A stretch of 64,000 bases of DNA from the NCBI GenBank assembly GCA_019449415.1, contig JAGRPP010000017.1, forward strand, positions 62,001 through 126,000, in the 5' to 3' direction. The translations under genes and the position numbers were made by a program. Of the stretch, positions 1-64,000 are shown one piece after another (the first letter of the stretch is position 1; each line of letters starts with the position of its first letter). The stretch comes from Geothrix sp. Lineage in GTDB: Bacteria; Acidobacteriota; Holophagae; Holophagales; Holophagaceae. Under the pieces are notes generated by a model. It was not told the origin of the DNA. It did no database searches and saw only the letters and a list, made by a program, of their open reading frames with translations.

Positions 1-1
1 C

Positions 2-529
2 CTCTTCACCACGGAGATCATGGAGAAGGGCAAGAACAAGATCCGCGTCATCGAGCGCGAGCGGCTGTCCGAGATCCGCGAGGAGCTGAACTTCCAGCAG
101 AGCGGCGAAGTGGACACCGCCACCGTCCAGAAGATCGGCAAGCTGCTGGGCGTGAAGTATGTGATGACTGGCAAGATTACCCGCTTCGCCTACAAAGAGG
201 GTGGCTTCGGCACGGGCTGGGGTGTGGGCGCCCTGGTGAGCAAGGTCACGGGCGATGGCATGGCCGGAGCCGTGGCGGGCAGCGTGAATGTCAAGAAGGC
301 CTCCTTCACGGGCCGCCTGGACATCCGCCTCATCGAGGTGGAGACCGGCGAGATCCTGGGCGCCTGGAAGGATGAGGACAAGATTTCCGACACCAGCGTG
401 AAGGTGGCCGGCACCGGCGCCGAGGTGCAGTACGACGAGGAGCTCGTGAACAAGGTGTTCGAGCCCATCGTGCAGCGCATCACGCCGAAGCTTCTGCGCG
501 CCACCGTGGCGGCCCACGAAGAGGAGTAG
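2..529 (+). CDS. CsgG/HfaB-family protein, 5' truncated by the window edge
   Basis: The frame is open from base 2, so the true start lies outside the window; the first internal ATG is at 20. The visible part contains the pattern of CsgG-like outer-membrane secretion or lipoprotein-assembly proteins: VIERERLSEIREELNFQ, then a KIGKLLGVKYVMTGKITRF segment, a glycine/alanine-rich stretch, and a beta-rich end with RLIEVETGEILGAWK. In the family these proteins form or accompany outer-membrane pores for curli or other surface components. No curli subunit gene is visible nearby, so the cargo is unknown. The family is fairly sure; the role is only inferred. Confidence 0.75.
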   Translation, partial: LFTTEIMEKGKNKIRVIERERLSEIREELNFQQSGEVDTATVQKIGKLLGVKYVMTGKITRFAYKEGGFGTGWGVGALVSKVTGDGMAGAVAGSVNVKKASFTGRLDIRLIEVETGEILGAWKDEDKISDTSVKVAGTGAEVQYDEELVNKVFEPIVQRITPKLLRATVAAHEEE

Positions 530-539
530 GGATCCTGGC

Positions 540-1532
540 TCAGGGAATCGGACGGGGCCCTTCGGGGCCCCTTTCCGGTTCAAGGGGAAGCCATTCGGAG
601 ACGGCCTGCCGGATGGCACCCGCGTAGGCGGGGCCCATCACCTCGGCGCAATGCAGGTGCCAGGTCGGCACTTCGATCACCCGGCCTGAGGCGAACCGCG
701 CCGCCAGGGTTCGTTGGATGTCCGGCGGAGCCAGGCGATCCTGGGTGGCCAGGAAGCACAGGCTCGGAGTCGTGAAGCGCAGGCCCTGGGTCCGGCGCAG
801 CAGATCCGTTTCGGAAGGGTCGTAGCCACCCATGCGCCCGGCCCCGGCGCTGGCCAGGGCCCCGATGGGCGGGGCGAGGAGGTGCCACCAGCGATCCTCC
901 GGGCCCCTCACGAGGCGCTCGGCGAAGCTCCGGCTGCTGGCGGGGGCGCCTTCCCAGATGAGGCCCGCGAGAGGACCCTGGCCTTCCCGCTCCAGGTCGG
1001 CCAGCGCCAGCAGGCCCACGGAGGCCCCGAGGCTGCGGCCCAGGAGCAGGATCTTGCGCCGGGGGGTTCCCATGGCCTCAAGGCGATGGACGATGCGCAC
1101 CACATCCCGGGACTCGGCCACGCCGAAGGTGACGGCCGGGGCGGACCCGCCGGCCCGCAGGGCATCGTCCCGGCGCCGGTAGGTGAAGATGGCGGCATCG
1201 AGACCCGGGAACCACTTCAGGGCGGGGCTGGTGCCCCAGCGGTCATCCCCGAAGCCATGGAGCAGCAGGACCACCCCTCGGGAGGGCTCCCGGCGGCGCA
1301 GGCGCCAGAGCTGCAGGCCATCGACCTCCTGGGCCGACCAGACGCCGCCCGGGTCGCCGTCGCCGCCCGCCGCGAGCTCACGGTAGGTGGCCTCGACCCG
1401 GGTGAGGGGCTGGGGGTGGTAGAAGGGCGGATCCACCAGTTCCCGCGCGACCTTCCAGGATTTCCACGCGACGAAGCCCCCCACCGCCAGGAGAGGGAGG
1501 GCTGCAAGGCCGATCCAGACCGATCGTCTCAC
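540..1532 (-). CDS. alpha/beta hydrolase, membrane-anchored
   Basis: About 330 residues. A hydrophobic segment follows a short basic start (RRSVWIGLAALPLLAVGGFVAW), giving a single N-terminal membrane anchor or uncleaved signal. The hydrolase core shows LLLHGFGDD (oxyanion loop), the nucleophile elbow GRSLG, an acidic TQDRLAPP and a late histidine in WHLHCAEV, so the Ser-Asp-His triad appears complete. Substrate unknown. The chosen GTG overlaps the stop of the upstream ferredoxin gene as GTGA, which suggests translational coupling; a longer in-frame start exists at 1583 but would lie deep inside the ferredoxin gene. It is last in a three-gene minus-strand set. Confidence 0.8.
   Translation of the reverse strand: MRRSVWIGLAALPLLAVGGFVAWKSWKVARELVDPPFYHPQPLTRVEATYRELAAGGDGDPGGVWSAQEVDGLQLWRLRRREPSRGVVLLLHGFGDDRWGTSPALKWFPGLDAAIFTYRRRDDALRAGGSAPAVTFGVAESRDVVRIVHRLEAMGTPRRKILLLGRSLGASVGLLALADLEREGQGPLAGLIWEGAPASSRSFAERLVRGPEDRWWHLLAPPIGALASAGAGRMGGYDPSETDLLRRTQGLRFTTPSLCFLATQDRLAPPDIQRTLAARFASGRVIEVPTWHLHCAEVMGPAYAGAIRQAVSEWLPLEPERGPEGPRPIP
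554..571 (+). terminator. hairpin with UUCG loop after the CsgG-like gene
   Basis: GGGGCCC and GGGCCCC form a 7-bp GC stem closed by TTCG, followed by CTTTCC. It lies 25 bases after the CsgG-like stop and inside the last codons of the converging hydrolase gene. It is a reasonable weak intrinsic terminator for the plus-strand transcript. Confidence 0.5.
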
Positions 1533-1822
1533 CAGTAGCCCGTCGTGATCAGGAGGGTCTCGGCCGCATTCAGGGCCCGGCACTGGCAGCTGAGCCGCTG
1601 ATCAGGCGCGGCGTGATTCCGGCTCAGCACCCGGGCTTCGTGGGTGCGGATCGGGCTGAGCTGCTCGCCTCCCTGCAGCACGGTGACCAGGCATCTCGCG
1701 CAGGCGCCGCGGCCCGAGCAGGCCGAGGCCACGGGCAGGCCCGCGGCCAGACAGCGGTCCATCAGGGTTCCACGCCCACCGATGATGCGGTCTGCCCGGC
1801 GGGTGCGGGCCACCAGGGGCAT
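1529..1822 (-). CDS. 2Fe-2S ferredoxin-like protein
   Basis: A 97-residue protein with the plant-type [2Fe-2S] spacing: Cys-X5-Cys-X2-Cys in ACSGRGACARC and a distal fourth cysteine in LSCQC. It should carry electrons at low potential; the partner is not visible. It sits 2 bases after the lipoprotein gene and overlaps the hydrolase start by 4 bases, so the three genes are probably one transcript. The N-terminal part has no signal peptide, so it should be cytosolic. The family is clear, the partner is not. Confidence 0.82.
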   Translation of the reverse strand: MPLVARTRRADRIIGGRGTLMDRCLAAGLPVASACSGRGACARCLVTVLQGGEQLSPIRTHEARVLSRNHAAPDQRLSCQCRALNAAETLLITTGYW

Positions 1823-1824
1823 CG

Positions 1825-2250
1825 CTACTTGACGAGGGTGGCGGTGACCCCGGGGAGCCCCTCGGCGGTGGGCAGGGGATCCGGCTTGCCGTAGAGCACC
1901 GACTCCAGCTTCTGGGTGAGGGTGACCTGATAGATGCCCTTGTCGGTGCCCATGTCCAGTTCACCCTGGTCCGGGCTGAAGGTCTCGCGCTGGCTGGTGA
2001 GGAAGAAGCGGTGCTTGCCCGGCGCCAGGCCCTTCACGACCAGGCTCTTCGCGCCCTTGGGCAACTGCTGGACGGGAATGCGGGCCCCGTCAAGGCTCAG
2101 TTCCACCGGGCCCCGCACCGCGCGGGTAAAGCGAAACACGGCCGTCCCGGAGGGAATGGGCGAGCTGGGCGTCAGGGGCACCTTGCGGCAGCCCACGAAG
2201 GAGGCGACCCCCAGCAGGACCAGGGCGGGAACGATGGCGTGGAACTTCAT
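1825..2250 (-). CDS. putative lipoprotein, function unknown
   Basis: About 141 residues. The start at 2250 has a GGAGG ribosome site 6 bases upstream and begins with a signal sequence ending in SFVGC, a possible but non-ideal lipobox. A longer frame upstream lacks such a site. The rest is a small beta-rich domain with repeated lysine/glycine turns (VKGLAPGKHRFFLTSQRE), similar in feel to PEGA-type or carboxypeptidase-regulatory-like folds, but I do not recognise the family. It is first in the lipoprotein-ferredoxin-hydrolase set. Confidence 0.65.
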   Translation of the reverse strand: MKFHAIVPALVLLGVASFVGCRKVPLTPSSPIPSGTAVFRFTRAVRGPVELSLDGARIPVQQLPKGAKSLVVKGLAPGKHRFFLTSQRETFSPDQGELDMGTDKGIYQVTLTQKLESVLYGKPDPLPTAEGLPGVTATLVK

Positions 2251-2379
2251 GAAGCCTCCGGGACCTTGATGATATGCGATCAGGTGCCTGGAGGTCCCGG
2301 GCTGGGCATCCGGGAAGTTCATGCTGACTCCAAGGGGGTGGGGCCTCTATTCTGGAGGATTGAACCTGAGAGGTGAACC

Positions 2380-2847
2380 ATGACCCGCGTGCTCTTCCAG
2401 ACCGACAAGGGCGACATCAACCTGGAACTCTTCCCGAAGGAGGCTCCGGGTACCGTGGCCAACTTCGTGAAGCTCATCGAGGCCGGCTTCTACGACGGCC
2501 TGGCCTTCCACCGCGTGATTCCCGACTTCGTCATCCAGGGTGGCTGCCCCAACACCAAGCCCGGCGCCTCGGGCATGCCCGGCACCGGCGGCCCCGGCTG
2601 GAAGATCAAGTGCGAGACCGCCGGCAACCCCCACCAGCACAAGCTGGGCGCCGTCTCCATGGCCCATGCGGGCAAGGACACCGGCGGCAGCCAGTTCTTC
2701 GTGGTGAACGGGGACCGGCGCAATGTGGCCCATCTCGATGGCGTCCACACGGTCTTCGGCCAGTGCGTCGCGGAGGCCGACATCAAGGTGGTGCAGGCGA
2801 TCAAGGCCAATGACCGCATCGTGAAGGCGACGGTGGTGGAGGCTTAA
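2380..2847 (+). CDS. peptidylprolyl cis-trans isomerase, cyclophilin type
   Basis: A 155-residue, single-domain cyclophilin. The active-site block [13 protein letters not shown] and the later [10 protein letters not shown] and [13 protein letters not shown] blocks are all present. No signal peptide, so this is the cytosolic form that assists proline isomerisation in protein folding. Length fits bacterial PpiB (about 160-165). A GAGGTG ribosome site precedes the ATG. It is followed by a strong hairpin at 2866-2898, so it appears monocistronic. Confidence 0.93.
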
Positions 2848-2865
2848 GCCTCCTTGGGTTCACCT

Positions 2866-2898
2866 GAGAAACAGGGCGGCGCTGCCGCCCTGTTTCTC
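2866..2898 (+). terminator. strong hairpin terminator after the cyclophilin gene
   Basis: A perfect 15-bp inverted repeat: GAGAAACAGGGCGGC, loop GCT, then GCCGCCCTGTTTCTC. The lower stem is A/T rich on the correct arms, so the 3' arm supplies a short U-rich run. It separates the cyclophilin gene from tag. Confidence 0.8.
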
Positions 2899-2918
2899 GT
2901 AGGGGAGGGGCGAAGACA

Positions 2919-3485
2919 ATGGACGGGAAGGTTCGCTGCGGCTGGTGTGAGACGGATCCGCTCTATGTGGCCTACCACGACGAGGAATGGGGCGTTCCCC
3001 AGCATGATGACCGCCGGTTGTTCGAGAAGCTGGTGCTGGAAGGGGCCCAGGCGGGCCTGAGTTGGATCACGGTCCTCCGCAAGCGCGAGGCCTACCGGAA
3101 GGCCTTTCACGGGTTCGATCCCGCGAAGGTCGGGGCCATGACCGACGCAGAGCTGGAGGCGGTCCTCCAGGATCCGGGCATCGTGCGGAACCGGCTGAAG
3201 GTCTTCTCGGCCCGGAAGAATGCCCTGGCCTTCCTGGCGGTGCAGCGGGAATTCGGCAGCTTCGACGCCTTCCTCTGGGCCTTCGTGGGGGGAAAGACGA
3301 AGGTCAACCGGCCGAAGACCCTGGCGGAAGTCCCCGCCGTGACACCCGAGGCCGAGGCCCTCAGCAAGGCCCTCAAGAAGCGCGGCTTCACCTTCGTGGG
3401 GCCCACGATCATGTACGCCTACATGCAGTCGATGGGGCTGGTCGATGACCACCTGGCCACCTGCTGGAAGCGGCAAAGAGCCTGA
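2919..3485 (+). CDS. tag: DNA-3-methyladenine glycosylase I
   Basis: 188 residues, the usual length of Tag. It removes 3-methyladenine from alkylated DNA. The N-terminus RCGWCETDPLYVAYHDEEWGVP and EGAQAGLSWIT, and the C-terminus GFTFVGPTIMYAYMQ...DDHLATCWKR, are diagnostic. The zinc ligands known from E. coli Tag map to Cys7, His20, His178 and Cys182, and the catalytic glutamate lies in LEGAQAG. It follows a terminator and precedes metG with no obvious coupling. Confidence 0.95.
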   Translation: MDGKVRCGWCETDPLYVAYHDEEWGVPQHDDRRLFEKLVLEGAQAGLSWITVLRKREAYRKAFHGFDPAKVGAMTDAELEAVLQDPGIVRNRLKVFSARKNALAFLAVQREFGSFDAFLWAFVGGKTKVNRPKTLAEVPAVTPEAEALSKALKKRGFTFVGPTIMYAYMQSMGLVDDHLATCWKRQRA

Positions 3486-3533
3486 CTCGCGGAGCAAGGC
3501 CGGGGCCGGTAGACTGGAAGGCTCGGAGCCCCC

Positions 3534-5438
3534 GTGTCCAAGCCCTTCTACATCACCACGCCCATCTACTATGTCAACGACCGCCCCCACATCGGCCACA
3601 CCTACACCACGGTGCTGGCGGATGTAATCGCCCGGTTCCACCGCATGCGGGGCGAGGAGGTGTACTTCCTCACGGGCACCGATGAGCACGGCCAGAAGGT
3701 GGAGAAGGCCGCGGCCGCCCGGGGTATTACCCCCAAGCAGCTGGCCGACGAGGTGGTGGCCAACTACACGGAGCTGTGGAAGGCCATGGGGATGACCCAC
3801 TTCCGCTTCATCCGCACCACGGACGACGACCACAAGGCCCAGGTCCAGCGCCTCTTCAAGCGGCTCCTCGACAAGGGTGACATCTACAAAGCCACCTACA
3901 AGGGCCTCTACTCGGTGAGCGACGAGGCCTATGTCACCGAGACCCAGGCCAAGGAGCTGCAGGCCCAGGGCCTCGCCCATCAGCTGGTGGAGCTGGAGGA
4001 GGAGACCTACTTCTTCCGCCTGAGCGCCTACCAGGACCGGCTGCTGAAGCACTTCGAGGAACACCCGGAGTTCGTGCAGCCGGACTTCCGCTTCAACGAG
4101 GTGAAGCGCTTCGTGGAGGGCGGCCTGCAGGATCTTTCCATCAGCCGCACCAGCATCAGCTGGGGCATCCCCGTGCCCGGCGACGAGAAGCATGTCATCT
4201 ATGTCTGGTTCGATGCGCTGCTCAACTACCTCACGGGCTGTCCTCCCAGCTGCTGGCCGCCGGACCTGCAGCTCGTGGGGAAGGACATCCTGCGCTTCCA
4301 TGCCGTGTACTGGCCGGCCTTCCTCATGGCGGCGGGCATGTTCCAGCCCACCACCATCCTGGCCCACGGCTGGTGGCTCATGGGCGAGGACAAGATGTCC
4401 AAGAGCAAGGGCAATGTCGTGCGCCCGGATACCCTGCTGCGCTTCGGCAATGATGCCCTGCGCTTCTACTTCATGCGCGACATGCAGGTTGGCCACGACC
4501 GCGGCTTCAGCTTCGAGGGCTTCATGGATCGCCTCAATGCCGATCTGGCCAATGGCCTGGGCAACCTGGCCTCCCGCACGCTGAGCATGATCCAGCGCTA
4601 CCGCGGCGGCGTGGTGCCCATGCCTTCGGTCCTGGACGAGCTCGACCAGCAGGTGGCGAACCAGCTGCTGGAGGTCTTCCCCGAGTATCTGGAGAAGGCC
4701 CGCGCCAATGACTTCCATGCCGCCCTGGATGCCTTGTGGGCGCATCTGCGCGCCCTCGACGGCTACATCGTGAAGGCCGAGCCCTGGAAGCTGGCCAAGG
4801 ACTCGGCCAACGACGCCAAGCTGGACGCCGTGCTGGCGAACCTCTACCGGGCCCTGCGCGCCACGGCGCTACTCGTGGCGCCGGTGATGCCGGAGCTGGC
4901 CCAGACCTTGTGGGAGAGCCTCGGCCACGACACGAAGGTGGCCGAGCGGACCTTCCACGGCTTCGCCCTGGATGGCCCCGCCATCGGCCCCATCGGCGAT
5001 CCCAAGCCCCTGTTCCAGCGCATCGACAAGGAGAAGGAAATGAGCGACCTCGAGACGGCTGCGGCTGCCCCAGCTGAGAGCAAACCCAACCTGGATGTTC
5101 CCGAGATCCGCGAAACCGTGGATGCCGACACCTTCTTCAAGGTGGATCTGCGCGTGGGCCGGGTCCTCGAGGCGGAACGCGTGCCCAAGAGCGACAAGCT
5201 CATCAAGATGAAGGTGGACATTGGTCTGGAGCAGCGCACCATCGTTGGCGGCATCGGCAAGGCCTACGAGCCTGCCGACCTGCTGAACCGTCTCGTGGTC
5301 GTGGTGGCGAACCTGGCGCCCCGCAAGCTCATGGGCATCGAAAGCCACGGCATGCTGCTGGCCGCCAGCGACAATGCCAGCAAGCCCTACCTGGTGGCGC
5401 CACCCAGCGACGCCCAGCCCGGATTCCTGGTGAAGTGA
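3534..5438 (+). CDS. metG: methionyl-tRNA synthetase with C-terminal tRNA-binding domain
   Basis: 634 residues from a GTG start. Class I signatures are clear: HIGH at residues 19-22 and KMSKS at 287-291. The connective-peptide region has SVSDEAYVTETQ in place of the paired zinc cysteines, as in the zinc-free forms. After the anticodon-binding helical domain comes a lysine/glutamate linker and, from about residue 530, a Trbp111/EMAP-type OB-fold (FFKVDLRVGRVLEAERVPKSDKL) used for dimerisation and tRNA binding. Its stop overlaps the next start as GTGA, so two small genes follow by translational coupling. Confidence 0.97.
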   Translation: MSKPFYITTPIYYVNDRPHIGHTYTTVLADVIARFHRMRGEEVYFLTGTDEHGQKVEKAAAARGITPKQLADEVVANYTELWKAMGMTHFRFIRTTDDDHKAQVQRLFKRLLDKGDIYKATYKGLYSVSDEAYVTETQAKELQAQGLAHQLVELEEETYFFRLSAYQDRLLKHFEEHPEFVQPDFRFNEVKRFVEGGLQDLSISRTSISWGIPVPGDEKHVIYVWFDALLNYLTGCPPSCWPPDLQLVGKDILRFHAVYWPAFLMAAGMFQPTTILAHGWWLMGEDKMSKSKGNVVRPDTLLRFGNDALRFYFMRDMQVGHDRGFSFEGFMDRLNADLANGLGNLASRTLSMIQRYRGGVVPMPSVLDELDQQVANQLLEVFPEYLEKARANDFHAALDALWAHLRALDGYIVKAEPWKLAKDSANDAKLDAVLANLYRALRATALLVAPVMPELAQTLWESLGHDTKVAERTFHGFALDGPAIGPIGDPKPLFQRIDKEKEMSDLETAAAAPAESKPNLDVPEIRETVDADTFFKVDLRVGRVLEAERVPKSDKLIKMKVDIGLEQRTIVGGIGKAYEPADLLNRLVVVVANLAPRKLMGIESHGMLLAASDNASKPYLVAPPSDAQPGFLVK

Positions 5439-5776
5439 AGCACCCCGTCTTCAGCTTCGAGGCCGAGCTCCTCACGGATGCACCCTTCGACCACATCGTC
5501 GAACGGCTGCGGACGGCCCCGGCGCAGTCGTTCAAGAGCCTGCGCCCCTTGAGCCGCTGGGCCGCGCCGGAAGAGGTGGCCGGTGGGGTGATCCTCCGCT
5601 GGACTCGCACCATGGCCGGGGCCGAGGAGTCCGGAGAATTGACCCTGAGGCCGGATCCCAAGGGCGCCCACCTGCGTCTCGAGGGCCGGATGAAGGGCTG
5701 GGCGGGCTTCCTCTTCTTCGGGCTGCTGCGTTGGCGCACGGACCGGCTGCTGGACCGTTTCGTGGAGGAACTGTGA
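5435..5776 (+). CDS. hypothetical protein coupled to metG
   Basis: 113 residues, GTG start overlapping the metG stop (GTGA) and its own stop overlapping the next GTG. I do not recognise the family. It alternates hydrophobic beta-like strands (VFSFEAELLTD, GGVILRWTRTM, HLRLEGRMKGW) and ends in an amphipathic helix (RWRTDRLLDRFVEEL), which is the outline of a small SRPBCC/START-like ligand-binding fold; that is a guess from pattern only. No signal peptide or catalytic motif. Confidence 0.6.
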   Translation: MKHPVFSFEAELLTDAPFDHIVERLRTAPAQSFKSLRPLSRWAAPEEVAGGVILRWTRTMAGAEESGELTLRPDPKGAHLRLEGRMKGWAGFLFFGLLRWRTDRLLDRFVEEL

Positions 5777-6114
5777 AGCCCGTCCTCTGGATGAAGTCGA
5801 GCTGCACCACCTGCCGCAACGCCAGGGCCAAGCTCGCGGAGCTGGGCATCGAAGTGGCGCTTCGCGACTACTTCAAACAGCCCCTGGAGGCTGCGGAGCT
5901 GGGGCGCCTCCTGCCGGAAGACCCCAGCCCCATGCTCGGCACCAAGAGCCCCAAGTACAAGGAGCTGGGCTTGAAGGGCCGGCAGCTCACCAAGGCCGAG
6001 GCCATCGCGCTGATGGTGCAGGACAACAACCTGCTCAAGCGCCCCATCCTGGTCCATGCCAAGGGTGTGATCATCGGTTTCGATCCCGAGGCCTATGCCG
6101 CCTTGCGTTCCTAA
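5773..6114 (+). CDS. ArsC/Spx-family thioredoxin-fold protein
   Basis: 113 residues from a GTG that overlaps the preceding stop; a longer in-frame ATG at 5731 would overlap the upstream gene by 46 bases. The redox CXXC is in SSCTTCRNA near the N-terminus, followed by the family blocks RDYFKQPL, LGTKSPKYKELGLKG and LLKRPILV. In the family this fold is used by arsenate reductases and by Spx-like regulators. There is no ars gene nearby, so arsenate reduction is not supported by context. Family confident, function open. Confidence 0.8.
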   Translation: MKPVLWMKSSCTTCRNARAKLAELGIEVALRDYFKQPLEAAELGRLLPEDPSPMLGTKSPKYKELGLKGRQLTKAEAIALMVQDNNLLKRPILVHAKGVIIGFDPEAYAALRS

Positions 6115-6129
6115 AACAAGGAGAGTCCT

Positions 6130-6906
6130 GTGCGCTTCTACAGCTGGAATGTCAACGGCTTCCGCTCGGTCCTGAAGAAGGGCTTCATGGATTGGCTGGA
6201 GGAGGCCGAACCGGATGCCCTCTCCCTTCAGGAAATCCGCTGCGAGTGGGAGGAAGTGGATCTCGGCGTGCGGCGCCAGCTGGAGAGCGCCTACGACATC
6301 TGCTGGTTCCCGGCGACGAGCAAGAAGGGCTACGCGGGTTCCGCCACCCTCACGAAAAAGGAGCTGGGATTCAGCCACGCCAAGGGGCTCGGCCTGGAGG
6401 GCTACGATGCCGAAGGGCGCATGATCGTGTCCCGGAAGGACAAGCTCGTCTTCATCGCCGGCTACTTTCCGAACGCCTCCCAGGGCCTGGTGCGCCTGAC
6501 CTTCAAGCGCCAATTCGCGAAGGATCTCGCCGCCATCGTGGCCAAGCACCACCAGGCAGGAGACCAGGTGATCCTCACGGGCGACATGAATGTGGCCCCT
6601 GAGGAGATCGACCTCGCCCGGCCCAAGGACAACACCAAGAATCCCGGCTTCACGCCCGAGGAGCGCGAGGACTTCAAGCTCTACCTGGGGGCGGGGCTGG
6701 CGGATGTGCTGCGGGAGCGAAACCCCGGCGTGCCGGGCCTCTACACCTGGTGGACGGCCCGCGGCGGCGCCCGGGAACGGAATGTGGGGTGGAGGATCGA
6801 CCTGTTCCTGGCCAGCCGGGCCCTGCTGGATCGCGTGAAGGATGCCCGCATCCATGCCGATGTGCTGGGCTCCGACCACTGCCCCATCAGCCTCGAATTG
6901 ATGTGA
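6130..6906 (+). CDS. xth: exodeoxyribonuclease III
   Basis: 258 residues, GTG start. An ExoIII/AP-endonuclease: RFYSWNVNGFRS, LSLQEIRCEWEE (metal-binding Glu), ILTGDMNVAPEEIDLARPKDN (Asp and Asn of the active site) and the terminal GSDHCPI with the catalytic Asp-His. It cuts abasic sites and degrades 3' ends in base-excision repair. It is the last gene before a symmetrical terminator. Together with tag at 2919 it gives a small base-excision repair set flanking metG. Confidence 0.94.
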   Translation: MRFYSWNVNGFRSVLKKGFMDWLEEAEPDALSLQEIRCEWEEVDLGVRRQLESAYDICWFPATSKKGYAGSATLTKKELGFSHAKGLGLEGYDAEGRMIVSRKDKLVFIAGYFPNASQGLVRLTFKRQFAKDLAAIVAKHHQAGDQVILTGDMNVAPEEIDLARPKDNTKNPGFTPEEREDFKLYLGAGLADVLRERNPGVPGLYTWWTARGGARERNVGWRIDLFLASRALLDRVKDARIHADVLGSDHCPISLELM

Positions 6907-6920
6907 TCTTTTCTCCAGTC

Positions 6921-6958
6921 AAAGAAGAGAGGGCCCCAGTCGGGGCCCTCTCTTCTTT
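6921..6958. terminator. bidirectional terminator between converging genes
   Basis: A perfect 17-bp inverted repeat, AAAGAAGAGAGGGCCCC and its complement, around a 4-base loop. Because the stem begins with A-rich and ends with T-rich sequence it should stop transcripts from both xth (plus) and the TPR protein (minus), whose stops are 14 and 12 bases away. Confidence 0.85.
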
Positions 6959-6969
6959 GGCGCCAGCAG

Positions 6970-7992
6970 CTACTTGATCCGCTTCAGGGAAGGATCCTTC
7001 AGCATCTCCTTGGCGGTGGCGGCGTTCTTGCCGGCCGGCGCAAGCTCGAGGTACTTCTCGAGGTTCTGCTTGGTGCCGCGCAGGTTGTTCTCGCCGAACT
7101 CGACCATGGCCAGGAGGTAGTGGGCCTCGGCGTACTTGGGGTCGATCTCCAGGGCCTTCAGGAGCTGGACCTTGGCCTCCTTGGACTTGCCCGCGTTGAA
7201 GGCCTCCACACCCTTGTTGTAGATCACATCGGGGTTGGGTCCCTGGAGGGTCTCCAGCATGGCGGCGTATTTCTGCTCGGCCGCCTTGTCGCTCTTGGCC
7301 TTGCTGGTCTCGATGAGGCCCAGGATCACGCGCTCATCCTTGGCGTTCCGTTCGAGGGCCCGCAGGAGGTAGGGCTCGCCCTCTTCCTTCTTGGCGCCGG
7401 CCTGGGCGATGCAGATGCCGAGGACGCGCTCGACCTTCAGCAGCTCCGGCATCAGCTCGGCCTTGGCCTGTTCGTCCTTCAGCTTGTCCTTGGCCTCGGT
7501 GAGGGTCTTGTAGGACTTCTCGACATGAGGCAGGGCCTCGTCGTACTTGCCATCGTTATAGAAGGGGATGGCGAGGTTGAACGAATCACGGCCGGCGGCA
7601 TCGAGGGCGGCGCCGGGATCCTCCGGGGCGGCCTGGGCGGCGCCGGAGGCCACGGCCTGCGCGCGGGCCTCGGCGGGGGTGAGCAGGGTGATGTTCCTGA
7701 CCAGCACATCCGCCAGGGGGATCTTGATGCGTTCCTTGTAATCCACATAGCCGTCGCCGCTGACCGTGAGGTCGAAATCCTTCGGGTCCAAGCCGACCTG
7801 CAGGTAGTTCCCAGCCTTGTCAGGAATGAGGTCCTTGCTCCAGTTGCGGTCGATCCGCTTGAGGTTCACCTTGGCCCCGGGGACCGGCTTGCCCTCCTTG
7901 TTGAGGACCTTGCCGGAGATCCGGCCCGTGGATTCTGCGTAGATGGACATGCAGGCTGCGGGAAGCAGGAGCGTGAGAATGAGGCGTCGCAT
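6970..7992 (-). CDS. exported TPR protein with N-terminal carboxypeptidase-regulatory-like domain
   Basis: About 340 residues. The start at 7992 has TTTGGAGGA just upstream and begins a signal peptide (MRRLILTLLLPAACMSIYAES). Next comes a beta-sandwich of the carboxypeptidase-regulatory type (GRISGKVLNKEGKPVPGAKVNLKR...VSGDGYVDYKE). The second half is helical with tetratricopeptide features, the clearest near VIYNKGVEAFNAGKSKEAKVQLLKALEIDPKYAEAHYLLAMV. Such proteins act as periplasmic or envelope scaffolds. I do not know its partner. It has a long upstream gap to the divergent DUF1844 operon. Confidence 0.8.
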   Translation of the reverse strand: MRRLILTLLLPAACMSIYAESTGRISGKVLNKEGKPVPGAKVNLKRIDRNWSKDLIPDKAGNYLQVGLDPKDFDLTVSGDGYVDYKERIKIPLADVLVRNITLLTPAEARAQAVASGAAQAAPEDPGAALDAAGRDSFNLAIPFYNDGKYDEALPHVEKSYKTLTEAKDKLKDEQAKAELMPELLKVERVLGICIAQAGAKKEEGEPYLLRALERNAKDERVILGLIETSKAKSDKAAEQKYAAMLETLQGPNPDVIYNKGVEAFNAGKSKEAKVQLLKALEIDPKYAEAHYLLAMVEFGENNLRGTKQNLEKYLELAPAGKNAATAKEMLKDPSLKRIK

Positions 7993-8130
7993 GGGTCTTC
8001 CTCCAAACCCATTCATCGTTCCACAGGGTTGGCCTGGCGCCGAGTGCTTTTCGTCAAAAAGGCCTTTCTCCTCACCCGTGGCACCCCTCGAACGGGCCTT
8101 ATTCCGAGACGGGTGCAGGAAAATTCGGGC

Positions 8131-8141
8131 TGTGATAGGCT
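8131..8141 (+). promoter_or_regulatory. candidate extended -10 element for the DUF1844 operon
   Basis: TGTGATAGGCT lies 39 bases before the ATG at 8180. Nearly the same string (TGTGCTAGGCT) lies just before the AlaX gene at 19769. I see no convincing -35. The repetition in two plus-strand upstream regions is the main support. Confidence 0.35.
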
Positions 8142-8179
8142 TCCCGCCAGACAAGTCCTGAAAGCGTTCGAGGTAGCCC

Positions 8180-8467
8180 ATGACTCCTGCGGTACCGGAA
8201 GCCTCCTTGCAGGCCCTGATGCATCTTCTGGCGGAACAGGCGCTCCTGGCCATGGGCGTGCCCCACCCGATGATGAAGGAAGTGCCCCCGGCAAACCCTG
8301 AAGCGGCCCGCTTCTATGTGGATCTGCTATCCGTCCTCAAGGACAAGACCGAAGGCCGGAGGACGGATTCAGAAACCCGGGAACTGGAGGACATTCTCTA
8401 TGGGCTCCGGATGCGGGTGATGGACCTCAAATCTGCTCCAAGCGCTCCGGTGGGGCCCAAATCATGA
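8180..8467 (+). CDS. DUF1844 family protein
   Basis: 95 residues. Matches the DUF1844 pattern: a helical start with LMHLLAEQALLAMG, a proline/asparagine stretch, then ARFYVDLLSVLKDKTEGR and LEDILYGLRMRVMDL. The family is common in Acidobacteriota, Planctomycetota and related groups; its function is unknown. First gene of a likely operon: its stop overlaps the next ATG (ATGA). Confidence 0.82.
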   Translation: MTPAVPEASLQALMHLLAEQALLAMGVPHPMMKEVPPANPEAARFYVDLLSVLKDKTEGRRTDSETRELEDILYGLRMRVMDLKSAPSAPVGPKS

Positions 8468-10374
8468 GCTTCGGGAGCCTGAGCATGGGAATCCGGCAGG
8501 TTTTGCGGACCGCGGCCCTGGCGGGCCTGATGGGTCAGGTGGGGCTGTTCGGCGCTCCTGTCCGGGAGACGCCCAAGGCGCCCGCCGCACCCGCGCCGGC
8601 GGCCGAAGTGCATCCTGAGCGGGCCCCGGAGACGCTGCCGGCCATCGCCCTCAGCCACCGGGCGACGCACCTGTTCGCGGCCCTGTCGAAGGGAGATCCC
8701 GAAGCGGTGCGGGCGGCCCAGGTGGAAGTGGAAGCCCTCCGCCGGACCTACTCCACCCTGGATGTCACCCCCCTGATCGAAGCCGCGGCCTTCTGGGCGC
8801 GCGGACAGGGCATGGCCGGCCGGGCCGCGCTGGGCCTGGAGGGCCTCCAGGCCGTCGAGCGCTGGGCCCCCGACCATCCCAGCCTCCTGGGCACCCGGGT
8901 CTCGCTGATGAGGCAGGAAGGCGTCCGCGGCTGGTTCTGGAGTTTCCCCGATGTGCTCCGGCTGACCCTCCTGCGGGTGGAGCACCCTGCCCATCGCTGG
9001 CTCTGGATGGTGCAGCACCTCGGCATGCTGCGGCTGGCGGCCACGCTGCTGCTGTGGGGCTGGGCGCTGACCATGGGGCTGCGCTACCGGAACGCCTTCC
9101 GGCATCTCTGGGAGGAGCCTCTCCGGCGCAAGGGGTTCGCCCCCGTTCCCGTGGCCCTGATCGGCGCCGGGATCCTGGCGGGTCCGGTGCTCCTCGGCCT
9201 CGATCCCCTGGTGGCGGCCATGCTCTGGCTCTTCCTCCTGGCCCCCTTCCTCCTCGCTTCCGAGGTGAAGGTCACGGCCTTCCTTCTCCTGCTCCAGCTG
9301 ATCCACCCTGTGCTGGCCGCCATGGAACCCTGGTCCGCCCGAGAACCCGAGCCCAGCCTCCTGACCCTCCAGCTCCAGCCCCAGGTCCGACCCGTGCCAG
9401 CCGCCACCTTGCGCCTGCTTCCCCCGACGGACCAGGCCTTCCTCCAAGGGTGGGAGCAGCTTCAGAACCAGCGATGGAAGGAGGCCGAAGTCAGCTTCCA
9501 GGATCTGGTGGGCCGGCACCCCGAGCAGGGAGAAGTGCTGAACAACCTGGCCGTCGCCAAGTTCCAGATGGGGGATGTCGCCGGGGCGGAGAAGACTTTC
9601 GAAGCGGCGCTCCAGGCCGGACCCCGCATGGAGATCCTCCTCAACCAGAGCATCCTGGCCTTCAACCGCCTGGACACGGGGCTCGGCGCCTCCAAGCGGG
9701 ACGAGGCCCAGGCCGTGGCCCCGGAGGCCTACACCCGCCTCATCGCCCTCAATGATGCCCAGAAGGATGTTCGCACCTATCCGATGCCCCTCCCGGACAC
9801 GCCGGAACGCGTGAGCGCCCTCGTGGAAGCGGCGGGCGGGCGGAAGGCTGAAGGCGTGCCGCTGACAGAGCCCGCCTTCCTCGTGGCGCTGCTGCTGCCC
9901 CTGCTCGGCCTATCCGCGTTCTTCGTGCGTGTGAGGGCCAGCCTCCGCATGGCCCACCCCACCCAGTGCATCCGCTGCGGGGAGCCCTTCCACACCACCG
10001 ATAGCCCCGATCCCGAGGTGTGCCCGAAGTGCCACCATCTTTTCGTGCTGCGGGACGGGCTCCACACGGAGAACCGGAAGAAGAAGCTGGACGAGGTGGC
10101 CGACCATCAGCAGACCACCCGGTGGATCCACAAGTCCCTGATCGTGCTGCTGCCCGGGTGCGATCTCGCCTTCCTGGGCGAGACGCGGGAAGGTCTCATG
10201 GAGTTCATCCCCTTCTGCCTGGCGGTGGGCATGATCCTGGCCACGGGCCGGTCGGTGCGCTACCCCGGCGAGATCCTCGCGGATCCCACCTCCACCTGGC
10301 TGGCCATCGGAGCCCTCCTGGTGGGGCTGCTGTATATCCGTTCCTGGCTGAAGCTCATCTTGAGGAGGGCCTGA
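8464..10374 (+). CDS. TPR membrane protein with a zinc-ribbon insert
   Basis: 636 residues. After a hydrophobic N-terminus come helical repeats, a membrane pair near residues 195-275 (LAATLLLWGWALTMGL; PVALIGAGILAGPVLLG and following), a clear TPR region around QLQNQRWKEAEVSFQDLVGRHP, and another membrane segment (FLVALLLPLLGLSAFFVRV). Then a cytosol-type zinc ribbon: CIRCGEPF and, 18 residues on, CPKCHHLF. Two or three C-terminal membrane helices close the protein. No enzyme motif seen. Coupled to DUF1844 by ATGA and 1 base from the DUF4388 gene, so it probably works with both. Confidence 0.7.
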   Translation: MSFGSLSMGIRQVLRTAALAGLMGQVGLFGAPVRETPKAPAAPAPAAEVHPERAPETLPAIALSHRATHLFAALSKGDPEAVRAAQVEVEALRRTYSTLDVTPLIEAAAFWARGQGMAGRAALGLEGLQAVERWAPDHPSLLGTRVSLMRQEGVRGWFWSFPDVLRLTLLRVEHPAHRWLWMVQHLGMLRLAATLLLWGWALTMGLRYRNAFRHLWEEPLRRKGFAPVPVALIGAGILAGPVLLGLDPLVAAMLWLFLLAPFLLASEVKVTAFLLLLQLIHPVLAAMEPWSAREPEPSLLTLQLQPQVRPVPAATLRLLPPTDQAFLQGWEQLQNQRWKEAEVSFQDLVGRHPEQGEVLNNLAVAKFQMGDVAGAEKTFEAALQAGPRMEILLNQSILAFNRLDTGLGASKRDEAQAVAPEAYTRLIALNDAQKDVRTYPMPLPDTPERVSALVEAAGGRKAEGVPLTEPAFLVALLLPLLGLSAFFVRVRASLRMAHPTQCIRCGEPFHTTDSPDPEVCPKCHHLFVLRDGLHTENRKKKLDEVADHQQTTRWIHKSLIVLLPGCDLAFLGETREGLMEFIPFCLAVGMILATGRSVRYPGEILADPTSTWLAIGALLVGLLYIRSWLKLILRRA

Positions 10375-10375
10375 G

Positions 10376-11542
10376 ATGGCACTGGAAGGCTCCCTCCGGG
10401 ACTTCGACCTCTTCTCCCTGTTCAACATGATCAAGATCCAGGGGAAGAACGGCACCCTGGTCCTCTCCCAGGGCCAGGAGTTCGTCAAAGTCTTCTTCGA
10501 GAACGGCGAGATCGTCGGCTGCGATTCCAACCAGGTCCGCATGGAGGATCGCCTGGGCACCATGCTCGTGCGCCTGGGCCGCCTTACGGGCGAGGAACTG
10601 CTGGCCATGGTCCAGGTGCAGCGGCAGACCCTCAAGCGCATGGGCACCCTGCTGCTCGAAAGCGGCAAGGTCCAGGCTTCGGATCTGCAGGATGCGCTGT
10701 TCGGCCAGGCCACCGCCATCCTCCATCGCACCTTCCGCTGGGTGGAGGGCGACTACCGCTTCGATTCGTTCCTGCCCCCGGATTTGGACCGGGAGCACTT
10801 CGTCCCCATTCCCGTGGACACGGTGCTGATGGAGGCCGCCCGGATCCAGGATGAGTGGCCCGAAGTGGAACGCCGCCTGCCGGCCATGGATCTTCCTTTG
10901 GGTCGCTCCCCGCGCGCCCAGGCCCTCCATCTGGACATCGACCGGGATGTGTCCGGGGTGCTGGACGGGAAGGGGCAGATCCAGCATGGCTCTTCGGGCC
11001 TTACCCACGAGCAGGAGATGGTGCTGTCGTACTTCGACCATCCCCAGGCCATCAAGGACATCGTCCAGATCAGCCGCTACGAGGAACTGGATACCTGCAA
11101 GGCCATCGCGGACCTGCTAGAGGCGGGGCTGCTGGAGCCCATCTCCGGCGAGGCCCCCAAGGTGGTGCGCCCCTGGGTGGATGGCCACCCGGATCTCGCC
11201 CCCGAAACCTGGGAGCCGAGCGCCTTGTTGTGGCCTCTGGTGGCCCTGGCCTTCATCGTCCCCCTCGCCCTCTATGTGCCCCACCAGCGGGGATCCATGA
11301 ACCTGGGGCTGGCCAGCCTGGCCCCGGTGGATGTCCGCGTGGTGCCCGAGGGGCCCACCCGGATGCGGCAGGCCTGGGCACTCCGCATGGCCGCTCCGAA
11401 GGACGGAGGCGCCATACTGGCGAAGGATCTCGGCAGGCCCCTGGATGAGAAGAACCCGGTGCCCGACCTGACCCAGCTGCCGGACCCGATGATTCCGGTC
11501 CCGACAGCGGCTCCCCAGCCTTCTCCACGCCCCAAGCGATAA
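10376..11542 (+). CDS. DUF4388 (PATAN-like) protein with C-terminal membrane anchor
   Basis: 388 residues. Opens with the DUF4388 block (MALEGSLRDFDLFSLFNMIKI, GTLVLSQGQEFVKVFFENGEIVGC, RLGTMLVRLGRLT), known from gliding- and regulation-related proteins such as PatA. A middle helical region has GTLLLESGKVQASDLQDALFGQ. One membrane span near residue 285 (LWPLVALAFIVPLALYV) is followed by a proline-rich tail. By family knowledge it is a signalling adaptor. It is third in the DUF1844-TPR-DUF4388-tdk run. Confidence 0.78.
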   Translation: MALEGSLRDFDLFSLFNMIKIQGKNGTLVLSQGQEFVKVFFENGEIVGCDSNQVRMEDRLGTMLVRLGRLTGEELLAMVQVQRQTLKRMGTLLLESGKVQASDLQDALFGQATAILHRTFRWVEGDYRFDSFLPPDLDREHFVPIPVDTVLMEAARIQDEWPEVERRLPAMDLPLGRSPRAQALHLDIDRDVSGVLDGKGQIQHGSSGLTHEQEMVLSYFDHPQAIKDIVQISRYEELDTCKAIADLLEAGLLEPISGEAPKVVRPWVDGHPDLAPETWEPSALLWPLVALAFIVPLALYVPHQRGSMNLGLASLAPVDVRVVPEGPTRMRQAWALRMAAPKDGGAILAKDLGRPLDEKNPVPDLTQLPDPMIPVPTAAPQPSPRPKR

Positions 11543-11551
11543 GGATTTCCG

Positions 11552-12139
11552 ATGTTCGTGCACCAACGCCAGGGCTCCCTGGAGGTGATCTGCGGCCCCA
11601 TGTTCTCCGGCAAGTCGGAGGAGCTCATCCGGCGCATCAAGCGCGCGATCATCGCCAAGCAGAAGGTCCAGGTCTTCAAGCCCGCTCTGGACGACCGCTA
11701 CGACGCCTCCGCCATCGCCAGCCACAGCCAGCGCAAGCACGAGGCCATCCCGGTGAAGAACACGGAGGAGCTGCTCCGCCATCTGGATCCGGAAGCCCAG
11801 GTGGTGGCCCTCGATGAGGCCCAGTTCCTGGACGAGGGGCTCATCCCCATCATCGAGGAGCTGGCCAACCGCGGGGTGCGGGTCATCGCCGGCGGCCTGG
11901 ACCAGGACTCCAACGGCGAGCCCTTCGGCATCATGCCCATCCTTCTCGCCAAGGCGGAATATGTCACCAAGCTCCAGGCCATCTGCATGGTCTGCGGGGC
12001 CCTGGCGGGGCGCACCCAGCGCATGGTGCACACGGGCGGCCAGGTGCTGGTGGGCGCGGCCGAGGCCTACGAGGCCCGTTGCCGGCACTGCCATGAGACG
12101 CCTCACGCCACCGGTCCGCGGATGCTCGAAGGCGAGTGA
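11552..12139 (+). CDS. tdk: thymidine kinase
   Basis: 195 residues, type II thymidine kinase, the salvage enzyme making dTMP from thymidine and ATP. Walker A is GPMFSGKS; the catalytic and metal-site block is ALDEAQFLDEG; structural zinc is held by Cys145, Cys148, Cys177 and Cys180. Length is typical. It starts 9 bases after the DUF4388 gene and is therefore likely the last gene of that operon, with no evident functional link. Confidence 0.95.
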   Translation: MFVHQRQGSLEVICGPMFSGKSEELIRRIKRAIIAKQKVQVFKPALDDRYDASAIASHSQRKHEAIPVKNTEELLRHLDPEAQVVALDEAQFLDEGLIPIIEELANRGVRVIAGGLDQDSNGEPFGIMPILLAKAEYVTKLQAICMVCGALAGRTQRMVHTGGQVLVGAAEAYEARCRHCHETPHATGPRMLEGE

Positions 12140-12177
12140 CCTCCACCCTCCCCGAGGGCTCCTTCCCCCTTGGAACA

Positions 12178-12192
12178 TTGACACTCCGTCAA
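12178..12192. repeat. inverted repeat TTGAC-N5-GTCAA upstream of the glutaryl-CoA dehydrogenase gene
   Basis: A perfect 5-bp dyad with 5-base spacing, in the 201-base gap between tdk and the dehydrogenase. It begins with TTGACA, so it could be a -35 element or a repressor half-site pair. No matching -10 at 17 bases was found. A TAGACT string at 12265-12270 could be a -10 of a different promoter. Confidence 0.3.
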
Positions 12193-12340
12193 GGTGATTC
12201 CTGCTGCGACAGGAAAGCGCGGCTCGGCGAGGGGTGGGCTGCTGAATGGGTTTTGACGGGGCGATAGACTGGCCCCGGCGCGCTGCTGCAGCGCCGTTTT
12301 GCCAACTTGCCCGAGGCTTCAGGGCACACAGGAGGTCACC

Positions 12341-13531
12341 ATGGCCGGCGCCTACGCCACCTTCACCCACATCACCGACTACATGGGCTTCGAGGGCCTG
12401 CTCACTGAGGAAGAACGGATGATCCGCGAGACCGCGCGGAAGTTCGTGAACGCCGAGGTGCTGCCCATCATCGAGAAGCACGCCCAGGATCAGACCTTCC
12501 CCAAGCACCTCATCCGCAAGATGGGTGAACTGGGCTTCTACGGCCCCTCACTGCCCGAGGAATACGGCTGCATGGGCGTCTCCAATGTGGCCTACGGCCT
12601 TCTGATGTACGAGCTGGAGCGGGGCGATTCTGGCCTCCGCTCCTTCGCGTCCGTGCAGGGCAGCCTCGTCATGTGGCCCATCTACGCCTACGGCAGCGAG
12701 GAGCAGAAGAAGCACTGGCTGCCCAAACTGGCCGCGGGTGAGAAGATCGGCTGCTTCGGCCTCACCGAGCCCGACTTCGGCTCCAATCCCGGCGGCATGC
12801 TCACCAAGGCGGTGCGCGAGCCCGGCGGCAAGTGGCGCATCAACGGCACCAAGATGTGGATCACCAACGGCACCGTGGCCGATGTGGCCGTGGTGTGGGC
12901 CCAGACCGAGGACGGCATCCGGGGCTTCCTGGTGGAGAAGGGCACGCCCGGTTTCAGCGCCCCGGAGATGAAGGGCAAGTGGAGCCTGCGCGCCTCCACC
13001 ACCTCCGAACTGGTGCTCGAAGATGTGATCGTGGATGAGAAGACCAGCCTTCTGCCCAATGTGAAGGGCCTCAAGGGCCCCCTGGGCTGCCTCACCCAGG
13101 CCCGCTACGGCATCGCCTGGGGGGCGCTGGGCGCCGCGGACGCCTGCTACCAGTGCGCCCTGGACTACGCCAAGACCCGCATCCAGTTCGACAAGCCCAT
13201 CGCCAGCTACCAGCTCCAGCAGGAGAAGCTGGCCTGGATGGTCACCGAGCTCACCAAGGGGCAGCTGCTGGTCCATCAGCTGGGTCGCCTGAAGGATGCC
13301 AAGACCTACACGCCCGCCCAGGTCTCCATGGCCAAGATGAACAATGTGAATGTCTCCCTCGAGATCTGCCGGAAGGCCCGCACCATCCTGGGCGCCAACG
13401 GCATCCTCGATGAGTACCCGGTCATGCGCCACATGGCGAACCTCGAGAGTGTCTACACCTACGAGGGCACGCACGACATGCACACCCTCATCATCGGGCA
13501 GGAGGTCACGGGGATTCCCGCCTACCGCTAA
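12341..13531 (+). CDS. gcdH: glutaryl-CoA dehydrogenase
   Basis: 396 residues from an ATG with CAGGAGG just upstream; an in-frame ATG at 12299 has no such site. An FAD-dependent acyl-CoA dehydrogenase. The signature that points to glutaryl-CoA rather than simple acyl-CoA is SGLRSFASVQGSLVMWPIYAYGSEEQ, including the arginine (Arg100) that binds the substrate carboxylate in the human enzyme, and YTYEGTHDMHTLIIG with the catalytic Glu375. It would turn glutaryl-CoA into crotonyl-CoA in lysine, tryptophan or aromatic degradation. It stands alone between two terminators or gaps. Confidence 0.88.
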   Translation: MAGAYATFTHITDYMGFEGLLTEEERMIRETARKFVNAEVLPIIEKHAQDQTFPKHLIRKMGELGFYGPSLPEEYGCMGVSNVAYGLLMYELERGDSGLRSFASVQGSLVMWPIYAYGSEEQKKHWLPKLAAGEKIGCFGLTEPDFGSNPGGMLTKAVREPGGKWRINGTKMWITNGTVADVAVVWAQTEDGIRGFLVEKGTPGFSAPEMKGKWSLRASTTSELVLEDVIVDEKTSLLPNVKGLKGPLGCLTQARYGIAWGALGAADACYQCALDYAKTRIQFDKPIASYQLQQEKLAWMVTELTKGQLLVHQLGRLKDAKTYTPAQVSMAKMNNVNVSLEICRKARTILGANGILDEYPVMRHMANLESVYTYEGTHDMHTLIIGQEVTGIPAYR

Positions 13532-13542
13532 AGGCCGCTCCG

Positions 13543-13582
13543 TCCTCCGAAAAACGGGCCGCATGGCCCGTTTTTCGGAGGA
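13543..13582 (+). terminator. terminator after gcdH, overlapping the patatin ribosome site
   Basis: A perfect 18-bp inverted repeat around GCAT, with five T residues inside the 3' arm. The end of the 3' arm (CGGAGG, to 13580) is also the only plausible Shine-Dalgarno for the patatin ATG at 13594. Confidence 0.85.
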
Positions 13583-13593
13583 TAAAATGCCGA

Positions 13594-14577
13594 ATGCCCC
13601 AACCCTTCCGCATCCTGTCGATCGATGGCGGCGGCATCCGCGGCCTCATCCCGGCGCTGGTGCTGGCGGAGCTGGAGCGGCAGACGGGTCGGGCCGTGGC
13701 GGACTGCTTCGACCTCATCGCGGGTACCAGCACGGGCGGCATCCTGGCCCTGGGGCTCGCGGCGCCGGGGCAGGGTGGGCGGCCCCGCTACTCCGCGCAG
13801 GATCTGGCCGGACTCTATCTGAAGGAGGGACCACGGATCTTCGACGAGAACCTCTGGCGCCGCCTCACGAACCCCATGGGGCTGCGGGCCGCGAAATACC
13901 CATCAGACGGCCTCGAGGGCGTGCTCAAGCAGTACTTCGGGGAGGCCCGCCTCAAGGAGGCCCTCACCGAGGTGTTGGTGACCGCCTACGATCTGGAGAA
14001 GCGGGATGCTTTCTTCTACCGCCGCCGTAGGGCCCGGGAGGATGCCCGCTACGATGTGCCCCTCCGCGTGGCGGCCCGCGCCACCAGCGCGGCTCCCACC
14101 TACTTCGAGCCCGCTCTGGTGCAGTGGCCCGGAGAGCGTGATGTGCTCGTGGATGGGGGCGTCTTCGCCAACAACCCGGCCATGTGCGCCTATGCGGAGG
14201 CGTGGCAGGCGCTGGGAAGGGCTGGTCGTTCCGCGGAGGACCTCCTCCTCGTGTCCCTGGGCACGGGGCTCTATGCCAAGCCCTACCGGTACGAAGAGGC
14301 GAAGGGCTGGGGGGTGGCTGGGTGGGCCAGGCCCGTGCTGGATGTGATCTTCGATGGTGTGGCCGACACGGTGGACTACCAGCTCCGCCAGCTGCTGCCC
14401 GCCCGCGAAGACGGCACACCGCGCTATCACCGCTTCCAGGCCGATCTCGACGCGGGGCTCAGCGAGATGGACGACACCAGCCCGGGCCATCTGGAGGGAC
14501 TGCAGCGCGCGGTTGAAGGCATCCTCAAGCGCCAGGCCGCGGAGGTCGAGGCCCTGGCGAAGCTGCTTCGGGTTTGA
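13594..14577 (+). CDS. patatin-like phospholipase
   Basis: 327 residues. The patatin fold signatures are present: the oxyanion loop DGGGIRG, the nucleophile elbow GTSTG, and the catalytic aspartate in VDGGVFANNPA. These enzymes cleave acyl chains from lipids with a Ser-Asp dyad. No signal peptide. It resembles the CapV-type fold in length, but I see no nucleotide cyclase or other CBASS gene beside it, so a defence role is not supported. Transcription must start within or after the preceding terminator. Confidence 0.88.
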   Translation: MPQPFRILSIDGGGIRGLIPALVLAELERQTGRAVADCFDLIAGTSTGGILALGLAAPGQGGRPRYSAQDLAGLYLKEGPRIFDENLWRRLTNPMGLRAAKYPSDGLEGVLKQYFGEARLKEALTEVLVTAYDLEKRDAFFYRRRRAREDARYDVPLRVAARATSAAPTYFEPALVQWPGERDVLVDGGVFANNPAMCAYAEAWQALGRAGRSAEDLLLVSLGTGLYAKPYRYEEAKGWGVAGWARPVLDVIFDGVADTVDYQLRQLLPAREDGTPRYHRFQADLDAGLSEMDDTSPGHLEGLQRAVEGILKRQAAEVEALAKLLRV

Positions 14578-14583
14578 GACCTC

Positions 14584-15012
14584 CTAGTGCGTCTTCTCCG
14601 TGCGCACCACCAGGACATCGCAGGGGGCCAGCCTCACCACCCGCGCGGCGGTGCTGCCGAAGAGCAGACGCTCCAGCGTGGAATGGCCCACCTGGGCCAC
14701 CACCAGCAGGGTCCGGTGATCCGCTTCGGAGATGAGTTCTTCCGCGGGGCCGCCCCATTTCACGACGGCGGTGGCCCCGGGGTAGGGCCTGAGCCAGCCC
14801 TCCAGCTGCTCGCGGGCGTGGTCTTCCATGCTGTGGAGCCAGGCGGGGTCGGGCAGGGCGATCTGGGCTTCGGGCAGCATGGGCGCTGGGGGCTGGAGCA
14901 CATGCATGGCCACCAGGGGGACGCCCATCCGGACGGCCCAGTTGCCGGCCCGGTCCAGGGCCTGCTTCGAGGCCTCAGAGAAGTCGATCCCCACCAGCAC
15001 CCGCGTGATCAC
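14584..15012 (-). CDS. universal stress protein (UspA family)
   Basis: 142 residues, single Usp domain: starts VLVGIDFSEASKQAL and ends with the nucleotide-binding region VVAQVGHSTLERLLFGSTAARVVRLAPCDVLVV. The usual Gly-X2-Gly part is altered (VGHS), so ATP binding is uncertain. Converges with the patatin gene 6 bases away and diverges from the pirin pair across a promoter-rich gap. Confidence 0.88.
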   Translation of the reverse strand: MITRVLVGIDFSEASKQALDRAGNWAVRMGVPLVAMHVLQPPAPMLPEAQIALPDPAWLHSMEDHAREQLEGWLRPYPGATAVVKWGGPAEELISEADHRTLLVVAQVGHSTLERLLFGSTAARVVRLAPCDVLVVRTEKTH

Positions 15013-15086
15013 GGCGGCCTCCGTTTGGACACCCCAAAGATAAGTCCATGTTCCTCATGAAGCTCCCGTTTTTTTGAGGGGAGGGG

Positions 15087-15114
15087 TTGAAATAAAAGTT
15101 GCAACACCTAAAAT
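15087..15114 (+). promoter_or_regulatory. sigma-70 type promoter for the pirin pair
   Basis: TTGAAA (15087-15092) and TAAAAT (15109-15114) are 16 bases apart, the best match to a housekeeping promoter in the window. The predicted start is near 15121, directly at the AGGAGG ribosome site of the ATG at 15131. Confidence 0.55.
15098..15108 (+). promoter_or_regulatory. operator-like motif GTTGCAACACC in the pirin promoter spacer
   Basis: GTTGCAAC is an 8-base palindrome placed between the -35 and -10 elements. The same 11 bases occur on the minus strand at 39430-39440 just upstream of the GNAT gene. Confidence 0.4.
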
Positions 15115-15130
15115 GAATCCAGGAGGCATC

Positions 15131-15841
15131 ATGATCACGCTGCGACCTGCTGGAACCCGCGGCCATTTCGATTTCGGCTGGCTGGACACCCACCACACCT
15201 TCTCCTTCGGCGAGTACTTCGACGCCGACCACATGCAGTTCCACGCGCTGCGCGTCATCAACGAGGACCGCGTGCAGGCGGCCAAAGGGTTCGGCACCCA
15301 CGGCCATCGCGACATGGAGATCCTCACCTGGGTGCTGTCCGGCACGCTGGAGCATCGCGACAGCCTGGGCACCCACGGCGTCATCCGCCCAGGCGAAGCC
15401 CAGGTCATGAGCGCCGGCACCGGCATCCGCCACAGCGAGTTCAACCCTTCGGCCGAAGAGCCCGTGCACTTCCTCCAGGTCTGGATTCTCCCCGAGCGCC
15501 AGGATCTCGTCCCCCGCTATGACCAGGTGGCTTTTCCCGAAGCCGGCCTTCAGAATCAGCTGCGCCTCATCGCCAGTCCCGACGGCGCGGAGGGTTCCGT
15601 GAAGCTCTTCCAGGATGTGAAGGTCTTCGTGGCCCGGCTGGACGCGGGCCGCGCGGTGCAGGGCTCCATCCCCTCCGGACGCGCGGGGTTCCTCCAGGTG
15701 GCCAGGGGCTCCATCAGCCTCAACGGCGCGACGATGACCGCCGGGGATTCCGCCCGCATCGAAGGAGAGCCGTCCATCACCGTGGTGGCCGGGGCGGTGG
15801 CTGGATCACCCGCCGAAATCCTGTTCTTCGATCTTGCCTGA
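15131..15841 (+). CDS. pirin family protein (YhhW type)
   Basis: 236 residues from an ATG with AGGAGG upstream. A bicupin of the pirin/YhhW group: FDFGWLDTHHTFSFGEYFD at the start, then GTHGHRDMEILTWVLSGTLEHRDSLG and MSAGTGIRHSEFNP, which retain the His-X-His and later His-X-Glu metal ligands. Related E. coli YhhW has quercetin dioxygenase activity; the natural substrate here is unknown. It forms a pair with a second pirin 10 bases downstream. Confidence 0.9.
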   Translation: MITLRPAGTRGHFDFGWLDTHHTFSFGEYFDADHMQFHALRVINEDRVQAAKGFGTHGHRDMEILTWVLSGTLEHRDSLGTHGVIRPGEAQVMSAGTGIRHSEFNPSAEEPVHFLQVWILPERQDLVPRYDQVAFPEAGLQNQLRLIASPDGAEGSVKLFQDVKVFVARLDAGRAVQGSIPSGRAGFLQVARGSISLNGATMTAGDSARIEGEPSITVVAGAVAGSPAEILFFDLA

Positions 15842-15851
15842 GGAGGTTCCG

Positions 15852-16718
15852 ATGACCCGCAAATCCGTTTCCGTCCTCGTACCCGGACTCCCCACGGAGG
15901 ACGGCAACCGCGTGCCGCTCACGCGCCTGGTGCCCGGTCAAGGCAAGCGCGGCGCAGAGGCCTTCCGCGCCATGGATCCCTTCCTGCTCATGGACCACTT
16001 CGGTCCCATGGTGCTGCCTCCGGGGACGGATGCGGGCTTCCCGCCCCATCCCCACCGGGGTTTCCAGACCCTCACCTACCTGATCCAGGGCGCCTTCCGG
16101 CACCGGGACAGCACGGGCGGTTCAGGGCTGCTGCAGCCCGGCGGCGCCCAGCTCATGAATGCCGGGGCCGGCATCGTCCATGAAGAGATGCCGGTGCCCG
16201 AGCACCTGGAAACCGGCGGCCCCATCGAGGGCGTGCAGCTCTGGATCAACCTGCCCAAGGCGCTGAAGGGCTCCACCCCGGGCTACACGGACCTGCAGGC
16301 GGAGACCATGCCGTGGACCGCCATCCCCGGCGGGCGCATGCGCGTGCTGGCGGGCACCTGGGCGGGCGTGACCGGCCCGGCCCGCACGCCCGCGAAGATC
16401 GCCTATGCCCACCTGGAGCTGGAGGCCGGTGCGCAGTTCGAGCAGGCCATTCCCGCAGGGTGGATCGCCGCCGCCGTGCCGCTGCACGGAGCCATCCGCA
16501 TCGAGGGCACGGAGGTTCCGGCCGACAGCGTGGCCCTGCTGGGCGAAGGCGATTCGCTGGCCCTGGAGGCGGCGACTCCCGTCAGCCTCATGCTGCTGAC
16601 GGGGGAACCCCTCCGGGAGCCCATCGCCCACTACGGCCCCTTCGTGATGAACACCTACGAGGAGATCGAGCAGGCCATCCAGGATTACCAGGCCGGCCGC
16701 ATGGGCCATCTGGACTGA
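15852..16718 (+). CDS. pirin family protein
   Basis: 288 residues. Start chosen at 15852, behind AGGAGGTTCCG. Pirin signatures: LMDHFGPM, FPPHPHRGFQTLTYLIQGAFRHRDSTG, MNAGAGIVHEEMP, with the metal-binding His residues and Glu intact. The C-terminal cupin ends in GPFVMNTYEEIEQAIQDYQAGRMG, typical of long pirins. It is probably co-transcribed with the shorter pirin. Confidence 0.9.
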   Translation: MTRKSVSVLVPGLPTEDGNRVPLTRLVPGQGKRGAEAFRAMDPFLLMDHFGPMVLPPGTDAGFPPHPHRGFQTLTYLIQGAFRHRDSTGGSGLLQPGGAQLMNAGAGIVHEEMPVPEHLETGGPIEGVQLWINLPKALKGSTPGYTDLQAETMPWTAIPGGRMRVLAGTWAGVTGPARTPAKIAYAHLELEAGAQFEQAIPAGWIAAAVPLHGAIRIEGTEVPADSVALLGEGDSLALEAATPVSLMLLTGEPLREPIAHYGPFVMNTYEEIEQAIQDYQAGRMGHLD

Positions 16719-16773
16719 ACTTCAGATCTGGGGGGCCGGGCCGAAGAAGAAGGTCTGACTCCCGGAAACGCCC

Positions 16774-18357
16774 ATGTCCGACCCCACCCCCAGGCCCGCC
16801 GTGCCCGCCGCGAGTGGCTCCGGGGAGCGTGACCCGGCGCAGCTCGCCCAGGATCTGGCGGGCCTGGAAACCGTGATCAACCGCTCGGCGGCCGGCGCGG
16901 CGCGGACCTCGGTGAGGATCCAGACCCTGGCGCGGGAGATCGACCGGATCCTCGACAGCACCCGGAGCATCCAGGGAACTCTGGAAGGCCTGGACGCGAA
17001 CATCTCCCAGGCGGCTTCGGCGGCGGAGGAGGGCGCCGAGTCCACCCGCCTGATGGCCGACCTGACGCGCCAGGGCCGCCAGGAAAGTGACGAGGCCGTG
17101 GCCACGGTCCGCCAGCTCCAGGAACAGACGACCCTCACTTCCGAACGCCTGGAATCCCTGATGGGACACATTCTCCAGGTGAACGAAGTCTCCCAGGTGA
17201 TCGGGGAGATCGCGGACCGCACGGGGATGCTCAGCCTCAATGCGGCCATCGAGGCCGCCCATGCCGGTGCGGCAGGCCGGGGTTTCGCCGTGGTGGCCGA
17301 GGAGGTGCGGAAACTGGCGGACCGGACCTCTCGGCAGACTCAGGAAATCGGACAGCTGCTGGAATCCATCCGCCGGGACCTAGATCCGGCCCGGGAGGCC
17401 ATGGGCCGGAGCCTGGGCCTGGCTTCCGAAACCCGCGCCCAGGTGGAGGCCGTGGAGCAGCGATTCTCGGGCATCGCGGAGCTGGCGGAATCCACCGCGG
17501 GGAATGTCTCCAGCATGGCCCGCACGGCCTCGGAGGAGCATGCCGCGGCCCGGAGGCTCGTGGCGGCCTCGGGAGAGCTGCTGGATGCCACGGGCACCCT
17601 GAAGGCCGAGGCGGAAGCCGTGGCCCAGGACGCCTTCAGCGTCTCCTCGCTCACCGAGCTCGGACACCGCCACCTGGCCGCCTACGACACGGGCTCCCTG
17701 TTTCATCGCGCGCTCGATCTGGCGCGGGGCCTCACCGCCACCAGTGCGAAGATCCTCGAGATGGCCCTCGGCGACAGGCAAATCCGCCAGGAGGATCTGC
17801 TGGTGCTTGACTACCGGGAGATCCAGGGAGCGGAGATCCAGAGCCTCTCCCGCTTCTTCAATGTGCTGCATGTTCCGCCCGAGGGCTTCGCACCCCCCAA
17901 ATACCGCACCGCCTACGATGCCCTGGTGGAGCGGCCACTGCAGGAGGCCTTCGACCGCGTCCTTGAGCAGGAGCCGCGCCTCACCTTTGCCCTGATCCTC
18001 GACCTCAACAGCTACGCCCCATCCCACAACCGACGCTTCGCCCAGGACTGGACCGGCCACCCGGACAAGGACCTGGCCGGCAACCGCGTGAAGCGCTTCT
18101 TCACGGACAACCGCGTCCTGGTGCGGGGGGCGCGGCACGGCCTGGGCGAGGCGGCCGAGGCGCTCCCCGACCGGGCCAGCCGGGCGGCGTTCCAGCGGGT
18201 GGCCGACCTCGACGAGAAGGCAGCCCGCCGGGAGGACTTCCTGGTCCAGACCTACGCGCGTGACACCGGGGCCATCATCACGGTGCTCACCGTGCCGCTC
18301 CATGTCTGCGGCCAGCGCTACGGCGTGAGCCTGCTGGGCTGGTCGAGCGAGCGTTAG
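16774..18357 (+). CDS. soluble methyl-accepting chemotaxis-type receptor with C-terminal sensor domain
   Basis: 527 residues without any membrane segment. The first half is the chemoreceptor coiled coil; the tip reads [41 protein letters not shown] and would contact CheA/CheW. The second half (from about residue 290) is a ligand-binding domain with the conserved pattern [27 protein letters not shown] and [12 protein letters not shown], seen in cytosolic and membrane chemoreceptors of other phyla. Order is reversed relative to common receptors. The nearest cheA and cheW are 42 kb away in this window. Confidence 0.85.
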
Positions 18358-19742
18358 ATCGGCTTGGCTTCGAGCTTCCGTCCCAGGGTGAACCGGCCCT
18401 GGGCCAGCTTGGCCAGGGCCCGGGCCAGGGCTTCGCGGCTGCAGGCCAATTCGGCGCTCCAGTCTTCCAGGGGTAGCTCGCCGCCCTCGGGGTGGGCCTC
18501 GGTCCAGGCCTGCCAGAGGGTCGAGAGGGCCGTCGCGTCCGGTTCCTGGCGATCCCGCCAGCTGCGCTCCTGGGGGCGCTTCGGTTCGTAAAAGGAAAGG
18601 CCCCGGAGCTTGTCGGGCAGGAAAGCCTGCTCCCGATTATAGTCGTCGTGGGAGTAGTGGTAGCCCACGCCGCGGCCGGCCTTGCGGGCGGTGGCGGTGT
18701 GGGCGTCGCGGATGGCCTCGGGAATGGGGGCGTCGTCGGCCGCCAGGGCCGCGTCCACCGCCAGCACGGTGGCATTGCTCTTGGGGGCGTTGGCCACATA
18801 GATGATGGCCTGGGCCAGGGGGATGCGGGCCTCGGGCCAGCCGATCTGCTCCACGGCGCGGCTGGCGGCTTCGCTGAGGAGGAAGGCCTGGGGATCGGCG
18901 TTGCCCACATCCTCCGCGGCGCAGACCATGAGGCGGCGCGCGATGAAGCGGGGATCCTCGCCGCCGCGGATCATGCGGCTCAGGTAGTAGAGGGCGGCGT
19001 CCGCGTCAGAGCCCCGCAGGCTCTTCTGGAAGGCGCTGGCCAGGTCGTAGTGGCCATCGGCGCGATCGAACATCATCCGGCCGCCCAGGGCCCCCTGGAG
19101 GGATTCCAGGTCCGGATCCGGCATCTCCATCCAGGTCTCCAGGCCAGACAGCGCCGAACGCAGGTCGCCACCGGCCCAGTGTGAGAGCCACTCGAAGACC
19201 TCGGCCGGTTCCGGTTCGGCGCCGCGCTCCTTCGCCCAGGCCCGCTTCAGCACCTGCTGGATGTGGACTGGTTCCAGGGGCTTCAGCGCGATGAGCTGGC
19301 AGCGGCTGCGGAGCGCCGGGTTCAGGTAGAAGGCGGGGTTTTCCGTGGTGGCGCCGATCAGGATGGCTTCGCCGCGCTCCAGGAAGGGCAGCAGGATGTC
19401 CTGCTGGGCCCGGTTGAAGCGGTGGATCTCGTCCAGGAACACCACGGGCGGAACGCTGCGGAACAGGGGCATCTCGCGGCTGTCGGCCAGGAACTTCTTC
19501 AGCTCCGCGGCGCTGCCGCTGACCCCTGAGAACTCCATGAAGCCGTGGCCCGTGGCCTCGGCCAGGATGCGGGCCAGGGTGGTCTTGCCCGTGCCCGGCG
19601 GGCCCCACATCACCATGGAGGGCAGGCGCCCCCCGGCCGTGAGCCGGGTCAGGGCGCCCTTCGGTCCCAGCAGGTGGGCCTGGCCCACCACCTCGTCGAG
19701 GGTGGCGGGGCGGAGGCGTTCGGGAAGGGGGATGTGGGACAT
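18354..19742 (-). CDS. rarA: replication-associated recombination protein A (AAA+ ATPase)
   Basis: 462 residues. RarA/MgsA family, which acts at stalled replication forks. N-terminal [16 protein letters not shown], Walker [10 protein letters not shown], Walker [17 protein letters not shown], sensor 1 GATTENPAF and an arginine finger region ALRSRC. The C-terminal part has the tetramerisation region with [19 protein letters not shown]. Overlaps the receptor gene tail to tail by 4 bases. Confidence 0.94.
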
Positions 19743-19768
19743 GGCGACCCCTCCAGCCTATCAGCGCC

Positions 19769-19779
19769 TGTGCTAGGCT
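19769..19779 (+). promoter_or_regulatory. candidate extended -10 for a leaderless AlaX transcript
   Basis: TGTGCTAGGCT ends 6 bases before the ATG at 19786, which lacks a Shine-Dalgarno. A start 7 bases after the hexamer would fall on the A of ATG. It repeats the TGTGNTAGGCT string seen at 8131. Confidence 0.35.
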
Positions 19780-19785
19780 CCCGGC

Positions 19786-20979
19786 ATGTCCACGCGCGCC
19801 TATGAACGAGACCCTTTTGCCACGGCGCTCGAGACCCGCATCCTGGCCTGCGGAGAGGAGCAGGGACGCCCCTTCGTCCTCCTGGAGGACACGGTCTTCT
19901 ACCCCGAGGGGGGCGGCCAGCCCTGCGACCTGGGCACTGTGAACGGCGTGGCCGTGGTGGAGGTCCAGAAACGCGAGGGCTCGATCCGGCACTACCTCGC
20001 GGCGGCCCTTCCGACGGGCCCTGCTTCGCTGCGGCTGGACTGGACCCGCCGCTTCGACCACATGCAGCAGCACACGGGCCAGCATCTGCTGACGGCCGTG
20101 GCCCAGGACCAGTTCAAGTGGGGTACCACGGCCTTCCACCTGGGGGCGTCGGTCTGTGACATCGAGTTGGACGCGGCCTCCATTTCGCCGCGCGACATGG
20201 AGGCCTTGGAAGAAGCTGTGGCCGCGGAGATCCGCGCCCATCGTGAAGTGACTGCCCGCTGGGTGAGCCCCGAGGCCTACGGCGCGGAAGCGGTACGCTC
20301 CCGTGGATTGCCGGAGGGGCACGCCGGCGACATCCGCCTGGTGCAGATCGCCGGGGTGGATCTCAACACCTGCGGGGGCACGCACCTGCACCACACGGGC
20401 GAGATCGAGGCCCTGAAGCTGCTGGGCACCGAAGGCATCCGGGGAGGTACGCGCCTCTACTATGTGGCCGGAAGGCGTGCCAGGCTGCGCCAGGGCGCGC
20501 AGGAAGAGCGCAATGCAAGGCTGCGGACCCTGCTCGGCGCGCCCGACGAGGAGCTCGTCGCCGCCCTCCAGATCAAGCTGGATCAGCTGCTGGCCCTGGA
20601 GCGCCGCAGCCGGAAGCTGGAGGAGGAGCTGGCCGAGTTCCAGGCTGCGGCCCTGGCCGCGAGGCCTGAGGCCCTGGTGGAGGCCCACCTCGAAGGCCGC
20701 GACATGGCCTTCCTGCAGAAGCTGGTCCGGGGCATCCTGGCGGCGGATCCCGCCAAGGCCGTGTTCCTCACGGCGGATCCGGGTGGGCAGGGCCTCTTCC
20801 TCCTGAGCGCGGGTGAACGGTCGCCGCTGGATGTGCCTTCAGCCGGCAAGGCCGTGGCGGCGATCCTCGGGGCCAAGGGCGGCGGTTCCGGCAAGAGCTT
20901 CCAGGGCAAGGCGCCGGGCCTGGCGGCCCGGGCCGAAGCCCTGGCCCACCTCCGTTCCCGGGCCGAGATGGGACAATGA
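19786..20979 (+). CDS. alanyl-tRNA editing protein, AlaX-L type with DHHA1 domain
   Basis: 397 residues. The AlaRS editing domain is seen without the catalytic synthetase: VFYPEGGGQPCD, the zinc motif HMQQHTGQHLL and the second motif CGGTHLHHTGEI. A coiled coil (residues about 225-290) leads to a DHHA1 domain with the terminal AILGAKGGGSGKSFQGKA. It would hydrolyse Ser- or Gly-charged tRNA-Ala. This layout matches AlaX-L. It lies close in front of the cysteine desulfurase gene (7 bases apart). Confidence 0.9.
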   Translation: MSTRAYERDPFATALETRILACGEEQGRPFVLLEDTVFYPEGGGQPCDLGTVNGVAVVEVQKREGSIRHYLAAALPTGPASLRLDWTRRFDHMQQHTGQHLLTAVAQDQFKWGTTAFHLGASVCDIELDAASISPRDMEALEEAVAAEIRAHREVTARWVSPEAYGAEAVRSRGLPEGHAGDIRLVQIAGVDLNTCGGTHLHHTGEIEALKLLGTEGIRGGTRLYYVAGRRARLRQGAQEERNARLRTLLGAPDEELVAALQIKLDQLLALERRSRKLEEELAEFQAAALAARPEALVEAHLEGRDMAFLQKLVRGILAADPAKAVFLTADPGGQGLFLLSAGERSPLDVPSAGKAVAAILGAKGGGSGKSFQGKAPGLAARAEALAHLRSRAEMGQ

Positions 20980-20986
20980 CGCCACC

Positions 20987-22135
20987 ATGGATCTGATCTA
21001 CCTCGACCACAACGCCACCACGCCGCTCGACCCCGAGGCTTTCGAGGCCATGCGGCCCTGGTTCACAGAGCGTTTCGGCAATGCCAGCGCGGCCTATGCC
21101 CTCGGGCACCTGTCGGATGGCGCGGTGGTGGCGGCGCGGGAGCAGGCGGCGGCCCTGGTGGGCTGCGCACCCGCGGAGATCGTGTTCACGAGCGGCGGCA
21201 CGGAAAGCCTGAACCATGCCGTCCGGGGCGTGTGGGAGGCGTTTCCCGCGAAGCGGCACCTGGTCAGCACGGCCGTGGAACACCCCGCCGTGCGGGTGCT
21301 GGCGGCCTGGTGGAAGGCCCAGGGAGGCGAAGTCGCGGAGGTGGGCGTGGACGCTGAGGGGCGCCTGGACCTGGCCGCCCTGGAGGCCGCGATCCGGCCG
21401 GATACGGCCCTGGTGGCCGTCATGGCCGCCAACAATGAATCGGGGGTGCTCTTTCCAGTGGCCGAGGCTGCGCGCCTCGCCAAGGCCAAGGGCGCCCTGT
21501 TCTTGGTGGATGCCACCCAGGCCATCGGCAAAGTGCCCGTGGCGGCGGCGGCCTGGGGGGCGGATCTACTCACGCTCAGCGGGCACAAGTTCCATGGGCC
21601 CAAGGGGACGGGCCTGCTCATGATCCGGCGGGGCGTGCGCCTGAAGCCCTTCATGCTGGGCGGCCCCCAGGAGCGGGGGCGCCGCGGCGGCACCGAGAAT
21701 GTTCCGGGGCTCGTGGGGTTGGGCAAGGCCGGGGCCCTCGCCCAGGCGCGGCTGCCGCAGATGGACGGCGTGCGGCATCTGCGCGATGCCCTGGAGACCG
21801 GCCTTTTGGACGAGATACCCGAGGTGCGCATCCATGGAAGGGGGGCGGAGCGCCTTCCCAACACCAGCCTCGTGGGGTTTGCGGGGATCGAAGGCGAGGC
21901 CCTGCAGCTGAAGCTGGCCGAGCGGGGCATCTGCGTCTCCACCGGGAGCGCCTGCAGCACGGGCATGCGGGAGCCCAGCCATGTGCTGCGCGCCATGCAG
22001 GTGCCCGGTACCTACGCGCGTGGCACGGTGCGTTTCAGCCTGGGATTGGGCACCACCGCGGCGCAGATGGCCCGGGTGGCGGACCTGCTGCCGGGTCTGG
22101 TGGCGGAGCTGCGCCAGGGTCTGGGTAGACCTTGA
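20987..22135 (+). CDS. cysteine desulfurase, NifS/IscS family
   Basis: 382 residues. Class V aminotransferase fold: YLDHNATTPLDPEAFEAM, SGGTESLNHAV, the PLP lysine Lys201 in SGHKFHGPKGTG, and the active cysteine Cys323 in STGSACSTGMREPSHVL. It takes sulfur from cysteine for Fe-S clusters or tRNA thiolation. No IscU, IscR or mnmA gene is adjacent, so which path it serves is not settled. The ATG at 20987 follows the AlaX stop by 7 bases; a longer in-frame reading would overlap AlaX. Confidence 0.92.
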   Translation: MDLIYLDHNATTPLDPEAFEAMRPWFTERFGNASAAYALGHLSDGAVVAAREQAAALVGCAPAEIVFTSGGTESLNHAVRGVWEAFPAKRHLVSTAVEHPAVRVLAAWWKAQGGEVAEVGVDAEGRLDLAALEAAIRPDTALVAVMAANNESGVLFPVAEAARLAKAKGALFLVDATQAIGKVPVAAAAWGADLLTLSGHKFHGPKGTGLLMIRRGVRLKPFMLGGPQERGRRGGTENVPGLVGLGKAGALAQARLPQMDGVRHLRDALETGLLDEIPEVRIHGRGAERLPNTSLVGFAGIEGEALQLKLAERGICVSTGSACSTGMREPSHVLRAMQVPGTYARGTVRFSLGLGTTAAQMARVADLLPGLVAELRQGLGRP

Positions 22136-22148
22136 ATTGATCGATAAA

Positions 22149-22186
22149 TTCCATGAACGACATTGAAATTTAATGATTTCATGGAA
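22149..22186. promoter_or_regulatory. AT-rich nested palindrome upstream of the repeat protein gene
   Basis: TTCCATGA (22149-22156) and TCATGGAA (22179-22186) are perfect inverted copies. Between them CATT (22161-22164) and AATG (22172-22175) are a second dyad around AAATTT. The element sits in a short AT-rich island in otherwise GC-rich DNA, 66 bases before the ATG at 22252, and looks like an operator. Confidence 0.5.
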
Positions 22187-22251
22187 CGGTCGTCGAATGC
22201 ATGATGGGGGAGTCCATTTCCCTTCCGCCTCCTTCCGACCTGGAGCGCATC

Positions 22252-23511
22252 ATGACCCTGGAACGCCTCAAGCGCTTCGCCCAAGGGTTCCTGCCCACCC
22301 CCGCCGAGGCCGCAGCCATCCGGTGGCGGACGCCGGCCGTGGTGGATCGGGGACGGATCGGAGAAGCCCGGGTGGCACTGGATCGCCACGGGCGCGGCGT
22401 ACTGCTCTGGGAGAACGCGGGCAAGCTGTGGACCATGCCCATGGGCCCTGGGGCTTCGCCTGCGCTCATGCGGCTTCCCTTCGGTGAGGGGACGACGCCG
22501 CGGCTCGCCCTGAACCCCGAGGGGCGGGGGCTTGCGATCTGGCTGGCCGACGGGGAGGATGAGCGCCAGATCCTGGGCGCCGTCCTCGGTCCCGGCGAGA
22601 GCCCGGGCCGCGGGGTGTTCCGGACGGTGGGGCGGATCCACCAGCTCCAGGTGGCCGTCGACAGGCGCGGCAATGCACTGGTGGCCTGGGTCCACGAAAG
22701 GGTGGGACAGATCGAGGTGATGGCCCATGCCTTCAACACCCGCGGGGAGGCCTGGGACGAGGAGCCGGTCCTCCTGGGGCTCCCGGGAAACCCGTCGGCT
22801 TCGCCGCAGCTGGCCGCCAACCGGCGGGAGCACGCCATGGTGGTCTGGGAAGCCCAGAACAGCGTGTTCGAGGGACTGATGGCCTGCCACTACTGGCCGG
22901 CGGATCGGATCTGGTCCGATCGTCCCGTGCCCGTCGTGGCTCATGCCGCCCGGCATCACCAGGTGGCAATGGATGACTCCGGGAACGCCCTGGCCCTCTG
23001 GGTTCACGCGCCGTACGGCCAGCGGAGCCTCCTCGAGGCCAGCTTCTACGAGGCCCTTCATGGCGAGTGGAGCGAGCCCGTGGTGCTCGCGAGCGCCCAT
23101 GTCATGTCATCCCCCCGGCTGGTCATGAACGGGGATGGCGAGGCTCTGGCCGCCTGGTCCCAGCGGGAGAACGCCGGCGTCTCGCGGCTGCTCGTGAAGG
23201 CCTTCAAGGGAAGGGGCTGGGAGCCCGGCGCGGAGTGCCTCGACCACGGCCATGAACCCGTCCAGGACTTTGCCATCGACTTGGCGGAGGATGGCCGTGC
23301 GGGGTTCGTCGTGGTGCAGCGGGGAGCCACCGGGGACCAGGTGTCCGTCCGGATCCGGGAGGATGGGTGGTCCCTTCCCAAGACGATGGGATCGGCTCCG
23401 GGTTCCGTCTGCGCCGCGCCGCGCATCGCGCTCAGTCCCCAGGGGGCCTCACTCATCTGGATCCAGGGCGAGGGCGAAGGTCGGTCCCTGGTCCTGACGG
23501 ACTCCCACTGA
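22252..23511 (+). CDS. eight-repeat, beta-propeller-like protein of unknown function
   Basis: About 419 residues. The start at 22252 has GGAG at 7 bases; the earlier in-frame ATG at 22201 has none. I do not recognise the family. The sequence carries eight copies of a short motif with spacing near 45-60 residues, for example RVALDRHGRGVLLW, RLALNPEGRGLAIW, QVAVDRRGNALVAW, QLAANRREHAMVVW, QVAMDDSGNALALW, RLVMNGDGEALAAW, AIDLAEDGRAGFVV and RIALSPQGASLIWI. That is what blades of a beta-propeller look like. There is no signal peptide, so it should be cytosolic. No catalytic motif seen. Confidence 0.7.
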   Translation: MTLERLKRFAQGFLPTPAEAAAIRWRTPAVVDRGRIGEARVALDRHGRGVLLWENAGKLWTMPMGPGASPALMRLPFGEGTTPRLALNPEGRGLAIWLADGEDERQILGAVLGPGESPGRGVFRTVGRIHQLQVAVDRRGNALVAWVHERVGQIEVMAHAFNTRGEAWDEEPVLLGLPGNPSASPQLAANRREHAMVVWEAQNSVFEGLMACHYWPADRIWSDRPVPVVAHAARHHQVAMDDSGNALALWVHAPYGQRSLLEASFYEALHGEWSEPVVLASAHVMSSPRLVMNGDGEALAAWSQRENAGVSRLLVKAFKGRGWEPGAECLDHGHEPVQDFAIDLAEDGRAGFVVVQRGATGDQVSVRIREDGWSLPKTMGSAPGSVCAAPRIALSPQGASLIWIQGEGEGRSLVLTDSH

Positions 23512-23530
23512 AGGCGGCCCGCACGAGACT

Positions 23531-24505
23531 CTAGGCGCCGAGCAGCTGCCTCGAATAGTGTTCCACGGCGTAGGGCAGCCACCGGTGGCCCGGCAGGTCG
23601 CGGCTGAGATAGCCCATGTGGCCGCCGCGGGGCTCGAAGTGGAGGTGGACCGCCGGGGAAGGCTGGGCCTCGGCGGCATGCCGCCAGGGGATGAAGGGAT
23701 CGTCCTTGGCCATGAGGATCACGGTGGGGATGGTGATCTTCGACAGGTGGGACCGGGCCGAGCACTGGTCGTAGTAGTCATCGGCATCCCGGAAGCCCGC
23801 GGCCTTCGTGGTGTAGGCGTCGTCGAACTGCCGCAGGCTCATCAGGGGGCCGGTCCGGTAGATGTCGGGGATGAGGCCGTCCTCCACACGCTGGTGGATG
23901 GCCTTGCGGCACCGTCGGATGAAGCGGAGTTCGTAGAGGCGGCTGAGGCCCCGGTGGATGGTGTCGGAGCAGGCGCCGAGGTCCACCGGCGGGTTCACCG
24001 CGATGGCGGCGTCGGGTTGGGCGGCCGGTCCTCGCAGCCCGCCGCCCAGGTTCAGGAGCAGGGCGTTGGCGGAGAGGGAATAGCCGATGGCTAGCTGCCG
24101 GAGGTCCGGATGGCGTTCGCGGGCGGCCGCGAAGGCTGCGCCCAGATCCTCGCCGGAACCGCTGTGGTAGGGCTGTTTCGCCAGGCCGCGCCCCTCGCCG
24201 CAGCCCCGATGGTTCACAGTCCAGACATGGTGGCCCAGCTTCCGGGCCAGGGCGATGGTGCGTCGGACATAGTGGGCCTGGTCGTCTCCCCCCAGGCCAT
24301 GGAAGACCAGCACCAGGGCATCGGTCTCACCCGGGTAATGCCGGCCCGTGAGCTGGTCGCCATCGGCAAGCTGGATGCGGAAGGGTTCCGAGGGATGCGT
24401 CGGCAGCTCGCCCGGCAGGTAGTTGCCTAGGATGGTCTGCAGGTGCCCGGAGGCGGCCCACCAGGGCGCGCGACAGGAGAGGGGCGGGGGGACGAGCGGG
24501 CGCAT
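23531..24505 (-). CDS. YheT-family alpha/beta hydrolase
   Basis: 324 residues. The N-terminal APWWAASGHLQTILGNYLP is typical of the YheT/ABHD1-3 group. Core motifs: VLVFHGLGGDDQAHYVR, VNHRGCGEG, nucleophile in GYSLSANALL, aspartate in MAKDDPFIP and histidine in RGGHMGYL. Likely an esterase or lipase of the cytosol or inner membrane face; substrate unknown. It runs opposite to the repeat protein and shares no obvious operon with its neighbour at 24530. Confidence 0.88.
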   Translation of the reverse strand: MRPLVPPPLSCRAPWWAASGHLQTILGNYLPGELPTHPSEPFRIQLADGDQLTGRHYPGETDALVLVFHGLGGDDQAHYVRRTIALARKLGHHVWTVNHRGCGEGRGLAKQPYHSGSGEDLGAAFAAARERHPDLRQLAIGYSLSANALLLNLGGGLRGPAAQPDAAIAVNPPVDLGACSDTIHRGLSRLYELRFIRRCRKAIHQRVEDGLIPDIYRTGPLMSLRQFDDAYTTKAAGFRDADDYYDQCSARSHLSKITIPTVILMAKDDPFIPWRHAAEAQPSPAVHLHFEPRGGHMGYLSRDLPGHRWLPYAVEHYSRQLLGA

Positions 24506-24529
24506 GACTCCAGTTTGCGCCCGGAGTCC

Positions 24530-25075
24530 TCAGTCGTTCCGCTTGAAGACGAATTTGTAGGAGAACGGGTTGTCGAGCTTCGGATGGGCGTAGGTCACCT
24601 GCAGGGCCAGGGAGTTGCCGTCCTTCCGCATCGAATAGACATGCTTCAGCGTGTAGCCATCGCCGGCGAGGGTCTGGATCATGGTGGGCCCGTCCTTGGT
24701 GAGGGTGGCCTTGAACACCACATCGTCGCTGCGTTTCCAGTCGTTTTCGGTGCCGTCGGCCGGGGTGTCGATGGGGCGCTCACGGCCCATGGTCACCGAG
24801 AAGCTGTCCCCGGCGAGGATGTCCAGCTTGTTGAAGCTGCGGCAGGCGCCCTGGAGCTTCTTCTTCCAGAAGAGCTTCATGGCGAAGTTCAGGTCCTTCA
24901 GGTGGGCATCGATCTGCTCGTCGATTTTGTCGCTCTGGGAAGCCTGAAGGGTCCACTCGCCGTCCCAGTCGACCTGGGCCTGTTTCGGGGCGGATTCCTT
25001 GGTGGGCGCCTTGGTCTTCTGGGCGACCACTGGAAGGGCCAGCAGGCAAGGCAGCAGAAAGGGCAGCAGGCGCAT
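24530..25075 (-). CDS. exported protein of unknown function
   Basis: About 181 residues. Start at 25075 chosen because GGAG lies upstream and a signal peptide follows (MRLLPFLLPCLLALPVVAQK). The mature part begins with a lysine/proline-rich linker and then one domain with WDGEWTLQASQSDKIDEQIDAHLKDLNF and later TLTKDGPTMIQTLAGDGYTLKHVYSMRKDGNSLALQV. This is a lipocalin- or META-like beta pattern, not a confident match. Periplasmic or surface location is likely. Confidence 0.65.
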   Translation of the reverse strand: MRLLPFLLPCLLALPVVAQKTKAPTKESAPKQAQVDWDGEWTLQASQSDKIDEQIDAHLKDLNFAMKLFWKKKLQGACRSFNKLDILAGDSFSVTMGRERPIDTPADGTENDWKRSDDVVFKATLTKDGPTMIQTLAGDGYTLKHVYSMRKDGNSLALQVTYAHPKLDNPFSYKFVFKRND

Positions 25076-25256
25076 GGATGCTCCGTGGAGGGATCGTTGG
25101 ATCGTACCTCCGGGAAGGGCCGCGCGGAAGCGCTCCTTGTGATTCCTGCAACAAAGCCGCGAATTGATGACCTTCCAGGAAAGATCGCGTAAGACGAGGT
25201 GTAAGCTGGGGGCAATCAGCCCAAAAACTAGGGCACTCAATTGAAGGAGTGTGGCT

Positions 25257-27509
<2,253 letters not shown>

Positions 27510-27533
27510 TCTTCAGCCTTCAGTTTTCAGTGT

Positions 27534-27555
27534 GCGGGGGCCTTCGGGCCCCCGC
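27534..27555 (+). terminator. terminator after maeB
   Basis: GCGGGGGCC, loop TTCG, GGCCCCCGC: a 9-bp stem with a stable tetraloop, 24 bases after the stop, followed by TGTTAT. Confidence 0.7.
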
Positions 27556-27592
27556 TGTTATGCTGGGATGAATTCACGGCTCGGGAGCGGCG

Positions 27593-28027
27593 TTGGCGGA
27601 TGTGCTGTGTGCCTGGTGCGGGGCTTTGGTCGGACAGAGTGCGGCTGAGCATTCCCACGGCATCTGCCAGCCTTGCTATCAGCGACTCCGGGGCGTTCCC
27701 GATCTCACCGAAGAAGAACTCGACGAGCTGCCCTTCGGCGTCATCGTGCTTTCCCGGGATGGCATCATCCGCTCGTACAACCGGGCCGAAGGTGAACTCG
27801 CCGGGCGGGCACCCGGCAGCGTACTCGGCAGGAACTTCTTCGCGGAAGTGGCCCCGTGCACTTCCGTCCAGGCCTTCGAAGGCTCCTTCCGGGCGTTCTG
27901 CGAAGGGGACGAGGTCTCCCGGACCTTCCAGTTCACCTTCCGGTTCCCGGCGGGCCCGGTGCGGGTACAGATCGTCTTCCTCCACAAACAGCCGGATGTG
28001 GCGGTGGCGATCCGGAAGCTCCCCTAG
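27593..28027 (+). CDS. PAS protein with photoactive-yellow-protein residue set and an N-terminal Cys/His cluster
   Basis: 144 residues from a TTG preceded by GGGAG at 5 bases. Residues 6-28 hold CAWC, His20, His22 and CQPC, a likely zinc site. Residues 45-144 form a PAS domain that aligns without gaps, at a constant offset of 20, to what I recall of Halorhodospira PYP over PYP residues 42-98. The chromophore residues are kept: Tyr62 (PYP Tyr42), Glu66 (Glu46), Arg72 (Arg52) and Cys89 (Cys69) in FFAEVAPCT. Thr50 is Ala70. It could bind p-coumarate and sense blue light, or be a sulfur/redox PAS relative. No tyrosine ammonia-lyase or coumaryl-CoA ligase gene is in the window. Confidence 0.75.
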   Translation: MADVLCAWCGALVGQSAAEHSHGICQPCYQRLRGVPDLTEEELDELPFGVIVLSRDGIIRSYNRAEGELAGRAPGSVLGRNFFAEVAPCTSVQAFEGSFRAFCEGDEVSRTFQFTFRFPAGPVRVQIVFLHKQPDVAVAIRKLP

Positions 28028-28036
28028 CGGGCCGGC

Positions 28037-28828
28037 TCAGCGTTCCAGCTGCCGCATCCACTCCTGGATCTCGGGGTCGGGATCGGGGCTGAGGTGCAGG
28101 GCCATGCGCAGGTCGATGAGGGCCTGTCCGGGCTCGTCGCGCTGCAGGTGGATGAAGGCGCGTTCCTTGTGGGCCCTTGGATTGCTGGGCTCGAGGAGGA
28201 TGAGGTGGGTGCCGGTCCAGAGGGCCTCTTCCCAGTCCTCCGCATGCATGAAGCGCAGGTGCAGGTTCCGCACAAGGCGGACGAGGATCTGGCGATCGGG
28301 TGCGGGGCTGAGCATGTCCCGGTGGAAGGCCACGCGGCCGGCGGTGGCGGACTTCACCAACTCGGCTCCGCCCTCCTCGCCCACGGGCCGCCCCTGGTGG
28401 AAGGGATCGAAGCAGAGCAGGCCGAAGTCCGTGCGCAGGGCGGCGATGAAGTGGCCCGGGAGCCTCACACCCACGGCGTCGAACCCCATGCGCCGAGCCA
28501 GGTCGATCCAGAGGATGGACAGCGAGATGGGTAGGCCCTTCCGCCGCGCAATCACGGCCGGAAGCAGCGCATTCAGCGGATCGTCGTAGGTCTCGCGGTC
28601 GCCGGTGAAGCCGAGTTCCGTGAAGAGCAGGTGGTTGAGCGCGTCCAGGGCCTTGTGGGTGTTCCAGGGCAGGGGCATGCGGCCCGCGAGGATGAAGGCC
28701 CACTCATTGAGCTGCAGGGCGACATGGTCGGGATCGGGATCATCCAGGGCCGGCGCCACGGCGTGCACGGCGCCTTCAGCCAGATTCCGGCACTCGGGAT
28801 CCTCGCGCAGGTACTCGAGCAGGGACAT
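28037..28828 (-). CDS. SirB1-like transglutaminase-fold protein with TPR tail
   Basis: 263 residues. The SirB1/transglutaminase-like block is clear: DPLNALLPAVIARRKGLPISLSILWIDLARRMGFDAVGVRLPGHFIAAL. The C-terminal third has repeat-like helices (WEEALWTGTHLILLEPSNPRAHKERAFIHLQRDEPGQALIDLRMALHLSPDPDPE). The function of the family is not established; E. coli SirB1 is linked loosely to regulator expression. It begins on the TGATG overlap with the small membrane protein, so the two and the phosphatase gene form an operon. Confidence 0.83.
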   Translation of the reverse strand: MSLLEYLREDPECRNLAEGAVHAVAPALDDPDPDHVALQLNEWAFILAGRMPLPWNTHKALDALNHLLFTELGFTGDRETYDDPLNALLPAVIARRKGLPISLSILWIDLARRMGFDAVGVRLPGHFIAALRTDFGLLCFDPFHQGRPVGEEGGAELVKSATAGRVAFHRDMLSPAPDRQILVRLVRNLHLRFMHAEDWEEALWTGTHLILLEPSNPRAHKERAFIHLQRDEPGQALIDLRMALHLSPDPDPEIQEWMRQLER

Positions 28829-29322
28829 CAGGCGCGCCGCTGGATGACCGCGCGGGCCACCAGCGCCAGCGCCAGAAGCGCCAGGGCGCCGTAGACCCAG
28901 CGCTGCCAGGCGGTGGTGGCCGCCTGCACCTTCTTGCCTTCCTCGGCCTTGCGAGCGTTCTCCTCCAGGGAGAGCTTGGACTGCGCCTCCCGGGCGTCCT
29001 TCACGGCCTTCTGGGCGGATTCGCGCGAGGCCTGCAGGTCCTTGGAGGCCGCTTCCTGCTCCTCCTGCACGCCCAGGACTGCGGCGCTCTTCCGCGGCGG
29101 GACCTGCTTGGGCAGGAAGGAGGCGGGCACGGCGGTGCCGTCATCCTCGTAGGAGGCGGGCGCCTGACTGTTCTCGATGGATTCCGTCAGGAGCTGGATG
29201 TCCTCCCGCAGCGCCTGTAGCACCTGGCCCTGACGGTGGAGCTGGGCGCCCTGGATCCAGAGCATCACCAGCTGGAGCGCCAGCAGGGCGGGGATGGTCC
29301 ATCGGAGGGTGGGGCGGCTCAT
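28828..29322 (-). CDS. small membrane protein with coiled coil
   Basis: 164 residues. One N-terminal membrane span (TIPALLALQLVMLWIQG), a long charged helical middle (EEQEAASKDLQASRESAQKAVKDAREAQSKL...) that looks like a periplasmic coiled coil, and one C-terminal span (WVYGALALLALALVARAVI). Not recognised. It overlaps the phosphatase gene stop by 4 bases (ATGA) and the SirB1 start by 1 base, so it is translated with both. Confidence 0.65.
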   Translation of the reverse strand: MSRPTLRWTIPALLALQLVMLWIQGAQLHRQGQVLQALREDIQLLTESIENSQAPASYEDDGTAVPASFLPKQVPPRKSAAVLGVQEEQEAASKDLQASRESAQKAVKDAREAQSKLSLEENARKAEEGKKVQAATTAWQRWVYGALALLALALVARAVIQRRA

Positions 29323-31874
29323 GCGTGCTCCCTTCCCAGGATAAACAGAGTCCGGTCATCGCGGTTCTGGGTATCGAAGGCGGCCACATCCTGGAAGACC
29401 GCTTCACAGGCGGCCCGGGGGCTGCCGGTGCCCCAGAGGCGGCGCAGCTGGTTGCCCAGGCGGCCCACGCCGTAGAGTTCGCCGTCCCGGTTCATGGCCT
29501 CGGACAGGCCATCGCTGTAGAGCACCATCCAGCCCTTGGGGGGTAGCACCCCTTCGATGACTTCCCAGTCGCCGGGACCCGCCGGGCGGAGGCCGAGGCC
29601 GCGGCCGTGGGGCGTCATCTCCGTGGAGCAGTCTTCCGACAGTCCCTGGAGTAGCAGCGCCCCGGGATGCCCGGCCCGCGCCAGCCGGTAGTTGCCGGCC
29701 TCGTCCCACTCCAGCAGGACCAGGGTGAGGAAGCCCCGCTGACCCAGCAGCTGCCGCAGGGTGTGGTCCAGCGAGCAGAGGATCTCCTCCAGGCGCTGGT
29801 CCTCGCGCTGGGCAGCCTGCTCGAGGAGCGCCGTGGCCTGAGCCATGTAGAGCGCTGCGGCGAGGCCTTTGCCGCAGATGTCGCCCACGGCGGCCAGCCA
29901 GTTGCCGCTGGGGCGCCGCTTGACGAAGAGCAGGTCGCCGCCGGTCTCCAGGGCGGGTTCGAGCCGCAGGGCAACCTGGAAGCCCGGGATGGGCGGCAGA
30001 TGGGAGGTGATCAGGCCCTCCTGGATGCGGCGGGCCGTTTCCAGTTCCTGGCTGAGCCGCTCCTGGGCCACGAGGCGCTGGTGCATGACGGCGGTCTCCA
30101 GCACCTGGCCGGCGGCCAGGGCCACTTCGCGCAGCAGCTCGCGGTCCTCCCGGCCGTAGTTCAATTCGGCGTATTTGCCTCCCAGCAGGACGGCGCTGTG
30201 GGGTTGGTCCCCAGCCACGATGAGCAGGAGCAGCTGGGCCTCCAGGGCATCCACATGGGCCCGCACGCCTTCGCCCTGTTCGCGGATCCAATCGGCTTCC
30301 TCGCTGCCCAGGCCCAGCACCAGCTCGCGATTCTCGCGGGCGAGGCGGAGCAGCCCTGGGGGGAGCCGGAGGGGCTGGGGCGGAAAGTGCAGGCGGCGGT
30401 CGTCCCGGTCCACGGCCTCGGCAGCGGGCAGGAGGATCTGCCGCTCCTCGATGGGCAGCACTTCCAGGAACTGCGGCTGGAAGGCCTCGCCCAGGGCGCG
30501 GCGCAGGGATTTGATCAGGGCCTCTTCGCTGAAGCGCTTGCGGGGCTCCCGCACGGCGCTGAGGGCGATCTCGCGGGTGCTGGAGAAGTCCCGGCGGAAC
30601 CGCCTCCGGATGCCGCGGAGCAGGCGCCGCAGGGCCCACCCCAGGGGGAGCGCCAGCAGGCCGATGAGGGCCCCGGCCCAGCCGGACGGGATCGAGGAGA
30701 GGTGGGAGAAGGCCCAGGCCAGGCCGCCCAGGTAGGCCACGATCGTGATGCCGAGGATGGCCATGTAGCTCACCCACCGCAGCAGCACCTTCCGCACATC
30801 GAAGAGGCCGTGGCGGAAGATGGCGAAGGCGAAGCTCAGGGGCAGCAGGGGGGCCGGCAGCATGAAGATGAAGATCTGGCGGCGGAAGAGCAGGCTCTTC
30901 CCGTATTTCGCATCGAGCAGGGTCCAGGCCACCAGGTCGAGGCAGAGCACCGCCGCCACGATGAGCGAAGGCAGCAGGGCCCGGCGCAGCCGCTCGTGGG
31001 TCCGGAAAGTGCCCGCCAGGAAGAAGCCCAGTCCCGTGAGGGCGGCCACCACATAGAGCGGGATGGGCAGGCCGAAGGCACCCAGGGCGGCCTTGAGCAG
31101 GCCTTCGGGAGCCACGCCCGCCGGCGTGCGGAGGGCGCCGTCGGTGAAGATGGCCCACAGCCGGACGAAGAGCAGCCACAGGGAGAGCACCGCGAAGGTC
31201 CCGTACACGGCCTGGAGGAAGCGCCGGTTCCGGCGGAGTGCGAAGGCGTGCGGGAAGCGGAGGAAGAAGTGGATCCACAGCGGCGGCAGCAAGGCGATGG
31301 CGACGGCGGTCATCAGGGCGATGGCGATCCGCATGGCGATCGGTGCGTTGCCCGATAGCGTGGCCCCCGACATCAGCAGTGCCGTGGCCGCCAGGTAGAA
31401 GAAATGGCGGGAGGTCTTGCGCTCCGGGGCCGAAAGCACCACCAGCAGGCTGATGGCCCAGGCGAGGATGCCGTTCAGCAGCAGGGCCAGCTGCACCGGT
31501 TCCAGGGGCTTCACGAGACGCAGGGGCAGCAGGATCTGACGACCCTGGCGCTTCACCGTGTAGATCAGGATCGCGCCCTGGGGCTTGGCGTTGATGAAGC
31601 GCTGGGCCTTGAGCGTGCCTTCCTGGGTGGGCTCGAAGGCGCGGCCCTGAATTTTCACCAGCTCATCGCCCTCGAGGAGCCCAGCCTCCTCGGCCACGCC
31701 CTCGGGCAGGATCTCGCGGATGACGACCTTCCCGTTTTCCACCACCCAGGAGCACTGGTCATCCGAGGCGGCGTAGACCCACTGGTTGAGCGCGAAGGAA
31801 CCCAGCGCCAGCGTCAGGCAGGCGAAGCTGATCCACAGCAGGCGCCAACGGATGCGTTTGAGGTAGGGATTCAT
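29319..31874 (-). CDS. membrane PP2C/SpoIIE-type serine phosphatase with PDZ domain
   Basis: About 851 residues from the ATG at 31874. Order: one membrane span (residues 10-32), a periplasmic PDZ domain (VIREILPEGVAEEAGLLEGDELVKIQGRAFEP), a seven-or-so-span membrane block ending AIFRHGLFDVRKVLLRW, a GAF-like region, then an RsbU/SpoIIE phosphatase: QEGLITSHLPPIPGF, ETGGDLLF, GDICGKGLAAALYMAQ, MVLYSDGLSEAMN and DDRTLFIL with the metal aspartates. By family it dephosphorylates an anti-anti-sigma factor in response to an envelope or small-molecule signal. No STAS or RsbW-like gene is adjacent, so the target is unknown. Confidence 0.88.
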   Translation of the reverse strand: MNPYLKRIRWRLLWISFACLTLALGSFALNQWVYAASDDQCSWVVENGKVVIREILPEGVAEEAGLLEGDELVKIQGRAFEPTQEGTLKAQRFINAKPQGAILIYTVKRQGRQILLPLRLVKPLEPVQLALLLNGILAWAISLLVVLSAPERKTSRHFFYLAATALLMSGATLSGNAPIAMRIAIALMTAVAIALLPPLWIHFFLRFPHAFALRRNRRFLQAVYGTFAVLSLWLLFVRLWAIFTDGALRTPAGVAPEGLLKAALGAFGLPIPLYVVAALTGLGFFLAGTFRTHERLRRALLPSLIVAAVLCLDLVAWTLLDAKYGKSLLFRRQIFIFMLPAPLLPLSFAFAIFRHGLFDVRKVLLRWVSYMAILGITIVAYLGGLAWAFSHLSSIPSGWAGALIGLLALPLGWALRRLLRGIRRRFRRDFSSTREIALSAVREPRKRFSEEALIKSLRRALGEAFQPQFLEVLPIEERQILLPAAEAVDRDDRRLHFPPQPLRLPPGLLRLARENRELVLGLGSEEADWIREQGEGVRAHVDALEAQLLLLIVAGDQPHSAVLLGGKYAELNYGREDRELLREVALAAGQVLETAVMHQRLVAQERLSQELETARRIQEGLITSHLPPIPGFQVALRLEPALETGGDLLFVKRRPSGNWLAAVGDICGKGLAAALYMAQATALLEQAAQREDQRLEEILCSLDHTLRQLLGQRGFLTLVLLEWDEAGNYRLARAGHPGALLLQGLSEDCSTEMTPHGRGLGLRPAGPGDWEVIEGVLPPKGWMVLYSDGLSEAMNRDGELYGVGRLGNQLRRLWGTGSPRAACEAVFQDVAAFDTQNRDDRTLFILGREHA

Positions 31875-32634
31875 GGTGCCTTTGTGGGAATATGCCCGGA
31901 TGGAGCGGATCTCGCGGAACGATCGGGCCTGCTGGGTGCTGGTGGGCGGAAGGCGACGGCTGGGTCGGGCCCTGGCGGAGGATCTGGCCAGGGACCACGA
32001 CCTGGTGCTGACCAGCTCTGGGCCCTGGGATGGGGAAACCTGGGTGGATGACTTGTCGGAGACGGCGCGGATCCGGATGCTGCAGTGGGATGCCGAGAAT
32101 CCGGAACTGGTGTCCCGCATGATGGCAGATCTGGACAGGTTGGCGTCAGATGGATGGGCGATTTCCGGCGCGGTGATCCTGGCCGGGACCTTCCCGAAAA
32201 GCCCCTTCGGCACCTGGACGCCAGACCTCCTCGAGGCCACCTGGCGCATGAACCTGAGCTTCCCGTTCCTCTGCGCCCAGGCCTTGGGACCGCGGCTCGT
32301 CGCTGGCGCCTGCCTCCAGCTCCTGTTGGACACCTCCATCCACCACCCCTGGCTCGAACGATTGCCCTACAGCGCCACCAAGGCCGGCCTGGCCGCCCTC
32401 GTGCCGGGGCTCGCCCAGCTGCTGGCGCCGAAGGTGCGGGTGGTCGGCCATGCCCTGGGGGCGGTGCTGCCGGCGGAAGGGAGCGATGCCGGCTTCCTGG
32501 CTCAACGCACCCTGCTCAAGCGCCTGGGAGATCCCGCCGACCTCTGCCGCGCGGTGCGCTTCGCCGCCGACAGTCCCTTCCTCACGGGCGACATCCTGAC
32601 CCAGGACGGTGGGCGGCGCTGGGTGGACCGATGA
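31873..32634 (+). CDS. short-chain dehydrogenase/reductase, pteridine-reductase-like
   Basis: 253 residues if the ATG at 31873 is used; an ATG at 31900 gives 244. The Rossmann glycine motif is VLVGGRRRLGRALA, the active Tyr-X3-Lys is YSATKAG and a serine lies upstream in LDTSIHHPWL. The run of three arginines before Leu-Gly resembles FolM and pteridine reductases, which bind NADPH. Next to it, with an ATGA overlap, is queE, whose pathway also handles a reduced pterin; the link is suggestive only. Its start shares a CATG with the divergent phosphatase gene. Confidence 0.75.
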   Translation: MVPLWEYARMERISRNDRACWVLVGGRRRLGRALAEDLARDHDLVLTSSGPWDGETWVDDLSETARIRMLQWDAENPELVSRMMADLDRLASDGWAISGAVILAGTFPKSPFGTWTPDLLEATWRMNLSFPFLCAQALGPRLVAGACLQLLLDTSIHHPWLERLPYSATKAGLAALVPGLAQLLAPKVRVVGHALGAVLPAEGSDAGFLAQRTLLKRLGDPADLCRAVRFAADSPFLTGDILTQDGGRRWVDR

Positions 32635-33299
32635 AGGTCAAGGTCAACGAGGTCTTCCACAGCATCCAGGGGGAGGGCGCCCGGATCGGCCGGCCCTGTC
32701 TGTTCATCCGCCTCACGGGCTGCCCGCTGCGCTGCTCCTATTGCGACACGGCGTACGCCTTCTACGACGGGACCCTGCGGGAGCTGGATGACCTGCTCGC
32801 CGAAACACGGCAGCGCCTCGGCCCGCCTCGGAAAGGACCCAACGCTCCCTTCGTGGAACTGACCGGCGGCGAGCCCTTGGCCCATCCCCAGGCTCCGGAG
32901 CTGCTTCAGGCCCTGCTGAACCTGGGCTATGAAGTGGCCCTGGAAACGGCCGGCAGCCACGACCTGGCGGCCGTTCCCCGGGAGGTCATCAAGATCGTGG
33001 ACCGCAAGACCCCGGGCAGCGGCGAGGTCCACCGCTGGCTCGAAACCAACCTCGACCACATGGTTCCCGGCCAGGACGAGCTGAAGTTCGTCTTGTGCGA
33101 CCGGGCCGACTACGAGTGGGCCCGGGACTGGTGTGCCGAGCGGCAGGTGTGGGACCGCCTGGAAGTGCTCTTCAGCCCCGTGTGGGGCAGCCTCGATCCG
33201 GCCTGGCTGGCCGAACGGATCGTCGCCGACAACCTGCCCGTGCGCCTGCAGGTGCAGCTGCACAAGGTCATCTGGGGCGCGGAGAAGAAGGGGGTCTGA
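32631..33299 (+). CDS. queE: 7-carboxy-7-deazaguanine synthase
   Basis: 222 residues. Radical SAM enzyme of queuosine synthesis: VNEVFHSIQGEGARIGRPCLFIRLTGCPLRCSYCDTAYAF with the cluster cysteines Cys31, Cys35 and Cys38 (Cys-X3-Cys-X2-Cys), then FVELTGGEPL and VALETAGSHDL. It turns 6-carboxytetrahydropterin into 7-carboxy-7-deazaguanine. queC, queD and queF are not in the window. Coupled to the SDR by ATGA. Confidence 0.93.
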   Translation: MKVKVNEVFHSIQGEGARIGRPCLFIRLTGCPLRCSYCDTAYAFYDGTLRELDDLLAETRQRLGPPRKGPNAPFVELTGGEPLAHPQAPELLQALLNLGYEVALETAGSHDLAAVPREVIKIVDRKTPGSGEVHRWLETNLDHMVPGQDELKFVLCDRADYEWARDWCAERQVWDRLEVLFSPVWGSLDPAWLAERIVADNLPVRLQVQLHKVIWGAEKKGV

Positions 33300-33396
33300 G
33301 GGGGCCTCGATGAGGATCGAATAAATTCACCCGTTCGTCATCAGCTGGACCCGGCGTGGTCAAGGGCTGGAACGATAAGGGAGGACGGAGCGTGCC

Positions 33397-33852
33397 ATGC
33401 TGCGTCAGATTCGACCCTTGTACCACCCCCGTGCGGCCCGATGCCTGGGGGCTGCGGTCCTCGTCGCCGTCCTGCCTGCGGCGCCCCTTCTGGCCGAAGG
33501 GGTCCCGGTGGAAGAGGCGGCCAAGTTCCTCCTGATCCTGGCCGGCAGCGCGGGCTCGGAAGGGCGGGTCGCCTGCAGGGAACTCGACATGGTCATCCAG
33601 CTCAAGAAGGCCGACATTTCGGTGGACGCCAAAGCCAATGTGGCCTGGTCCTTCACCTCGGATCAGACCCGGTTCTATGCCGGCCAGGGCAAGCTCGTCG
33701 TGTGCAGCAGCCGGAAGCTGTTCGCGGATGGTGGCGCCATCGCCTTCGAGCGGATCGGAGGTCGGCTGACGGTCTTCGTCCATCAGGCCAACCTGAAGGG
33801 AAGTGGCGTCGGCCTTCCCGAATCCTTTCTCCGGATGGCCGTGAAGGTCTAG
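33397..33852 (+). CDS. YfiR-like (DUF4154) exported protein
   Basis: 151 residues with a signal peptide-like start (LGAAVLVAVLPAAPLLA). The end of the domain, ADGGAIAFERIGGRLTVFVHQANLKGSGVGLPESFLRMAVKV, matches the glycine turn and final helix of YfiR/DUF4154 proteins, which in Pseudomonas sense the periplasm and restrain the cyclase YfiN. No cyclase gene is beside it, although a diguanylate cyclase is encoded at 55491. GGGAGG is upstream of the ATG. Family call moderate. Confidence 0.6.
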   Translation: MLRQIRPLYHPRAARCLGAAVLVAVLPAAPLLAEGVPVEEAAKFLLILAGSAGSEGRVACRELDMVIQLKKADISVDAKANVAWSFTSDQTRFYAGQGKLVVCSSRKLFADGGAIAFERIGGRLTVFVHQANLKGSGVGLPESFLRMAVKV

Positions 33853-33870
33853 CCGGGTTTGGGGTGGCGG

Positions 33871-34749
33871 CTATTTTCCGGCCTTCCACCCCGCCCGCTC
33901 CTTCTCGAGGTTTTCAGTGTATTCCTTGGGGGCCTTGCCCTTGGAGAGGTTGATGGCCTTTTCGAGCTGGGCGAGGGCCTCGGGCATTCGCTTGGCATCC
34001 TTGTAGATCCGGGCGGCGGTCTCGTGGTTCCAGAAGCTGTCCCCGGCCTTGAGGCTCTTCTCGATCCACAGGAGGGCCTTCTGGGGTTCGATGCCCTGGG
34101 CCTGGCAGTAGGCGGCGGCCTGATACCAGGGCACCCAGTCGGTCTCGGGGGCCTTCCTCAGGGTGCTTTCCAGGTGGGCCCAGTAGATCCCCTTGGTGTC
34201 GAAGGCCACCGGGAAGCTCACGCGCAGCTTCTCCCAGCCCAGTTCGACCGTGGCGTCTCCGGTTCCGGTGGGGATCACCCGGTAGTCCAGGTATTCGAGA
34301 AAGGGTCCGGCCTGAGGCGTGGCCTCCCAGCGCACCAGATCCTCCTCGGCCTTGTACTCGTAGGCCCCCCACTGCTTGGCCTTCTTGTTGAGGATGAGGG
34401 TCCAGGCCTTCTCGCCGGGAACGACGAAGAAGCCGTACGAGCCCGCAGGCACCTCCTTGCCCGCCACCTTGGCGGCATGGCTGAAGGTGATCACGGTGGC
34501 GCTGTTGGCGCCGGCCCGCCACACCTGGCCGAAGGGCACTAGGTCGCCCCAGACCTTGCGGCCCTTCACGGCAGGGCGGGCGAAGGCGAGGTCGATCTTG
34601 CTGATGCCGATTTCCTGCGACACCGTGCAGGCAGGGCTCACCCGCAAGGGCGTCAGGCGCACGGGCGCGGGCTTGTCCTGGGTGGTCTGGGCGGCGAGGG
34701 GAAGGGCAACCGCGGCGGCGAGAAGGGCAGGGAGAAACAGGCTGCGCAT
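33871..34749 (-). CDS. exported DUF2911 protein
   Basis: 292 residues with a signal peptide (MRSLFLPALLAAAVALPLAAQ). The DUF2911 core is present: KIDLAFARPAVKGRKVWGDLVPFGQVWRAGANSATVITFSHAAKVAGKEVPAGSYGFFVVPGEKAWTLILN is split here into PAVKGRKVWG, QVWRAGANSATVI and VPAGSYGFFVVPG. The C-terminal part has TPR-like helices (DSFWNHETAARIYKDAKRMPEALAQLEKAI). Function unknown; common in Bacteroidota and Acidobacteriota. Confidence 0.88.
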   Translation of the reverse strand: MRSLFLPALLAAAVALPLAAQTTQDKPAPVRLTPLRVSPACTVSQEIGISKIDLAFARPAVKGRKVWGDLVPFGQVWRAGANSATVITFSHAAKVAGKEVPAGSYGFFVVPGEKAWTLILNKKAKQWGAYEYKAEEDLVRWEATPQAGPFLEYLDYRVIPTGTGDATVELGWEKLRVSFPVAFDTKGIYWAHLESTLRKAPETDWVPWYQAAAYCQAQGIEPQKALLWIEKSLKAGDSFWNHETAARIYKDAKRMPEALAQLEKAINLSKGKAPKEYTENLEKERAGWKAGK

Positions 34750-34796
34750 GGGGATCTCCGGGATGGGGATCCAGCTTACCGGGTTCCGCCTGGGCC

Positions 34797-36728
34797 TCAG
34801 CGCGGTTCTTCGACGAGGGGCTGGGCCTTGGCCGGGGCCTTAGGCGGCGCGCCCAGGAACCGCCCTGGCTGGCGGTTGAAGGCCTTGAGGAGGCCGATCC
34901 CGAGGCGGCGCCCTGCGCGCCCGCTCAGGTCGCGGGCCCGCAGGGCGGTCCAGAGGGCCAGGGCGAAGGAGAAGGCGAAGTTCATGACCCCGATGAAGGC
35001 AATGCCCAGCAGGCCCCAGAGCACCTCGCGCCAGGCCAGGTTACCTTCCAGCCAGAGGCTGGCCGAAGCCAGGGCCAGGGAGGCGGCCTGGAGGGTGACA
35101 TGGCGGACCTCCAGGTGGATGCCTGCGAAGGCGAAGGCCATGGGCACGAAGACCAGCAGGCCGCCGAGGGCCGAATAGCCGGCGAAGCCCGCCAGATGCC
35201 GATGGATGAAGCGGCCCAGGGCGGCCGCGCCAGCCTGCCCGAGCCAGCCCTGGAGGCGGTGGTTCTGGGCCAGGGCCTCGGGCAGGCAGCGATAGGCGCT
35301 CCAGTTGGCGGTCCAGCCCGCGGCCAGGCTGGAGAGCCAGAGCAGCACGCCGGTCATGGCCGCGTAGACCAGGGTCCAGCCGTGGAAGGGGTGCGTGCCG
35401 TGCAAGCCGTGCAGGGCGGATTCGGTTCCCAGGGGGCCATGGCCCGTGGCCCAGGCCCAGAGGGCGGCGATGCCCAGGGCCGCGGGGATCGTCGCCAGCA
35501 CATTTCCCAGGGTGGCGATGACCTGGGTGCGTGTGATGGCCGCCACGAGTTCGATCTCGCGGGCCTGGTCGTCCCCTTCTTCCAGCGCCCGGGCCAGGGC
35601 GGCGGCGGTCATGGCGGGCTGCTTGGAAGCGAGGCTGAAGCCCATCAGCTGCATGGCGCAGAAGCTGATGGCGTAATTGGCGGAGAGGGTGAGGCCCGCG
35701 AGCAGGGGCGCCAAGGGCAGGGCGGTGAAGGCCGCCTTGAGCAGGGCCGTGAGCGAGGTGACCAGGCCGCCCCCGGCGGCGGAACGGCCCATGGCCCACC
35801 ACTCCGCCCGGTCCCGGGCGATGTAGTGCTCGCCGGTCTCGCCGGTGTGCTCGACGACCTTGCGGGCCAGGCGCTTGACCACCGTGCGCAGCAGGAATCG
35901 CAGCCCGTGCTGGGAAGCGCTCCCCCGCACCAGCTCGGCGGCCAGGGCCGTACCGTCCCCCCGGGCCCCGGCGAAGTCGAGCAGCTGGTCGATACGCGCC
36001 AGCTGGGCCTCCAGCAGTTCGAGCCGGAACACCAGGTCCGTGGAGACGCCCCGGGCTTCGAGGCTCGCGTGAGCCCTGGCCAGGGTGGCCACGCAGGCCG
36101 TGCGGCAGGCCTCCCAGGCCGCGCGGGCTGAGGCGTCCAGGGGACGATCCGCAGCTTCCTGGACGGCCCGGGTGAGGTGGAAGAAGGGCGAATCCGCGTC
36201 GCTGCCTTCGGGGCTCAGCGCCAGCAGATCGCGCGAGAGACCCACGGCGGCGGCCCGGTGGGACAGCAGGCAGGCGGCGTGGACCCAAGTCTCCTGCGGC
36301 GGTGTCAGGATGCCACCCCAGGCGGCCCGGAGGTCTTCGGGCAGGGATTCGATCCAGGCCGCATCGGCCTCCTTCAGATTCAACCGGTCCAGCAGGGCGT
36401 AGAGATCCCCCTCGGGATCCAGACGGGGGATGAGGTGGTCCGCCAGGCGCAGGAAGCCTTCGCCCATCAGGGTCGTGCGGTCCGGCAGGCCCGTCTCCGC
36501 CAGCAGGCGGATGGCCGAGGCATGATTCCAGGCCTCGGCCAGGGGGCCCGTGAGACCTCGTTCAGCCAGGGCTCCGAGAAGGTACCGCAACTGGGCGGTG
36601 CGGTGGGGCTCCCCTCCCGCGGGGGCCTCCGGCGAGGCCGCCAGCAGCCAGCGGAGCAGGGGCTCCGGCCTCGGCGAGCCACCGAGCAGCACATCATCCA
36701 GCCTGAGGTCGGGCAGGGGCATCGGCAA
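34797..36728 (-). CDS. Gcr-family ('site-specific recombinase') multi-span membrane protein
   Basis: 643 residues. The family block is THTGETGEHYIARDRAEWWAMGRSAAGGG-like: here VVEHTGETGEHYIARDRAE, SAAGGGLVTSLTALLK and ALSFCAMQ-like SFCAMQLMGFSLASKQPAMTA. Family members are often labelled site-specific recombinase, after gonococcal Gcr. The sequence shows a helical N-terminal half and seven or more membrane spans, with no tyrosine or serine recombinase motif, so an inner-membrane role is far more likely. Substrate unknown. Confidence 0.82.
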   Translation of the reverse strand: MPMPLPDLRLDDVLLGGSPRPEPLLRWLLAASPEAPAGGEPHRTAQLRYLLGALAERGLTGPLAEAWNHASAIRLLAETGLPDRTTLMGEGFLRLADHLIPRLDPEGDLYALLDRLNLKEADAAWIESLPEDLRAAWGGILTPPQETWVHAACLLSHRAAAVGLSRDLLALSPEGSDADSPFFHLTRAVQEAADRPLDASARAAWEACRTACVATLARAHASLEARGVSTDLVFRLELLEAQLARIDQLLDFAGARGDGTALAAELVRGSASQHGLRFLLRTVVKRLARKVVEHTGETGEHYIARDRAEWWAMGRSAAGGGLVTSLTALLKAAFTALPLAPLLAGLTLSANYAISFCAMQLMGFSLASKQPAMTAAALARALEEGDDQAREIELVAAITRTQVIATLGNVLATIPAALGIAALWAWATGHGPLGTESALHGLHGTHPFHGWTLVYAAMTGVLLWLSSLAAGWTANWSAYRCLPEALAQNHRLQGWLGQAGAAALGRFIHRHLAGFAGYSALGGLLVFVPMAFAFAGIHLEVRHVTLQAASLALASASLWLEGNLAWREVLWGLLGIAFIGVMNFAFSFALALWTALRARDLSGRAGRRLGIGLLKAFNRQPGRFLGAPPKAPAKAQPLVEEPR

Positions 36729-36758
36729 TCCTGGTGGAGACCTCAGGGTGCCACAAGC

Positions 36759-37262
36759 CTAGAGATTGAACCTCGTTCGATGGGATGAGTCCCGGCTAGT
36801 CCGACTGAGGAACTGCTGCACCGCCTGGGGATCCACGGTGGCCGGCAGGCCCGACCAAGGCTGGGAGGGCTTCAGCATCATCAGCATGTCCTCGGGGCAC
36901 CCCACCTGCTCGTAGAGCTGCTCCACGCGGCGCGCCAGCTGCGCGGCGGTGGTTTCCGCGGACAGGGCTTCGCGCAGGAGGGCTTCCCGCCAGCGATCCT
37001 GGGCCTGGGACCAGCGGGTGCTGCCGGGCCGGGGCGTCTTGCCCACCGCTTCGGCGCAGGCGGCCCAGAGGTGGGCTTCAAAAGTGCTGAGATCCTCGCC
37101 CCGGAGGGCCCGCAGGCGCGCCACGGCAGGGCCTTCCCCGGGGACCCAACCCTGGATCTCGGCGGTGCCGAGGAAGCCGAAATCATGGCCCGTGACGATG
37201 TCGTCCCAGGTGGGGTTCCCGTGGATGATCCGGAAGGCCTCGAAGGGCGTGGGGGAGTTCAT
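36759..37262 (-). CDS. hypothetical protein
   Basis: 167 residues, no signal or membrane segment. The start (PFEAFRIIHGNPTWDDIVTGHDFGFLGTAEIQGWV) is mildly reminiscent of DUF2247, followed by an acidic/arginine helical region with AHLWAACAEAVGKTPRPGSTRWSQAQDRWREALLREAL. I cannot assign it. Stop 9 bases before the ureohydrolase is reached from the other side, so it is probably part of that minus-strand operon. Confidence 0.55.
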   Translation of the reverse strand: MNSPTPFEAFRIIHGNPTWDDIVTGHDFGFLGTAEIQGWVPGEGPAVARLRALRGEDLSTFEAHLWAACAEAVGKTPRPGSTRWSQAQDRWREALLREALSAETTAAQLARRVEQLYEQVGCPEDMLMMLKPSQPWSGLPATVDPQAVQQFLSRTSRDSSHRTRFNL

Positions 37263-37271
37263 GCAAGCTCC

Positions 37272-38210
37272 TCAGACCAGCAGATGAAGGGCGAGGTGGA
37301 CGGCGATCCGGGCGCTGGCCTCGGCGCCCTCCAGCGTGGGGGCCAGTTCCATGAGATCGGCGCCCACCCAGGGCTCGGGCCACTGCCGCGCGGCGTGGAT
37401 CAGGCGCAGGGCTTCTTCCAGGTTCAGGCCACCGGGCACAGGCTCGGCCACGGCCGGCACCAGCACCGGATCCAGGGCATCCAGATCCAGGCTCAGATAG
37501 GCGGGGCCCTGGCCCACGGCGGTCAGGTCCTCTTCCAGCTGGGACGCCAGTCGCGGATCGCGCAGATCCTCAGGCGTCCACATGCGCACGCCGGCCGCCT
37601 GGAGGAAGGCCAGCTCGTCATCATCGAAGCGCGGAGCCCGCAGACCCGCCTGCACCACGCGGACCGGGTCCACCAAGCCTTCCTCCAGGGCTTGGCGGAG
37701 CCAGGTGCCGTGGTGGATGTCCGTCCCCCAGGCGGCCCCATCGGCCGCGTCTGGGTGGGCGTCCAGATGCAGGAGACCGAGGGGGCCATGTTGGCGGGCC
37801 AAGGCCCGCAGGGCGCCGAGGGTGAGGGCGTGGTCACCCCCCAGCATCAGCGTGCGGCAGCCGGTCCTGGCCCAGGCGCCCACGGTGGCCTGCACGGTTT
37901 CGAGGGCTTCCGCCAGGGAAAAGGGCAGGGTGGGGATGTTGCCGCCGTCCAGCCAGCCCTGGGCAGCTGCGGGACCGAGGGCGGGGCGGGCTTCCCTGAG
38001 CCGCCCCGGCATCGGGTGGGAACCCATGCCCATGGCGGCCGCGCGCATCGCCCAGGGCCCCAGGCGGGCCCCGGGGCGGTTGATGACGCCCGCATCGCAG
38101 GGCGCGCCGAGCACCACTCCGGTGGCAGGACGGGGATCGATGCAGAGGGGGAGGCCGAAGAAGGGCGTGAGGCCCGTGCGGAGGCCCTGCAGGAGAAGAT
38201 CAGCGGACAT
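37272..38210 (-). CDS. ureohydrolase (agmatinase/arginase family)
   Basis: 312 residues from the ATG at 38210, which has CGGAG at 7 bases; 38264 is an alternative without a good site. Metal-binding signatures of the arginase superfamily are complete: LMLGGDHALTLGAL, LLHLDAHPDAADG and SLDLDALDPVLVPAVAEP. The usual final APGTGTPEPGG is VPAVAEPVPGG here, so the substrate (agmatine, arginine, formimino-glutamate or another guanidino compound) cannot be named. It overlaps plsC by 11 bases. Confidence 0.85.
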   Translation of the reverse strand: MSADLLLQGLRTGLTPFFGLPLCIDPRPATGVVLGAPCDAGVINRPGARLGPWAMRAAAMGMGSHPMPGRLREARPALGPAAAQGWLDGGNIPTLPFSLAEALETVQATVGAWARTGCRTLMLGGDHALTLGALRALARQHGPLGLLHLDAHPDAADGAAWGTDIHHGTWLRQALEEGLVDPVRVVQAGLRAPRFDDDELAFLQAAGVRMWTPEDLRDPRLASQLEEDLTAVGQGPAYLSLDLDALDPVLVPAVAEPVPGGLNLEEALRLIHAARQWPEPWVGADLMELAPTLEGAEASARIAVHLALHLLV

Positions 38211-38880
38211 CGGGGCTCCGGGGCGAGAGGGCAGCTCGAAAGGCGGCGAGCCACTGGGTTGCATCCAGAAAGTCGCCCGGGTGTAGCGGGGCCTCGGCCG
38301 TCACGGTGAGGGGGGTGCGGGCGGCGAACAGGGTGCGGAGGTGCGGGAGCAGGGTCTCGTCGCCGGTCCAGGGGTAGTGGGGCGCAGGACTGCTGAGGCG
38401 GATGGGCTGGGCGGGCAGCCCCAGCTCGTAGGCGGCCCGCAGCCCGCCCTCGTAGAAGGGGGCCAGGCGTTCGCCGCGGGTGGTGGTGCCCTCGGGGAAG
38501 AGGAGCATGTCCCGGCCGCTCTGGAGCGAGGTGGTGAAGCTGGCCAGGGCCGCCGCGCGGCTGGTGGCATCCTCCCGGTCCACGAAATGGATGCCAGACT
38601 TTTGGGCCCACCGCCCGATGAGCGGATAGCCCGTGACCTCGCCCTTGGCGATGGTACCCATGGGGCGGAGGCTCATGAGCACCACGGGATCGACCCAGCT
38701 GAGGTGGTTGGCCACCCAGAGGGGGATGTCCCGGCGGGGCTGCCCGGTGATCTCCAGATCCAGGCCCAGGGCCGGAAGGAGCCGCTGGGCCCAGCGGTGC
38801 ATGCCGGGCTGGGGCTCCGTGCCGACCGCCAGCCGGGGCAGCAGGGCGAAGGTGGGCCAGAGGACGCCGGCCCAGCTCAC
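38200..38880 (-). CDS. 1-acyl-sn-glycerol-3-phosphate acyltransferase (PlsC-like)
   Basis: 226 residues from a GTG that overlaps the GNAT stop by one base. The acyltransferase motifs are NHLSWVDP (His-X4-Asp) and FPEGTTTRGE with the following FYEGGLRAAYEL. It would add the second acyl chain in phospholipid synthesis, or act in ornithine-lipid or related pathways. An N-terminal hydrophobic stretch can associate it with the inner membrane. Confidence 0.88.
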   Translation of the reverse strand: MSWAGVLWPTFALLPRLAVGTEPQPGMHRWAQRLLPALGLDLEITGQPRRDIPLWVANHLSWVDPVVLMSLRPMGTIAKGEVTGYPLIGRWAQKSGIHFVDREDATSRAAALASFTTSLQSGRDMLLFPEGTTTRGERLAPFYEGGLRAAYELGLPAQPIRLSSPAPHYPWTGDETLLPHLRTLFAARTPLTVTAEAPLHPGDFLDATQWLAAFRAALSPRSPDVR

Positions 38881-39416
38881 TAGCTCACCAGCTTGAGGCG
38901 GGTGTAGCGGGCCCGAACGCGCTCGAGGTCATCGCGCGTGATGGCGGACCAGAGGCGCGTGTCGCCGGGGGCGTAGAAGTCCTTCACCTCGGCCACCACC
39001 CGGGCACCGAGGGCGTTGTGGACGCTGCGGGCGTCGGCGTTGCCGGGCTCCACCAGGAAACGGCACTCGTCCACCTTCTCCTGCAGCAGCTTGGAGACCA
39101 TGGCGCGGATGAGCAGGTAGTTCACCCGTCCCTTCTGGTAGTCGGGATGGACCGCCAGGGTGGCGCAGTAGGCGGTGGTGCCCTTCACGAAGTTCAGGAC
39201 ATAGCCCACGGGCCGGTCGCCGTCGAAGGCGAGGAAGCACCAGTCGCCGTAGAGCTCGGTGCAGAGGCGCAGGTAATGGGGGCAGAGTTCGCCGGCGCCA
39301 TCTCCGGACCAGATCTCGGCTTCGAGGCGGCGAAGGTGGCCGTAGTCCGAGCTGGACAGCGGCCGCACCGCGTAGCGGGCTCCCTCTGGATGGGGGGCGA
39401 GGGTCTCGATGGTCAT
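38880..39416 (-). CDS. GNAT-family N-acetyltransferase
   Basis: 178 residues. Start at 39416 behind GGGAGGTACGGC. The GNAT core is RPVGYVLNFVKGTTAYCATLAVHPDYQKGRVNYLLIRAMV with the acetyl-CoA loop altered (QKGRVN), and the final LVEPGNADARSVHNALGARVVAEVKDFY. Substrate unknown. It heads a minus-strand series GNAT-plsC-ureohydrolase-hypothetical linked by 1- to 11-base overlaps or short gaps. Confidence 0.83.
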   Translation of the reverse strand: MTIETLAPHPEGARYAVRPLSSSDYGHLRRLEAEIWSGDGAGELCPHYLRLCTELYGDWCFLAFDGDRPVGYVLNFVKGTTAYCATLAVHPDYQKGRVNYLLIRAMVSKLLQEKVDECRFLVEPGNADARSVHNALGARVVAEVKDFYAPGDTRLWSAITRDDLERVRARYTRLKLVS

Positions 39417-39426
39417 GCCGTACCTC

Positions 39427-39444
39427 CCTGGTGTTGCAACCAGG
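39427..39444 (-). promoter_or_regulatory. inverted repeat and GTTGCAACACC motif over the GNAT ribosome site
   Basis: On the plus strand CCTGGT (39427-39432) and ACCAGG (39439-39444) flank GTTGCA. On the gene's own strand this contains GTTGCAACACC, the same 11 bases as in the pirin promoter. It lies 11-28 bases before the ATG and touches the Shine-Dalgarno. Confidence 0.4.
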
Positions 39445-39506
39445 ATCGGAGGCGGGGATGACGGTCCCGCGTTGGCCGCGGCAATTCCGCGCAAACACCT
39501 TGATAC

Positions 39507-39527
39507 CGGATAGTTACAAGCTATCCG
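39507..39527. repeat. 7-bp inverted repeat in the pit-GNAT gap
   Basis: CGGATAG and CTATCCG around TTACAAG. It lies in the 191-base gap between pit and GNAT (both minus strand). It could be part of a terminator for pit or an operator for GNAT; no T run follows on the minus strand. Confidence 0.35.
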
Positions 39528-39607
39528 CGAATCGGGCCCTTCAGTTTCACAGAAGGCTGAGGCGCTCTGGAAACGGGAGCGTCACTTCTGCGTGAATCAG
39601 CGTCGGC

Positions 39608-40624
39608 TTAGAAGAAGGGCGCCACCAGCTTGAGAAAACCCGCGGCGAGGAGGGCGCTGATGGGAATGGTGAGCACCCAGGCCACGACGATGTTGCCCGC
39701 CACGCCCCAGCGAACCGCGCTGGCGTTCATGGAGGTGCCGACGCCCATGATGGCGCCGGTGATGCTGTGGGTGGTGCTGACCGGGATGCCGAAGTGGGCG
39801 GTGGTGAAGAGTACCGCCGCGGCCGCGGTCTCGGCGGCGAAGCCGTGGATGGGGCGCAGCTTCACGATCTTCGAGCCCATGGTCTTGATGATCTTCCAGC
39901 CGCCCGAGGCGGTGCCCAGGGCCATGAAGCTGGCGCTGCCGATCTTCACCCAGAGAGGAATGATCACCTTGGCCTTGGCATCCATGGGGAGATGGAACTT
40001 GTAGGCGATGAGGGCGAGACAGATGATGCCCATGGCCTTCTGGGCATCGTTCTGGCCGTGGGTGAAGGACATGGCCGCGGCGCTCACCAGCTGCGCCTTG
40101 CGGAAGACGACATTCACCTTGTGTCCGGAGAAATGGCGGACGATCCACAGGATGATCAGGATGAGCAGCATGCCCACGATGAAGCCCATGGCCGGGGAGA
40201 TGATGATGAAGGCGCCGATCTCTTCGAGCTTCTTGGTGTGGAGCGCCCCGAAGCCCGCATGGGCCACGACGGCTCCGGCCAGGCTGCCGAGCAGGGTGTG
40301 GCTGGTGCTGGAGGGGATGCCGAACCACCAGGTGAGCAGATCCCAGGTGATGGCCGCCATGAGGGCCGCCGCGATAACGGCCGGGACCACATGCTGGCTG
40401 TCGGCGATGCCCTTGGCGATGGTGGTGGCCACGGAAGTGCCCGCCAGGGCCCCCGCGAAATTGAGGGTCGCGGACATGACGAGGGCGTACTTGGCTGGAA
40501 GCACGCCGGTGCTCACCACCGTGGCGATGGAATTGGCCGTGTCGTGGAATCCGTTGATGTAATCGATGCCCCAGGCCAGAAGAACCAGGACCGCCAGGGA
40601 CGGGATGAGAAACGCTTCGATCAT
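39608..40624 (-). CDS. pit: low-affinity inorganic phosphate transporter
   Basis: 338 residues, about ten membrane spans. The PiT signature is present at both ends: GIDYINGFHDTANSIATVVSTGVL near the start and ETAAAAVLFTTAHFGIPVSTTHSITGAIMGVG near the end. Phosphate enters as a metal complex with protons. It follows the DUF47 gene by 7 bases and shares its likely PhoB-controlled promoter. Confidence 0.95.
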   Translation of the reverse strand: MIEAFLIPSLAVLVLLAWGIDYINGFHDTANSIATVVSTGVLPAKYALVMSATLNFAGALAGTSVATTIAKGIADSQHVVPAVIAAALMAAITWDLLTWWFGIPSSTSHTLLGSLAGAVVAHAGFGALHTKKLEEIGAFIIISPAMGFIVGMLLILIILWIVRHFSGHKVNVVFRKAQLVSAAAMSFTHGQNDAQKAMGIICLALIAYKFHLPMDAKAKVIIPLWVKIGSASFMALGTASGGWKIIKTMGSKIVKLRPIHGFAAETAAAAVLFTTAHFGIPVSTTHSITGAIMGVGTSMNASAVRWGVAGNIVVAWVLTIPISALLAAGFLKLVAPFF

Positions 40625-40631
40625 CGAAGCC

Positions 40632-41279
40632 TCAGGCGTTTTTCATGACGGTGGAGCCGATGACCTTGGCCACCAGCTCGATCCGGTCGGTGGCGTCCTC
40701 GATCTTCTCGAGCATTTCCTTCCACTTCACCACTTCGATGGGGTCTTTCGGATTGTCGAAGATCTGGGCCAGGCCCGCGTGGTAGATGGAGTCGGCCTTG
40801 TTCTCAAGGGCGTGCACCCGGCGGATGCGGTCCCCGATCTCCTTCTGGTTGGACATGTTGCGCAGGGAGCGAGTGAGGTGGAGGATCTCGCCGGCCCCCT
40901 CCACGATGATGGAGCTGATCTCCGTGACCGCGGGCATCACCTGGCTGATGCGATAGAGGATCAGGCGTTCGCACACGGAATGGATGCGGTCGATCACATC
41001 ATCGATGGCGTGGGCGAGGGTCAGGATGTCCTCGCGATCGATGGGCGTGACGAAGGTGTGGTTCAGGCGGTCGATGATCTCGTGGGTGATGTCGTCGCCG
41101 GTGTGCTCCAGGTCTTTCATCTGCCTGCGCAGCTCCGCAAACCGGGCCGGATCGGCGCTGCGGATCTCCCGGTCGAAGAGCTGGGCGGCCTGATAGACAT
41201 TTCCGGAGGCCGATTCCAGGAGATCGAAAAAGACCATTTCCCTGGGTTTGAGCCAGCGCATCACGGCATTCAAGGACAT
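40632..41279 (-). CDS. DUF47/PhoU-like partner of the Pit transporter
   Basis: 215 residues from the ATG at 41279 with GGGAG at 6 bases; a GTG at 41306 is a poorer start. Two PhoU-like helical bundles with conserved REMVFFDLLESASGNVYQAAQLF, DLEHTGDDITHEIIDRLNHTFVTPIDREDILTLAHAIDDVID and VKWKEMLEKIEDATDRIELVAKVI. In other bacteria this protein regulates the adjacent Pit. First gene of the DUF47-pit operon. Confidence 0.93.
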   Translation of the reverse strand: MSLNAVMRWLKPREMVFFDLLESASGNVYQAAQLFDREIRSADPARFAELRRQMKDLEHTGDDITHEIIDRLNHTFVTPIDREDILTLAHAIDDVIDRIHSVCERLILYRISQVMPAVTEISSIIVEGAGEILHLTRSLRNMSNQKEIGDRIRRVHALENKADSIYHAGLAQIFDNPKDPIEVVKWKEMLEKIEDATDRIELVAKVIGSTVMKNA

Positions 41280-41324
41280 GACAACTCCCACAGATCCGTT
41301 TTCCACTGTACCGGCTCCAGAGGT

Positions 41325-41342
41325 GTAAACGGAGCGTAAATT
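41325..41342 (-). promoter_or_regulatory. Pho-box-like 7-4-7 direct repeat between DUF47-pit and phoR
   Basis: Plus strand GTAAACG-GAGC-GTAAATT; minus strand AATTTAC-GCTC-CGTTTAC. The period is 11 bases, as in PhoB sites, and the sequence resembles the element in front of pstS. It is 46 bases from the DUF47 ATG and 51 from the phoR ATG. Confidence 0.5.
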
Positions 41343-41392
41343 GGCGGCGGGGCGATGGGTGGGGCCGTGGGGAAGGTGTATGGTCTGAGGGC

Positions 41393-42742
41393 ATGGCGGA
41401 ACACGAGATTCAGCGTGAGGTCGAGTCCGGGGTGCGGGTTTTTCTGGGGCGGGCCTTGGTCTGCCTGGGGTCGGTGCTCTTCCTCGGCCTTGGGCTGGGC
41501 ATGAGCGTCCATCAGGGAGCCTCGGTCCTCTGGACCCTGGGGCTCGTCGCGACGGTGTTCCTGGTGGTCATTCTCATGGCCCGCTGGCAGGTTCGGCTGG
41601 TGGCCGAGCCCCTGGGCCAGCTGCTGGGCGGGTCCAGACCCAGGACCATCGAGGACCTGCCGCGGGCCTGGTCCGCCCTGGAACAGGAGAACCTGGATCT
41701 CCGTGAGCGGGCGGCGCGCGAGGACCGGCTGCTGCCCAGCATCATGGCGAGGCTCGAAGAGGGGGTGCTGTTGTTCGGCCCCGCTGGCGGCCTGGAGCAG
41801 TTCAACCCCGCCGCCCAGCGCCACTTGGGCCTGGGGGCGCCCCTGGCAAAGGGCATGGTGGTGGGCGAGGTGTTCCGGGATCCGGACAGCTCCACCGCGG
41901 TTCAGAAGGCCTACCGGGGCGCGCCCTCGGAATGGCGGTTGGCGCGGGCGGGCCGGACCCTCCGGGTGCGGGCCATCCCCTTCGCGCCAGCAGGCTCCGT
42001 CAGTGGCGTGCTGCTCACCCTCGATGATGTGACGAGCCAGGAGGCCCTCGAGACCACCCGGCAGAAATTCATCTCCAATGTCAGCCACGAACTGAAGACG
42101 CCGGTGACAGCCATCCGCATCGCCGCGGAGAATCTGCAGGAAGAGGCGCTGCCGGACTCCGCCCAGGCCGGGGCCCAGTCCATCCTCCGATCCGTGGATC
42201 GACTCTCCCTGCTGCTGGGGGATCTTTCCGAGCTGAGCCGCATCGAAAGCGGGGCCCTTCATCTCGATCCCGTGCGCCTGGATCTGGCGGCCTTCCTCGC
42301 CTCCCTCGTGAAGGACCAGCAGGCGCGCCTCGCCGGGGCCGGCGTCCACCTGGCGGTGGAGGTCGAGGCTCCCGAAGGGGCCACCCTCCTGGCGGACCCC
42401 CTGCGCCTGAGCCAGGTGGTGGAAAACCTGCTCTCCAACGCCATCAAGTTCAGCCCGCCGAGCGGCCGGGTGGAGCTCCGCGTCAGGCTCTCCGAGCGGG
42501 GGCAGCTGTGGGAGGTCAAGGATCAGGGGCCCGGCATACCCTCGGCCGACCAGGGGCGCATCTTCGAGCGGTTCTACCGCTCCCAGGCCACGAAGGCCAA
42601 ACCAGGCACCGGCCTGGGCCTGGCCATCGTGAAGCACCTCTGCCGCCTGATGGGCGGTGAGGTCACCGTGGAGAGCAGACCAGGCGAGGGGGCCACCTTC
42701 CGGGTGATGCTGCCCCCGCTGCCAAGCCGGCAGGAGGATTAG
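41393..42742 (+). CDS. phoR: phosphate-regulon sensor histidine kinase
   Basis: 449 residues. Two N-terminal membrane spans (CLGSVLFLGLGLGMSVHQG; VLWTLGLVATVFLVVILMA), a short linker, a PAS domain (residues about 120-215), then the kinase core: HisKA box FISNVSHELKTPVTAIR with His232, N box VVENLLSNAIKFSP, and G boxes DQGPGIPSADQGRIFERFYR and GTGLGLAIVKHL. It phosphorylates PhoB. It is divergent from DUF47-pit and convergent with phoB, not in one operon with it. Confidence 0.93.
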   Translation: MAEHEIQREVESGVRVFLGRALVCLGSVLFLGLGLGMSVHQGASVLWTLGLVATVFLVVILMARWQVRLVAEPLGQLLGGSRPRTIEDLPRAWSALEQENLDLRERAAREDRLLPSIMARLEEGVLLFGPAGGLEQFNPAAQRHLGLGAPLAKGMVVGEVFRDPDSSTAVQKAYRGAPSEWRLARAGRTLRVRAIPFAPAGSVSGVLLTLDDVTSQEALETTRQKFISNVSHELKTPVTAIRIAAENLQEEALPDSAQAGAQSILRSVDRLSLLLGDLSELSRIESGALHLDPVRLDLAAFLASLVKDQQARLAGAGVHLAVEVEAPEGATLLADPLRLSQVVENLLSNAIKFSPPSGRVELRVRLSERGQLWEVKDQGPGIPSADQGRIFERFYRSQATKAKPGTGLGLAIVKHLCRLMGGEVTVESRPGEGATFRVMLPPLPSRQED

Positions 42743-42767
42743 GGTCCGTTCTCAAAGGCTGTGGCGC

Positions 42768-43472
42768 TTAGGCGCCGGCCGGCCCGCCGAGCCGGTAGCC
42801 GACGCCCACGACCGTTTCGATGAGGTCGGCCGCAGGCTCGCCCAGCTTGGCCCGGACCCGTCGGACATGGGCATCGATGGTGCGGCTTTCGCCCAGGTAT
42901 TCCAGGCCCCACACCTGCTGCAGGATCTTCTCGCGGCTCAGGACGCGGCGGGGATTGCCGAGGAAATAAGCCAGCAGCTCGAACTCCCGTCGGGTGAGGT
43001 CCACCAGTTGGCCGTCCACCCGCGCCGTGTGCATGTCGAGGTCCACGGTGATGGGGCCGAAGGTCAGCTGCGGAGCGCGATCTGCGACTTCGGTGGGCAC
43101 CGCGCGCCGGAGGATGGCCCGCAAGCGGGCAGCCAGTTCCCGGGCCGAGAAGGGCTTGGATACATAGTCGTCCGCGCCGAGCTCGAGGCCGAGCACCCGG
43201 TCGATCTCCTCGCTCCGGGCGGTGACGAGCAGCACGGGGAGGCCGCGGTGCGAAGCGTGGGTCCGGATGGCCCTCAGCACATCGAGGCCGTCCATGTCGG
43301 GCAGGCTCAGATCGAGCAGGGCCGCATCGAGCCTGGGACTTGGCGCGCTGAGGGCCTGGAGGGCATCCCGGCCGGTGCCCACGCTGGTCAGGCTGAAGCC
43401 CTCCCGGCGCAAATGCTGCTCGAGACCCAGGCGGATCTCGGTGTCGTCTTCCAGGAGGAGAATGTGGGGCAT
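42768..43472 (-). CDS. phoB: phosphate-regulon response regulator
   Basis: 234 residues, OmpR/PhoB class. Receiver: acidic pair Asp9-Asp10, phospho-acceptor Asp54 (ALLDLSLPDMDG), Thr84 and Lys106 (YVSKPFS). Winged-helix DNA-binding domain: LTRREFELLAYFLGNPRRVLSREKILQQVWG and RTIDAHVRRVRAKLG. It would bind the 7-4-7 repeats at 41325 and 49947. Last gene of the pst operon, 14 bases after phoU; AAGGG precedes the ATG. Confidence 0.95.
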   Translation of the reverse strand: MPHILLLEDDTEIRLGLEQHLRREGFSLTSVGTGRDALQALSAPSPRLDAALLDLSLPDMDGLDVLRAIRTHASHRGLPVLLVTARSEEIDRVLGLELGADDYVSKPFSARELAARLRAILRRAVPTEVADRAPQLTFGPITVDLDMHTARVDGQLVDLTRREFELLAYFLGNPRRVLSREKILQQVWGLEYLGESRTIDAHVRRVRAKLGEPAADLIETVVGVGYRLGGPAGA

Positions 43473-43486
43473 GGGACCCTTCGTCG

Positions 43487-44152
43487 CTATTCTACGGAGT
43501 TGCCGCGGAGGTACGGGTGCTTGGCGTTCCGGCCCTCGAGGATGAAGAGGACCTCCTCCGCGATGTTGGTGGCCTCGTCGGCAATGCGCTCCCAGTTCTT
43601 GATGACGAGGATCAGGTGGCTGGCCCGCTCGATGCAGAGGGGATCCGCCAGCATGATTCGCAGCAGGTCGCGGTAGATCTTCCCGTAGAGGGCGTCCACG
43701 CTGTCGTCGCTCAGGATCACCGCCTGGGCCAGCGCGGCGTCGCTGCTGACGAAGGCATCCACCGCGCGGCGGACCATGTTCCGCGTTTCGGTGCCCAGCT
43801 GCTCCAGGTCGTTGCCGGCCAGGATGGGCGGATGGACCAGGGACACCCGGCGGGCGATGTTGCAGCAGTGGTCGCCGATGCGCTCCAGCTCGGGGATGAT
43901 CTTGAGGCTCGAGGCGATGCGCCGGAGGTCCGAAGCCGCAGGGGAGTGAAGGGCCAGGAGGTCGATGCACTGCTGGTCGAGCTTGAGCTCCCACTCGTCC
44001 ATGCGGCGATCGAGCTGGTTGACCTGCTCGGCCTTGGCCGGGGAAGGCTCCGTCAGGGCCTGGATGGTGAGGTCGATCATCTCCTCGGCCACGCCGGCCA
44101 TGGCCATGATGCCATCCCGCAGCTCCTTGAGTTCCGTGTCGAACAGCCGCAT
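43487..44152 (-). CDS. phoU: phosphate-signalling protein PhoU
   Basis: 221 residues, two three-helix bundles with the metal-binding motifs DLRRIASSLKIIPELERIGDHCCNIARR and LILVIKNWERIADEATNIAEEVLF. It links the Pst transporter to PhoR and represses the regulon under phosphate excess. Its start overlaps the pstB stop (TGATG). Confidence 0.95.
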   Translation of the reverse strand: MRLFDTELKELRDGIMAMAGVAEEMIDLTIQALTEPSPAKAEQVNQLDRRMDEWELKLDQQCIDLLALHSPAASDLRRIASSLKIIPELERIGDHCCNIARRVSLVHPPILAGNDLEQLGTETRNMVRRAVDAFVSSDAALAQAVILSDDSVDALYGKIYRDLLRIMLADPLCIERASHLILVIKNWERIADEATNIAEEVLFILEGRNAKHPYLRGNSVE

Positions 44153-45036
44153 CAGCCGAACCTCCCCGTGATGTAGTCTTCCGTCATTTGCACCCTAGGC
44201 GTGGTGAAGATCCGCTCGGTCAGATCCATCTCGATCAGTTTGCCCAGCCAGAAGAAGGCCGTGAAGTCGCTGACCCGGGCGGCCTGCTGCATGTTGTGGG
44301 TGACGATCACGATGGTGAGGCGCTCCTTCAGCTCGGTGATGAGGTCCTCGATCTTGGCGGTGGCGATGGGGTCGAGGGCGGAGCAGGGTTCGTCCATCAG
44401 CAGGACTTCGGGATTCACCGCCAGAGCCCGGGCGATGCAGAGCCGCTGCTGCTGGCCCCCGGAAAGCCCATTGGCCGAGTCCTTCAGCCGGTCCTTGACC
44501 TCATCCCACAGGCCGGCCCCCTTCAGGCTGGTCTCGACGGCCTCCTCGAGCACCGTGCGGTCCCGCTGGCCCTGGATGCGAAGGCCATAGGCCACATTCT
44601 CGAAGATGGACTTGGGGAAGGGGTTCGATTTCTGGAACACCATGCCGGCGCGCTTCCTGAGGGCGATCACATCGGTCTCGGGAGCGTAGAGGTCCGTATC
44701 GCCCAGCAGGACCCGGCCCTCGATCCGGACATTCTCGATGAGGTCGTTCATCCGGTTCAGGCAGCGGAGCAGCGTGCTCTTGCCGCATCCCGAGGGGCCG
44801 ATGAACGACATGACCGAGTTCGGGGCCACCTGCAGGTTGATGTCCGACAGGGCCTGCTTCCCGCCGTAGAACAGGTTCAGCCGCTCGACCCGCAGCATGG
44901 TCGGCGCCGACCCGGCATTGGGGTCCGGCAGGGGCAGGTGGGCCCTGGGAAGGACTCCGGGGCGCGGACCGGATCCGTTGATCGGTGCTTGCAGGAGCGC
45001 GGGCTCCGGCACCGGACGAGGGTCGTCGATTTCCAT
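44152..45036 (-). CDS. pstB: phosphate ABC transporter ATP-binding protein
   Basis: 294 residues from the ATG at 45036, which has GGAG at 8 bases; 45057 is the other option. The ABC core is normal: Walker [13 protein letters not shown] loop [15 protein letters not shown], signature [15 protein letters not shown], Walker [14 protein letters not shown] and [13 protein letters not shown]. The N-terminal 46 residues (proline-rich, to about APTMLRV) are an extension compared with usual PstB; the next start at 44898 has no ribosome site. Confidence 0.93.
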
Positions 45037-45059
45037 GGCGAGGGCTCCGGTAGGCATGA

Positions 45060-46658
45060 TCAGAATGTGCTCCCGCCCAGGCGTTCCCGCAGCTTGCGCC
45101 GCAGGTTCAGGGCAAACAGGTTGAGGATGACCACCACCAGCAGCAGGAGCAGCGAGGCCATGAAGACCATGGGCTTGGCGGCCTCGGAATTGGGGCTCTG
45201 GAACCCGACATCGTAGATGTGGAACCCGAGGTGCATGAATTTCCGGTCGAGGTGGAGGAAGGGGAAGGTCCCATCCAGGGGCATGGCGGGGGCGAGCTTC
45301 ACCACGCCCGTGAGCATGAGGGGCGCCACCTCGCCCGCGCCCCGGGCGATGGCCAGGATGAGGCCGGTGAGGATGCCAGGAGTGGCGCTGGGCAGGACGA
45401 CATTCCAGAGGGTCTGCCACTTGGTGGCGCCCATGGCCAGGCTGGCTTCCCGCTGGGAACGGGGCACCGCTCCCAGCGCCTCCTCGGTGGCCACCACCAC
45501 CACGGGCACCGTCAGCAGCGACAGGGTCAGGGAGGCCCAGAGGATGCCGCCGGTCCCGTAGGTGGGCGTGGGCAGGCTGTCGGCGTAGAAGAGGTGATCG
45601 ATGGTGCCCCCGAGGCCGTAGACGAAGAAGCCCAGGCCGAACACGCCGAACACGATGGAGGGGACGCCCGCCAGATTGTTCACGGCCACGCGGACGGCCC
45701 GGACCAGCCAGCCCTGCCGGGCGTATTCGCGAAGGTAGAGGGCCGTGATCACGCCCAGGGGAACCACCAGGACCGACATCACCAGCACCATCATCACGGT
45801 GCCGAAGATCGCGGGGAAGATGCCGCCCTCGGTATTGGATTCCCGCGGCGAATCGGCCATGAATTCCCAGAGGCGCGAGGCATACACGCCCAGCTTCCCG
45901 AAGACATTCATGTCGTTGGCGGGCACCAGCCTGACTACGGAGGCCAGGGGCAGCTCCTTGACCTGGCCATCGGCCGTTGACAGGGAAAGGGTCCAGGTTC
46001 TGGACTGCGCCCGGAGGTCCTCCAGGCCCGCCTGGACTTGGTCATAGGTGGCCTGGAGCGCGGAAACCTTGGCATCCAGCGACTCGAGGAGGGCTGCATC
46101 GCCGCTCTTTTCGGCTTTGCGGCGGTCCAGCCGGATGGCTTCGATGCGGCGGTTGAGTTCCCCGACCTCGCCCTTCCCGATGGACTGGATGCGGCGCCGC
46201 AGGCGGAAGGCTTCGCCCAGGTGGTCCTGGGCTTCGGCCAAGGCGCGCGCCCCGGTGGCCACGACTTCGCCCTGGTGGCTGATGGAGGCGATCCGGCCGA
46301 TGAAGGGGCCGTATTCGAGCCGTTCGATGAGCAGGGCGTCTTTCGGCTGTTCCGGAGCGCTGATGTTGGCAGCGGGAATCCAGCGGAAGTCCTGGCCGTA
46401 GACATCGCGGTTGGCGACGCGGAACTGGATCTTCTCCGACTCCCCCCCGCGGGCGGGCTCATGGCCCGTGATCTCCCCCAGCAGGGGCCCGTCGGGCGTC
46501 TGGACCTGGACGATGGGACTGGGCCAGAAGTAGCCCAGGCCCTTGGCCGCGATGAACCCGGCCAGGCCGATGATCATGGCGAGGCAGAAGGCCAAGACGG
46601 TGGCGGAGAGCCAGACGAAGACATCGCCCTGACGGAAGGATTCGGTCAAGCGGCTCAT
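45060..46658 (-). CDS. pstA: phosphate ABC transporter permease PstA, long form
   Basis: 532 residues; usual PstA is about 290. One N-terminal span, then about 200 residues of soluble, partly coiled-coil sequence ([48 protein letters not shown]), then the six-span permease domain with the EAA-like loop ([30 protein letters not shown]). The same long architecture occurs in some proteobacteria. Start overlaps the pstC stop (TGATG). Confidence 0.92.
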
Positions 46659-48829
46659 CAGATGGACTCATAGCGGCGCCGCAGCCGCTGGCGGACCAGT
46701 TCGGCGACGGTGTTGAGGATGAAGGTGAAGATGAAGAGGAGGAAGGCCGCCAGGAAGAGGATGCGGTAGAGGGTTCCATGGAGCGGGGCTTCCGGAATTT
46801 CCACGGCGATGTTGGCGCTGAGGGTGCGCATGCCGTTGAAGGGGCTCCAATCCAGCACGGGGGTGTTGCCGGTGGCCATGAGGACGATCATCGTCTCACC
46901 GATGGCGCGGCCCAGGCCGACCATGGTGGCGGAGAAGATGCCGGGGCTGGCCGTCGGGAGCACCACGCGCCAGGCGGTCTGCCAGGGGCTGGCGCCGCAG
47001 GCGAGGCTGGCCGAGGTGAGCGAGCGGGGCACGCTCGACAGGGCGTCCTCGCTGATCGTGAAAATGATCGGAATGACGGCGAACCCCATCGCAAAACCGA
47101 CCACCAGGCTGTTCCGCTGATCATAGGAGACGCCCATGGCCGACTGCAGCCAGGCGCGGTAGCTGCCTCCCATCATCGTATGCTCGACCCAGGGCCCGGC
47201 CAGGCTGGCGAGCCAGATGCCCACGAGCAGGATCGGGAACATCCAGAGCGCCTCGCGGCCGGTGCCGAAGGCGTTTCGGAAGGGCTGCGGCAGGCGACTC
47301 CAGATGGGCATGACCAGCAGGGCCAGGAAAAGGACGGCGAAGGGGTAGATGAAGACTTCCACGGCCATTTTTTCAAGCAGGGGGGCCATGACGAGGCCCG
47401 CCAGGAAGCCGAGTACGACGGAGGGCAGGGCCGCCATGATCTCTACGGTGGGCTTGATGACATTCCGGAGGCGCGGGGAGGCCAGCTGCGAGGTGTAGAG
47501 CGCCCCGAGGACCGCCAGGGGGAACGCGAAGAGCATGGCGTACAGGGTGCCCTTGAGGGTTCCGAAGACCAGGGGCACGAGGCTGAACTTGGGCTCGAAA
47601 TCGTCAGTGCCGCCCGTGCTCTGCCAGACATATTCCGCCTTCTCGTACCCCTCGTAGTGGGTCTTCCCCCACAGCAGGCCGAAGCTGACTTCCGGATGAG
47701 GCGCGCTGAGGGACCAGAGGCGCAGGGCGCCCGTGGCGGCGTTCGCATGGAGGATGAGGTCGCCCCGGGGCGCCAGGGTGGCGTGGCCGGGGCCGTCGAT
47801 CCGCATGGAGAACAGCCGCCGCTCCGTGGTCAGGTGGTCCACCACGACCTGACGGGCCGTCCAGCCGAGGAACCGCTTGTCGCGCTGGCTCGGCTGGAAC
47901 CCCAGGACGGCTCCGTCCAGCCGGGGGAAGTGGTGGAAGGCCTGGAGCTGGAAGGTCTCATTCACCCGGACCCGCTGGAAGGCGGCGAGCTTGCCCTGAA
48001 TCCCGCCAACCAGGAGGCTGGTGTGCCCCAGCGCGAAGCCCAGGGACTGGATCGGCTCGCCGAAATCCGAGGTGGAGAGGACGCCATTCGCCTCGGGATC
48101 CACATCCAGCAGCCGGCCTTCCCGGGTTCCGACGAAGAGGTTCTTGGCATCGCTGCTCCAGGCCGCGGCCGTGGGGTGGAGCCCGGGATCGAGGGGGAGC
48201 GCCTTCCAGTCGAGGGCACCCGTGCCATCCAGGGCCGATTCGGACCAGACCAGGCCATCGCCCTGGCGGGCGGCCACCCTCAAGGTGGTTCCACCGGCGA
48301 GGCCGCCGCCCTCCAGGATCTGGAAGGTCAGGATCTCGCCCACCTGCGGCCCGGCCAGTCCGCCGCCCAGCCAGTGGGATTCCAGGGTCCATTGGGCGGG
48401 GTCGTTCTCCCCGGCGGGTTTCGACCAGGCCATGCGGGCCAGGAAGAGCCGGTCGTCGGCCCCGATGACGAGGCACTCACCCCGCGGCGTGGCGGGCGTG
48501 AGGGCCTTCCAGGGCAGGAGAGGGCCGTCCGCGGGAACGGGGAGGGGGGTTCCTTCCGGGAGCCGAAGGGCCTTCACGCCCTCTGTCCGGGACAGGAAGA
48601 CGCCTGCCTTCCCGGATTCATCCAGCCAGCCTGCGGCGGACTGGGGCGCCTGCAGGGTCGCGACGGACTTGGACTGGGGCGGAATGAACAGCGGAATGGC
48701 TTCCTTCAGGATGAAGAGAAGCATCGCCAGCACGGCGCCAATAATCAGAATGCCCCCACCCGAAATGGTGAAGGCCATAAACCGATCCATGCGCTGGGCG
48801 CGGGCCTGATTGGAGGGGGTGCTGGGCAT
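46658..48829 (-). CDS. pstC: phosphate ABC transporter permease PstC, long form
   Basis: 723 residues; usual PstC is about 310. After one span (ILIIGAVLAMLLFILKEAIPLF) there are some 350 periplasmic residues with repeat-like strands (AAAWSSDAKNLFVGTREGRLLDVD; SLLVGGIQGKLAAFQRV; GDLILHANAATGALRLWSL) that resemble beta-propeller blades. The permease domain begins near LVPLVFGTLKGTLYAMLFAFPLAVLGALYTSQL and carries the loop SEDALSSVPRSLTSASLACGASPWQTAW. A matching long PstA follows. Confidence 0.92.
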   Translation of the reverse strand: MPSTPSNQARAQRMDRFMAFTISGGGILIIGAVLAMLLFILKEAIPLFIPPQSKSVATLQAPQSAAGWLDESGKAGVFLSRTEGVKALRLPEGTPLPVPADGPLLPWKALTPATPRGECLVIGADDRLFLARMAWSKPAGENDPAQWTLESHWLGGGLAGPQVGEILTFQILEGGGLAGGTTLRVAARQGDGLVWSESALDGTGALDWKALPLDPGLHPTAAAWSSDAKNLFVGTREGRLLDVDPEANGVLSTSDFGEPIQSLGFALGHTSLLVGGIQGKLAAFQRVRVNETFQLQAFHHFPRLDGAVLGFQPSQRDKRFLGWTARQVVVDHLTTERRLFSMRIDGPGHATLAPRGDLILHANAATGALRLWSLSAPHPEVSFGLLWGKTHYEGYEKAEYVWQSTGGTDDFEPKFSLVPLVFGTLKGTLYAMLFAFPLAVLGALYTSQLASPRLRNVIKPTVEIMAALPSVVLGFLAGLVMAPLLEKMAVEVFIYPFAVLFLALLVMPIWSRLPQPFRNAFGTGREALWMFPILLVGIWLASLAGPWVEHTMMGGSYRAWLQSAMGVSYDQRNSLVVGFAMGFAVIPIIFTISEDALSSVPRSLTSASLACGASPWQTAWRVVLPTASPGIFSATMVGLGRAIGETMIVLMATGNTPVLDWSPFNGMRTLSANIAVEIPEAPLHGTLYRILFLAAFLLFIFTFILNTVAELVRQRLRRRYESI

Positions 48830-48863
48830 GGGGTCTCGTAAGGGGGTCAGGTCCGGGTCAAAA

Positions 48864-48900
48864 CATGGGCGTGCCGGAGGATCCCCCCGGCACGCCCATG
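48864..48900 (-). terminator. hairpin between pstS and pstC
   Basis: CATGGGCGTGCCGG and its perfect 14-bp complement around a 9-base loop. On the minus strand the hairpin is followed by TTTTGACC. It fits a partial terminator or mRNA 3'-end protector that allows more pstS than pstCAB message. Confidence 0.75.
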
Positions 48901-48910
48901 CGCGACTTCA

Positions 48911-49885
48911 TTACTTCAGCTTGGCGATCTCGTCGGCTTCCATCTTGGCGGTGAGGGGGAGGAACCCGTCCTTCACGACGATCTCCTGGCCCTCCTTGCT
49001 GAGCACGAACTTCAGGAACTCGCGGGTCAGGGGATCCACGGGCTTCTTCGGGTCCTTGTTGATGTAGACATAGAGGTAGCGGGACAGGGGGTACTTCCCG
49101 CTCAAGGCGTTCTCGTAGGTCGCGGCGAAGGATGCGCCGCCGTTCTTCTTCTCATCGGAGAGGGGCACGGCGCGGACGCCCGAGGTGGCGTAGCCGATGC
49201 CGCTGTAGCCGATGGCAAAGCGGTCGGACCCGACGCTCTGGACCACGGAGGAGGAACCGGGCTGCTCCTTGACGGTGTCCTTGAAGTCGCCCTTGAAGAG
49301 CGCGTGCTCCTTGAAATACCCGTAGGTGCCGCTGGCGCTGTTGCGGCCGTAGAGGCTGATGGTCTTGGAGGCCGCCTCGCCGGTCAGGCCGAGATCGCCC
49401 CAGGTCTTGATATCCTTGGCCAGCCCGCCCTTGCGCGTCTTAGAGAAGATGGCGTCAACCTGCTGGAGGCTGAGGGACTTGACGGTGCTGTTCTTGTTCA
49501 CGAACACGGCCAGCGTGTCGATGGCGACGGCCACCTTGGTGGGCTTGTAGCCGAACTTCTTCTCGAACTTGTCGATCTCCTCGTTCTTCATCTCGCGGCT
49601 CATGGGGCCGAGCTGGCTGGTGCTCTCGATCAGGGCCGGAGGAGCGGTGGTCGAACCCTTGCCTTCCACCTGGATCTTCACATTGGGATACTTCTTGTTG
49701 AATCCCTCAACCCAATAGGCCATCAGGTTGTTCAGGGTGTCGGACCCGATGGAGTTCAGGTTCCCGCTGATTCCGGAGACCTTCTTGTAGGTGGTGACCT
49801 TGGGATCGACCTTGATGGTCTGGGCGGTCGCGGACACCCCCACCAGAACGGCCAGAAGGGTGCGGGCCAGGACTTGCATTCTCAT
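48911..49885 (-). CDS. pstS: phosphate-binding periplasmic protein
   Basis: 324 residues with a signal peptide (VLARTLLAVLVGVSATAQ). Phosphate-binding protein patterns: GSDTLNNLMAYWVEGFNKKYPNVKIQVEGKGS, LGPMSREMKNEE, YGRNSASGTYGYFKEHAL and IGYSGIGYATSGVRAVPL. AAGGAGG lies 7 bases before the ATG. It is the first gene of pstS-C-A-B-phoU-phoB, behind a Pho-box-like repeat 62 bases upstream. Confidence 0.95.
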   Translation of the reverse strand: MRMQVLARTLLAVLVGVSATAQTIKVDPKVTTYKKVSGISGNLNSIGSDTLNNLMAYWVEGFNKKYPNVKIQVEGKGSTTAPPALIESTSQLGPMSREMKNEEIDKFEKKFGYKPTKVAVAIDTLAVFVNKNSTVKSLSLQQVDAIFSKTRKGGLAKDIKTWGDLGLTGEAASKTISLYGRNSASGTYGYFKEHALFKGDFKDTVKEQPGSSSVVQSVGSDRFAIGYSGIGYATSGVRAVPLSDEKKNGGASFAATYENALSGKYPLSRYLYVYINKDPKKPVDPLTREFLKFVLSKEGQEIVVKDGFLPLTAKMEADEIAKLK

Positions 49886-49946
49886 CGATGCCTCCTTGTA
49901 TGGGTTCGACTCTGGGGGCCGGAGGTGAAGGTCGCTGGCCCAGGTT

Positions 49947-49964
49947 GTGACATCCGTGTAACTT
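49947..49964 (-). promoter_or_regulatory. Pho-box-like 7-4-7 direct repeat upstream of pstS
   Basis: Minus strand AAGTTAC-ACGG-ATGTCAC. Two heptamers 11 bases apart, matching the form of the E. coli Pho box (CTGTCAT repeats spaced by 4), located 62-79 bases before the pstS ATG. Its partner element is at 41325. Confidence 0.55.
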
Positions 49965-50114
49965 CACCGGGAGCCGCATCCAGGGGGGCTGGGTGCTCTT
50001 TGCTTGCCCCCCGGGGAATAAGTGGGTTTAATGACTGAAGATCCTGCGGGCAAATCGAGGCCACGCCCTTTGCTTTCGCGGATTGCGACCATCCCTTTAT
50101 TCCCTACCGGGTGG

Positions 50115-50141
50115 CCGAAGACAGGGCAGGGCCCCCTTCGG
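50115..50141 (+). repeat. leader hairpin of the RNase E/G gene
   Basis: CCGAAG (50115-50120) pairs with CTTCGG (50136-50141); inside, GGGC pairs with GCCC around AGG. TTT follows. It lies 92 bases before the TTG start. It could be an attenuator or an autoregulatory RNase E target. Confidence 0.5.
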
Positions 50142-50232
50142 TTTCCCGACCTCCCATCCCGAATCCAACCCCATGCAAGGCCGCCGCGCACACCCTGCGC
50201 CAGCCGCAGCCCTGGGAACCACAGGAGAATCC

Positions 50233-52458
50233 TTGAATCCCAAGAAAACGATGATGATCAACGCCACCGATCCGGAAGAGATCCGCGTGGCCACCCTGAT
50301 CGACGGCGTCCTGTTCGATTACGATGTCGAATTTCTCCACAACGAGAAGATCAAAGGCAACCTCTACAAGGCCAGGGTCGTCCGCGTGGACACCAGCCTC
50401 CAGGCGGCCTTCGTCCACTTCGGCGGCCAGAAGAACGGCTTCCTGCCCCTCGGGGAGCTCCCCCGGGAGATGAGCGGCGACGGTCGCCGGGGCCGCATCC
50501 AGGATGTCCTCCAGCGGGACCAGGAGATCCTGGTCCAGGCCGTGCGCGAGGAACTGGGCAGCAAGGGTGCCATGATGACCGGCCAGATCAGCCTGGCAGG
50601 CCGCTACCTGGTCATCACCCCCGGCAACCCCGTCAACGGCATCAGCCGCAAGATCGAGAGCACCGAGGAGCGCCGCCACTTCAAGCAGCTCGTCGACACC
50701 CTGGAGATCCCCGAGGACATCGGCGTGATCGTCCGCACCGCCAGCCTGGGCGTGACGAAGGAGGACTTCGAGCGCGACCTGGAGTATCTGCTGGACACCT
50801 ACAAGGAAGTGCTGAACCGCTACAAGCACCGCCACGGTCCCGGGCTGGTATGGCAGGAGGACGATGTCGTCACCCGCACCCTGCGCGACACCTTCAGCGC
50901 CGATGTGGAGGAAGTGCAGATCGATGACCTGGACACCTTCCATGCTGCCCAGTCCTTCTTCAAGCGGACCATGCCCCAGCACCTCGAAGTGCTGAAGCAC
51001 TACACGGGCAAGAAGCCCCTCTTCACCCGCTACCAGTTGGAAGAGCAGATCGACCGCGTCTACGGCCGGAAGGTGCCCCTGCCCAGCGGCGGCGCCCTGG
51101 TGCTGGATCAGACCGAGGCCCTGGTGGCCATCGATGTGAACAGCGGCAAGACCTCCGGCGACGGCGTGGAGGACATGGCCTTCAAGACCAACATGGAAGC
51201 CGCGGAGGAAGTGGCCCGCCAGCTGCGCCTGCGCGACCTGGCCGGTCTCATCGCCATCGACTTCATCGACATGAAGCGCGAGTCCCACATCCGCTCCGTC
51301 CAGGACAAGCTGGTGGACTGCCTCAAGGCCGACAAGGCGCGCATGGAGGTGGGGAAGATCAACCGCTTCGGCGTGCTGGTCATGACCCGCCAGCGCATCC
51401 GTCCGAGCCTCCAGCATGTGAACCACGAGTCCTGCCCCACCTGCGCCGGCACCGGCAAGGTGAAGACCATCGAGGCGATGGCGCTCTCCGTGGTCCGCAA
51501 GCTCCATGGCATCCTGGCCAAGGGCGGCATCGGGGAGATCCGCGTGAAGCTGGCCCCGGCCATTGCCGCCGCGGTGCTCAATGAGAAGCGCAGCGACCTG
51601 ACGCAGATGGAGGAGGAGAGCGGCGCGAAGATCCTCATCCTGGCCGATTGGTCCATGGGCTACGGCGAGATGGCCGCCGAGATCGAGCGCGCCGAGGAGG
51701 CTCAGGCCGAGAAGCCGACCGCTGCCAAGCCGCACCGGGAGAAGGGCGGTCCGGAAGAGGAGACGGTTGTGCTGGGCGGCGACAGCCCCATCTCCTTCGA
51801 CAAGGCGCTGGGCGTGCATGGCGAAGGCCCCAGGGAAACCAAGAAGGAAGCCTTCAAATACGACCGCCGCGATCTGCAGCGGGCGGCCCTGGATGAACGG
51901 GAGCGCCTGCGGGCCCTGTTCGAGAGCGCCAAGCCCGAGGACGAGGAGTCCGAGGAGGGGGCCGAGGAACCTGGCGACGAGGTCAAGGGCGAAGGTGCCA
52001 AGCGCAAGCGTCGCCGGCGTCGCCGCAAGGGCGGAGCGGAGCGGAACGGCGAGGGCACGACCCCGGCCGAGACCCGCGAGGACCGATCCGAACCCGCCCC
52101 CCAGCCCGAACCTCCGAAGGTCACGGCGGACCTGGTGGCCAGCCTGCTGACCCCCAGCCCCCGCCCGCGGATCGGCGCCGCAGCTCCAGCCGTGGCCGCG
52201 CCCGAAGCGCCCGCGGACTCGACCAAAGACCTGGCCAAGCCCAAGCGCACCCCCCGCGCGAAGGTGACCTCGGCGCCCGAACCCGCCGCGGCTCCCGTTT
52301 CCGAGCCGGCCGTGACGGCGGAAATTCCTGCCAAGAAGAAGGCCGCGCCCAAAGCCAAGGCTCCCAAGGCGCCCGCCAAGAAGGCCGACAAGGCCGAAAC
52401 GGCGGAAGAAAAGCCCAAGCCCAAGACGACCCGGGCCAAGAAGGCCAAGGCCGAGTAG
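50233..52458 (+). CDS. rng: ribonuclease E/G
   Basis: 741 residues from a TTG that has AGGAG just upstream. The catalytic half has an S1-type RNA-binding domain with insertion (residues about 35-130), then the DNase I-like active site with Asp301 (AIDVNSGK) and Asp346 (IDFIDMK), and the zinc link Cys401/Cys404 (CPTC). About 200 C-terminal residues are low complexity: an arginine cluster (KRKRRRRRRKGG) and Lys/Ala/Pro repeats, as in RNase E scaffolds that bind RNA or partners. It processes rRNA and mRNA. First of three tightly spaced plus-strand genes. Confidence 0.93.
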   Translation: MNPKKTMMINATDPEEIRVATLIDGVLFDYDVEFLHNEKIKGNLYKARVVRVDTSLQAAFVHFGGQKNGFLPLGELPREMSGDGRRGRIQDVLQRDQEILVQAVREELGSKGAMMTGQISLAGRYLVITPGNPVNGISRKIESTEERRHFKQLVDTLEIPEDIGVIVRTASLGVTKEDFERDLEYLLDTYKEVLNRYKHRHGPGLVWQEDDVVTRTLRDTFSADVEEVQIDDLDTFHAAQSFFKRTMPQHLEVLKHYTGKKPLFTRYQLEEQIDRVYGRKVPLPSGGALVLDQTEALVAIDVNSGKTSGDGVEDMAFKTNMEAAEEVARQLRLRDLAGLIAIDFIDMKRESHIRSVQDKLVDCLKADKARMEVGKINRFGVLVMTRQRIRPSLQHVNHESCPTCAGTGKVKTIEAMALSVVRKLHGILAKGGIGEIRVKLAPAIAAAVLNEKRSDLTQMEEESGAKILILADWSMGYGEMAAEIERAEEAQAEKPTAAKPHREKGGPEEETVVLGGDSPISFDKALGVHGEGPRETKKEAFKYDRRDLQRAALDERERLRALFESAKPEDEESEEGAEEPGDEVKGEGAKRKRRRRRRKGGAERNGEGTTPAETREDRSEPAPQPEPPKVTADLVASLLTPSPRPRIGAAAPAVAAPEAPADSTKDLAKPKRTPRAKVTSAPEPAAAPVSEPAVTAEIPAKKKAAPKAKAPKAPAKKADKAETAEEKPKPKTTRAKKAKAE

Positions 52459-52464
52459 CCGGCC

Positions 52465-53187
52465 GTGTCCCTCTACTGGCTGGCCCCCCTCGCCTCCCTC
52501 GCCACCCTCCTGGGTGGCTGGGGCGTCGTGCGGTTCCTCCAGGGGCGAGCCCAGTTCATGCGCCTTCTTTCAGGCGTGGCAGCGGGCTACCTGCTCTCCG
52601 TCACCGTGGTCCGCATCATCCCGGAGTGCCTGGAGGCCAAGGGCGGGGAATCCAACGCCCTGTGGGTCCTGGCAGGCTATCTGCTCGTCCATGTGATGGA
52701 GCACGGCATCACGCTCCACTTCCACTACGGCGAGGAAACCCACAAGGACGGCTCGCCCCTCAGCGGGGTGCTCGCCCTGATCGGGCTGTCCCTGCACAGC
52801 CTTATGGACGGTGTGGCCATTGCGGCGGCCCTGGCCACCCATAGCAACCTCGGCCCGCTGGTGGTGCTCGGCATCCTGTTCCACCGCATCCCCGAAGGCG
52901 GCACCATCGCCTCGATCTTCCTGGTGCGGGGATTTGGGAACCGGGGCGCCCTCCTCGCGGCGGGCACCCTGGCCCTGGCGGCCCTCGTGGGCTCGGCCGG
53001 GCAGTCCCTCCTGAACCTCCCCACGGGGCCGGTGCTGGGGCTCACGGCCGGGCTGGCGCTCTATGTGGCCAGCTCGGATCTGCTGCCGGAGGTGCAGAAG
53101 GTCTCGGGGTTCCGCAGCACGGTGGCCCTGCTTTCCGGCGTGGGGATCTTCCTGCTCAGCGCGCGGCTGCTGCCGCACCATCACTGA
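52465..53187 (+). CDS. ZIP-family metal transporter
   Basis: 240 residues, GTG start 6 bases after the RNase gene. Seven or eight spans. The metal-site helices are LSLHSLMDGVAIAAALA and LFHRIPEGGTIASIFL, characteristic of ZIP zinc/iron transporters, with a histidine-rich loop (HVMEHGITLHFHYGEETHKDG) that would face the cytosol. It imports divalent metal, probably zinc. Confidence 0.9.
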   Translation: MSLYWLAPLASLATLLGGWGVVRFLQGRAQFMRLLSGVAAGYLLSVTVVRIIPECLEAKGGESNALWVLAGYLLVHVMEHGITLHFHYGEETHKDGSPLSGVLALIGLSLHSLMDGVAIAAALATHSNLGPLVVLGILFHRIPEGGTIASIFLVRGFGNRGALLAAGTLALAALVGSAGQSLLNLPTGPVLGLTAGLALYVASSDLLPEVQKVSGFRSTVALLSGVGIFLLSARLLPHHH

Positions 53188-53194
53188 CCAACTC

Positions 53195-55490
53195 ATGGCC
53201 ATCCCCGGGAAGACCCGAGGTCTGCTGCTGGGGGCCCTGCCGTGCCTGCTGGCGGCGCAGGGCCCGCCCGCCATTCCGGTTCCCGCACCGCTGGAGGCGC
53301 CCACCCTGGCGGAACTGCTTCCCCTGAGGCCGTTCCAGGTGGATTCGGGCCCGGGCCTTTCCCGCGTGCCCTTCGATTGGCGGGGGGAGCGGGTTCGCGA
53401 GCAGGGGGATGTCTGGATCCTCGAGCAGGGCGCCATCCAAGCCGAGGGCCTGCTGCTCCTGGCGGATCACATCGAGTATCGCATTTCCGAAGGGCGCCTG
53501 GTGGCCTCGGGCCACATCCGCCTGGAGGGCCCCGGCCTGCGCCTGCGCAGCGAGCGGCTGGAGATGGACTGGGAACGGCGGTCCGGCGAGGCCTGGGCGC
53601 TCCAGATGGACCTGCCTCCGACCTGGTCCCTCCGCTCCTCCCATGTGGCCTTCACCACTCTGCGAACCTGGTCCTTCGACAGCGTGGAATTGAGTCCCTG
53701 CCCGGAAGAGCGGCCTGGCTGGAAGGCGCGGCTCTCGTCCCTGAAAGTAGATCTCGACGGCTTCGCAACCCTGTGGAATGCCCGGGTCCAGATGGGGCCC
53801 GTGCCCATCTTCTACCTGCCGTACGCTCTCTATCCGGCCCAGGCGGAGCGGACCTCGGGCCTGCTGCCTCCGAAGCTGGGACTCTCGAGCGCCTTTGGCT
53901 CCACCCTGGGGCTTTCGTACTACCAGGTGCTGGGAAGCTCGGCGGATGCCACCCTCGCGCCGGAATACTTCAGCAAGGAGGGCGTCCTCTGGGGCGGTGA
54001 GATGCGCTGGCGGCCGGACCTGACCCACCAGGGGAGCCTGTCCGGGCAGACCATCCACCAGCGCAGCCTCGACACCCACCGCTATCGCTACTCGCTGAAC
54101 GAGGTCTGGCAGCGGGAAGACGGATGGCAGCTGACCGCCGATGTGAACCAGGCCTCGGACAACCTGGTGGATGCGGACTTCGGGAAGGGCATCGGCTACC
54201 TGGGGGCCACCACCTTCGACTCGGCCCTCTACCTGGGGCGCAGCTTCACCTTCGGCAGCCTCAGCCTCTCGGCGGCGGAGCAGCGGAGCTTCTTCTTCAC
54301 GACGGATCAGGGCGACCCCTTCTACAGCCCGGATTTTCCCGCCTCCCTCCGGCGGCAGACCCTGCCCCAGGGCGAGTTCCGGTTCTTTCCGGTGGCGCTG
54401 GGTGCGCAGCTCTACCTGGACGGCGGCGTACGCCTGGGGCGCTTCGCCTACCGCGTCGAAGGCAGCACCACCACGCCCGATCGGGCCTACGCCTGGGACC
54501 GCCAGGACACCAACACGCGCCTGCACGGGCGCCTGGGCCAGTGGGGGCCCTTCCGCGCCGACCTCGAGGTCATGGGCCGCGCCACCCACTACAGCGCCTC
54601 GCTGAGTTCCCCGGTCTTCGATGCCGAGGGGGGAACGAGCGACACGGCGGTGAATCCCGCCACCAGCCCCTTCCAGGTGGATGGCGCCGCGGCGACGCGG
54701 TTCCTGGCCTCGGGGCACCTTCGCCTCTCGGGCCCCCAGGTGGGCCGGAGCTTCAAGGACTTCTCCCTCTTCGGCTACAAGGGCGAATTGAAGCATGTGG
54801 CGGAACCCTATTTCGGCTTCACCGAGACCAGCCGGTACTCGGAGGCCGGTGCTCTGCCGCGCTTCGACACCGTGGACTCCTTCCCGGGCGTCAACGAGAG
54901 CGCCTCCGGCGAGCGGAGCATCGAGCTGGGCCTCAAACAGCATGTCCTGGGCCGCCCGGGTTCGGGTTCCGGCTTCGCCGATCTCGCGCGCCTGCGGATC
55001 GCCACCCGCTATCACGCCTCGCCCATCATCCTCAGCGACGGGCGCTACAAGAAGGGCTGGTCCAGCGTGGACACGGATCTGGATGTGGAGCCCGACGAGC
55101 GCCTGCGGATCAGCCTCCGCCGGTCCTCGGACCTGGGCGCCGGGGGCTCCGACAACGCCCTGAGCCTGGATGTGAAGGCCCGGGACGGGAGCCGCTTCAA
55201 CCTGGCCTACTTCTCCACGGGCATCAACCGCTTCCTGGTGCGCCAGAAGGGCCTGCAGGTGGGCGGTGTCCAGCGCTACTGGGATGACCGCCTCCGTCTG
55301 GAATTCAGCGCCAACTACGACTTCCACCAGAGCGGCTTCGCTTCCAGCCAGGTGGCCCTGGCGTATGTGGAACCCTGCGTGGCCTATGTGCTGAAGTTCA
55401 CCCATGTGGCCGTGAACAAGGCCCTGGTCTCCGGGGGGCGAGAGGACCGCATCGATCTGACGCTGACCCTGAGGGGCCTGGGCGACCTCT

Positions 55491-55507
<17 letters not shown>
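53195..55507 (+). CDS. lptD: LPS-assembly outer-membrane protein LptD
   Basis: 770 residues. Signal peptide ending in LLAAQ. The N-terminal OstA/LptA-like domain is WILEQGAIQAEGLLLLADHIEYRISEGRLVASGHIRLEG; a beta-barrel of alternating strands follows, with FYLPYALYPAQAERTSGLLPPKLG near its start. Cysteines 169 and 728 are near the positions of the long-range disulfide of E. coli LptD, which uses four. It inserts LPS into the outer leaflet. It follows the ZIP gene by 7 bases. Confidence 0.9.
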
Positions 55508-56867
<1,360 letters not shown>

Positions 56868-56914
56868 GGGGGCCGTAGGCGGAAGCCCCCATGGTAGTGC
56901 AGTTCATCGATCGA

Positions 56915-58054
56915 TTAGGGAAAAAAACGACGAGTGATGCGGCGGTGGAGGGCGCAGGTCAGCTCGTAGGGGATGGTGCCGAGGGTCTGGGCCAGGCGCT
57001 CCAGCCCGTGGGGAGCGGAGGGGTCGGCGCTGTAGAGCACCATGGGATCCCCGGGGGCGATGGGCACATCCAGGGGCAGGGCCACGGTGAGGTAATCCAT
57101 GGAGACTCGGCCCACCACGGGGAAGGTTCGCCCCTGGAAGCCCACCATGGCCCGGTTCCCGAGGTCCCGCCGGTAGCCGTCGGCGTAACCGCAGGCCAGC
57201 GTGGCGATCTGGAGGGGGTGGGGAGCCACGAAGGTCCGGCCGTAGCCCACGGTGGCGCCCGCGGGCATGGCCTTCACCCGGGCCACCTCCGCCACCAGCT
57301 CCAGGGCGGGTTCCAGCCCCAGGGCGTGCCCCTCGGGAATCGTGGTGAGGCCGAACAGGGCCAGGCCCGGTCGCAGATGGGTGTCCTGGTCGAGCAGGCC
57401 GCGCAGGCAGGCATCGCTGTTGCCATGGTGACGCTGGGCCGGATGGATGCCCGCATCCGCGAGCTGCGCCAGGCAGGCATCGAAGATCCGGCGCTGGCGA
57501 TGGGCAAAGCCCTGATCCGGGTCGTCCGCCGTGGCAAAGTGGCCCATGACGCCTTCGATCCAGGAACCCAGCCGCCGCAGGTCGGGCAGGCAGTCCCCCA
57601 GTTCCGAAGGCAGCAGGCCGAACCGCCCCATGCCCGTATCGAGCTTCAGGTGGAGCCGGACCGGATGCTGGGGGAGGATTCGCGCATAGTCGGCCAGGTG
57701 CTCGGGTCCCACCACGGCGATGGTGAGGTTTTCGGCGCTGGCGGCGGGGAGGGCCTCAGGCCGGAGGCCGCCCAGCACGAGGATGGGGCACTCGATGCCG
57801 CCCTGGCGCAGTTCAAGGCCCTCCTCCAGGTTGGAGACGGCGAGGCCGTGGACGCCCGCCTCCTCCAGGGCCCGGCCCACGGGCACGGCCCCATGACCGT
57901 AGGCATTGGCCTTCACCACGCCCCAGATCTCCCGGCCCCCGGAGGCGGAGCGGATGCGATCCAGGTTCCGTGCGATGCGGCCCAGGTGCACCTCGGCCCG
58001 GAGGGATCGCCCCTCCGGGTGCGGCTTCAGGGGTTCGAGGTGCTGTTCATTCAC
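56915..58054 (-). CDS. alr: alanine racemase
   Basis: 379 residues. Supplies D-alanine for peptidoglycan. PLP lysine Lys48 is in WGVVKANAYGHG, and the second catalytic base Tyr271 is in VGYGRTF. HLKLDTGMGRFG and RVSMDYLTV are also typical. It starts 12 bases after trxB. Confidence 0.96.
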   Translation of the reverse strand: MNEQHLEPLKPHPEGRSLRAEVHLGRIARNLDRIRSASGGREIWGVVKANAYGHGAVPVGRALEEAGVHGLAVSNLEEGLELRQGGIECPILVLGGLRPEALPAASAENLTIAVVGPEHLADYARILPQHPVRLHLKLDTGMGRFGLLPSELGDCLPDLRRLGSWIEGVMGHFATADDPDQGFAHRQRRIFDACLAQLADAGIHPAQRHHGNSDACLRGLLDQDTHLRPGLALFGLTTIPEGHALGLEPALELVAEVARVKAMPAGATVGYGRTFVAPHPLQIATLACGYADGYRRDLGNRAMVGFQGRTFPVVGRVSMDYLTVALPLDVPIAPGDPMVLYSADPSAPHGLERLAQTLGTIPYELTCALHRRITRRFFP

Positions 58055-58066
58055 GCCAGGGGGCCT

Positions 58067-59035
58067 TCACTCGGCCAAACCCTGCCCGACCAGCCAGCGT
58101 TCGGCGTCGATGGCGGCCATGCAGCCGCTGCCGGCGGCCGTGATGGCCTGGCGGTAGACATGGTCCTGCACATCGCCGCAGGCGAAGACGCCGGGAATGG
58201 AGGTGCGGCTGGAGCCCTTCTCCACCTGGAGGTAGCCGGTCTCATCCATGGGCAGCTGCCCTGCGAAGAGACCGGTGTTGGGCTGGTGCCCGATGGCCAC
58301 GAAAAGCCCTTCCACCGGGAGCTCGGACTCGGCGCCGTTGACGGTGTCCTTGAGCTTCAGGGCGCGGATCTTCTCCACCTTCTCGCCCATGGGCGTCTCG
58401 TGGGTGGCCGTGACCACATCCAGCACGGTCTGGTTCCAGTGGGGCTGGATCTTCTCGTTCTTGAGGGCGCGGTCCTGCATGGCCTTGGAGGCGCGGAGCT
58501 TGTCCCGGCGGTGGATGAGGTGGACCTTGGTGGCGAACTTGGTGAGGAAGGTGGCCTCCTCGATGGCCGTATCGCCGCCGCCCACCACGGCGATCTCCTT
58601 GCCGCGGAAGAAGAAACCGTCGCAGGTGGCACAGGCGCTGACGCCGCCGCCGGAGCGGGAGAGCGCCTCGTCCTTGCCGATGCCCAGCCACTTGGCGGAG
58701 GCGCCCGTGGCGATGATCACGGCATCAGCCGTGTAATCGCCCTTGTCGGTGGTGAGCTTGAAGGGGTGGCTCTGGAGGTCGGCCTTGAGCACGGTCTCGG
58801 ATTTGATGGTGGTGCCGAACCGGAGGACCTGCTCGCGCATCTCGTCCATCAGGGCGGGGCCGGCGATGCCCTGGCGGAAACCCGGGAAGTTTTCGACTTC
58901 GGTGGTGATGGTGAGCTGGCCGCCGGGCTGGGCACCTTCGAACACCAGGGGGGCGAGGTTGGCGCGGGAGGCGTAGAGGGCGGCGGTGTAGCCGGCGGGG
59001 CCGGTTCCGACGACGACGACTTTATGGTGGCTCAC
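58067..59035 (-). CDS. trxB: thioredoxin reductase
   Basis: 322 residues from a GTG with AGGAG at 7 bases; an in-frame ATG 9 codons earlier has none. FAD motif VVVVGTGPAGYTAALYASRA, redox pair Cys135/Cys138 in SACATCDGFFF, NADPH motif AVVGGGDTAIEEA and the terminal ACGDVQDHVYRQAITAAGSGCMAA. It reduces thioredoxin with NADPH. Confidence 0.96.
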   Translation of the reverse strand: MSHHKVVVVGTGPAGYTAALYASRANLAPLVFEGAQPGGQLTITTEVENFPGFRQGIAGPALMDEMREQVLRFGTTIKSETVLKADLQSHPFKLTTDKGDYTADAVIIATGASAKWLGIGKDEALSRSGGGVSACATCDGFFFRGKEIAVVGGGDTAIEEATFLTKFATKVHLIHRRDKLRASKAMQDRALKNEKIQPHWNQTVLDVVTATHETPMGEKVEKIRALKLKDTVNGAESELPVEGLFVAIGHQPNTGLFAGQLPMDETGYLQVEKGSSRTSIPGVFACGDVQDHVYRQAITAAGSGCMAAIDAERWLVGQGLAE

Positions 59036-59098
59036 AGGCTTCTCCTGGCAAGGAACGGGCACGCGTCCCGGCTTTCGAGTCTAGCGCGTCTGGACCGG

Positions 59099-59884
59099 CT
59101 AGCGCGCGAGGCCCCGCTCCCGGAGCAGGGCTTCCACGGCGGCCACATCGCTGGGGACATCCACGCCCAGGCTCAGGAAAGGCGTCTGGGCCACGCCGAT
59201 GGGGATGCCGGCGGCCAAGGCCCGGAGCTGCTCCAGCATCTCCAGCTGCTCGAGGGGGTGGGGGGGCAGGGCCGTGAAGGCCCGCAGGGCGTCGGGCCGG
59301 TAGGCGTAGAGCCCCAGGTGCCGCTTGAAGTGGCGCAGCTGGTCCGGCTTCAGCCAGGGCCGGAAGTCCGCCTCGAAGATCGAGGAATGGCGCAGGTAGG
59401 GAATGGGGCTGCGGCTGAAGTAGAGGGCCCGCTGGCGGTCGTCCACCACCACCTTCACCGCATTGGGGTTGAACAGGTCGTCCGCGTGGGCGAAGGGGCA
59501 GGCGGCGGTGCCCATGGGCAGGTCCGGCTGGGCGCGCATGAGGGCCACCACTGCGGCGACGGTGTCGGGGTGCATGGCGGGCTCGTCGCCCTGGATGTTC
59601 AGCACGCAATCGAAGGGCTCACCGAGGGCCGCCAGGGCCGCCGCCGTGCGGTCCGTGCCGGAGGGCAGGGTGGCTTCCGTCATCACGGCCTCCCCCCCGA
59701 AGCCGTGCACGGCCGTCGCGATGCGGTCGTCATCCGTGGCCACTACCACCCGGTCCACCCCGGCGGCCCGCTGGGCGGCTTCGAAGACCCACTGGATCAT
59801 CGGCTTCCCGGCGATGGGGGCCAGGGGCTTCCCGGGGAACCGGGAAGCCTGGAAGCGGGACGGGAGGACGGCGAGGGTGCGCAT
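59099..59884 (-). CDS. kdsB: 3-deoxy-manno-octulosonate cytidylyltransferase
   Basis: 261 residues. It activates Kdo as CMP-Kdo for LPS inner core. Family motifs: LPSRFQASRFPGKPLAPIAGKPMIQWV, VATDDDRI, EATLPSGTDRTAA, LNIQGDEP and ALYFSRSPIPY. Together with lptD it shows that this organism makes Kdo-containing LPS. 63 bases separate it from trxB. Confidence 0.95.
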   Translation of the reverse strand: MRTLAVLPSRFQASRFPGKPLAPIAGKPMIQWVFEAAQRAAGVDRVVVATDDDRIATAVHGFGGEAVMTEATLPSGTDRTAAALAALGEPFDCVLNIQGDEPAMHPDTVAAVVALMRAQPDLPMGTAACPFAHADDLFNPNAVKVVVDDRQRALYFSRSPIPYLRHSSIFEADFRPWLKPDQLRHFKRHLGLYAYRPDALRAFTALPPHPLEQLEMLEQLRALAAGIPIGVAQTPFLSLGVDVPSDVAAVEALLRERGLAR

Positions 59885-59964
59885 CCGGACAGTATCGGAT
59901 GGTCGCGGACCGGGATCACCTGAAGATCAGGGAAGGCGGATCGGGCCATCCCGACCAGATTCCA

Positions 59965-59988
59965 GATTCGGCGGCCCGGTGCCGAATC
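59965..59988 (+). repeat. 8-bp inverted repeat directly before the cheA ribosome site
   Basis: GATTCGGC and GCCGAATC are perfect complements around an 8-base loop, ending 8 bases before AGGAG. A smaller dyad CGGG-CCAT-CCCG is at 59942-59953. It could act as an operator or a translation-affecting RNA hairpin. Confidence 0.45.
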
Positions 59989-60007
59989 GGGGTGTCAGGA
60001 GTTGCGT

Positions 60008-62038
60008 TTGGATCCATCCTTCGACGATGTCTGGGCAGAGTGGGAGGACCTGTTCGCGCAGGCCCGGAAGACCCTCGGTACGCTGAAGACCCCCCAGCCG
60101 CCGCATGTGGTGCAGACCTCGGTCAATGCCCTGTTCCGGACGACCCACACGCTCAAGGGCATGGCCGGGATGTTGGGTTTCCCAAGCTTCAGCCGGGCCG
60201 CCCACCGCATGGAGGACATTTTCGACCTGATGCGGAAGGGCCGCCTGCGGTCCACGGATTCCCTGATCGAGACGCTCGAATCGGGCATCCAGGCCCTGGA
60301 GTCCGGCTTGGCCGGGCTCCGGCGCGGGCGGCCGGAGCCTGAGGACTACCTGCGCGGGCTCCGGCGGCAGCTGGGCGAACTGGAGGCGCTGGCGCGCCCC
60401 TCGGAAGGCGGGACCCAGGACCTGACCTCCCTGCTGGACCTGCCGCCCGAGGTACTGAAGGGCCTTTCGGACTACGAGCGCACCCGGGTGACGGCCGTGC
60501 TGCTGGCCGGTACGCCGATCCACAGCCTCGCTGTCTGCCTGGACTTCGCCACCTTCGACGAGCGCCTGCGGGCGCTGAGCGAGGCGGCGGCAGCCAGCGG
60601 TGAGCTCATTTCCACGCTGCCCTGGGAGGTGCCGGAAGGAAGGGAGGGGCTGGCCTTCCTGCTGCTGGTCGCTGCGCCCTCCGTCGAGGACCAGGCCCTG
60701 GGCATCCCGGCCGAGGAGTTCATCGGCACCCGCCGGTTGGCCGATCCCGAGCGGGTGCCGGCCAGTGTGCGGGCCGCCGCAGCCACCCCGGCCCCGGAAC
60801 CTCCGCCCCCCGAATCGGGGCCGGAGCCCACGCCCTCGTCGGCCCCGATCCCGGATATGGAGGTGCTGAGGCTCCCGGCGCAGCGGGTGGAGGCCCTGGA
60901 GGCCCGTCTCATGGAGGTGGCGCAGCTGCGGGACTCCGTCAGCCAGATCATGCGCCAGGGCAGCGGCGCGGATCGGGCGCGTCCCCTGGGGATCATGGGG
61001 GAAATGGAGGCCGGGCTCCTGGAAGTCCAGAAATCCCTGCTCCAGATGCGCATGGTGAAGGTGGAGAGCCTCTTCTCTCGCATCGAGCCCATGGTGAAGA
61101 CCCTCAGCCGGGACACGGGCAAGCCCGTCCGGTTGGCCTTCTATGGCGGGGATCTCGAGCTGGAGCGCAACCTGCTCGGACGCCTCACGGAACCCTTCCT
61201 GCACCTGATCCGCAACTCCCTCGACCACGGCCTGGAGACCCCTTCGGAGCGGGCGGCCCAGGGCAAGAGCGAAAGCGGGTCCCTGAGGATCTCGGCCTCC
61301 CAGCGGGGGCGGAACCTGCGCTTCGACCTCCGGGACGACGGGCGTGGCTTTGACCTGGCCCGCATCGAGGCCCGCGGCATCGCCATGGGCCTGCTCAAGG
61401 AGGGGCAGGTCCACACGCCCGAACGCCTGCACCGCCTGACCCTCGAACCCGGGTTCTCCACTCAGGAACAGGCCTCGGAGATCTCGGGCCGCGGCGTCGG
61501 GATGGATGTGGTCCGGGCCGAGATCGAGGGCCTGGGCGGGGAGATCCAGATCTCCAGCGAGCCACGGCGCGGCAGCCTGATCCGCCTGACCCTCCCGCTG
61601 TCCCGCGCCGTGGTCAGCTGCCTCAAGGTCCGCAGCGGTGGACAGACCTTCGGGATCCCGCTGGGCAGCGTGGTCCGCGTCCAGGCCAGCCCGGTTCCCC
61701 TCCACGGAGGCGACCGGGTGGAGGTGCTGGGCATGAAGCTGCCGATGGAATCCCTGCAGGCTTGCCTAGCCCAGCCTGAGCCCTCCGCGGGCCAGCGCCT
61801 CGTGGTGGTGCTCCGCCAGCAGGGCGCCTCCTCCGCCAACGGGGTGGAGATCGCCCTGGGGGTGGACGAAGTGGCCGGCCGCACGGAGCTCCTGCTGCGC
61901 AGCCTGCCGGAACTGGCCCATGCCCAAGGGATCATGGGCGGCAGCCTCCAGGGCGAGGGCATCCTGTGGGTGTTGGATCCGGAGGCCGTCATGGGCCTGG
62001 CCATGGATTCCCTCATGCGGCGGGTGGCCCGTGTCTGA
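60008..62038 (+). CDS. cheA: chemotaxis histidine kinase CheA
   Basis: 676 residues from a TTG with AGGAG at 6 bases. HPt domain with phospho-His47 in TTHTLKGMAGM; a variable middle with a proline-rich linker (EPPPPESGPEPTP); dimerisation helices; HATPase with N box HLIRNSLDHGLE, DDGRGFD and GRGVGMDVV; and a C-terminal CheW-like domain (VRSGGQTFGIPLGSVVRV). No clear P2 domain typed. It takes receptor signals to a CheY that is not in the window. Confidence 0.94.
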   Translation: MDPSFDDVWAEWEDLFAQARKTLGTLKTPQPPHVVQTSVNALFRTTHTLKGMAGMLGFPSFSRAAHRMEDIFDLMRKGRLRSTDSLIETLESGIQALESGLAGLRRGRPEPEDYLRGLRRQLGELEALARPSEGGTQDLTSLLDLPPEVLKGLSDYERTRVTAVLLAGTPIHSLAVCLDFATFDERLRALSEAAAASGELISTLPWEVPEGREGLAFLLLVAAPSVEDQALGIPAEEFIGTRRLADPERVPASVRAAAATPAPEPPPPESGPEPTPSSAPIPDMEVLRLPAQRVEALEARLMEVAQLRDSVSQIMRQGSGADRARPLGIMGEMEAGLLEVQKSLLQMRMVKVESLFSRIEPMVKTLSRDTGKPVRLAFYGGDLELERNLLGRLTEPFLHLIRNSLDHGLETPSERAAQGKSESGSLRISASQRGRNLRFDLRDDGRGFDLARIEARGIAMGLLKEGQVHTPERLHRLTLEPGFSTQEQASEISGRGVGMDVVRAEIEGLGGEIQISSEPRRGSLIRLTLPLSRAVVSCLKVRSGGQTFGIPLGSVVRVQASPVPLHGGDRVEVLGMKLPMESLQACLAQPEPSAGQRLVVVLRQQGASSANGVEIALGVDEVAGRTELLLRSLPELAHAQGIMGGSLQGEGILWVLDPEAVMGLAMDSLMRRVARV

Positions 62039-62462
62039 GCACTCCTCCCTTCTTCATGTCCGGGCCGCGGGCCGGGACATGCTGCTCTCCGTCGCCGACC
62101 TCTGGGAGGTGGTGGCCCCGGCGCCCGTGACCCGGCTCCCTGGTGGTCCTCCTGGCATCCAGGGCGTGGTTATCCACCAGGGCGAATTCCTGCCCGTGTT
62201 GGCCTGGAAGGACCTTCCGGACTGCGCTGATGCCGGCGGAGACATCACGGCGGTGGCGGTCTTCCGGCGGAGGCTGGGCGTGCCCCTCGAGCGCCTGTTC
62301 GGGACCCTGGATCCTCCAGATGAGGGCTGGCGGTCCTCGTCCGAGGAGGATCCCTGCAGCGCCTTCACCGCCGGCGTATGCCAGCTGGAGGGGCGCGACC
62401 TGCCCTTGCTGGATGTGGACCGCCTGCTGGCGCTGCTGCACCGCCTCCGCGCCGAGCGCTGA
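62031..62462 (+). CDS. cheW: CheW-like adaptor
   Basis: 143 residues, GTG start overlapping cheA by 8 bases. A single CheW-like domain: LLSVADLWEVVAPAPVTRLPGGPPGIQGVVIHQGEFLPVLAWKDL, then a divergent middle and ICQLEGRDLPLLDVDRLL-like CQLEGRDLPLLDVDRLL. It couples receptors to CheA. The 10-base repeat array begins in its last codons. Confidence 0.88.
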   Translation: MSEHSSLLHVRAAGRDMLLSVADLWEVVAPAPVTRLPGGPPGIQGVVIHQGEFLPVLAWKDLPDCADAGGDITAVAVFRRRLGVPLERLFGTLDPPDEGWRSSSEEDPCSAFTAGVCQLEGRDLPLLDVDRLLALLHRLRAER

Positions 62463-62505
62463 CGGGCACTGACACGCGCTGACAGGCGCTGACGGCCGCT
62501 GACGA
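62456..62505 (+). repeat. five tandem 10-base repeats at the end of cheW
   Basis: Units GCGCTGACGG, GCACTGACAC, GCGCTGACAG, GCGCTGACGG and CCGCTGACGA. CTGAC is unchanged in all five. The first unit includes the TGA stop of cheW; the rest fill the gap towards fabH. Confidence 0.9.
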
Positions 62506-62552
62506 GCGGGGCCGTCCGTGCGATGATGGCTGTTTCGTCATCGGAGGCTCCT

Positions 62553-63554
62553 TTGAACCGTCGCCTTGCCGCCCCCGTTGGAATCACTGCTACTGGGCAA
62601 TGTTTTCCCCCAAGGGTGGTCACCAACGACGATCTCTCCAAGATCATGGAGACCAACGACGAGTGGATCCGGACCCGCACCGGCATCCGGGAACGCCGCT
62701 GGGTCGAGCCTGGCACTGGCGCCTCGCAGCTGGGGGCCCCGGCTCTTCAGATGGCCCTGGACAACCGCGGCATCAAGGCCACGGACCTGGACCTGATCCT
62801 GGTCACCACCGTGACCCCCGACACCTTGTTCCCGGCCACGGCCTGCCGCATCCAGGACATGGTGGGCGCGACCAATGCCTTTGGCTTCGACCTGAACGCC
62901 GCCTGCTCGGGCTTCCTCTACGCCCTCACCACCGCCTCCAGCCTCGTGGCCGCGGGTGGCGTCCGCCGGGTGGGCGTGGTGGGCGTGGACATCATGTCCA
63001 CCATCATCAACCTGGAGGATCGGGCCACCTCGGTGCTGTTCGGTGATGGCGCGGGCGCCGTCATCGTTGAGCGGGTGGAGGAGGGCCTGGGCATCCTCGA
63101 CTTCGAGCACAAGGTGGACGGCTCGGGCGGCTGCTTCCTCTACATGCCCGCTGGCGGTTCCCTGAAGCCCGCCTCGGCCGAGACCGTGGCCGCGAAGGAG
63201 CACTACATCCACCAGGCCGGGAGCGAGGTCTTCAAGAACGCGGTGCGCGAGATGGCCGACAACAGCAGGCTGCTGATGGACCGGAACGGCTTCCGCGGCG
63301 ACGAGCTCAAGCTCTTCGTCCCGCACCAGGCCAACATCCGCATCATGGATGCCGCCGCCAAGCGCCTGGAGCTGGATCCCGCCCGCATGATGGTGAACAT
63401 CGACCGCTATGCCAACACCACCACGGCGACCATCCCCACGGCCCTGCACCAGGCGGTGGAGGAGAAGCGCGTGGCCAAGGGCGACCTGGTGGTGCTGTCG
63501 GCTTTCGGCGCCGGCTTCACCTGGGGTTCGACGCTCCTGCGCTGGGCCTACTGA
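62553..63554 (+). CDS. fabH: 3-oxoacyl-[acyl-carrier-protein] synthase III
   Basis: 333 residues from a TTG with GGAGG at 5 bases; ATGs at 62523 and 62526 lack such a site. FabH starts fatty-acid synthesis by condensing an acyl-CoA with malonyl-ACP. Catalytic triad: Cys118 (NAACSGFLYAL), His258 (VPHQANIRI) and Asn288 (YANTTTATIP). ITATGQCFPPRVVTNDDL and TNDEWIRTRTGIRERR at the start are characteristic. Confidence 0.95.
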   Translation: MNRRLAAPVGITATGQCFPPRVVTNDDLSKIMETNDEWIRTRTGIRERRWVEPGTGASQLGAPALQMALDNRGIKATDLDLILVTTVTPDTLFPATACRIQDMVGATNAFGFDLNAACSGFLYALTTASSLVAAGGVRRVGVVGVDIMSTIINLEDRATSVLFGDGAGAVIVERVEEGLGILDFEHKVDGSGGCFLYMPAGGSLKPASAETVAAKEHYIHQAGSEVFKNAVREMADNSRLLMDRNGFRGDELKLFVPHQANIRIMDAAAKRLELDPARMMVNIDRYANTTTATIPTALHQAVEEKRVAKGDLVVLSAFGAGFTWGSTLLRWAY

Positions 63555-63570
63555 GCCGGCGCCCGGCGCC

Positions 63571-64000
63571 GTGCGGATCATCGCCGGAACCCTGAAGGGG
63601 CGGCGCCTGACGGCTCCTCCGCCCGGCGACCTGCGCGTGCGGCCCACCTCGGACCGGGCGCGGGAGGCGCTGTTCTCCATCCTCCAGCGGTGGCCGTCCG
63701 GCCCCTTCCTGGATCTCTGTGCGGGGACCGGGGCCGTGGGCCTGGAAGCCCATTCCCGGGGCTATGCACCCGTCACCTGCGTGGAAGCCGCCGATCCAGG
63801 CTGGTCCTGCCTGCTCCGCAATGCCGGAGGTACCGGGGTTAACCCCCTGCGGACGGACCTTCTACGCCTTCCAGAGACCGCTTTCACCGGGCAGGCCGTG
63901 ATTTTCCTGGATCCGCCCTACGATCAGGCCGCGGCCCTCTGGGGCCGGGTGGCAGGCCGGTTGAGGGGCTGGATGGCCCCGGACGGGGTCCTGGTCTTCG
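63571..64000 (+). CDS. rsmD: 16S rRNA (guanine966-N2)-methyltransferase, 3' truncated by the window
   Basis: 143 residues visible, open to the end. GTG start. RsmD/YhhF family: RIIAGTLKGRRL, LRVRPTSDRAREALFSIL, the SAM loop FLDLCAGTGAVGLEA, VEAADPGWSCLLRNA and the catalytic LDPPYDQ. It methylates G966 of 16S rRNA. A GC hairpin lies right before the start and there is no Shine-Dalgarno. Confidence 0.9.
   Translation, partial: MRIIAGTLKGRRLTAPPPGDLRVRPTSDRAREALFSILQRWPSGPFLDLCAGTGAVGLEAHSRGYAPVTCVEAADPGWSCLLRNAGGTGVNPLRTDLLRLPETAFTGQAVIFLDPPYDQAAALWGRVAGRLRGWMAPDGVLVF

Follow-up and report, generated by a model that had tools for sequence, protein, structure and literature searches.

The open reading frame at positions 27593–28027 of the 64 000-nucleotide stretch of Geothrix DNA analysed here (the window) raises the question of what a protein resembling photoactive yellow protein (PYP) might do in a soil and sediment bacterium that we take to be non-photosynthetic. 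An earlier note had proposed a light or thiol-reactive sensor carrying a zinc domain. The PYP core and the four-cysteine module underlying that proposal were both borne out, whereas its light and zinc components are here argued as likely, with the supply of chromophore as the main difficulty. The reading we favour, at a probability of roughly two in three, is that this small PYP-family protein acts as a stand-alone blue-light sensor, with a finger of four cysteines, most likely holding zinc, in place of the usual N-terminal cap. Proteins with this domain arrangement are referred to below as finger-PYPs.

The gene and its PYP-type PAS domain

The gene, here called pyp, occupies 27593..28027 on the forward strand and encodes 144 residues, so that the frame, coordinates and residues first read from the sequence were correct. 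It starts with a TTG codon at 27593, at which most Geothrix orthologues have ATG, and is preceded by GGGAG as a plausible ribosome-binding sequence; a scan for promoter and terminator was negative. A dN/dS of 0.036–0.24 among close relatives shows that purifying selection maintains the gene.

Comparison with all PDB sequences using phmmer aligned residues 38–127 of the protein with PYP residues 18–107, with zero gaps and an offset of 20, within a PYP-type PAS domain that spans residues 38–144 (27704..28024, forward strand). All of the PDB sequences thereby matched (33/33) were PYP or PYP-derived, with the best chain being 1mzu (Ppr-PYP; E 8e-23). This ungapped alignment showed that the residue assignments made in the earlier note were right, with Tyr62, Glu66, Ala70, Arg72 and Cys89 corresponding to PYP residues 42, 46, 50, 52 and 69. 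The codons for Tyr62 to Glu66 lie at 27776..27790 and that for Cys89, which is invariant in the orthologues, at 27857..27859, both on the forward strand. PYP is a blue-light sensor that binds p-coumarate at Cys69, with the phenolate of this chromophore held by Tyr42 and Glu46. The change of Thr50 to alanine was also confirmed and is ordinary, as Ala50 is the consensus of 984 PYPs, with four measured Ala50 PYPs absorbing at 435–465 nm (PMC12826048).

With regard to profiles, PYP was the best match (TIGR02373 photo_yellow of NCBIfam; E 1.1e-28, 99.8 bits, missing the equivalog cut-off of 143.05 bits), with a weaker match to the PAS family PF00989 (7e-10). The TIGR02373 model is stated to find only about 20% of PYP homologues (PMC9664959), and the placement outside the PYP clade that the earlier note had named as grounds for refutation was in substance not seen. 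The same paper defines the family by conservation of Cys69 together with Tyr42 and Glu46; the equivalents of all three were found here, in a protein whose sequence and predicted fold both resemble PYP more closely than they do any other type of PAS domain. All nine pocket residues as listed in PMC12826048 had their equivalents (Ile31, Tyr42, Glu46, Phe62, Val66, Ala67, Pro68, Cys69 and Phe96), and in 18 orthologues eight of these were invariant while the ninth was either Val or Ile. The Tyr42 and Glu46 equivalents were moreover present in 25/25 finger-PYPs drawn from the best 80 of 478 relatives, a collection selected only by the stretch FFx[EDQ][VI]APC, such that positions 62–69 give no evidence of conservation in that set.

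Structure prediction by AlphaFold2 on the 18 orthologues (mean pLDDT 80) gave a fold with its best matches among PYPs (Z 16.3, rmsd 1.9, 116 residues), with the first PAS structure not derived from PYP found at Z 12.6. The protein is thus well supported, by sequence, pocket and fold, as a PYP-family member with an intact-looking sensor core. Its patchy occurrence (about 19 of the 47 Geothrix genomes have it) could be taken to mean that it is instead a PAS protein that is decaying or that resembles PYP at these residues by accident. We consider that explanation exceedingly improbable and rejected it, in view of the match to the PYP profile (E 1e-28), the PDB matches, the conservation of the whole pocket among orthologues and the dN/dS values given above.

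The N-terminal four-cysteine module

Residues 6–28 (27608..27676, forward strand) form a predicted metal-binding finger of the type CAWC-x15-CQPC, in which the pattern C6-x2-C9, His20, His22 and C25-x2-C28 was present as first read. The four cysteines were invariant in 18 Geothrix and Holophagaceae orthologues while the two histidines varied, and among more diverse members C6, W8, C9, I24, C25 and C28 were invariant, again with varying histidines. A Cys4 site is therefore the simplest reading of these sequences, and the general pattern across finger-PYPs can be written C-x-W-C-x(13-31)-GIC-x2-C.

Predicted alone, the module (pLDDT 88) gave two strands that form a hairpin and then a helix, which begins at the second CxxC. 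This modelled layout would fit a treble-clef finger, in which one cysteine pair sits at the hairpin and the other where the helix starts. Foldseek searches with the module alone gave a best, non-significant E of 1.5 and a list consisting nearly entirely of zinc fingers (ZZ, PHD, RING, LIM, C1, ribosomal uS14 and a ZBD), whereas VIA-align gave no match with a Z of 2 or more. In a Pfam scan of the members no family stood out, with the weak matches being mostly to zinc ribbons and also to the PknG rubredoxin domain. The latter match would agree with the module being a structural or redox CxxC pair, either as a disulfide switch or as a rubredoxin-like iron knuckle. We hold this to be unlikely, because the predicted hairpin-helix geometry and the dominance of zinc fingers in the Foldseek list favour zinc, and zinc ribbon families match more of the members than does the rubredoxin family. 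Binding of zinc by the module thus seems likely, judging from the four invariant cysteines, the predicted finger and these weak, mostly zinc-finger matches. The ClpX zinc-binding domain is a small treble-clef zinc finger, and ClpX-type fingers (2ds5, titled 'ZBD', in the Foldseek list) have in common with the module as modelled the order CxxC, hairpin and CxxC at the helix start; this is a likeness of arrangement only, as the sequence and structure matches were non-significant.

In the fold alignments, PYP was matched only from residue 24 or 28 of the protein on (PYP residue 7 or 8), which puts the predicted finger at the position taken in classical PYP by the initial portion of the N-terminal cap. 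The module, as the earlier note had proposed, is a real and conserved feature missing from classical PYP.

It also occurs elsewhere. The motif CxWC...SHGICxxC was found at the N-terminus of three Holophagaceae proteins with a non-PYP PAS domain (L027/L180, L029/L179 and L026, the last with GFGIC in place of SHGIC); this PAS domain has an extra cysteine cluster of its own (e.g. CGRQIHCSGCTIRRC). A longer form, CAWCKKIRDDxGYWxxLExYL...SHGICPxC, ends several Geothrix membrane or PAS proteins. When proteins other than PYPs were searched with a profile of the module, many of the matches were short and weak, and those cited here were read by eye as CxWC...SHGICxxC. The C-terminal form recurs in L182, L183, L184, L186, L187 and L191, with no named family found for it and no paper found that contains the peptide CKKIRDD. 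It shares CxWC and SHGICxxC with the module of finger-PYPs but differs in the spacing of its cysteine pairs, which are about 25–27 residues apart as against 15, in being C-terminal and in not being fused to PYP. The common motif suggests that the two may descend from the same ancestor, and the four-cysteine module looks like a mobile, signalling-associated one.

Genomic setting, distribution and origin

The order in pyp-bearing relatives is a malic-enzyme gene, a hairpin, pyp and a convergent SirB1-like gene. In the window, the upstream neighbour is malic enzyme/phosphotransacetylase-like (25251..27509, forward strand) and the downstream neighbour SirB1-like (28037..28828, reverse strand), both named by eye and both syntenic, the latter with and without pyp. 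Between the malic-enzyme gene and pyp lies a GC-rich hairpin (27534..27555, forward strand) of a kind that recurs at junctions lacking pyp. Tandem repeats of the type CAGCTATCAG are found between the malic-enzyme gene and the hairpin in several Geothrix (junctions L206, L208 and L209).

The junction without pyp spans about 50–120 bp in G011 and G032, which have no pyp, and in G006 and G048, which have a diverged finger-PYP at another place; in G017, G021 and G035 an unrelated small lipoprotein-like ORF lies between the same two genes. Because its neighbours can thus adjoin each other or flank another small ORF, pyp is a self-contained cassette at one spot. It lies downstream of a hairpin that stays with the upstream gene even where pyp is missing. 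The malic-enzyme-like gene and pyp are probably not functionally linked. An operon partner was considered and rejected, with pyp standing alone between conserved neighbours, and none of the neighbourhoods examined had a signalling gene consistently next to it. In the other phyla no neighbour recurred, save for a lipoprotein-like gene in two Gemmatimonadota (L108:6501-7370 and L110:693-1517). This gene overlaps the finger-PYP gene by 4 bp, with 36% identity between the two copies and no Pfam match for either.

The complete genome G010 is of the same species as the window, with G. fermentans, G. campi and others as top named relatives. Using a contig scan of the genome collection, from which the best 80 of 478 relatives were taken, we found finger-PYPs beyond Geothrix and Holophagaceae in an acidobacterium (L093), in Planctomycetota (L095, L097 and L098), in Gemmatimonadota (L108, L110 and L115) and in a deltaproteobacterium (L126). 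Among these best 80, all finger-PYPs outside Geothrix and Holophagaceae came from MAGs and the only isolates with the arrangement were Geothrix. In a tree of the PYP domain, built on 107 columns, the 25 finger rows needed 3 changes compared with about 22 in shuffles, and 2 changes when four long rows were removed. Constraining them to one clade was not rejected (p-AU 0.39), making this 107-column tree compatible with a single origin of finger-PYPs.

Since PYP homologues of Acidobacteriota have already been reported (2.4% of 984 in PMC12826048, and also in PMC9664959), PYP itself is not new in this setting; what is new is the domain arrangement with the Cys4 module. The main texts of these two papers do not mention finger-PYPs or use the word zinc, and CXXC is absent from that of PMC12826048, while their supplementary tables may list such proteins. 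PMC12826048 reserves its multi-domain class for proteins longer than 200 residues, and a four-cysteine module would therefore be overlooked. Our literature search found no relevant paper on zinc together with PYP or on Geothrix photoreceptors.

Chromophore supply, proposed mechanism and relation to known PYPs

The genome of the window is 64% complete, and the absences given here are therefore drawn from G010, the complete genome of the same species, and from the other genomes. For the PYP-type p-coumarate:CoA ligase (pCL; TIGR02372), only partial matches were found, none of which exceeded about 52 bits across the 47 Geothrix genomes or 60 bits across nine genomes that encode a finger-PYP. As a positive control, the same model gave near full-length matches of 213–343 bits in 10/10 proteobacterial PYP genomes. 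At E 1e-30 it found none in 5 acidobacterial or myxococcal PYP genomes without the finger (L094, L099, L103, L111 and L119), so that the split became 10/10 proteobacterial versus 0/14 other PYP-bearing genomes tested. This raises the question of which chromophore non-proteobacterial PYPs use.

The search for a dedicated tyrosine ammonia-lyase (TAL), which the earlier note had likewise suggested, was also negative in G010, where the only protein of the aromatic ammonia-lyase family PF00221 is the histidine ammonia-lyase HutH, scoring above its equivalog cut-off. A Lyase_aromatic protein was found in 46/47 Geothrix genomes, as a rule a single one per genome and regardless of whether pyp was present. 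G010 has six AMP-forming ligases, which appeared to be of acetate, fatty-acid, acyl-ACP and MbcS-like types, as judged from match regions alone and scores below cut-offs. A p-coumarate route in Geothrix is hence absent or yet to be recognised. This weakens light sensing without refuting it, because most pyp operons of other bacteria also lack both TAL and pCL (PMC12826048); the ligase is common beside PYPs and TAL rarely so, with neither being obligatory.

The missing enzymes could also mean that the PYP fold here carries another cofactor or none, with Cys89, possibly together with the N-terminal cysteines, sensing redox state or electrophiles rather than light. None of the finger-PYP hosts is known to be a phototroph, which would agree with such a role. 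Redox-type PYP derivatives have moreover been proposed in methylobacteria (PMC9664959). Those derivatives, however, have lost Cys69 and changed Tyr42, which is the opposite of the pattern seen here, where none of the 25 finger-PYPs has lost the phenolate-holding Tyr42 or Glu46, and TAL and pCL are as noted also missing from most pyp operons elsewhere. We therefore regard a redox or electrophile sensor as rather unlikely, and light sensing by the finger-PYP as likely.

In the blue-light sensor that we prefer, the classical cap (about residues 1–25) would be replaced by the four-cysteine, most likely zinc-bound finger, and a p-coumaroyl-type chromophore would be attached as a thioester to Cys89 with its phenolate held by Tyr62 and Glu66. 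As the usual PYP ligase would not be loading this chromophore, it would have to be supplied through some less specific CoA ligase or in a different way. Blue light would then isomerise the chromophore and rearrange the pocket, and the change would travel on to the N-terminal finger, which would lie packed on the sheet of the PAS domain. The finger would thereby bind or let go of a partner, or of a second molecule of the same protein. HDX-MS has shown that the light signal of PYP reaches the N-terminal cap (reviewed in PMC4477167), and this counts for the finger as a possible output because the cap is the part replaced here. The signal output of single-domain PYPs is an acknowledged open question (PMC9664959 and PMC12826048), and a PYP with a conserved finger built in for its cap offers a compact candidate output surface within one protein. 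More tentatively, and as a possibility that we would not bet on, finger-PYPs might form a separate multi-phylum branch of PYPs whose output would be a zinc finger that is released or engaged by light, and whose chromophore would be attached with no part played by the known PYP ligase, by a new route or as a different chromophore.

Other PYP fusions were seen in Holophagaceae and Acidobacteriota, with domains named by eye: EAL-PYP (L021, L024 and L109), PYP-kinase (L020 and L023) and PYP with a domain of about 210–250 residues (L022, L103, L107 and L111). The EAL domain here precedes a C-terminal PYP, as opposed to the N-terminal placement of PYP for EAL in a 2025 survey.

Among known systems, the PYP of Halorhodospira halophila (2phy and 1nwz) shares with the Geothrix protein its fold, the 90-residue ungapped register, the nine pocket residues and the small stand-alone form. 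The Geothrix protein differs in having the Cys4 module for the N-cap, Ala for Thr50, Ala for Met100 and no Trp119, and in that no PYP-type pCL was found in its host genus. Acidobacterial and myxococcal PYPs such as L099, L101 and L119 have the same PYP core with Tyr, Glu and Cys, and differ from the Geothrix finger-PYP in lacking the four-cysteine module. The closest solved sequence, the Ppr-PYP of Rhodospirillum centenum (1mzu; E 8e-23), has Arg52 and Cys69 in common with the Geothrix protein; Ppr is a fusion of PYP, phytochrome and histidine kinase, whereas the Geothrix protein has no output domain beyond its finger.
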